The notes under the pieces were generated by a model. The model had not been told where the DNA came from, made no database searches, and saw only the letters and a program-made list of their open reading frames with translations. DNA of 27,331 bases from Chloroflexota bacterium (GTDB lineage Bacteria > Chloroflexota > Limnocylindria > Limnocylindrales > CSP1-4). The DNA lies in contig JAKAMV010000032.1 of assembly GCA_021812735.1 (NCBI GenBank), positions 1 through 27,331 on the forward strand, in the 5' to 3' direction. Positions within the stretch are counted from its first letter, which is position 1, and each line of letters opens with the position of its first letter. Position numbers and translations under genes: made by a program. Shown in pieces: positions 1-27,331 of this stretch.

Positions 1-187
1 ATCGGGCCGGGCCGCGAGCCGCGCCGGGCGCTACCGTATCCGGCCGGGCGCCGGGCCGCGAGCCGGGCCCGCTCGGGCCAGTCTCGGTCCGAGACCCGGT
101 CCATGGCGGCGCCGACACCGCCCCGGTAGACTTCCGCCCCTCACCCGCGCCCGCCGCGGCCGACCCCCCCCTGCGTCCGGAGTACCC
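1..187. other. Left-edge non-coding stretch with hairpin
   Basis: No gene is convincing here. The segment is almost pure G+C at first and repeats the word gggccgcgagccg twice. A short perfect inverted repeat, GTCTCG-gtc-CGAGAC, lies at 81-95. It could be the end of a terminator for a gene left of the window or an operator; nothing decides between these. Confidence 0.3.
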
Positions 188-529
188 GTGTTCTCGTTCC
201 TCAAGCGCTTCAGCGTCTCCACGCCGTGGATCGACGTCGTCCAGCTCGACACCCTCCTGCAGCAGAACGCCGTCCGAGTCCTGGACGTGCGCGAGGACCA
301 CGAGTTCCGGAAGGGCCACCTGCCGGGCGCGATGCACGTCCCCGTCAAGCGCCTGCCGGACCGGCTGGCCAAGCTCAAGCACGACAAGCCGTACGCGGTG
401 ATCTGCGAGTCGGGCAGCCGCAGCGCGAGCGCCACGAACCTCCTGTTGGCGCAGGGGTTCGAGGGGGCCACCTCGGTGCGCGGGGGCACGACCGCCTGGC
501 GCCGCAGCGGACGGCCGCTGGTGCGCTGA
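188..529 (+). CDS. Rhodanese-like domain protein
   Basis: A 113-residue single-domain rhodanese, the fold that moves sulfane sulfur through a cysteine persulfide. The N-terminal part carries the family pattern around LDVREDHEFRKGHLPGA, and the active-site loop reads CESGSRS with the catalytic Cys present and a short six-residue loop typical of sulfurtransferases rather than phosphatases. There is no signal peptide, so it is probably cytoplasmic. The start is a GTG at 188. The gene stands alone and is convergent with the marR-type gene that follows, so its pathway cannot be told from context. The family assignment is firm; the physiological sulfur donor and acceptor are unknown. Confidence 0.88.
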   Translation: MFSFLKRFSVSTPWIDVVQLDTLLQQNAVRVLDVREDHEFRKGHLPGAMHVPVKRLPDRLAKLKHDKPYAVICESGSRSASATNLLLAQGFEGATSVRGGTTAWRRSGRPLVR

Positions 530-577
530 CCCGCCCCGCCCGCGCGGCCCGCGACGGCGCCTGTCTGCCGGGCGCGC

Positions 578-1042
578 CTACTCCGCGGTGACGTCCCCGA
601 GCGCCGCATCCAGCTCGCGCAGCGCCTCGGCGATCCGGCGAAGCTGCGCGGGCGGCGTCGCGGCGAGCCGGCCGGCCAGCCAGTCCAAGGTCCGGCCCCG
701 CGCCTCGGCGAACTGCCGCTCGCCCTCGGGGCTGACCGTGAGCCGCACCCGCCGCCGCGAGTCGGGGTCCGGCTCCCGCACGACGAGCCCGTCGCGCACG
801 AGTCGTGACACCAGCTCCGAGACCGCCGGCATGGACGCCCCCAGGTGCTCGGCGACGCTCGAGAGGTCCGTGCCCGGGTGGCGTCCGACGAACAGCAGGA
901 CGCGGAACTGCGGCACCGACACGCCCTCGGCACGGCCCTCGCGCATCCGGCCCCGGACGGCGCGCATGGTTGACGGCACGACCTCGAGCACCGCCTCGGC
1001 GGTGTCGCGGGCCAGATCGGATTCGGCGGGTGACGGCTCCAC
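578..1042 (-). CDS. MarR-family transcriptional regulator
   Basis: A 154-residue winged helix-turn-helix protein of the MarR family. These act as dimeric repressors or activators, commonly of efflux genes and often released by small phenolic or drug-like ligands. The central region (about residues 60-110) shows the MarR layout: a recognition helix segment SVAEHLGASMPAVSELVSR, followed by the wing with DPDSRRRVRLTVSPEG. It starts at a GTG and is divergent from an ABC exporter operon with about 70 bp between starts. That arrangement is classic for a local regulator controlling the neighbouring transporter. The ligand is not predictable. The family is sure; the target is inferred from position only. 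Confidence 0.9.
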   Translation of the reverse strand: MEPSPAESDLARDTAEAVLEVVPSTMRAVRGRMREGRAEGVSVPQFRVLLFVGRHPGTDLSSVAEHLGASMPAVSELVSRLVRDGLVVREPDPDSRRRVRLTVSPEGERQFAEARGRTLDWLAGRLAATPPAQLRRIAEALRELDAALGDVTAE

Positions 1043-1081
1043 GCGCCTAGTCTAGAATGTTCGGCAGACGAATTGTTCGGC
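1030..1081 (+). promoter_or_regulatory. Candidate promoter and operator of the ABC exporter
   Basis: GTGACG (1030-1035) and TAGAAT (1053-1058) are separated by 17 bp and resemble a sigma-70 promoter directed at the ABC genes. Just downstream, TGTTCGGC occurs twice (1058-1065 and 1074-1081, 16 bp apart), and the second copy overlaps the inverted repeat CGAA-ttg-TTCG (1069-1079). This would suit MarR binding. The -35 box would lie inside the first codons of the divergent marR gene. The assignment rests on pattern only. Confidence 0.35.
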
Positions 1082-1115
1082 GTTGTCGCCACGCAAGGCC
1101 CCGCCCCTAGCCCGG

Positions 1116-1922
1116 ATGGACACCATGGCCCACGCGATCGAGTGTTCCGCGCTCACCCGTCGCTTCGAGACCGTGACCGCGGTCGATTCGCTCTCGCTCG
1201 AGGTCCCCTCGGGCGAGATGTTCGGCCTGCTGGGTCCCAACGGCGCGGGCAAGACCACCACCATCAAGATGCTGATCACGCTGCTCGAGCCCACATCCGG
1301 GCACGCGACCGTCGCCGGTCACGACATCGTCCGCGACGCCCGCGCCGTCCGGCGCTCGATCGGCTACGTGCCCCAGCTGCTGTCCTCGGACGGCACGCTC
1401 ACCGCCCGCGAGAACCTCGACATCTCGGGTCGGCTGTACCACGTCCCGCGCGGCGAGCGTCGCGACCGGATCGACGAGTCGCTCGAGTTCATGGGCCTCT
1501 CCGACGTGGGCGACCGCCTCGTGCGGACCTTCTCGGGCGGCATGATCCGCCGGCTCGAGATCGCCCAGGCGATGCTCCACCGGCCCGCCGTCCTGTTCCT
1601 GGACGAGCCCACGGTGGGTCTCGACCCGGTCGCCCGCAGGGCGGTCTGGGAGCACGTCCGACGCCTCCGCGAGCGCGACGCGACCACGGTCATGCTCACG
1701 ACGCACTACATGGAGGAGGCGGCCGAGCTGTGCGAGCGGGTGGGGATCATGCACCTCGGCAATCTCGTCGCCCTCGGCACGCCCGCTGATCTCGAGGCGC
1801 AGGTCGGCCCCGGCGCCACGCTCGACGCCGTGTTCACCCACTTCACCGGCACCGGCCTCGAAGACGGAGGATCGTTCCGTGACGTCGCTCGAACGCGTCG
1901 CACCGCGCGCCGCCTCGGCTGA
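1116..1922 (+). CDS. ABC transporter ATP-binding protein (DrrA-like)
   Basis: A 268-residue cytoplasmic ATPase of the drug/multidrug exporter type. Walker A is GPNGAGKTTT, the signature motif is FSGGMIRRLEIA (a slight variant of LSGGQ), Walker B is VLFLDEP followed by TVGLDP, and the switch His lies in LTTHYMEEA, typical of the DrrA/CcmA group. It pairs with the permease gene that overlaps its 3' end by 44 bp. The first start options are TTG 1083, ATG 1116 and ATG 1125; the two ATGs are better placed before the conserved strand IECSALTRRF, and neither has a strong ribosome site. It probably powers export of a hydrophobic compound under control of the divergent MarR protein. The substrate is unknown. 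Confidence 0.9.
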   Translation: MDTMAHAIECSALTRRFETVTAVDSLSLEVPSGEMFGLLGPNGAGKTTTIKMLITLLEPTSGHATVAGHDIVRDARAVRRSIGYVPQLLSSDGTLTARENLDISGRLYHVPRGERRDRIDESLEFMGLSDVGDRLVRTFSGGMIRRLEIAQAMLHRPAVLFLDEPTVGLDPVARRAVWEHVRRLRERDATTVMLTTHYMEEAAELCERVGIMHLGNLVALGTPADLEAQVGPGATLDAVFTHFTGTGLEDGGSFRDVARTRRTARRLG

Positions 1923-2703
1923 GCCCGCCGCCCCGGTCCGGTTCCTGCTCGACGCCTGGACCGTCGCCCAGGCCGAGCTGCGCAAGCTCGTCCACGACCC
2001 CACCGAGGTCGCCACGCGGGCCGTCCAGCCCATCCTGTGGCTGGTGGTCTTCGGCCAGGTGATGGCCCAGTCGCGGGTGATCGCGACCGGGAACCTCTCG
2101 TACATGGACTTCCTGACGCCCGGCGTGCTCGCCCAGAGCGCCCTGTTCAGCGCCATCTTCTTCGGCATCGCGGTCATCTGGGAGCGCGACCTGGGCGTCC
2201 TGCACAAGTACCTGGTGAGCCCGGCCTCGCGCGCGTCGCTGGTGGCCGGCAAGGCGCTGGCGGGCGGCCTCCGCGCGCTGGTCCAGACCTTCGTCGTGTA
2301 CGTCGTCGCGGTGCTGATCGGGATCCACCTGCGCTGGGAGGCCCCGGCGCTCGCCGGCGCCGCGCTGGTGGTGGTCCTGGGCGCCGCTGGGTTCGCCACG
2401 TTCTCGCTGATCGTGGCCTGCCTGGTGCGAACGCGGGAGCGGTTCATGGGCATCGGCCAGATCCTGACAATGCCGCTGTTCTTCGCCAGCTCCGCCATCT
2501 ACCCGATCTCGATGATGCCCGCCTGGCTCCAGGTCTTCGCCCACCTCAACCCGCTCACCTACCAGGTGGACGCGCTCCGGGCGCTGATGATCCAGGGCGG
2601 GCCGTCCACCTATCCGATCACCCTGGACATCGGCGTGCTCGCGTTGACCGTCGTGGTGCTGGTCGCCATCGCGGCCAGGCTGTACCCGCGGCTGGCGCAG
2701 TAG
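1879..2703 (+). CDS. ABC-2 type transporter permease (DrrB-like)
   Basis: A 274-residue membrane protein with about six hydrophobic segments and the ABC-2 permease pattern: a first helix containing PILWLVVFGQV, a long loop ending in YLVSPASRASLVAGKAL, and the late motif PLFFASSAIYPISMMPAWLQ followed by NPLTYQVDALR, a DrrB hallmark. The start is GTG 1879 inside the ATPase gene. It is supported by GGAGG at 1866-1870 eight bases upstream, so the pair is translationally coupled. It should dimerise in the cytoplasmic membrane and form the export path driven by the preceding ATPase. Confidence 0.9.
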   Translation: MTSLERVAPRAASAEPAAPVRFLLDAWTVAQAELRKLVHDPTEVATRAVQPILWLVVFGQVMAQSRVIATGNLSYMDFLTPGVLAQSALFSAIFFGIAVIWERDLGVLHKYLVSPASRASLVAGKALAGGLRALVQTFVVYVVAVLIGIHLRWEAPALAGAALVVVLGAAGFATFSLIVACLVRTRERFMGIGQILTMPLFFASSAIYPISMMPAWLQVFAHLNPLTYQVDALRALMIQGGPSTYPITLDIGVLALTVVVLVAIAARLYPRLAQ

Positions 2704-2846
2704 GGCTCCCGACTCGCCCGCGCCGACGGCGCAGCAGCCGCGGCGGGCGCGGGGCGACCTCCCGGACACCCGGCCGACCGCTTCGCGACTCCGGAACGCA
2801 ATGCGCGGCATCATGGAGGCTACTCGCTGCTGGAGGCTCGAACGCG

Positions 2847-3884
2847 ATGCACGTCGGACTGGTTGGACTCGGCCGCATGGGGGCCAACATGGCTCGCCGC
2901 TGGCGCCGCAACGGCCACACGGTGATCGGCTACGCCCGCACCGCGGCCACGGTGGACGGCCTGGTCGCCGACGGGGCGATCGACGCCGGCGCCCACTCGC
3001 TGGCGGACCTCGTGGCGCAGCTGCCCGCGCCGCGCGTGCTGTGGGTGATGGTGCCGGCGGCGTCCGTGGACGCGACGCTGGCGGACCTGTCCCCGCTCCT
3101 CGCGGCAGGCGACATCGTGATCGACGGCGGCAACTCCTGGTACCGCGACGACATCCGCCGCGCGAGGGAGCTCGCGCCCCGGGGCATCGCGTACGTGGAC
3201 TGCGGCACCAGCGGCGGCACGCACGGCCTCGAGCGCGGCTACTGCCTGATGGTGGGCGGCCCGGCCGACGCGGTGGCGACGCTCGACCCGATCCTGCGGG
3301 CCCTCGCCCCGGGCATGGCGCGCGCCGAGCGGACGCCCGGCCGCACCGGCACGCCGACCGCCGCCGAGGAGGGCTACCTCCACTGCGGGCCGTCGGGCGC
3401 GGGCCACTTCGTCAAGATGGTCCACAACGGCATCGAGTACGGCGTCATGGCCGCGTACGCGGAGGGGTTCAACATCCTCCACCACGCGAACGCGGGCGCG
3501 GCCGGCCGCGAGGTCAACGCGGAGACGAGCCCGCTCGCGGAGCCGGAGCTCTACCAGTACGACCTCGACCTCCCCGCGATCGCGGAGGTCTGGCGCCGCG
3601 GCAGCGTGATCTCGTCGTGGCTCCTCGACCTCACCGCGCAGGCGATGGTCGCCGACCCCGGCCTCGAGACGTTCGGCGGCACGGTGGCGGACTCCGGCGA
3701 GGGCCGCTGGACCAGCATCGCCGCGATCGAGACCTCGACGCCGGCACCGGTGCTGACCACCGCGCTGTACTCGCGCTTCGCCTCGCGCGGCGAGGAGACG
3801 TACGGGAACAAGGTCCTCTCGGCGATGCGCTGGGGCTTCGGCGGGCACGCCGAGCTCAAGAAGGAGCCCGGCGAGGCGAAGTAG
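2847..3884 (+). CDS. gnd: 6-phosphogluconate dehydrogenase, decarboxylating (short form)
   Basis: A 345-residue enzyme that oxidises and decarboxylates 6-phosphogluconate to ribulose 5-phosphate with NAD(P)+ reduction. The N-terminal Rossmann motif is GLVGLGRMGANMARR. The substrate motif GTSGGTHGLERG appears near residue 120, and the catalytic Lys is in HFVKMVHNGIEYG. The C-terminal SGEGRWT segment fits the short (GndA/YqeC) subgroup, which is often NAD-dependent, although cofactor preference is not provable here. ATG 2847 has TGGAGG about ten bases upstream. The gene stands alone before the hydrogenase operon. It is a source of NAD(P)H that the hydrogenase could interact with metabolically, but no operon link is visible. 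Confidence 0.9.
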   Translation: MHVGLVGLGRMGANMARRWRRNGHTVIGYARTAATVDGLVADGAIDAGAHSLADLVAQLPAPRVLWVMVPAASVDATLADLSPLLAAGDIVIDGGNSWYRDDIRRARELAPRGIAYVDCGTSGGTHGLERGYCLMVGGPADAVATLDPILRALAPGMARAERTPGRTGTPTAAEEGYLHCGPSGAGHFVKMVHNGIEYGVMAAYAEGFNILHHANAGAAGREVNAETSPLAEPELYQYDLDLPAIAEVWRRGSVISSWLLDLTAQAMVADPGLETFGGTVADSGEGRWTSIAAIETSTPAPVLTTALYSRFASRGEETYGNKVLSAMRWGFGGHAELKKEPGEAK

Positions 3885-4176
3885 CCCCACGCGGTCCCGG
3901 GAAGAGTTCCGGGGCGCGGATTGCGCCGCGCGGATTGCGCCGTTTGGCCGCGCGTGCGCGCGCGACGCCGGATCGACCCGCCGGGTAAGTGACCAATCGC
4001 AGGTCCGGCCCGGTTTCCGGCCCGTGCCGACCGGGCTAGGGCCGGGACCTCCGGCGCCCGGTCGGCCCTTATCCGCGACACCCCCGAAATCGAGCCTGTG
4101 CGTAGTTGCCGTGTGTCCCCCGGTCGGGCTGTGGCTGCCGACCGCGAGAGCACGGACTTCTACGCTGGAGGGCCCG
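3885..4176. other. Spacer between gnd and the hydrogenase operon
   Basis: 292 bp without a convincing gene. It begins with two exact tandem copies of GCGCGGATTGCGCC (3914-3941); each can fold as GGCGC-ggatt-GCGCC and may serve as the gnd terminator. Further on there is GACC-N7-GGTC (3991-4005), and the last 60 bp hold the hoxE ribosome site CTGGAGG (4165-4171). The hydrogenase promoter should be here, but no pair of -35/-10 boxes stands out. Confidence 0.4.
3914..3941. repeat. Tandem 14-bp repeat, two exact copies
   Basis: GCGCGGATTGCGCC occurs at 3914-3927 and again at 3928-3941 without mismatch. Each copy is an imperfect palindrome with 5-bp arms. It lies about 30 bp after the gnd stop codon. 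Confidence 0.75.
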
Positions 4177-4707
4177 ATGTCCAACGCACTGGCGATGGCG
4201 CTGCCCCGGGTGGAGGACCAGGACCTGATCGACCGGATCATCGGCGACCAGGCGGGCCGACCCGGAGCCCTGCTCGGCATCCTGGAGAAGCTGCAGGACG
4301 CCAACCGGCACAAGTACCTGCCCATGGAGTCGCTCGAGTACGTGGCGCTCCGGACCGGCGTGCCGCAGTCACAGGTGTACGGGGTCGCGACGTTCTACGC
4401 GCTGTTCAACCTGGACCCGCAGGGCACCCACACGGTGGCGATCTGCCGCGGCACCGCCTGCCACACGCGAGGCTCCCGGGCGCTGCTGGAGCGGGTGAAG
4501 CTGCAGCTGGGCCTCGAGGAGTCAGGGACGGCCGACAAGCTGACGCTCACCACCCCGGACCGCAAGTTCACCGTCCGCACCGTGGCCTGCTTCGGCCAGT
4601 GCGCGCTGGCTCCCGTGGTCGAGATCGACCACGCCATCCGCGGCCACGTGAAAGAACAGGCGCTCATCCGCGAGGTTGACCTGCTGCGGAAGGAAGCCGC
4701 CCGATGA
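4177..4707 (+). CDS. hoxE: NAD-linked hydrogenase diaphorase subunit HoxE (NuoE-like)
   Basis: A 176-residue subunit of the NuoE/24-kDa family, carrying a thioredoxin-fold [2Fe-2S] cluster that relays electrons around the flavin subunit. The N-terminal helical part contains LPMESLEYVALRTGVP and VYGVATFYALF, as in NuoE. The cluster ligands are all present: CX4C in CRGTAC and CX3C in CFGQC. ATG 4177 has CTGGAGG at the right distance; an upstream in-frame extension is open but has no family similarity. The stop overlaps the hoxF start as ATGA. In group 3d hydrogenases HoxE forms part of the soluble diaphorase HoxEFU. The symbol is given from operon order and family. Confidence 0.9.
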   Translation: MSNALAMALPRVEDQDLIDRIIGDQAGRPGALLGILEKLQDANRHKYLPMESLEYVALRTGVPQSQVYGVATFYALFNLDPQGTHTVAICRGTACHTRGSRALLERVKLQLGLEESGTADKLTLTTPDRKFTVRTVACFGQCALAPVVEIDHAIRGHVKEQALIREVDLLRKEAAR

Positions 4708-7700
4708 GGATCCAGGACCTCGCCGCCTTCGCCGCCGCCCGCGAGGCGGGCCTGGCCAAGCTGCTGCCGTCCCGGCCGCGGATCGCCGTCGGCATGGGCA
4801 CCTGCGGGGCCGGCAACGGCGCAGAGGCGGTCTACCACGCGTTCCGGGACGAGATCGACACCAACGGGCTCGACATCTCGCTGGCGCCGGTCGGCTGCTT
4901 CGGATTCTGCGCCGAGGAGCCGCTGGTCAACGTGTGGCTGCCGGGCCGTCCGCTGCTGGTCCTCCGGCGCGTGCAGCCCAACCACGTCGGCGCCATCCTC
5001 GACGCGGTCGCCCACGGCGGCCTGCCGCCGGCCGAGACGGTCCTGTGCAAGATCGAGGAGTGGGACCACCTGACCGGGCACCTCAAGTACGGCGCCGGCT
5101 ACCCCGACGTGCCCTCCTGGGACCAGGTCCCCTTCTTCCACGGCCAGGTCAAGATCGTCCTGCGCAACTGCGGGCTGATCAACCCCGACGACATCGAGGA
5201 ATACATCGGCGTCGGCGGGTACCAGGCCCTGTACAAGGTCCTGATCGACCAGAACCCGACCGCCGTCCTGGAGCAGATGAAGGCGTCCAAGCTCCGGGGC
5301 CGCGGCGGGGCGGGCTTCCTGACCGGCAACAAGTGGGAGTTCCTGGCCAAGGCGGCCGGGCCCGAGAAGTACCTCATCTGCAACGCGGACGAGGGCGATC
5401 CGGGCGCCTACATGAACCGCAACGAGATCGAGTCGGACCCCCACTCCCTCATCGAGGGCATGGTGATCGCCGGGTATGTCACCGGCGCCCCGCGCGGAAT
5501 CGTCTACGTCCGCGCCGAGTACCCGCTCGCTGTGCTCCGCCTCGAGCAGGCCATCGAGCAGGCGCGCGCCTACGGGATCCTCGGCGACAACGTCCTGGGC
5601 CGCGGCTTCGCGTTCGACCTGGACATGGTCGAGGGCGCCGGCGCCTTCGTCTGCGGCGAGGAGACCGCCCTGATCGCCTCGCTCGAGGGCAAGGCCGGCC
5701 GGCCGCGCACCCGCCCGCCGTTCCCCGCCCAGAAGGGCCTCAACGGCAAGCCCACCAACATCAACAACGTCGAGACCTGGTACAACGTCGCGCCGATCGT
5801 CGCCAAGGGCCCCGCGTGGTTCACGGAGACCGGGTCGCCCAAGAGCTCGGGCACCAAGGTGTTCAGCCTGGTTGGGAAAGTGCGCAACACGGGTCTCGTG
5901 GAGATGCCGCTGGGCACGCCGCTGGCCACGTTCATCTACGACATCGGCGAGGGCGGCACCAACGGCCGCGACATCAAGGCGGTCCAGACCGGCGGTCCGT
6001 CCGGCGGCTGCATCCCGGCCGACATGTTCGACACGCCGGTGGATTACGAGACCCTGGCCCAGCTGGGCTCGATCATGGGCTCCGGCGGCATGGTGGTCAT
6101 GGACGCCGACAACTGCATGGTGGACGTCGCGCGGTACTTCATCGAGTTCACGCACTCGGAGAGCTGCGGCAAGTGCGTCCCCTGCCGCGTGGGCCTCGAC
6201 AAGGCGCTCCGGATGCTCAACCGGTTCACGGAGGGCACCGCGAGCCTCGACGACCTCGGCCTGCTCGACGAGCTGTGCCGCATGGTGCGGGACACATCCC
6301 TGTGCGCCCTCGGCGGCAGCGCCCCCAACCCCGTCCTCACGAGCCTGCGCCACTTCCGGCACGAGTTCGAGGACCACATCGTCGCCAAGCGCTGCCGCGC
6401 CGGCGTGTGCCAGGACCTGGCGCTCTCGCCCTGCGAGAACTCCTGCCCGCTGCACATGAACATCCCGCGCTTCCTGCAGCTGTACAACGAGGGCCGGCTC
6501 GAGGACGCGTTCCTCTCGGTCGTCATGGACAACCCGCTGCCGGCCTCGACCGGGCGCGTGTGCCAGCACCCCTGCGACGACCGCTGTCGCCGGGCGGGCA
6601 TCGACGAGCCGGTCAACATGCGCGACGTGCACCGGCTCATCGCCGACGAGATCCTGCTCAGCGACAAGTTCGAGCCGATGGTGGCCCGGGTCCGTGAGCA
6701 GCGGCTCGAGCCCACCGGGCGCGAGATCGCGGTCGTGGGCGCCGGTCCGACCGGTCTCGCCTGCGCCTACTACCTGGCGCTGTTCGGCCACAGCGTGGTG
6801 GTCTACGACTCGCGGCCCGCGGCTGGCGGCATGCTCCGCTACGCGCTGCCGGAGTACCGCCTGCCCAAGCACGTGCTCGACAGGGAGGTCGAGCTGATCG
6901 AGCGGATGGGCGTCCGCTTCATGTTCAACACCAGCGTCGGCACGGACATCTCGCTCAACGACCTCGCGCGCCAGTATGACGCCGTGTTCATGGCGATCGG
7001 CACCTGGAAGGAGACGTGGGTCTACCTGCCGGGCACCGAGCTGACGGGCGTGCTCCCAGCGCTGCCGTTCCTCGAGGCCGCCTCGCGCAAGGAGGAGGTG
7101 CCCGTCGGCAGCAAGGTCGTGGTCATCGGCGGCGGCAACGCGGCCATCGACTCGGCCCGCACGGCGCGGCGTCTGGGCGCCGAGGTCACCGTCGTGTACC
7201 GGCGCGAGCGCAAGGACATGCCGGCCATCCCAGAGGAGATCGAGGCCGCCGAGGACGAGGGCGTCAAGGTGGCATACCTGCTCTCGCCGCACCGGATCGT
7301 GGGCGACAAGAACGGTCAAGTCCGCGCCCTCGAGGCGGTGGTCACCAAGCCGGGCGAGTTCGACACGTCGGGCCGCCGCCGGCCGGTGCCCACCGACGAG
7401 GTCATCCGACTCGAGTGCGACACCGTGATCCTCGCCGTGGGCGAGGGCGTCGATCCCGACTTCTGCCGCGCCTCCGGCCTCACGCTCAACGAGGACGGGA
7501 CCATCATGGCGGACCGCTACACGCTCGAGACGAGCCGCGAGCGCTTCTACGCGGGCGGCGACCTGGTCACGGGTGCCTCCAACGTGTCCAACGCGATGGG
7601 CCTGGGCAAGAAGGCCGCCCGGGAGATGGACCAGCGGCTGATGGGCCAAAAGCGGTTCCCGCAGCTGATCCCGGCGTTCGCCTACCGCATGGAGCCGCCG

Positions 7701-7859
7701 GAGACCCCGGCCGAGGTCGGGCGGCACGTGCCGCCCGAGGCGCCGGCCAGCGAACGCGTCAAGTCCTGCGCGGAGGTGTCGCTCGGCCTGACCCCGGCCG
7801 CCGCCCTCGCGGAGACGTCCCGCTGCCTTCGCTGCGACATCCGCAGCACCGAGAGGTAG
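4704..7859 (+). CDS. hoxF: HoxF-GltD fusion: NADH/FMN diaphorase with NADPH-type flavin module
   Basis: 1,051 residues, about twice the usual HoxF. In order: (1) a thioredoxin-like [2Fe-2S] domain, residues 25-100, with C34, C65 and C69, but Gly where the fourth Cys is expected; (2) a NuoF-type FMN/NADH domain with GRGGAGF near 200, CNADEGDPG, and CGEETALI near 317; (3) SLBB and N3-type cluster domain with C488, C491, C494 and C534; (4) from about 560, a GltD/NfnB-like part with Cys-rich segments (CRAGVCQ, CENSCP, CQHPCDDRC), FAD motif VVGAGPTGLA near 679, NAD(P) motif VVIGGGNAAID near 809 followed by YRRERKDMPA, and a final CLRCD. The GltD part is complete and in frame, with no sign of frameshift. 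The YRR segment is the one that binds the 2'-phosphate of NADPH in the family. It is the third-cofactor branch of the complex: NAD(H) at FMN, NADP(H) at FAD. The fused role is inference. Confidence 0.9.
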   Translation: MRIQDLAAFAAAREAGLAKLLPSRPRIAVGMGTCGAGNGAEAVYHAFRDEIDTNGLDISLAPVGCFGFCAEEPLVNVWLPGRPLLVLRRVQPNHVGAILDAVAHGGLPPAETVLCKIEEWDHLTGHLKYGAGYPDVPSWDQVPFFHGQVKIVLRNCGLINPDDIEEYIGVGGYQALYKVLIDQNPTAVLEQMKASKLRGRGGAGFLTGNKWEFLAKAAGPEKYLICNADEGDPGAYMNRNEIESDPHSLIEGMVIAGYVTGAPRGIVYVRAEYPLAVLRLEQAIEQARAYGILGDNVLGRGFAFDLDMVEGAGAFVCGEETALIASLEGKAGRPRTRPPFPAQKGLNGKPTNINNVETWYNVAPIVAKGPAWFTETGSPKSSGTKVFSLVGKVRNTGLVEMPLGTPLATFIYDIGEGGTNGRDIKAVQTGGPSGGCIPADMFDTPVDYETLAQLGSIMGSGGMVVMDADNCMVDVARYFIEFTHSESCGKCVPCRVGLDKALRMLNRFTEGTASLDDLGLLDELCRMVRDTSLCALGGSAPNPVLTSLRHFRHEFEDHIVAKRCRAGVCQDLALSPCENSCPLHMNIPRFLQLYNEGRLEDAFLSVVMDNPLPASTGRVCQHPCDDRCRRAGIDEPVNMRDVHRLIADEILLSDKFEPMVARVREQRLEPTGREIAVVGAGPTGLACAYYLALFGHSVVVYDSRPAAGGMLRYALPEYRLPKHVLDREVELIERMGVRFMFNTSVGTDISLNDLARQYDAVFMAIGTWKETWVYLPGTELTGVLPALPFLEAASRKEEVPVGSKVVVIGGGNAAIDSARTARRLGAEVTVVYRRERKDMPAIPEEIEAAEDEGVKVAYLLSPHRIVGDKNGQVRALEAVVTKPGEFDTSGRRRPVPTDEVIRLECDTVILAVGEGVDPDFCRASGLTLNEDGTIMADRYTLETSRERFYAGGDLVTGASNVSNAMGLGKKAAREMDQRLMGQKRFPQLIPAFAYRMEPPETPAEVGRHVPPEAPASERVKSCAEVSLGLTPAAALAETSRCLRCDIRSTER

Positions 7860-7868
7860 GAGATCGCC

Positions 7869-8576
7869 TTGGTCGAGAAGGTGAAGGTCCGCATCGACGG
7901 CGAGGTGATCGCGGCCACGGCAGGCCAGACCATCCTCGAGGTCGCGCGCGCCAACAGCAAGTACATCCCCGCCCTGTGCTACATGGAAGGCCTCAGCGCC
8001 ACCGGCGCGTGCCGGCTGTGCGTGGTCGAGGTGTCGGGCGTGGCCAAGCTGGTCCCCGCCTGCACCACGCCCGTCGCCGAGGGGCAGTCGGTTGTGACCT
8101 CCACGCCGCAGATCGAGTCGTATCGCAAGATCGCGCTCGAGCTGCTGTTCGCCGAGCGCAACCACGTGTGCGCCGTGTGCGTGTCCTCCGGGCACTGCGA
8201 GCTCCAGGCCTTGGCCCAGGAGCACGGCGTCACGCACGTCCGCTACCCGTACAGCTGCCCGCGCCTGCCGGTGGACACGACCCACCCGCGGTACGTCCTG
8301 GATCACAACCGCTGCATCCTGTGCGGCCGCTGCGTGCGCACCTGCGCCGAGATCGAGGGCGCCCACGTGTGGGACGTCGCCGGGCGAGGGATCGGGTCCC
8401 ATCTCGTGTCCGAGCTCCAGCGCCCCTGGGGCGAGGCCACCACCTGCACGAGCTGCGGCAAGTGCGTCCAGGCCTGCCCCACCGGCGCCATGGCCGAGAA
8501 GGGCTGGGCCGTGGAGGAGATGACCAAGCACAAGACCGTGGTCAGCCGTCTGACCTCGATGCGCGAGGGATCGTGA
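7869..8576 (+). CDS. hoxU: Hydrogenase diaphorase subunit HoxU (NuoG-N-terminal-like)
   Basis: A 235-residue iron-sulfur protein, the usual HoxU length. It starts with a ferredoxin-type [2Fe-2S] domain (CX10CX2C in CYMEGLSATGACRLC, last ligand in PACTTP). A His/Cys-ligated [4Fe-4S] site follows in NHVCAVCVSSGHCELQ, then two bacterial-ferredoxin [4Fe-4S] motifs, CILCGRCVRTC and CTSCGKCVQACP. It wires the hydrogenase dimer HoxYH to the flavin subunit. The start is TTG at 7869 with AGGAG (7858-7862) overlapping the hoxF stop. Its stop overlaps the hoxY start by one base. Confidence 0.93.
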   Translation: MVEKVKVRIDGEVIAATAGQTILEVARANSKYIPALCYMEGLSATGACRLCVVEVSGVAKLVPACTTPVAEGQSVVTSTPQIESYRKIALELLFAERNHVCAVCVSSGHCELQALAQEHGVTHVRYPYSCPRLPVDTTHPRYVLDHNRCILCGRCVRTCAEIEGAHVWDVAGRGIGSHLVSELQRPWGEATTCTSCGKCVQACPTGAMAEKGWAVEEMTKHKTVVSRLTSMREGS

Positions 8577-9106
8577 TGGACAAGGTCAAGATCGGCACCT
8601 GCTGGCTCGACGGCTGCTCGGGCTGCCACATGTCGCTGCTGGACGTGGACGAGTCGATCGTGACGATCCTGCGCAAGGCCGACATCGTGTACGGGCCGCT
8701 CGTGGACGCCCAGGAGTGGCCCGAGGGCACGGACGTCGCGATCATCGAGGGCGCCGTCAGCAGCCAGGACGACCGCGAGCTGGTGCAGACCGCGCGGGCC
8801 CGGAGCAAGTACCTGATCGCGCTGGGTGACTGCGCCGTCACCGGCAACGTCCCGTCGATGCGCAACGGCATCGCCGTGCGCAAGCTCCTCGAGCGGGTCT
8901 ACGTGGAGGGGGCCGACGTGTCCGCCGGCATCCCGACCGACGGCGTGCCGCCGCTCCTCCGCCAGGCGGAGCCGCTCCGCCAGACGGTCAAGGTGGACCT
9001 CCACGTCCCGGGCTGCCCGCCGCGGCCCAACGCCATCCTGATGGTCCTCTCCGAGCTCCTCGAGGGCCGCGAGCCGGACCTCGGCTCCAAGCTCCGGTTC
9101 GGGTAG
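8576..9106 (+). CDS. hoxY: [NiFe]-hydrogenase small subunit HoxY
   Basis: A 176-residue small subunit that holds the [4Fe-4S] cluster proximal to the Ni-Fe site and passes electrons from HoxH to HoxU. The ligand pattern is DGCSGCHMS at the N terminus, GDCAVTGNVP in the middle and PGCPPRPN near the C terminus, as in group 3 small subunits. There is no Tat signal peptide, so the enzyme is cytoplasmic. ATG 8576 shares one base with the hoxU stop; a GTG one codon earlier is an alternative. hoxH follows after seven bases. Confidence 0.93.
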   Translation: MDKVKIGTCWLDGCSGCHMSLLDVDESIVTILRKADIVYGPLVDAQEWPEGTDVAIIEGAVSSQDDRELVQTARARSKYLIALGDCAVTGNVPSMRNGIAVRKLLERVYVEGADVSAGIPTDGVPPLLRQAEPLRQTVKVDLHVPGCPPRPNAILMVLSELLEGREPDLGSKLRFG

Positions 9107-9113
9107 GCAGGCG

Positions 9114-10580
9114 ATGACGACCAAGACGACCCCCAAGCCCCAGGCGGAGGCATCGGCCGCCCGCAAGCTCACCATCCACCCCGTGTCCCGCATCGAGGGA
9201 CACGCCAAGATCACGATCCGGCTCGACGAGCAGGGCCAGGTCGCCGACACCCAGTTCCACGTCACCCAGGTCCGCGGCTTCGAGAAGTTCGTCGAGGGCC
9301 GGCCCTACTACGAGATGCCGTCCATCACCGCGCGGATCTGCGGCATCTGCCCGGTCAGCCACCTGCTGGCCAGCTCCAAGGCCTGTGACTCGATCATGGC
9401 GGTGCGGATCCCGCCCGCAGCCGCGAAGGCCCGCGAGCTGCTCCACATGGCGCAGTTCGTCCAGAGCCACGCGCTCTCGTTCTTCCACCTGTCCGCGCCC
9501 GACCTCCTGCTGGGCATGGACTACGACCCCGCCAAGCGCAACGTCGCCGGCCTGCTCGAGGAGCATCCGGACGCGCTGCGGGACGGCATCGCCCTGCGCA
9601 AGTTCGGCCAGACCCTCATCGAGCGGCTGGGCAAGGAGCGCATCCACCCGTCGTGGACCGTGCCGGGCGGCGTGAACAACCCGATCGACCCGTCGGTCCG
9701 CGACAAGACCCTCGCCGAGCTGCCCAGCGCGGTGGCCATCGTCGAGCGGACCCTCGCCATGTGGAAGGCTGCCGTGGAGGGATTCCCGGCCGAGGTCGAG
9801 TCCTTCTCGAACTTCCCCACCATGTACTGCGGCAACGTGGGCCCCGACGGCTCGCTGCGCCTGTACGACGGCAACCTGCGGTTCGTCGGCCCGGACGGCG
9901 CGATCGTCGCCGACCAGGTGGCCGCCACGGACTACGCGACGTACGTCGCCGAGGCGACGCTCCCCCACTCGTATCTCAAGGCGCCGTACTTCCGGCCCGT
10001 CGGCTTCCCCGGCGGCGTCTACCGCGTCGGGCCGCTGGCGCGGCTGAACGTTGCCGACCGGACCGGCACGCCCCTCGCCGACGCGGAGCTGGCCGAGTAC
10101 CGCCAGCGCTACGGGCGCATCGTCCAGAGCGGGTTCCACTACCACTACGCCCGCCTGATCGAGGCGCTCCACGGTCTCGAGCGGATCGGCGAGCTGCTCG
10201 ACGACCCAGAGATCCTGGGCACCAGGGTCCGCGCCCACGCCGGCGTGAACAACAACGAGGGCATCGGGGTCATCGAGGCACCGCGCGGGACCCTGATCCA
10301 CCACTACAAGGTGGACGACAACGGCGCGATGACCTGGGCCAACCTGATCGTCGCGACCGGCCACAACAACCTCGCCATCGGGCGGGGCGTGGAGCAGGTC
10401 GCCAAGCGGTTCGTCCACGGCTCGAAGATCGAGGAGGGCGCGCTCAACCGCGTGTCCGCCCTGGTTCGCGCCTACGACCCGTGCCTCTCGTGCTCCACCC
10501 ACGTCCTCGGCCAGGCCGCCGTCGTGCTCCAGCTGGAGGGACCCGACGGCGAGATCCTCGACGAGATCGGGACCGTGTAG
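9114..10580 (+). CDS. hoxH: [NiFe]-hydrogenase large subunit HoxH, group 3d-like
   Basis: A 488-residue catalytic subunit that binds the Ni-Fe(CN)2CO site and interconverts H2 with protons and electrons. The L1 motif RICGICPVSH (C76, C79) and the L2 motif DPCLSCSTH (C457, C460) supply all four metal ligands. Segments such as QSHALSFFHLS, PRGTLFHHYK-like APRGTLIHHYK and ATGHNNLAIG match cyanobacterial HoxH as I recall it, which places it in group 3d. After H463 there are 25 more residues, the expected tail removed by a HycI/HoxW-type protease after nickel insertion. The N-terminal ~17 residues, rich in Thr, Lys and Ala, are extra. No hyp genes or endopeptidase gene lie in the window, so maturation factors must be encoded elsewhere. 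It is the last gene of the operon. Confidence 0.95.
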   Translation: MTTKTTPKPQAEASAARKLTIHPVSRIEGHAKITIRLDEQGQVADTQFHVTQVRGFEKFVEGRPYYEMPSITARICGICPVSHLLASSKACDSIMAVRIPPAAAKARELLHMAQFVQSHALSFFHLSAPDLLLGMDYDPAKRNVAGLLEEHPDALRDGIALRKFGQTLIERLGKERIHPSWTVPGGVNNPIDPSVRDKTLAELPSAVAIVERTLAMWKAAVEGFPAEVESFSNFPTMYCGNVGPDGSLRLYDGNLRFVGPDGAIVADQVAATDYATYVAEATLPHSYLKAPYFRPVGFPGGVYRVGPLARLNVADRTGTPLADAELAEYRQRYGRIVQSGFHYHYARLIEALHGLERIGELLDDPEILGTRVRAHAGVNNNEGIGVIEAPRGTLIHHYKVDDNGAMTWANLIVATGHNNLAIGRGVEQVAKRFVHGSKIEEGALNRVSALVRAYDPCLSCSTHVLGQAAVVLQLEGPDGEILDEIGTV

Positions 10581-10609
10581 CCCGCTTCCCCGGCCCGCCC
10601 GTCCGCGAC

Positions 10610-10633
10610 GGGACCCGGCTGCGCCGGGGTCCC
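10610..10633 (+). terminator. Likely terminator of the hydrogenase operon
   Basis: GGGACCCGGC and GCCGGGGTCCC form a strong stem with one bulged base, 30 nt after the hoxH stop. There is no T-run, which is common in GC-rich genomes, so termination is inferred from stem strength and place. Confidence 0.45.
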
Positions 10634-10744
10634 TGCGATTCGGGGCACGGCGCCGGTCCCCGGGGTCGGGGCAACCCAGTCGCGGCACCGGGCGGGTGAA
10701 CGGACGGCTCCCCCGCCCGGCGATCCGCACGGTGCTGCGTCAGA

Positions 10745-10760
10745 GGGGGGCGAGCCCCCC
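10745..10760. terminator. Small G/C hairpin between convergent genes
   Basis: Six G, loop CGAG and six C form a perfect short stem that reads equally on both strands. It lies between the convergent hoxH and MFS genes and may act as a bidirectional terminator. No T-tract follows. Confidence 0.3.
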
Positions 10761-10814
10761 GGGCCCGTCGATTGCGCCGCCCTGTGCCGCGGTCTGGCGG
10801 TTGGACCGCCCGTT

Positions 10815-10934
10815 GAGCCGCTCCGTGCCTCCTGCGCGGCGAGCCGTGCCTCCTGAGCCGCTCCGTGCGGCCTGTGCGGCGCGACGCGCATCCTGAGCCG
10901 CTCCGTGCGGCCTGCGCGGCGCGACGCGCATCCT
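10815..10934. repeat. Three tandem 40-bp repeats
   Basis: Units at 10815-10854, 10855-10894 and 10895-10934 all begin GAGCCGCTCCGTGC and end in TCCT. Units 2 and 3 differ at one base (T10875 against C10915); unit 1 differs from unit 3 at six positions. There are no spacers, so this is a minisatellite-like array, not CRISPR. Confidence 0.85.
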
Positions 10935-11036
10935 GAGCGGCGCGAGCGGGCTCGCGATCCGCATCGGCCGGTTCGCCACGGCGTGCCGCCGCCGCCCGCG
11001 CAGGGCACCCCAGCCGCGGAACCCGGGAACGGCGAG

Positions 11037-12185
11037 TCAGGCCGCCAGGACCTCGACGACGTTCGGGGCGGACGCCGGCTGGCGCAGGCCAAGCGCCAGC
11101 GCGAACGCGCCAGCGAGGATCGCCACCACGATGAGCCAGGCGGCCACGATCCCGGCCAACCCGGCCACCAGGCCGAGCGCGAGCGGCGCCGCGAGGATCG
11201 CGGCGCCGGAGGCGAGCGTCAGGCGGGCGCTGGCGTGGATCGGCGCGTGCGGCGCATGGGCCAGGGCCAGGCTGACGCCGATCGGGTAGATGGGCGACAT
11301 GCCGAGACCGCCCAGGACCAGGCCGAGCCCGGCGACCCACGGCTGGGGCGCTGCCCACGCGAGGACCGCGCCGACCGCCGTGACCGCCGCTCCGGCTCGC
11401 AGCACCAGAAGCTGCCGGGCCACGTCCACGCGGACGATCGAGGCGAGGAGCCGCCCGACGACCATGCCCAGCACGAAGAGTGACGCGAGCCCCGTCGCGG
11501 CCTCGGTGGAGATGCCGGTCCGGCTGGCGACCACCTGGGCCCCCCACACCACGTACGAGAACTCGGCGCTGATGCACAGGGCGAGGAACAGCCACGCGAG
11601 CCAGTAGGCGCGCGGGAGCGGGGGCTCGGCCCGGCCCCTCTCGGCGGGAGCGTCCCGGGCGGGCGAGCCCGGCGTCGCGAAGGCGAGCACCAGCAGGAGC
11701 GGCACTGGCGTCAGCACGCCGTACCACCAGCCGATGCTCGAGGCCGCGGCGGAGAGCACCAGCGGCCCGACCAGCCCCCCGACGACGGACCACAGGTTGG
11801 CGCGCGTGAGGAGCAGCGCGCCGGACGCGCCCTGGCCGAGGGCGCCGTTGACGTGGACGAGCCGGCCACCGAGCGACGCGCCGAACACGAACCCGCCCGC
11901 GATGGTCACCAGGACGTTCACGGGAGCCGCGAGCAGTGCCCCCGAGAGCGCGAAGCCGACGACCCAGTAGCGGATCGTCCGGTCGGCGCCGTAGCGCGCG
12001 TTGATGCCCCGCGCCAGCGTGCCGCCCAGCAGCATGCCCACGGCCATCGGCGCGTTCGGCATCTGGGCGAGCCACGGCGCCACGTGGAGCGAGGTCTGGA
12101 CGTGCGGCGTGATGAACCCGACCGCGTACACGATGAAGCCCTCGGCGGCCATCACGAGATAGGCCGTCCAGATCAGACGGCGCAT
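11037..12185 (-). CDS. MFS transporter
   Basis: A 382-residue protein made almost entirely of hydrophobic segments, about twelve, as in the major facilitator superfamily. The N-terminal half begins MRRLIWTAYLVMAAEGFIVYAVGF and has a short charged loop RGINARYGADRTIR between helices 2 and 3, the place of the MFS signature. A hydrophilic central loop rich in Pro, Arg and Glu (SPARDAPAERGRAEPP) divides the two six-helix halves. The ATG at 12185 is used because the open frame upstream is hydrophilic and antisense to the next gene. It is divergent from a second MFS gene and convergent with hoxH. The substrate cannot be deduced. Confidence 0.8.
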   Translation of the reverse strand: MRRLIWTAYLVMAAEGFIVYAVGFITPHVQTSLHVAPWLAQMPNAPMAVGMLLGGTLARGINARYGADRTIRYWVVGFALSGALLAAPVNVLVTIAGGFVFGASLGGRLVHVNGALGQGASGALLLTRANLWSVVGGLVGPLVLSAAASSIGWWYGVLTPVPLLLVLAFATPGSPARDAPAERGRAEPPLPRAYWLAWLFLALCISAEFSYVVWGAQVVASRTGISTEAATGLASLFVLGMVVGRLLASIVRVDVARQLLVLRAGAAVTAVGAVLAWAAPQPWVAGLGLVLGGLGMSPIYPIGVSLALAHAPHAPIHASARLTLASGAAILAAPLALGLVAGLAGIVAAWLIVVAILAGAFALALGLRQPASAPNVVEVLAA

Positions 12186-12356
12186 GCCGCGACAGTCTCC
12201 TAGAAGGGTCGGGCACCCGACGCCCCGGCGAGGGGGACGGCGCGCTGCCCCTGTCGCCCGGCAGACGGCCGGCGGGCAGCGGCCCCGGCATCCGCTCGCC
12301 CGGAGGCTCCGGCGCACCCCCAGCGCCGGGGCGCGGCATCCGGCATTGTGGTGGCG

Positions 12357-13556
12357 ATGCAGCGCGATCCCGCCTCCACCCTCGATCCGGTCACGTTCCG
12401 CGCCCTCGCCCTGATGCTCATGCGCGGGCTGGTCAACGGGACGGTGGCGCCCTATGGCACCGTGCTGCTCCTGGAGGCGGGCGTGACCCCCGAGCTGCTC
12501 GGGCCGCTCGCCGCCCTCGGGGCCATCGTCACGCTGCTCGCCGCGCCAACGTGGGGACGTCTCGGAGATCGTCACGGCCGGCGGCGGATGCTCGCGATGA
12601 CGTACGTGGCCGCGATCCCCGTGGCGGCCCTGCACGCGACCGGCATCGCCGCGGCCGTCGCGGTGGCGTACCTCCTCTGGGCCGCCATCTCGTCCGCGTT
12701 CATCCCGCTCGCGGACTCGCTGATCCTCGCCCGGCTGCGGGGCGACCGTGCCCGGTTCTCCCGCATCCGGGTGGGCGCCTCGGCCGCCTACATGGTCGCC
12801 GTGGTCCTGATCGGCGCCCTGGTCTCCTCCACCGCGCTCGGCTGGGCGGCGCCCGGCGTCGTCGGCGCGATCTGCAGCGGCCTCACCGCGGCGCTGGTGG
12901 TGGCCCGGCTGCGGGGCGAGCTCCTCACTGGGACGGGCATCGCGGTCCGCGGCAGCACCGGCATCGTCAGGGGCATCCTCGCCGGGGTCCGGCGCAACCG
13001 CTGGTTCCTGGTCGGGCTCGCCGTCGTCTTCTGCGGCTCCAACGCCCCGACGATCTTCACCGGGCCGCGCGTCGCCGAGATCGGCGGCGACGGCTGGCAG
13101 ATCGGCCTCGCGATCGCCGCCGGGACGCTCGCCGAGCTGCCGGCGTTCCTGACGCTGCCCGCCCTGCTCCGCCTGTTCGGCGGGCGGAGGGTGTTCCTGA
13201 CCGGCGGGGTGCTGCTCGGCGTGGCGGGTCTGACCTCGGCGCTCGCGCCCACCCCGGAGCTGCTGATCGGCGCCCGGCTGCTGTTCGGCTTTGGCTACGC
13301 GTGGGTGGTGCTGCCGTCGCTGGCGGCGATCTCCGCGGCGGCCTCGCCCGACGAGCACGCGGCGTCGGCGGCGCTCCACTTCGCGACCCAGGCAGGGGGG
13401 TCGCTGCTCGTGGCGGTGGCGGGGCTCCCCCTGATCGCGGCGACCGGGTCGGTGGCCGCCGTGCTGGCCGCGGCGGCGATCGCGGCGCCGATCGGCGGGG
13501 TCATCGCCGTGCGGGCGTGGCCGAGCGTGCCTGCACGGGCCGGGGCGACGGCATGA
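12357..13556 (+). CDS. MFS transporter overlapping cobQ
   Basis: About 399 residues and twelve predicted membrane segments. The signature loop after helix 2 reads WGRLGDRHGRRRML, a good match to the MFS motif GxLaDrxGrkxxl. A positively charged central loop (VRRNRW) links the halves. GTG 12348, GTG 12351 and ATG 12357 are all in frame and close together; none has a clear ribosome site, and the ATG is preferred. Its stop codon overlaps the cobQ start as ATGA, so the two are translated together. This makes a role linked to corrinoids or their precursors possible, but sequence alone does not show it; it could also be an unrelated efflux pump. Confidence 0.8.
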   Translation: MQRDPASTLDPVTFRALALMLMRGLVNGTVAPYGTVLLLEAGVTPELLGPLAALGAIVTLLAAPTWGRLGDRHGRRRMLAMTYVAAIPVAALHATGIAAAVAVAYLLWAAISSAFIPLADSLILARLRGDRARFSRIRVGASAAYMVAVVLIGALVSSTALGWAAPGVVGAICSGLTAALVVARLRGELLTGTGIAVRGSTGIVRGILAGVRRNRWFLVGLAVVFCGSNAPTIFTGPRVAEIGGDGWQIGLAIAAGTLAELPAFLTLPALLRLFGGRRVFLTGGVLLGVAGLTSALAPTPELLIGARLLFGFGYAWVVLPSLAAISAAASPDEHAASAALHFATQAGGSLLVAVAGLPLIAATGSVAAVLAAAAIAAPIGGVIAVRAWPSVPARAGATA

Positions 13557-14950
13557 ACCGCCGTCGACCGATCATGGTCCAGGGCTGCACCAGCGATGCC
13601 GGCAAGAGCTTCCTCGTGGCGGCCCTGTGCCGGATCCACGCCAGCCGCGGCCGGCGCGTGGCGCCGTTCAAGGCCCAGAACATGAGCAACAACGCCGCCG
13701 TCACGCCCGACGGCCTGGAGATCGGCCGGGCGCAGTACCTCCAGGCGCTGGCGGCCCGCGTTGCCCCCGAGGCGCGCCACAACCCGATCCTGCTCAAGCC
13801 GTCCGCCGACACGTTCAGCCAGGTGGTCCTGATGGGCCGCTACGACCCCGCCCTCACGGCCCTGCCCTGGGTCGGCCGCTCGGAGCTCATGTGGCCGACG
13901 GTCCGCGAGGCGCTGCACTCGCTGCTTGACGAGCACGACCTCGTGGTCATCGAAGGGGCCGGCTCGCCGGCCGAGGTCAACCTGCGCGCCTCGGACATCG
14001 TCAACATGCGCGTCGCGCTGGAGTGCGGCGCCGACGTCTACCTCGTGGCCGATATCGACCGCGGAGGGGCGTTCGCACACCTGCTGGGCACGTGGATGTG
14101 CCTTGCGCCCGACGAGCGGGCGCTCGTCCGCGGCTTCGTGCTCAACAAGTTCCGCGGCGACCCGGCCCTGCTGGGGAACGCGATGGACTGGCTCCGGGAT
14201 CAGACCGGCGTCCCGACTGTGGGGATCGTGCCCATGGTCCGCCACCACCTGCCCGAGGAGGACGCGTTCCACCACGCGGCGGCTCCCGTGCCGGGCGACA
14301 CGAACCTCGCGCTGGTGCTCTACCCGTACGCCAGCAACCTCGACGAGTTCGACCCGCTGCTCCACGAGCCGGGGGTGACCGTCGTTCCGATCCGCGAGCC
14401 CCGCCCGCTCGACGGGTTCGCGGCAGTCCTGCTGCCCGGGTCGAAGAACACGGCGGAGAGCCTGCGGCACCTCCGCGCAACCGGCCTTGACGGGCACCTC
14501 GAGCGTGCCGCGGCGGCGGGCGTCCCGATCGTTGGCGTGTGCGGCGGGCTGCAGGTGCTGGGGCACCGCGTGCTCGACCCGTTTGGGCTCGAGGGCGGCG
14601 ACATGGACGGCCTGGGGCTGCTGGACCTCGAGACGACGCTCGATCCGGCCAAGACCACGCGCCAGACGGAGGTTGCATGGCGCGGCGAGCGCCTCCGCGG
14701 GTATGAGATCCACCACGGGCGGACGTTGGCAGGCCCGGCGGCCCGGGAGCACCTCTCCGACGGGCTGGGCTGGGAGCAGGGCTCGGTGCGGGGCGTATAC
14801 GTCCACGGCCTGTTCGAGAACACGGCCTATCGGCAGGCGTTCCTCGAGGGGCTCGGCTGGAGGGGCGTGGCGCGTGACTGGCGTGCCCACCTGGAGGCCG
14901 AGCTGGACCGCATCGCCGCGGTGGTGGAGGCGGCCTGGCCGCAGGAATGA
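13553..14950 (+). CDS. cobQ: Cobyric acid synthase
   Basis: A 465-residue ATP-dependent amidotransferase that amidates side chains b, d, e and g of adenosylcobyrinic acid diamide, a late step of the cobalamin pathway. The N-terminal domain has the P-loop variant GCTSDAGKSFL, then KAQNMSNNA and VIEGAGSPAEVNL, all CobQ hallmarks. The C-terminal class I glutaminase domain has PIVGVCGGLQVLG with the nucleophilic Cys and GVYVHGLFEN with the catalytic His; EIHHGRT also fits the family. The ATG overlaps the preceding MFS stop by four bases. No other cobalamin biosynthesis gene and no B12 riboswitch is seen nearby, so the rest of the pathway or a salvage route must lie elsewhere. Confidence 0.95.
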   Translation: MNRRRPIMVQGCTSDAGKSFLVAALCRIHASRGRRVAPFKAQNMSNNAAVTPDGLEIGRAQYLQALAARVAPEARHNPILLKPSADTFSQVVLMGRYDPALTALPWVGRSELMWPTVREALHSLLDEHDLVVIEGAGSPAEVNLRASDIVNMRVALECGADVYLVADIDRGGAFAHLLGTWMCLAPDERALVRGFVLNKFRGDPALLGNAMDWLRDQTGVPTVGIVPMVRHHLPEEDAFHHAAAPVPGDTNLALVLYPYASNLDEFDPLLHEPGVTVVPIREPRPLDGFAAVLLPGSKNTAESLRHLRATGLDGHLERAAAAGVPIVGVCGGLQVLGHRVLDPFGLEGGDMDGLGLLDLETTLDPAKTTRQTEVAWRGERLRGYEIHHGRTLAGPAAREHLSDGLGWEQGSVRGVYVHGLFENTAYRQAFLEGLGWRGVARDWRAHLEAELDRIAAVVEAAWPQE

Positions 14951-14993
14951 CCGCCCGGGGACCGTCCACGCGGCGGCGGCGTATGCTCGTTCC

Positions 14994-15368
14994 ATGAGCG
15001 TCACTCGCGTCGGGCTGTTCTCCATCCCCGTCACGGACCAGGGCCGCGCGCGCGATTTCTATGTCAACGCCCTGGGCATGGAGCTCGTGCGGGAGATGCC
15101 CATGGGCCCCGGCCAGCGCTGGGTGCAGGTCCGACCCGCGGGCGCGGAGACCTCGATCACGCTGGTCACCTGGTTCGACTCGATGCCGGCTGGCTCCGTG
15201 ACCGGTGTCGTCCTCGAGACCGACGACCTGGACGCGGAGATCGCACGGCTGCGGAGGCTCGGCGTGGACATGGACAGCCCCGTGCGCAACCAGGCGTGGG
15301 GCAGCTCGGTGGTGGTCCGCGACCCGGACGGCAACCGCCTGGTGATCCAGAACACGACCGCGACCTGA
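14994..15368 (+). CDS. VOC-family (glyoxalase/bleomycin-resistance-like) protein
   Basis: A 124-residue single VOC unit made of two beta-alpha-beta-beta-beta modules. The first begins VGLFSIPVTDQGRARDFYVNALG and the second contains VTGVVLETDDLDAEIARLRRLGV and VVVRDPDGNRLVIQ, the standard end of the fold. Such proteins bind a metal and act on lactoylglutathione, phenolics, antibiotics or other small molecules; the particular reaction is not readable from sequence. It starts at ATG 14994, 43 bp after cobQ. The stop lies in the first copy of an 11-bp repeat. Confidence 0.85.
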   Translation: MSVTRVGLFSIPVTDQGRARDFYVNALGMELVREMPMGPGQRWVQVRPAGAETSITLVTWFDSMPAGSVTGVVLETDDLDAEIARLRRLGVDMDSPVRNQAWGSSVVVRDPDGNRLVIQNTTAT

Positions 15369-15392
15369 CCGCGACCTGACCACGACCTGACC
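15361..15392. repeat. 11-bp tandem repeat with stop codons in three frames
   Basis: CGACCTGACC plus one base is repeated at 15361, 15372 and 15383, followed by a partial copy. Because the period is 11, the TGA in each unit falls in a different reading frame (15366, 15377, 15388). The first one is the stop of the VOC gene. Confidence 0.7.
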
Positions 15393-15463
15393 ACGACCGC
15401 GGCCAGACCGCGACCCCGTCGCACCGCCGCACCATCCTGCCCAAGCCCGCGAGGAGACCCGCG

Positions 15464-16414
15464 ATGATCCCGATCAAGACCGGCGTCCTGCTCTGGAACC
15501 AGGCGTCCGACTGGCCGTCGTACCTAGACGCCGTCCGGCGGATCGATGCCCTCGGCTATGACCACCTGTGGGCGTGGGACCACCTGTACGCCATCTTCGG
15601 CGACCCGCTCCAGCCCATCTTCGAGGGCTGGTCGTCGCTCGCCGCCGCAGCCGTGGCCACCGAGCGGCTGCGGCTCGGCCTGCTCGTGGGCGCCAACACG
15701 TTCCGCAATCCGGGCGTGGTCGCCAAGACCGCGACCACGCTCGACCACATCTCCGGCGGACGGGCGATCCTCGGCCTCGGCGGCGCGTGGATGGAGCCCG
15801 AGCATCGGGCCTTCGGCATCGACTTCGGCTCCGGCTTCGGACAGCGCCTCGACTGGCTCGAGGAGTCCGTGGCGGCGCTCGAGACGATGCTCGGCGGGAC
15901 GCCGGTGACCTCGGCCCCGGGCGGCCGCTACCGGTTCGAGGCGGCCGAGGTCCACCCGCGACCCGTCCAGACGCGGTTGCCGATCATGATCGGCGGCGCG
16001 GGCGAGAAGAAGACGCTCCGAACGGTTGCCCGCCACGCCGACCTGTGGAACGCGATGGGCACCCTCGACACGCTCCGCCACAAGGTGGACGTCCTGCGGG
16101 GGCACTGCGAGGCCGAGGGTCGCGACATCGGCCAGATCGAGTTCACCCTGGGCGTCAAGCTCACGCTGCGCGACTCGGCGGCGGAGGCGGAACGCGTCTG
16201 GAGGGCCGCCATGGCCCACAACCGGACGCCCCTGGCGGAGGTCGAGGGCGACGTGACGTTCCTCAACGCCACGCCCGAGGAGGCGGCCGAGCGGCTGGCG
16301 CCCTACCTTGAGCTCGGGTTCCGAACGCTCATCACCGAGCAACCGGCCCCGTACGACACCGAGACGCTCGAGCGCTTCATCGGCCAGGTCAAGCCGCTGC
16401 TCGAGCGCGGCTGA
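15464..16414 (+). CDS. LLM-class (luciferase-like) F420-family oxidoreductase
   Basis: A 316-residue TIM-barrel protein of the bacterial luciferase-like superfamily, in the branch usually annotated as F420-dependent. Typical segments are the early GYDHLWAWDH, RLRLGLLVGANTFRNPGVVAKTATTLDHISGGRAILGLG split over two strands, and RPVQTRLPIMIGGAGEKKTLR with the phosphate-binding glycines. ATG 15464 has GAGGAG (15451-15456) upstream. The substrate is not known; the subgroup reduces or oxidises diverse small molecules with F420 or FMN. No F420 biosynthesis gene is in the window, so the cofactor is inferred from the family. Confidence 0.87.
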   Translation: MIPIKTGVLLWNQASDWPSYLDAVRRIDALGYDHLWAWDHLYAIFGDPLQPIFEGWSSLAAAAVATERLRLGLLVGANTFRNPGVVAKTATTLDHISGGRAILGLGGAWMEPEHRAFGIDFGSGFGQRLDWLEESVAALETMLGGTPVTSAPGGRYRFEAAEVHPRPVQTRLPIMIGGAGEKKTLRTVARHADLWNAMGTLDTLRHKVDVLRGHCEAEGRDIGQIEFTLGVKLTLRDSAAEAERVWRAAMAHNRTPLAEVEGDVTFLNATPEEAAERLAPYLELGFRTLITEQPAPYDTETLERFIGQVKPLLERG

Positions 16415-16478
16415 CGCCCGTTCCTCGCGCCGGGCAACCGGCAAGTCCGGGCGCGCGCCGTCTGGGCCTGCCCCGGGC

Positions 16479-16919
16479 CTACCGGATCCGCTCCAGCGAG
16501 ACGGCCGGGATCGTCCGGGTCGTCTTGCGCTCGTAGTCGGTGAAGCCCGGGTGCTGCGCGGCGTGGACGCCCCAGAGGCGGTCGCGCTCGGGGCCGGCGT
16601 CCTCGACATGCGCCAGCGCCCGGAACGTCTGGCCCTCGGCCTCGACGGTGACCTCGGGGTGCGCGAGCAGGTTCGCGTACCAAGCCGGGTTCTCGGGCGC
16701 GCCTCCCTTCGAGGCCATGACCACGTAGCGATCGCCGTCGCGGCTGTACACGAGCGGGGCGATTCGCGGCTCGCCCGTCCGGGCCCCGACGGTGTGGAGC
16801 AGCAGGACGGGCCGGCCCTGGAAGGGGCCGGAGATGATCCGGCCGCCGTTCGCGCGGTGCTGCGCGATCAGGTCTCGGGTGAACTCGGCAGGGTCGGGGC
16901 GGGGATCGGGGGAAGTCAT
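16479..16919 (-). CDS. DUF385-type deazaflavin (F420)-dependent nitroreductase family protein
   Basis: A 146-residue split-barrel protein of the Ddn/FDOR-A-like family. Characteristic segments are RPVLLLHTVGARTGEPRIAPL, YVVMASKGGAPENPAWYANL and AHPEVTVEAEGQTF, which form the F420-binding groove in known members. The final part, FTDYERKTTRTIPAVSLER, is also typical. Members use reduced F420 to reduce quinones or xenobiotics. The start is ATG 16919; an open frame upstream is unrelated. It is convergent with the LLM gene, so two F420-family genes meet tail to tail. The exact substrate is unknown. Confidence 0.87.
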   Translation of the reverse strand: MTSPDPRPDPAEFTRDLIAQHRANGGRIISGPFQGRPVLLLHTVGARTGEPRIAPLVYSRDGDRYVVMASKGGAPENPAWYANLLAHPEVTVEAEGQTFRALAHVEDAGPERDRLWGVHAAQHPGFTDYERKTTRTIPAVSLERIR

Positions 16920-17014
16920 CCGCGGATCGTAGTCGCCCGCCGGAATTCTTGCGCGATCAACTACACGGGCCCGGCGCGGGGCGGCCAGCCGGGCCCGCCG
17001 CAGCCGACGCGGGG

Positions 17015-17509
17015 TCAGCGCGGCCGGCGGCACGCCTCGTCGAAGCGGGCGAGCTCGTCGGCCAGGATGAGCGGGCGCCGGTGCTGGCGATCGGTGGGCG
17101 CCTCGGCGTTCACGCGCGCCACTGCGGCATTGATCCGGACCACCAGCTCCTCGAGCGCGGCCCGGTCGCGGCGACGGGCCGAGGACGTGGGCGGGGCGTC
17201 GGCGAGCGCCCGCGCGAAGATCGCCTCGCGCTCGGCGAACAGGCCGCGCGCTTCCTTGTCCGCCTCGATCCAGGGGGGCGCGACGCCGTAGTTCTTCAGC
17301 ATATGGAACGCGAGGCCCCACTCGCCAGCGTAGGGGTTCTCGTCGTTGGGCAGGGGCTCGCCCTGGTGGGGCAGGTTGTCGAACCTGCCCTCGCCGATCG
17401 CCTCGCGGATCTGGCGGTCGATCAGCGTCTCCCAGTCCGGGCCGACCTCCATCCGGCCGTCGGGGCCGCGCCGGTGGACGTGCGACTTGGGGTCGGGGGC
17501 ATCGGGCAT
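17015..17509 (-). CDS. DUF1992 (DnaJ-homologue subfamily C28 conserved domain) protein
   Basis: A 164-residue protein carrying the DUF1992 domain: WETLIDRQIREAIGEGRFDNLPHQGEPLP, in two adjoining parts, followed by NPYAGEWGLAFHMLKNYGVAPPWIE. This pattern is also found in the eukaryotic DNAJC28 family, though no J domain is present here. The rest is charged and helical. Function is unknown. ATG 17509 is preferred over a TTG at 17545, since the added residues have no family match. The gene is on the same strand as its neighbours, but gaps of 55 and 95 bp leave operon membership open. Confidence 0.85.
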   Translation of the reverse strand: MPDAPDPKSHVHRRGPDGRMEVGPDWETLIDRQIREAIGEGRFDNLPHQGEPLPNDENPYAGEWGLAFHMLKNYGVAPPWIEADKEARGLFAEREAIFARALADAPPTSSARRRDRAALEELVVRINAAVARVNAEAPTDRQHRRPLILADELARFDEACRRPR

Positions 17510-17564
17510 GGGCCCATGGTTGCCCGGAGGCTCGCCCCCGGTCAAGGGCGGGGCGCGCGGGGCG

Positions 17565-18893
17565 TCAGACCGCGCTGGCCGCCGCCGCGGGCGCCGAGAG
17601 CGACGCTGGCGATGCCGTCCGCCAGCGGGCCGGCACCTCGGTGCCGCGCGCGGCCGCGAACCGCGGCAGGGCCGACGCGAGGAACATGCCCGCCCAGACC
17701 GGGAAGCCGACGGCGTCGGCGAGGGCGGTGGCCCCGGAGAGCACGAGGCCGGCCGCCGTGAACGCCGCCGCGTTCCGCGCGGTCATGCTCGCCTGTGCCG
17801 CGACCAGGGCTGGGCCGCCGGTGAGCCGGAACAGACGCTCGGTCTGGGCGAGCACGGTGGCCTGGTAGCCGATGGCGCTGACCGTCACCGCGGCGAGCAG
17901 GACCAGGGCCGCGGCGTCATTGCCGGGGAACGCCGCCAGGCACAGCAGCATGCCGACGCCGCGAAGCGCGTACGACGCCCGCAGCAGACGGGCCGACGAC
18001 ACCTGGGCCATGACGCCACCGACCACCGCCGACGCGGCCAGCGACGCGAGCGCCCACACGCCCGACAGCACCACCGCGAACCCCGGCGACATGCCGAGGA
18101 CCGCCACCGCGAACACGCCGAGGTACGGTGTCAGGCCCACGCCCACGGCATTCCACGTGGAGGCGCGGACGAAGGAGCGCAGCGTCGGGGAGGGCGCCGG
18201 GGCGGTCTCGGCACGGGGGATCGACACCCGGCCCGGGCTCGGCAGCCGGATGACGGCCCGGAGCAGCGGCAGCGAGGCGAGGAAGGCGGCCGCGAACAGC
18301 GCCGCGTACAGCCAGGCGGCGACGGTGCTGCCCGCCGCGTCGAGCACCACACCGGCGGGCAGCAGCAGCAGCGCCGAGGCGCCGGCCGTCATGCCCATCA
18401 TCTTGGGGGTCACGCGGCGGCGCTCCTCCTCGGGCAGGACGATGGCGAGCCAGGAGAACAGGTTCGCCTCCGCCACCAAGGCCCCGGAGTTGCCCACCAG
18501 CACGATCAGCGCGATCAGGGCGACCGCAACGCCGTCGGCCACCAGGTGCAGGGCGACGGCCACGGCGACCGCGGCGAACCACAGGCCGCGCGTCTCGGTG
18601 GCCGCGATCAGCGCGACCGTGATGCGCCGGAGGTTCCCGTCCGTGCGGCGAAGGGCCGTGGGCATGAACGCCTGGGCCGCCGAGCCGAGAACAGGGAGCA
18701 GGCCGATGAAGGTGACGAACGCGGGGTTGGCGCCCAGCACCAGCAGGAACGGCACGAACAGGGCGTCCGTCGCGAATGCCGCCACGATCGCCTGCGACCC
18801 GGCGATCACCTGGTACGGGCGGTTGCGCCGGGCCGCGAAGACGCGCCACGGGTTGAGGGGAGCGATGAGCGGGCGGGTGCTCAGCTTGGTCAT
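17565..18893 (-). CDS. MFS-like transporter
   Basis: A 442-residue integral membrane protein with about twelve hydrophobic segments and a basic N terminus (NPWRVFAARRNRPYQVIAGSQ). The central loop, with LPEEERRRVTPKMMG after helices 3-4 and RLPSPGRVSIPRAETAPAPSP between the halves, matches the layout of MFS proteins rather than ABC permeases. The C-terminal tail is Ala/Ser-rich. The ATG at 18893 lies 40 bp after a good promoter with an overlapping dyad, so it seems individually regulated. The substrate is unknown. It is the third MFS gene in under 8 kb, but the three are not close copies. Confidence 0.75.
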   Translation of the reverse strand: MTKLSTRPLIAPLNPWRVFAARRNRPYQVIAGSQAIVAAFATDALFVPFLLVLGANPAFVTFIGLLPVLGSAAQAFMPTALRRTDGNLRRITVALIAATETRGLWFAAVAVAVALHLVADGVAVALIALIVLVGNSGALVAEANLFSWLAIVLPEEERRRVTPKMMGMTAGASALLLLPAGVVLDAAGSTVAAWLYAALFAAAFLASLPLLRAVIRLPSPGRVSIPRAETAPAPSPTLRSFVRASTWNAVGVGLTPYLGVFAVAVLGMSPGFAVVLSGVWALASLAASAVVGGVMAQVSSARLLRASYALRGVGMLLCLAAFPGNDAAALVLLAAVTVSAIGYQATVLAQTERLFRLTGGPALVAAQASMTARNAAAFTAAGLVLSGATALADAVGFPVWAGMFLASALPRFAAARGTEVPARWRTASPASLSAPAAAASAV

Positions 18894-18909
18894 TCGAAAA
18901 GTCGCAGTT

Positions 18910-18969
18910 TCGTAGGTGAATGGTGCATGTGACCTTGCTATCGTAGGTCAGCAATGCCTAAGCGTCCAA
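18910..18969 (-). promoter_or_regulatory. Promoter and probable operator of the MFS gene
   Basis: On the minus strand TTGGAC (18969-18964), 18 bp and TACGAT (18945-18940) form a good sigma-70 promoter in an unusually AT-rich spot. The dyad TGACCT-N9-AGGTCA (18930-18950) covers the -10 box. TCGTAGGT recurs at 18910-18917, exactly 31 bp (three helical turns) from the copy in the dyad at 18941-18948. This looks like a repressor site; the regulator is not known. Confidence 0.55.
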
Positions 18970-19053
18970 TATGTGATGCAGCCGGTGCATTCAGCCGAGA
19001 TTTCCTCAAGCGCCCCGGCGCCCTGGCGCCAGCCGGGTGATACTCGCGCTGCC

Positions 19054-19743
19054 ATGCCTGACTCGCTGACCCTCCTGTTCGACGCCGACGACACGCTCTG
19101 GGACAACAACATCCACTTCGAGCGCGCGATCGAGGCGTGGCTCGGGGTGGTGGTCAACGGGGCGTGGACCCCGGAGGCGGCCCGCGCCGAGCTCGACCGC
19201 ATCGAGGAGGCGAACTTCACGACCGGCGGGGTGGGCACGGCCCCGTTCGGCGTGCACCTGCGGCTGGCGGCCGAGGCGATCATGCCGCCCGGTGACCTGG
19301 CGACCGCGCTGCCCCGGATCGAGGCGATCGTGGGCACGATGCCGCGCGGCGCCGTCACGCTGCTGCCGGGCGTCGCCGAGACGCTCGACACGCTCGGCCG
19401 GCGGCACACGCTCGGCCTTGTCACGCGCGGCGACCCCGCCGAGCAGTGGGCCAAGATCGACGCCTCGGGGCTCCGGGACCGGTTCGCGCACGTCGCGGTG
19501 GTGGAGCACAAGGTGCCCGAGACCTATCGCGAGCTGGCCGAACGCTGGGGCCTGGACCCGGCTGCCACCGTGATGATCGGCAACTCGCCCCGCTCGGACA
19601 TCGTGCCCGCCCGGGCAGCCGGGTTCCGGGCGGTGCTGGTGAGCCACGCCACCACCTGGCGGCTGGAGCTGGCCGAGGTGGACCCCGACGACCCCGGGGT
19701 GAGCCAAGCAGACCGGTTCGAGGATCTGCTCGGGCTGTTCTAG
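19054..19743 (+). CDS. HAD-family hydrolase
   Basis: A 229-residue haloacid-dehalogenase superfamily protein, probably a small-molecule phosphatase. Motif I is FDADDTLWDNN, where the first Asp is the nucleophile and the second the acid/base. Motif II is the Thr in LGLVTRGDP, the Lys of motif III is in EHKVPETY, and motif IV is IGNSPRSDI. A helical cap (about residues 18-90) is inserted after motif I, as in the YjjG/dehalogenase type. ATG 19054 is chosen because the open frame upstream runs through the promoter region. The substrate is not predictable. The gene ends in a perfect 12-bp hairpin. Confidence 0.87.
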   Translation: MPDSLTLLFDADDTLWDNNIHFERAIEAWLGVVVNGAWTPEAARAELDRIEEANFTTGGVGTAPFGVHLRLAAEAIMPPGDLATALPRIEAIVGTMPRGAVTLLPGVAETLDTLGRRHTLGLVTRGDPAEQWAKIDASGLRDRFAHVAVVEHKVPETYRELAERWGLDPAATVMIGNSPRSDIVPARAAGFRAVLVSHATTWRLELAEVDPDDPGVSQADRFEDLLGLF

Positions 19744-19781
19744 CGGCGCCCGAGGGGCGCGGCAGGCCGCTCGGGCGCCGC
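19743..19781 (+). terminator. Hairpin terminator of the HAD gene
   Basis: A perfect 12-bp stem, GCGGCGCCCGAG with CTCGGGCGCCGC, and a 15-base loop; it begins at the last base of the HAD stop codon. No T-run follows. Confidence 0.5.
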
Positions 19782-19821
19782 GCCCCGGGCGGGACCGGCC
19801 CGCGTTGCGGGGAGCGGCCAG

Positions 19822-19844
19822 CCGGGGGCCGGCTCGGCCCCCGG
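19822..19844 (-). terminator. Hairpin terminator between convergent genes
   Basis: CCGGGGGCCG-gct-CGGCCCCCGG is a perfect 10-bp stem with a three-base loop, 11 bp past the SDR stop on the minus strand. It can act on both strands. Confidence 0.5.
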
Positions 19845-19854
19845 ACCCGCCTGA

Positions 19855-20652
19855 CTACCGGAGGAGCGACTCCATCTGCTTGGCGATGAACCCGGCAGCA
19901 AAACCCGGGGCCAGCCGGACCAGCCTGTCCATCATCGAGGCGTCGCCGCCCACCAGAACACGGTAGCGGTTGCTGACCATTCCCTCGACGATCTTGCGGG
20001 CAGCCGCCTGCGCGGTGGTGGTCCTGGGCTGCTTGCCGCCGCCCGCCATGGCCGGGATGGCCACGCCGGAGTTCTGCGTGATGTTGGTGGCCACGGCGCC
20101 CGGGAACACCACCGTCACGTGGACCCGGGTCCCCCGCAGCTCGGCGTGCAACCCCTCGGTCATGAGTTTCACGGCGGCCTTCGAGGCCCCGTACACGGTC
20201 TGCCCGGGCACGGGCAGGAACCCGCCCATGCTCGAGATGTTCACGATGTGCCCCTCGGGCCGCGCCAGCAGCACCGGCAGGAACGCCTTGGTCATGTGCA
20301 GCGTGCCGCGCCAGTTCACGTTCATCACGCGGTCGATCTGCTCGTAAGACAGGTCCGCCAGCCTCACGAACGGCTGGATGATCCCTGCGCAGTGGATCAC
20401 GCCGTCCGCCGGGCCGTGGCGGGCCGCCACCACCGAGGGCAGCGCCTCGACGGCCTCCCTGTCGGTGATGTCGGCCAGGTGGGTCGAGATCGCTGCGCCG
20501 GGCCCGGCCAGGACGGCCGTCTCGGCGAGCGTCGCCTCGTTGACGTCCACGGCGGCAACCTTGGCGCCGCGCCGGAGCAGCTCCAGGGCCACCTCGCGGC
20601 CCATGCCGCTGCCGGCACCGGTGACGACGATGACTTTGCCGGTCGGCTGCAT
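19855..20652 (-). CDS. SDR-family NAD(P)-dependent oxidoreductase
   Basis: A 265-residue classical short-chain dehydrogenase/reductase. The cofactor motif TGxxxGxG is TGAGSGMG near residue 12, the acidic residue after strand 2 (AAVDVNE) suggests NAD(H), the NAG-like HCAGI follows, the catalytic Ser is in VNISSMGG, and the active-site pair is YGASK. The C-terminal part (residues 190-265), with GVAIPAMAGGGKQPRTT and a hydrophobic end, resembles SDRs acting on lipophilic or acyl substrates. ATG 20652 directly precedes the Rossmann strand. The substrate is unknown; it could be a sterol-, acyl- or hydroxy-dehydrogenase. Confidence 0.9.
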   Translation of the reverse strand: MQPTGKVIVVTGAGSGMGREVALELLRRGAKVAAVDVNEATLAETAVLAGPGAAISTHLADITDREAVEALPSVVAARHGPADGVIHCAGIIQPFVRLADLSYEQIDRVMNVNWRGTLHMTKAFLPVLLARPEGHIVNISSMGGFLPVPGQTVYGASKAAVKLMTEGLHAELRGTRVHVTVVFPGAVATNITQNSGVAIPAMAGGGKQPRTTTAQAAARKIVEGMVSNRYRVLVGGDASMMDRLVRLAPGFAAGFIAKQMESLLR

Positions 20653-20821
20653 GGACGACGCTCCCTTCCTATCGCGTGGCCTTCGGCAGGACTCTAGCCC
20701 TGCCCCGGGCCCGGGCGCTGAGGCGGTGCGCGGCGCGAGGCCGTCGCGAAGCAGGTCATCCCCGCCGCGACGGCCCCGGCAACCGCGCGCCTCGACCGGA
20801 GCGGTTCGTGGTGCGCTCCCG

Positions 20822-21835
20822 TCAGGCCGACGCGGAGATGCCCACCTTGGCGAGCAGCGAGGCCGCGGCGCTGACCGGGGTCGCAAACCCGAGCCCCTGG
20901 GCCGATGTCGAGGTGGCCGTGGCGATCCCGACGACCTGACCGCTCGTGGTGATCAGCGGGCCACCGCTGTTGCCCTCGTTGAGGGCGGCGTCGGTCTGGA
21001 TCAGGTTGGAGCGCGTGACCGCGGCGCCCGTGGTCTGGTCGGCAACTTGGATGGTGCGGTCCGTGCCGGAGACGATGCCCAGCGTGACCGAGTCTGCGTA
21101 CTGGCCGAGCGGGTCGCCGATCGCGAGGACCACCTCGCCCGCCGCCACGCCGCTGTGGGAGATGGGCGCCGCGCGCAGGCCGGTCGCGTTGATCTTGATC
21201 AGCGCCACGTCGGCGGTGGGCGACGTGGCCACGACGGTGGCGTCGTACGTCTTGCCGTTTGACGTGGTCACCGTCACGCTCGAGGCGCCCTCCACGACGT
21301 GCTGCGCCGTGAGGATGTAGCCGTCGGAGCTGACGATGACGCCCGAGCCGACACCGGCCGTCTGGACCGAGTTGTAGCCGCCGAAGCCGCCGAAGCCGCC
21401 GAAGCCGCCGAGCGACACCGTCGCCTGGACCTGGACGGTCACGACGGACTTCTTGGCCGCCGCCACGACCGAGGTGAGGTCGGAGGTCGTCGTCGCAGCC
21501 ACGGTGCTGGCCGTCACGCCGCCCGCGGACGCACTCGCGCCGGCTGCGGCTGGGGCGGGGCCGACGGGGGCCACGTAGCCAGCGACGGTGAGCGTCGTCG
21601 CCGAGGCGAGCACGGCGGCCAGCGCGGCGGTCACCAGGGTGCTCGCGCCGCGTGGCAGGCGCCGGCGGACCGGCGGTCGGGCCGGAGCGGCGCCCGCAGC
21701 CGGCAGCTCGGAGGGAACAGGGGCGAACGCGAGCGGGCCGGCGGAATCGGCGGGCGCGGTCGAGGGTGTCTGGGTCGGGATGGCGGAGGGGTCGGGGTCG
21801 GGGGACAAATCGTCGTGCAGCAGAAGGTTGGACAT
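20822..21835 (-). CDS. Membrane-anchored trypsin-like (HtrA/DegP-type) serine protease without PDZ
   Basis: A 337-residue S1C-type protease. It has a 60-residue Pro/Ala/Ser-rich cytoplasmic N terminus, one membrane segment (STLVTAALAAVLASATTLTVAG, in two parts at about residues 65-85), an Ala/Ser/Thr linker and the protease domain outside the cell. The catalytic triad is visible: His in TAQHVVEG, Asp in SPTADVALIKI and Ser in NEGNSGGPL. A Gly-Phe repeat, GGFGGFGGFGGY, coded by a 9-bp tandem repeat (about 21381-21413), sits before the His strand in the loop region. It ends soon after the domain, so the usual PDZ domain is absent. ATG 21835 has AGGAG upstream on its strand. It probably degrades misfolded envelope proteins. 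Confidence 0.87.
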   Translation of the reverse strand: MSNLLLHDDLSPDPDPSAIPTQTPSTAPADSAGPLAFAPVPSELPAAGAAPARPPVRRRLPRGASTLVTAALAAVLASATTLTVAGYVAPVGPAPAAAGASASAGGVTASTVAATTTSDLTSVVAAAKKSVVTVQVQATVSLGGFGGFGGFGGYNSVQTAGVGSGVIVSSDGYILTAQHVVEGASSVTVTTSNGKTYDATVVATSPTADVALIKINATGLRAAPISHSGVAAGEVVLAIGDPLGQYADSVTLGIVSGTDRTIQVADQTTGAAVTRSNLIQTDAALNEGNSGGPLITTSGQVVGIATATSTSAQGLGFATPVSAAASLLAKVGISASA

Positions 21836-22038
21836 CGGATCGCTCCTGGGGGCCCGCCGACGCGGCGGGACCGGTCGATACCCGCAGGTTCGTCCCGGAG
21901 TCTTACGATCTGCTGACAGCGGGGCGGCGCATGAGCGCGATCTCATCCGGCTCTCAGCGGCTTGCCACGCGGCCGCCGCAACCTCGTTCCGGTGGGGACG
22001 CCCACCGCTGCCAACGCCCCAGGAGACCCTCCGCCCCG

Positions 22039-23280
22039 ATGTCGCCCACCGAACGCCTGCTCGCCGGCCCGCCGCTCGACGGCCGTGCCGAGCCGCTCGC
22101 CTCCCACCGCGCCCGCCTCGGCGAGCTGCCCACGGTGCCCGCCGCGGAGATGATCGCGGCGCTCGAGGCGACGGGGATGCTCGGCCGGGGCGGGGCCGGC
22201 TTCCCCGTCGGCCGCAAGTGGAGGGCGATCGCCGAGGGATCCGGCCGGGGCACGCCGGTCGTCGTGGCCAACGGGGCCGAGGGCGAGCCGGAGAGCGCCA
22301 AGGACCGCGTCCTCATGGCGCACCGGCCGCACCTGGTCGTGGACGGGGCGCTGCTGGCCGCCCGGACCCTGGGCGCCGACCGCGTCGAGCTCTACGTCGG
22401 GCGCGAGCACTCGGCCGCCGTGCAGGCCGTCCGGGCCGCGGTCGATGAGCGACCCGCCGCCGACCGCGCCCTGCTCCACGTGGTCGAGGCGCCGCTCGGG
22501 TACGTCGCGGGCGAGTCAACCGCGGTGGTCCACTACGTCAACGCCAAGGACGCCCGGCCGCTGGCGACGCCACCGCGCATGTCCGAGCGGGGCGTGCGCA
22601 ACCGACCGACGCTGGTCCAGAACGTGGAGTCGCTGGCCCAGGCGGCCCTCATCGCACGCAACGGGCCGGACTGGTTCCGGGAGCGAGGCCGCGGCGCCAA
22701 CCGCGGCACGGCGCTGGTCACCATCGCCGGGCCGGTCCGGCACGAGGGAGTCGCCGAGATCGACCTCGGCACGCCGCTCGCCGAGCTCGTGGAGTTGGCG
22801 GGCGGCCTCACCGGCACGCCGCAGGCGGTGCTGATCGGCGGGTACTTCGGCACCTGGGCGCGGATCGAGGACGCCTGGGACCTGCCGCTCGAGCCGGAGT
22901 CTCTCAAGGCCGCCGGCCTCACCTTCGGCTGCGGTCTCGTCCGGCTGCTCGACGCCCGCAGTTGCGGGGTGGACTACAGCGCGCGGATCATGGACTTCCT
23001 GGCCGCCGGCTCGGCGATGCAGTGCGGGCCGTGCAAGTACGGGCTCGCCGACCTCGCCGGGGCGAGCGGACGGGTGGCCGCCTTTGGCGCGAAGGCCACC
23101 GACCTCATCGACATCGACCGCTGGACGGGGCTGGTCACGGGCCGCGGCGCCTGCCGTCACCCCGACGGCGCCGCGCAGCAGATGGGCACCGCCATGGCCG
23201 TCTTCGCGGACGACTTCGCCAGCCACGCCGCGCGCGGCCGCTGCCTGGCCGAGGGCATCAGCATGGGAGGCCGGCGATGA
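22039..23280 (+). CDS. NuoF-like (51-kDa subunit family) protein with altered cofactor motifs
   Basis: A 413-residue relative of the NADH-binding subunit of complex I, lacking a thioredoxin-like domain. The glycine-rich loop GRGGAGFPVGRKW is intact. The FMN/NADH loop reads ANGAEGEPES, where NuoF has NADEGEPG, so Ala replaces Asp; AGESTAVV replaces CGEETALL. The cluster region has QCGPCKYG and GACRHPDG: three of four N3 cysteines, the first being Ala, with a His next to the last Cys. From memory these changes recur in the actinobacterial NuoF-like group, so they are probably family traits. A ferredoxin gene overlaps its end. The pair may pass electrons between NAD(P)H and ferredoxin or another partner. 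It is not part of a complex I operon here. Confidence 0.8.
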   Translation: MSPTERLLAGPPLDGRAEPLASHRARLGELPTVPAAEMIAALEATGMLGRGGAGFPVGRKWRAIAEGSGRGTPVVVANGAEGEPESAKDRVLMAHRPHLVVDGALLAARTLGADRVELYVGREHSAAVQAVRAAVDERPAADRALLHVVEAPLGYVAGESTAVVHYVNAKDARPLATPPRMSERGVRNRPTLVQNVESLAQAALIARNGPDWFRERGRGANRGTALVTIAGPVRHEGVAEIDLGTPLAELVELAGGLTGTPQAVLIGGYFGTWARIEDAWDLPLEPESLKAAGLTFGCGLVRLLDARSCGVDYSARIMDFLAAGSAMQCGPCKYGLADLAGASGRVAAFGAKATDLIDIDRWTGLVTGRGACRHPDGAAQQMGTAMAVFADDFASHAARGRCLAEGISMGGRR

Positions 23281-23528
23281 GCCGCGAGCCCAGACTCACC
23301 ATCGACTGGATCGCCTGCAACGGCTACGGCGTGTGCGAGGCCGCCGCGCCGGACCTGATCGTCCTCGACGACTGGGGCTACCCGATCCTTCCCGACGGGC
23401 CGATCCCGCCGGACCTGGTGCCGCAGGCTCGCCGGGCGGTCAACGACTGCCCCATGCTGGCGCTGGCCTGGGAGGGCGACGGGGCACCGGGCGGCGGCCG
23501 TCTGGGCCGACTCGGCGGCCGCCGGTAA
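23277..23528 (+). CDS. Small ferredoxin ([3Fe-4S]/[4Fe-4S] type)
   Basis: An 83-residue acidic ferredoxin. The ligand pattern is CNGYGVC (CX5C), then a long gap and NDCPMLAL, where Cys-Pro closes the set. This CX5C...CP spacing is that of single-cluster [3Fe-4S] ferredoxins working with cytochromes P450 and similar enzymes; only three cysteines are present, so a [3Fe-4S] cluster is likely. DDWGYPIL matches the usual middle part. The tail is Gly/Arg-rich. ATG 23277 overlaps the NuoF-like stop as ATGA, so the two are made together and probably exchange electrons. Confidence 0.85.
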   Translation: MSREPRLTIDWIACNGYGVCEAAAPDLIVLDDWGYPILPDGPIPPDLVPQARRAVNDCPMLALAWEGDGAPGGGRLGRLGGRR

Positions 23529-23622
23529 CGCGCTCCGGGGCGCCCGGCCCGAACCCGCGGCGGCGGTGCCGGGCGGTGCCCGGGCGACGTCCGGCGGGTG
23601 CCCGGCGCCGCCCGGCGTCGTG
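23529..23622. other. Short convergent spacer
   Basis: 94 bp of G+C with the words gtgccgggcg and gtgcccgggcg repeated. It is short and holds no gene; folding into a terminator is possible but not distinct. Confidence 0.3.
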
Positions 23623-24303
23623 TCAGGGGTTCGCCCCCTGGCCCGTGCGGACCGACGCGATCAGCCGCTCGATCTCCGGCACGGCCGTGCCGGCGTTGTC
23701 GCTCCAGTCGTCGGCGCCGACCCAGGTCGCCGTTCCCTCGGTCATCTGCCCGCCGCCCACGATCACCCCGGGCGCGTCGCTGCGTCCCGCGTAGGCCGCC
23801 CGGAGCGCCGCGATCGTGTCGCGCATCGCGGGGAACGAGGTGAGCAGCATCCCCGACAGGCCCACGACGTCCGGCTGGAGGGCCAGCGCCTCGCGGACCA
23901 CCTCCTCGGGCGGCACGTCCACCCCAAGGTCGTGCACCTCGAAGTTCATCGAGCGCAGCAGCATCACCAGCAGGTTCTTGCCCAGGTCGTGGATGTCCCC
24001 TTGCACCGTGCACACGAGGACGCGGCCCGCGGGCGGCCCGGCAGGCGCGCGATCCGGCGCGCCGGCGAGCCCCACGAGCGGCTCGAGGATCTCCATCACC
24101 TCGCGGAAGATCTCGCCCGCCATGATCAGGCCGGCGATGAAGTACGTGCCCTCGCGATACCGGTCGCCCACCACGGCCAGGCCCGCCTGGCAGTCCTCGA
24201 TGATCGCCGAGGCCGATTCGCCTCCCAGCAGGCGCGCGCGGACACGCTCGACGGCGGCCTCCTCCTCCAGATCGGCGATCAGGCCGACCAGCGCGTCGCT
24301 CAC
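23623..24303 (-). CDS. Methyltransferase cognate corrinoid protein
   Basis: A 226-residue two-domain B12 carrier of the MtbC/MtgC/MtaC type. The N-terminal four-helix cap (residues 3-85) contains YREGTYFIAGLIMAGEIF. The C-terminal Rossmann-like domain carries GDIHDLGKN, the DxHxxG motif with H105 as lower cobalt ligand, followed by VVGLSGMLLTS and IVGGG, which bind the corrinoid tail. It accepts a methyl group from a substrate-specific methyltransferase and hands it to a second one. It starts at GTG 24303, overlapping the gntR stop by four bases (GTGA), so it is co-expressed with the regulator. No methyltransferase is in the window. MttB-family (quaternary amine) or MtaB-type partners are both possible. 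Confidence 0.92.
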   Translation of the reverse strand: MSDALVGLIADLEEEAAVERVRARLLGGESASAIIEDCQAGLAVVGDRYREGTYFIAGLIMAGEIFREVMEILEPLVGLAGAPDRAPAGPPAGRVLVCTVQGDIHDLGKNLLVMLLRSMNFEVHDLGVDVPPEEVVREALALQPDVVGLSGMLLTSFPAMRDTIAALRAAYAGRSDAPGVIVGGGQMTEGTATWVGADDWSDNAGTAVPEIERLIASVRTGQGANP

Positions 24304-25121
24304 GCGGTCTCCTTCGCGGCCTCGGCCGCGGGCTGTCGGGGCTCGAAGCCGACGGTCGTCTCGAACGTCAGCAGGTCGGCACGGCAGACGAACACGCCCC
24401 ACGACAGCGGCAGGTCGTCGAAGCCGAAGAAGTGATGCTCGAGCAGGAACGCCGCCTCGCCGACCTGGGCCCGCAGGTGCGCCGCCTCGGACGTCCGGAG
24501 GGTTGTGGCGATGAGCGTCAGGCGGCCCCGCTTGGGGCCAACCTGGCCGTTGCCCTCGAACAGGTCGCGGAGCGCGGTCACCCCCAGCTCGGTCTCGATG
24601 ACCGGCCGGCGCGGGTCGTACGTGAGCGACTCGCGGTGGTACAGCACGGGGCGCCCGTCACGGTGGAGCAGCCGGCGGATGGCGATCACGCGCTCCCCCT
24701 CCCCGATCTCGAGCATGCGGGCGACCCGTTTGGACGCCGGCACCACGCGCACCGAGAGGATGCGCACCTTGACGGCCGGGTCCGCGAGGATCCCCCGGAA
24801 GGAGCGCAGGTCGAAGGTGGCGGTGGCGATCGACGCCGCCTCGACGAAGGTGCCGCGCCCGGGCGTGGCGGTGACCGCGCCCTCGTCGACGAGGATCTTG
24901 ATCGCGCGCCGCACCGTCACCGGGGAGAGCCGGTACGCGCGGATCAGCTCCGCCTCGGTGGGCAGCCGGTCGCCGGCGTGGAACTCGCCCTCGGCAATGC
25001 GCTCGCGGAGGATGTCCGCCAACTGGGCATAGGCCGGCTCGTAGGCGCCACGCTCGATGGCGCGGACCGTCGCGGGCGGGGTGCGCCGCGATCGAGCCGC
25101 CTCAGGTGCGCCGCCTACCAT
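24300..25121 (-). CDS. GntR-family regulator with UTRA domain (HutC subfamily)
   Basis: A 273-residue regulator. The N-terminal winged helix (about residues 28-95) reads YAQLADILRERIAEGEF, then GDRLPTEAELIRAYRLSPVTVRRAI and the wing DEGAVTATPGRGTFV, standard for GntR. The C-terminal UTRA ligand domain (about 105-255) includes RVIAIRRLLHRDGRPVLYH. HutC members usually repress their own operon until a small ligand binds. It is the first gene of the operon with the corrinoid protein and is divergent from the DUF1638-activase operon, with a palindrome between. The ligand is probably the substrate of the methyl transfer system. ATG 25121 has AGGAGG 12 bases upstream. Confidence 0.92.
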   Translation of the reverse strand: MVGGAPEAARSRRTPPATVRAIERGAYEPAYAQLADILRERIAEGEFHAGDRLPTEAELIRAYRLSPVTVRRAIKILVDEGAVTATPGRGTFVEAASIATATFDLRSFRGILADPAVKVRILSVRVVPASKRVARMLEIGEGERVIAIRRLLHRDGRPVLYHRESLTYDPRRPVIETELGVTALRDLFEGNGQVGPKRGRLTLIATTLRTSEAAHLRAQVGEAAFLLEHHFFGFDDLPLSWGVFVCRADLLTFETTVGFEPRQPAAEAAKETA

Positions 25122-25226
25122 CGCTGCCGTGGACCTCCTGCTCGCCGCCTAGGTTGTCGGATTCCCTGCCCGGCGCGGGGGCCGAACGGCCCGGTGAATC
25201 CGGGCCAGTTGTCCACGACGCGGACG

Positions 25227-25267
25227 GATTGCGATGTTTATATATCGCAATCGCGCCGCCGTGTCAC
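25227..25267 (-). promoter_or_regulatory. Operator palindrome on the gntR promoter
   Basis: GATTGCGAT (25227-25235), eight bases and ATCGCAATC (25244-25252) form perfect 9-bp arms in an AT-rich island within very GC-rich DNA. On the minus strand GTGACA (25267-25262), 17 bp and TATATA (25244-25239) make a very good sigma-70 promoter toward gntR, and the palindrome covers its spacer and -10. It lies 27 bp before the DUF1638 start, so one site could repress both directions. Confidence 0.65.
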
Positions 25268-25278
25268 CGAGGACGATC

Positions 25279-26028
25279 GTGGCAGCACTCCCGCACAAGC
25301 CCCAGGTCCCCAGCACGCTCCCCTACGACCCGTCGCGGGTGAAGGTGATCGCCTGCGCCACCGTCATCGAGGAGATGGCGCCGAGGATGCCGCCGGAGAT
25401 GGCGCGCGAGGTCCTCGACTTCGGGCTCCACTTCCGGCCCGGCGGCCTGACGGTTGCGCTCCAGGAGGTCATCGACCGCTCGACCGGCTTCGACACGCTG
25501 CTCCTGGGGTACGGCCTGTGCTCGCGCGGCGTCGTGGGCCTGCGAGCCACCACGGCGCGCCTGGTCATCCCGCGCGTGGACGACTGCATCGCGATCTTCC
25601 TCGGCTCCCGCGGCGACTACACCGAGCAGCATGCGCAGGAGCCCGGCACCTACTACCTCACCAAGGGCTGGATCGAGGCGAAGGACTCGCCGCTCGACGG
25701 CCTGCACGACCTCGTCCCCAAGTACGGCGAGGCCAAGGCAGAGCGGATCATGCGGATCATGCTCAAGAACTACACGCGCATCGCGTTCATTGACACCGGC
25801 GCCTACGAGCTGGAGCACTACCGGGCCTACGCCCAGGAGAACGCCCGGCGCTTCGACCTGCGCTACGAGGAGATCGCGGGCAAGCCGGGCCTGGTGGAGA
25901 AGCTGCTCTACGGGCCGTGGGACGGGGAGTGCGTGGTGGTGGAGCCCGGCGGCACCGTGGAGTACGAGGCGTTCGTGACCGACGGCCACGTCCCGGCGGC
26001 AGGCCTCCCGGGGCTCAACCGTGCCTGA
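25279..26028 (+). CDS. DUF1638 protein of corrinoid methyltransferase loci
   Basis: A 249-residue protein with DUF1638 features: VIACATVIEEM at the start, LLGYGLCSRGVVGL, LVIPRVDDCIAIFLGSRGDY, GTYYLTKGWIE and IAFIDTGAYE. Conserved cysteines in VIAC, GLC and DDC suggest a metal or cofactor site, but function is unknown. In other genomes the family is often found beside MttB-type methyltransferases, corrinoid proteins and their activases, as here. An ATG at 25234 would begin inside the operator palindrome; GTG 25279 with GAGGA (25269-25273) is the better start and removes only non-conserved residues. It overlaps the activase gene by eight bases. Confidence 0.85.
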   Translation: MAALPHKPQVPSTLPYDPSRVKVIACATVIEEMAPRMPPEMAREVLDFGLHFRPGGLTVALQEVIDRSTGFDTLLLGYGLCSRGVVGLRATTARLVIPRVDDCIAIFLGSRGDYTEQHAQEPGTYYLTKGWIEAKDSPLDGLHDLVPKYGEAKAERIMRIMLKNYTRIAFIDTGAYELEHYRAYAQENARRFDLRYEEIAGKPGLVEKLLYGPWDGECVVVEPGGTVEYEAFVTDGHVPAAGLPGLNRA

Positions 26029-27331
26029 GCCGGCCGGCGCGCCCGGCCCCGCCGCCCCCGCCACGTTCGAGGTGGACTTCGAGCCGGCGGGCCGCCGCGT
26101 CCGGGTGGAGGCGGGCACGCAGCTGCTCGAGGCGGCCCGGTCCGCGGGGGTTGGCCTCGCGTCCGTGTGTGGCGGCGACGGGACCTGCGGCCGGTGCCGC
26201 GTCGTGGTGATGGAGGGCGTCCTGCCCGACCCGTCCGACGCCGACCGGCGCGCCCTCTCGCGCACCGAGATCGCCCACGGCGAGCGGCTCGCCTGCCGGG
26301 TGCCCGTGGCCAGCGACCTCAAGGTCCACATTCCCAAGGCGTCGCTCATCACGGACCAGCGCCTCCAGGTGACCGGCCCCAAGCGGACCGTGGCCGTGGA
26401 CCCGGCGGTCCGCGTGTACCGCGTGGCGGCAGAGCCGCCGACCCTCGCCGACGCGCGGTCGGACTTCGACCGCATCCTCGCCGCGGCGGCCACCGCGCAC
26501 GGCATCCGGCGGCTCGCCGCGGACCCGGTGGTGCTCTCGCAGCTGACCACCACCGTCCGGCGAACCGGCTGGGAAGTGGAGCTGCTGGCCCGCGGGCAGG
26601 ACCTCGTCGGCGTGCTGCCTCCTGGCCAGCATGCGGTCGGCCTGGCAGTGGACCTCGGCACCACCAAGATCGCCGGGTACCTGATCGACCTCGAGACGGG
26701 CGTCGAGCTGGCGGGCGAGGGGATCATGAATCCCCAGATCGCGTACGGCGAGGACGTCATCAGCCGACTCGCCTATGCGGTGCGCCAGCCGGGCGGCGCC
26801 GAGACGCTGGCGCGCGTTGTCCGCGAGGGCCTCGACGGCCTGGTCGGGACCATGTGCGAGCAGACCGGCGTCAACCGGGACCAGGTCGCCGAGGGCTGCA
26901 TCGTTGGCAACACCGCGATGCACCACCTGCTGCTGGGGCTGCCGGGGCGCCAGCTGTCCCAGGCGCCGTTCGTGGCGTCCACCTCCTCGCCGGTGGACGT
27001 TCGTGCCCGGGACCTCGGCATCCGAATCGCGCCCGACGCGCGCATCCACGTGCCGCCCAACATCGGCGGGTTCGTGGGCGCGGACCACGTGGCGATGATC
27101 CTGGGGGCGGACCTGGACCGGGTCGAGGCCGTCAAGATCGGCGTGGACATCGGCACCAACACCGAGATCGTGCTCCGCCGGCCGTCCATGGGGCACCTGG
27201 CGTCCACCTCCTGCGCGTCGGGCCCCGCCTTCGAGGGGGCCCACATCCGCGACGGCATGCGCGCGGCCACCGGCGCCATCGAGCGGGTGACGATGTTCGC
27301 CGACGGGCGCCTGCCGGAGGTCAAGACCATC
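26021..27331 (+). CDS. RACo-like corrinoid reductive activase (ferredoxin + DUF4445/ASKHA), cut by window end
   Basis: 437 residues are visible, open to the last base, so the C terminus is missing. The N-terminal plant-type [2Fe-2S] domain has C50, C56, C59 (CGGDGTCGRC) and C92 (ERLACRV). A linker region (about 105-205) is followed by an ASKHA ATPase fold from D211 (LAVDLGTTKIAGYL), with NPQIAYGEDVISRL, VGNTAMHHLLLGL, PPNIGGFVGADH, VDIGTNTEIVL and TSCASGPAFEGA, as in RACo/RamQ-type activators. These use ATP to reduce inactive Co(II) corrinoid back to Co(I). The start is GTG 26021, overlapping the DUF1638 stop. Its target is presumably the corrinoid protein encoded 1.7 kb to the left. Confidence 0.92.
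   Translation, partial: MPEPAGAPGPAAPATFEVDFEPAGRRVRVEAGTQLLEAARSAGVGLASVCGGDGTCGRCRVVVMEGVLPDPSDADRRALSRTEIAHGERLACRVPVASDLKVHIPKASLITDQRLQVTGPKRTVAVDPAVRVYRVAAEPPTLADARSDFDRILAAAATAHGIRRLAADPVVLSQLTTTVRRTGWEVELLARGQDLVGVLPPGQHAVGLAVDLGTTKIAGYLIDLETGVELAGEGIMNPQIAYGEDVISRLAYAVRQPGGAETLARVVREGLDGLVGTMCEQTGVNRDQVAEGCIVGNTAMHHLLLGLPGRQLSQAPFVASTSSPVDVRARDLGIRIAPDARIHVPPNIGGFVGADHVAMILGADLDRVEAVKIGVDIGTNTEIVLRRPSMGHLASTSCASGPAFEGAHIRDGMRAATGAIERVTMFADGRLPEVKTI

Follow-up and report, generated by a model that had tools for sequence, protein, structure and literature searches.

The window, a stretch of 27,331 nucleotides from a soil bacterium of the Chloroflexota known from a draft MAG (72% complete, 317 contigs), contains an operon with the gene order hydC - fusion - hoxU - hoxY - hoxH (Table 1). 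The end of hydC overlaps the start of the fusion (ATGA) and hoxU and hoxY share one base, confirming that the fusion lies inside an overlapping hydrogenase operon, as the initial annotation had stated. The fused gene encodes a NuoF/HydB half, which ends near residue 572, followed by a GltD half that is complete. Pfam recognizes Complex1_51K at residues 193-363 (4e-42), NADH_4Fe-4S at 474-558 (4e-31), Fer4_20 at 561-650 (7e-19) and Pyr_redox_2 at 674-966 (4e-32). The reading frame and these domains bear out the earlier claim of a complete GltD-like half that follows an NADH subunit in the same frame. Likewise, the motifs of the FAD site claimed near residue 679 and of the NAD(P) site claimed near 809 were recovered (GAGPTG at 679-684, GGGN at 809-812 and YRRERKDMPA at 832-841).

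Table 1. Features of the hydrogenase operon (positions in the window)
Feature	Position	Strand	Description
hydC/hoxE-like, NuoE-type [2Fe-2S] subunit	4177..4707	+	176 aa; Pfam 2Fe-2S_thioredx 4e-37
hydB::gltD fusion gene (HoxF-GltD in the initial annotation)	4704..7859	+	1051 aa; ATG at 4704; stop-free frame
HydB/NuoF half, residues 1-572	4704..6419	+	predicted FMN/NAD(H) site; phmmer, ligand mapping
GltD half, residues 573-1051	6420..7859	+	phmmer, ligand mapping
hoxU	7869..8576	+	235 aa; short version of the HydA/NuoG N-terminal part
hoxY, [NiFe] hydrogenase small subunit	8576..9106	+	176 aa; Pfam Oxidored_q6 1.6e-30
hoxH, [NiFe] hydrogenase large subunit	9114..10580	+	488 aa; Pfam NiFeSe_Hases 8.6e-31

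The fusion was confirmed to be a real single gene and no assembly accident, because genomes of the same family and protein hits carry it at full length. Within the Chloroflexota family, 25 of 107 genomes match the fusion (E<=1e-200): 17 along its entire length in a single frame, seven in part only and one (G429) in two adjacent frames. Moreover, among 7,999 protein hits that were scored, the 120 listed span 100% of the query and are 80-100% identical to it. The draft state of the MAG could suggest an artefact of assembly or annotation, but the identical gene, junction and neighbours in many independent genomes refute this and leave an artefact with a negligible probability; chance was rejected as well. 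Where the gene is named in the source annotations, it is mostly called NADH-quinone oxidoreductase subunit F.

Fusions of the HydB::GltD type are present in many phyla; one of the [FeFe] relatives is that of the cultured Moorella thermoacetica DSM 21394 (L094). The fusion and its HoxH (at least 77% identical) lie on one contig in 22 of the 25 fusion-bearing genomes of the family, and outside this family the group 3d version was found in one alphaproteobacterial MAG. Two Acidobacteria MAGs carry close fusions, and the contig of one of them stops in hoxU. In Acidobacteria L083, hydC, the fusion and hoxU are followed by unrelated frames, with no hoxY or hoxH in the remaining 2.3 kb of the contig; the front end is thus not always next to its hydrogenase. 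The search of genomes for the fusion with mapping of hoxYH, as proposed in the initial annotation, therefore finds the two together in most of the fusion-bearing genomes of the family but not in L083.

The three genes downstream of the fusion are of group 3d ancestry. HoxU scored 342.4 bits against the NCBIfam HoxU equivalog (cut-off 333), has no Fe_hyd domain in Pfam and falls within the group 3d HoxU clade (support 100/100), while HoxY falls within the group 3d clade with support 100/98. HoxH has the L1 and L2 [NiFe] motifs (RICGICPVSH and DPCLSCSTH), and the HoxH tree that had been called for earlier places it in the group 3d clade with cyanobacterial (Acaryochloris) and Chloroflexota HoxH (100/100). 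Among solved structures, the HydABCSL enzyme of A. mobile is closest in sequence to HoxH as well as to the HydB half, yet a direct kinship with this top PDB match was rejected, as the tree leaves its HydL out of the 3d clade in which the window HoxH falls. A HypD maturation gene was found in the genome.

The first gene and the first half of the fusion have another origin. HydC scored 123.8 bits against the HoxE equivalog, below the cut-off of 224, and lies outside the HoxE clade (AU p 0.0135); the gene previously taken for HoxE is thus HydC-like. Its cysteines 90, 95, 138 and 142 correspond to the C1 ligands of BfuC as a CX4C and CX3C pattern only. The closest solved relative of the HydB half is A. 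mobile HydB (7t2r_B; 620 bits, phmmer), the alignment with which stops at HydB residue 539 of 597. In the trees the sisters of both HydC and the HydB half are [FeFe]-hydrogenase modules of Omnitrophota and Bacteroidota MAGs. In the first sample the AU test against a HydB half within the HoxF clade fell short of significance (p 0.0747); it reached p 0.0002 with more relatives, in a sample enlarged after the tree had been seen. For the HydB halves, a common clade of the 21 fusions, and with it a single origin, was rejected (AU p 0.0004).

Both the B1 cysteines (488/491/494/534) and the B2-type ligands known from bifurcating HydB (C471, T509, H558, C564 and C569) could be mapped in the HydB half. 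The B2-type set C, H, C, C is kept in 21/21 fusion rows of a first collection and 42/42 of a second, which may share genomes with the first. Since 39 of 45 unfused rows of the second collection also have it, the B2 ligands alone prove nothing; the region was modelled by others as a zinc site in T. maritima HydB (mentioned in PMC8880783). Together, trees and B2-type ligands identify the NuoF half as HydB (Bfu)-like instead of the HoxF assigned initially, and rule out a group 3d HoxF that merely carries a tail. By the trees the complex is a chimera, in which HoxU, HoxY and HoxH are of group 3d and HydC and the HydB half are not Hox-type; the label "group 3d-like operon" holds for the former three, but not for the latter two, which are Bfu-type.

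Two elements of BfuB are missing or altered. The ferredoxin-like C-terminal B3/B4 domain is absent, as judged from the HydB alignment and from Pfam, which finds no such Fer4 domain, and GltD stands where bifurcating HydB has this ferredoxin-interacting domain. The N-terminal four-cysteine B5 [2Fe-2S] site is incomplete, with two of the four aligned cysteines kept (C65 and C69) and C34 shifted. StnB likewise has two of its four B5 cysteines changed, to Gly, yet it bifurcates.

The GltD half was most similar to chain A of the C. saccharolyticus Nfn-ABC (9bov_A, 387 bits in phmmer), followed by StnC (336) and NfnL (321). A structure model of the full-length protein reached intermediate confidence (pLDDT 69, pTM 0.47). 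Its GltD half fits NfnL well (rmsd 3.1 Å, 424 columns), and its NuoF part is so weak (Foldseek rmsd ~20 Å) that cluster distances are not measurable from it. Cluster ligands of the GltD half are C577, C581, C620, C624, C628 and H643, with C1041/C1044 at the C-terminus. The first five cysteines are kept in 21/21 and 42/42 fusion rows, and residue 643 is H, K or R. This conservation speaks against an ordinary NAD-coupled Hox enzyme with a structural or vestigial GltD half, which the typical group 3d HoxUYH would allow and which we regard as very improbable. At the position of the Glu ligand of NfnL (E126), 6/6 rows of the window clade have His; most other fusions have Lys there (35 of the 42 fusions of the second collection at residue 643), as does StnC (K170). 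Given this His, and an operon in which no NfnA gene was found, GltD as a bifurcating NfnB was ruled out. Instead, its predicted FAD seems closer to the non-bifurcating FAD of Stn/Nfn-ABC than to the NfnB flavin; that of StnC was concluded to be non-bifurcating. The motifs that would go with the second flavin and NADPH-type site proposed earlier (FAD at 679, NADP-type at 809-841) are present, but the likeness to Stn/Nfn-ABC exceeds that to NfnB. The NADP-type motif is the sole basis for the putative assignment of NADP(H) to this half.

The fusion itself is already known from [FeFe]-hydrogenases. In the sub-type I BfuABC enzymes of Hydrogenedentota (PMC11406978, 2024) the B3/B4 domain of BfuB is replaced by DPD_II and FAD/NAD(P) domains, and the window protein has the same fusion, with Fer4_20 (dihydropyrimidine dehydrogenase domain II) and Pyr_redox_2. 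The H2 site differs: it is the [FeFe] H-cluster of BfuA in Hydrogenedentota and the group 3d [NiFe] HoxUYH in the window. The available part of that paper makes no mention of such a fusion in a [NiFe] enzyme, nor was one described in the open literature searched; most subscription papers lie outside it, so that this is weak evidence of absence. The earlier statement that a characterised hydrogenase of this form is not known therefore needs qualification, the fusion being on record for [FeFe] enzymes. A. mobile HydABCSL shares with the window the HydBC core, the [NiFe] subunits and the B1 and B2 ligands, but has a long HydA, a B3/B4 ferredoxin domain and no GltD (PMC8880783). The transhydrogenases StnABC and Nfn-ABC (Nfn-Bfu), to which the window GltD is closest in sequence, likewise combine a GltD-type NADPH module with a HydBC core (PMC10482914, PMC7483475, PMC9304861). 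The parallel with Stn drawn initially is correct in this respect, but in these enzymes it is the NuoG-like subunit, not NuoF, that includes GltD, B3/B4 is kept and there is no hydrogenase (PMC10482914), whereas in the window GltD is attached to HydB and residue 643 is His, not Lys. Finally, group 3d Hox of cyanobacteria, Chloroflexota and C. necator shares HoxU, HoxY, HoxH and the gene order with the window, which has Bfu-type HydC/HydB in place of HoxE/HoxF, and GltD added.

Considering the domain content, ligand residues, operon, ancestry and conservation described above, the most probable reading, to which we assign a probability of roughly 0.55, is a soluble chimeric [NiFe] hydrogenase that links H2, NAD(H) and NADP(H) reversibly, with the FAD as a plain NADP(H) site. 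This agrees with the three sites predicted initially: one for H2, one with FMN for NAD(H), and one of NADPH type with a second flavin. Cofactor occupancy, electron path, NADP specificity and reversibility of the window enzyme are predictions from its sequence. HoxH, HoxY and HoxU would form the group 3d H2 part and its wire, and HydC and HydB a Bfu-type NADH end like that of bifurcating hydrogenases, in which the attached GltD would replace the ferredoxin-docking domain. Electrons from H2 would pass from the NiFe site via the HoxY cluster, the HoxU clusters and B1 to the FMN, where hydride would be passed to or from NAD(H). The other branch may run from the HydC [2Fe-2S]/B2 region via two [4Fe-4S] clusters of GltD to the FAD, the putative non-bifurcating site, and NADP(H).

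The FMN-NAD(H) and FAD-NADP(H) sites could also be independent outlets of one wire, in a dual-specificity hydrogenase that does not bifurcate and has no thermodynamic coupling. This is a tentative option, with a chance well below even. It is in line with the Stn-like FAD of GltD, with S. wolfei HydB, which has no B3/B4 and is non-bifurcating (cited in PMC11406978), and with the group 3d enzymes of Hydrogenedentota, judged probably unable to bifurcate in the same paper. The B2 set is also missing from seven of the eight unfused group 3d HoxF examined, but all fusion rows examined keep it. Alternatively, NADP+ on GltD, and not ferredoxin, would be the low-potential acceptor of an H2-driven bifurcation (2 H2 + NAD+ + NADP+ -> NADH + NADPH, coupled), which we consider rather doubtful. 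With physiological potentials of -280 mV for NAD and -380 mV for NADP (PMC9304861), we compute that with such coupling NADPH could form at an H2 pressure of ~150 Pa where ~7.2 kPa would otherwise be required, and that in reverse NADH could drive H2 evolution beyond the ~3 Pa at which it would stop by itself. Distinctly unlikely is a four-substrate enzyme, a merger of Stn and hydrogenase whose core bifurcates to ferredoxin docked on the HydC/GltD clusters while GltD adds an NADPH donor or acceptor. In Stn a GltD module does feed a HydBC core (PMC10482914), Synechocystis HoxEFU reacts with ferredoxin (PMC11647496) and the cyanobacterial HoxF examined (L058, 554 aa) lacks a B3/B4 domain, but B3/B4, the proposed ferredoxin-binding domain, is absent from the fusion.

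Enzymes of this kind are probably missed in surveys, because those that are named mostly carry the subunit F annotation and the published definition of the Bfu family demands a ferredoxin domain in BfuB (IPR017896). They offer a natural test of whether the low-potential partner of the FMN-FeS core must be ferredoxin, and of the role of the B2 site once its usual next clusters are gone. If the reading as a chimeric H2, NAD(H) and NADP(H) enzyme is right, the HydBC-GltD front end would be swappable between [FeFe] and [NiFe] hydrogenases, and uncultured Chloroflexota, among other bacteria, would have one enzyme that joins their pools of H2, NADH and NADPH.

The fusion gene encodes a 1051-residue protein with the Pfam domains Complex1_51K, NADH_4Fe-4S, Fer4_20 and Pyr_redox_2, and the motif positions given in the initial annotation proved correct (GAGPTG at 679, GGGN at 809 and YRRERKDMPA at 832). 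A protein search with the fusion returned at least 7,999 candidates, all with E<=0.001. Among the 120 matches listed, which were 80-100% identical over the full length and mostly of 1051 residues, the usual name, where given, was NADH-quinone oxidoreductase subunit F, and two came from Limnocylindrales MAGs. Judged by these names, the host is probably a Chloroflexota bacterium similar to Limnocylindrales.

Features of the window, including the hydrogenase operon and other genes
Feature	Position	Strand	Remark
6-phosphogluconate dehydrogenase-type gene	2847-3884	+	just upstream of the hydrogenase operon
hydC/hoxE-like gene	4177-4707	+	first of five overlapping operon genes
fusion gene HydB::GltD	4704-7859	+	no internal stop
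hoxU	7869-8576	+	third operon gene
hoxY	8576-9106	+	fourth operon gene
hoxH	9114-10580	+	fifth operon gene
DUF1638 protein, then RACo-type reductive activator of corrinoid proteins	25234-27331

Maximum-likelihood trees agreed within each half of the complex and differed between the halves (HoxUYH versus the HydB half plus HydC). The earlier assignment to a group 3d-like hydrogenase thus holds for HoxH, HoxU and HoxY, whereas the HydB half and HydC place elsewhere. In the window clade (the window fusion and the closest fusions), HoxH, HoxU and HoxY group with the canonical cyanobacterial/Chloroflexota Hox subunits (support 100/100, 100/100 and 100/98, respectively); A. mobile HydL, in contrast, falls outside the clade of the window HoxH. 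The HydB half and HydC cluster with fusions, their nearest outside relatives being from Omnitrophota (L085) and Porphyromonadaceae (L086), in a nine-row clade supported by 100/95 for the HydB half and 98/84 for HydC. Both relatives have a HydA neighbour of the [FeFe]-hydrogenase type (Fe_hyd_lg_C 3e-104 and 8e-97). With the window clade constrained to join the Hox clade, AU tests gave p values of 0.0747 (first sample) and 0.0002 (larger sample) for the HydB half, and 0.0135 for HydC, values that are weakened because the groups were defined after viewing the first tree. Our reading of these sequence relations is that a group 3d hydrogenase would have swapped its HoxE-HoxF front end for an [FeFe]-type HydC-HydB::GltD front end.

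The closest solved relatives of the HydB half are bifurcating proteins, with A. mobile HydB listed first (620 bits), together with T. sibiricus NfnABC, C. saccharolyticus Nfn-ABC, A. woodii HydB and StnB (structure entries among these relatives: 9n5u, 9bov and 7q4v). According to Feng et al. (PMC8880783), the unusual B2 cluster of bifurcating HydB is ligated by C438, C476, H525, C531 and C536, where the C476 position is Cys or Thr in other proteins. Sequence mapping gave C471, T509, H558, C564 and C569 as the equivalents in the fusion, and the C, H, C and C were kept in 21/21 fusion rows of an alignment of 50 sequences. The set was absent from seven of eight unfused group 3d operons (L058 Acaryochloris, L059 Lichenicola, L060 C. 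necator and the Chloroflexota operons L062, L068, L074, L076 and L077) and retained in L068, from the window's own family. A second set, of named genomes, had it in 42/42 fusion rows and also in 39/45 unfused rows, mostly HydB-length proteins; it is therefore a sign of HydB-type ancestry and not of fusion as such. Nor is it alone proof of bifurcation, since S. wolfei HydB, a protein that lacks the B3/B4 domain, is described as non-bifurcating (PMC11406978). Two unfused HoxF-clade proteins of the window's family (L068, 1186-2889, genome G264; L066, genome G379) keep the B2 ligands though they have neither B3/B4 nor GltD. In two methanogen MAGs, unfused NuoF proteins without B2 ligands (L121, 2-1771; L124, 6974-8701) are nested among the fusions in the tree and have possibly lost the GltD half.

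The alignment to HydB ends at fusion residue 572, corresponding to HydB 539 of 597. The HydB domain past residue 539 holds B3/B4, the proposed ferredoxin exit (PMC8880783); it is missing from the fusion, where C577, the first cluster cysteine of GltD, comes 8 residues beyond C569, the final B2 ligand. The GltD half keeps C577, C581, C620, C624 and C628 as well as a C-terminal RCLRC (C1041, C1044), a cysteine layout matched by StnC, in which RCLEC is likewise placed after the GltD fold. At the position of NfnL E126 and StnC K170, the 21 aligned fusion rows have His in 6/6 window-clade members and Arg (2) or Lys (13) outside that clade; the second set has Lys in 35 and His in 7 of 42 fusion rows. 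In the window protein this ligand position of the FAD-proximal [4Fe-4S] cluster is His 643 (Glu in NfnL, Lys in StnC), and His, present at loci L081-L086 and L088, is common to the window clade and [FeFe] relatives. In StnC, replacement of the Lys by Arg kept half of the activity and Ala or Cys caused severe loss, and its FAD was judged non-bifurcating by the authors. We infer that the FAD of the fusion is probably a plain NADP(H) site too.

On the model of the established group 3d/HydABCSL architecture, electrons would most likely pass from H2 via the NiFe site, HoxY, HoxU and B1 to FMN/NAD(H). A second path, suggested by the position of the centres, would most likely lead from FMN via the HydC [2Fe-2S] cluster, the B2 region and the GltD clusters to FAD/NADP(H). 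A conformational gate could make the NAD and NADP outlets obligately coupled; full bifurcation with NADP+ as acceptor we consider rather unlikely.

The fusion is not new as such, because in the [FeFe] sub-type I BfuB of Hydrogenedentota B3/B4 is replaced by the same combination of DPD_II and an FAD/NAD(P) domain (PMC11406978, 2024); the same text states that FAD and FMN-FeS centres within one BfuABC had never been reported before. What the present analysis adds is the occurrence of the fusion in a group 3d [NiFe] hydrogenase, the chimeric ancestry of that enzyme, the conservation of the B2 set, the His or Lys at the cluster-ligand position and how widely the fusion is distributed.

Among 400 sampled Chloroflexota genomes (two candidates scored per genome, cut-off 1e-150, counts being lower bounds), at least 19 had a near-full-length fusion match and at least two more a truncated one. 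The window's family, in which the partner is a group 3d [NiFe] hydrogenase, had a fusion-clade match in 25/107 genomes, over the whole length in 17. A HoxH at least 77% identical lay on the same contig as the fusion in 22/25 and on another contig in 2/25, and was not found in G419; a second HoxH, 53-58% identical, occurred in 14/25. In G429 (C17, 39335-42426) the fusion is present as two adjacent frames (1-568 and 589-1051), split near the domain junction, which may be natural fission or a frameshift. At L039 (7095-9868, genome G306) a protein of 659 residues, Fe-S subunit-like by eye, directly precedes hydC together with a second, divergent [NiFe] small-subunit-like frame (26-28% to HoxY), which suggests a second hydrogenase-like operon beside that of the fusion.

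Elsewhere in the Chloroflexota sample the partners vary: [NiFe] with long HydA (L045-L048, L053, L056), 3c-like [NiFe] (L044), molybdopterin (formate-dehydrogenase-like) subunits by Pfam (L049, L050, L052) and adjoining long HydA-type genes (L051, L054, L055); no catalytic partner was recognised at locus L043. In the named-genome scan, a one-frame fusion was found in 42 of the best 80 loci of 583 relatives (L127 and L143 being among those without it), from Acidobacteria, Alphaproteobacteria, Bacteroidota, Omnitrophota, Firmicutes (including Moorella thermoacetica DSM 21394, L094), Desulfobacterales, Planctomycetota, Spirochaetales and others. Testing nine partner neighbours (L085, L086, L087, L088, L092, L094, L104, L112, L113) confirmed [FeFe] in six (L085, L086, L092, L094, L104, L112), [NiFe] at L088 and, at L113, a HydA with a molybdopterin domain that belongs to a [NiFe] operon; L087 gave no assignment. 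A full window-type operon, with subunits 54-72% identical, is present in Ancalomicrobiaceae (L084). In two Acidobacteria MAGs the contig stops within hoxU (L082), or hydC-fusion-hoxU is followed by unrelated frames with no hoxY/hoxH in the 2.3 kb past hoxU (L083, 6451-9459), which may reflect loss, rearrangement or misassembly. In a Balneolales MAG (L088, 5277-15967) the fusion adjoins a very divergent [NiFe] large subunit of 431 residues and directly precedes an unfused group 3d operon. Two HydC/HydB (NuoE/NuoF) pairs precede one HydA plus hydrogenase at L063 (46-10107, -) and L075 (2-9144, -), and likewise at L053 (2792-13469, -) and L112 (5810-14279), where the GltD fusion is one of the two; it would be unusual for a single hydrogenase to carry two NADH-type modules.

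The window's genome (72% complete) contains HypD and gave no match for COX1, which occurs in 72/107 family genomes versus 7/25 with the fusion, a raw tally that ignores kinship and incompleteness. The RACo-type gene hints at a corrinoid-dependent one-carbon metabolism of the host. With the potentials in Table 1 of PMC9304861, the lowest H2 pressure that still allows reduction is computed as about 3 Pa for NAD+ and about 7.2 kPa for NADP+, and coupled reduction of both balances near 150 Pa. These values could explain why coupling might be useful but are no evidence that it occurs.
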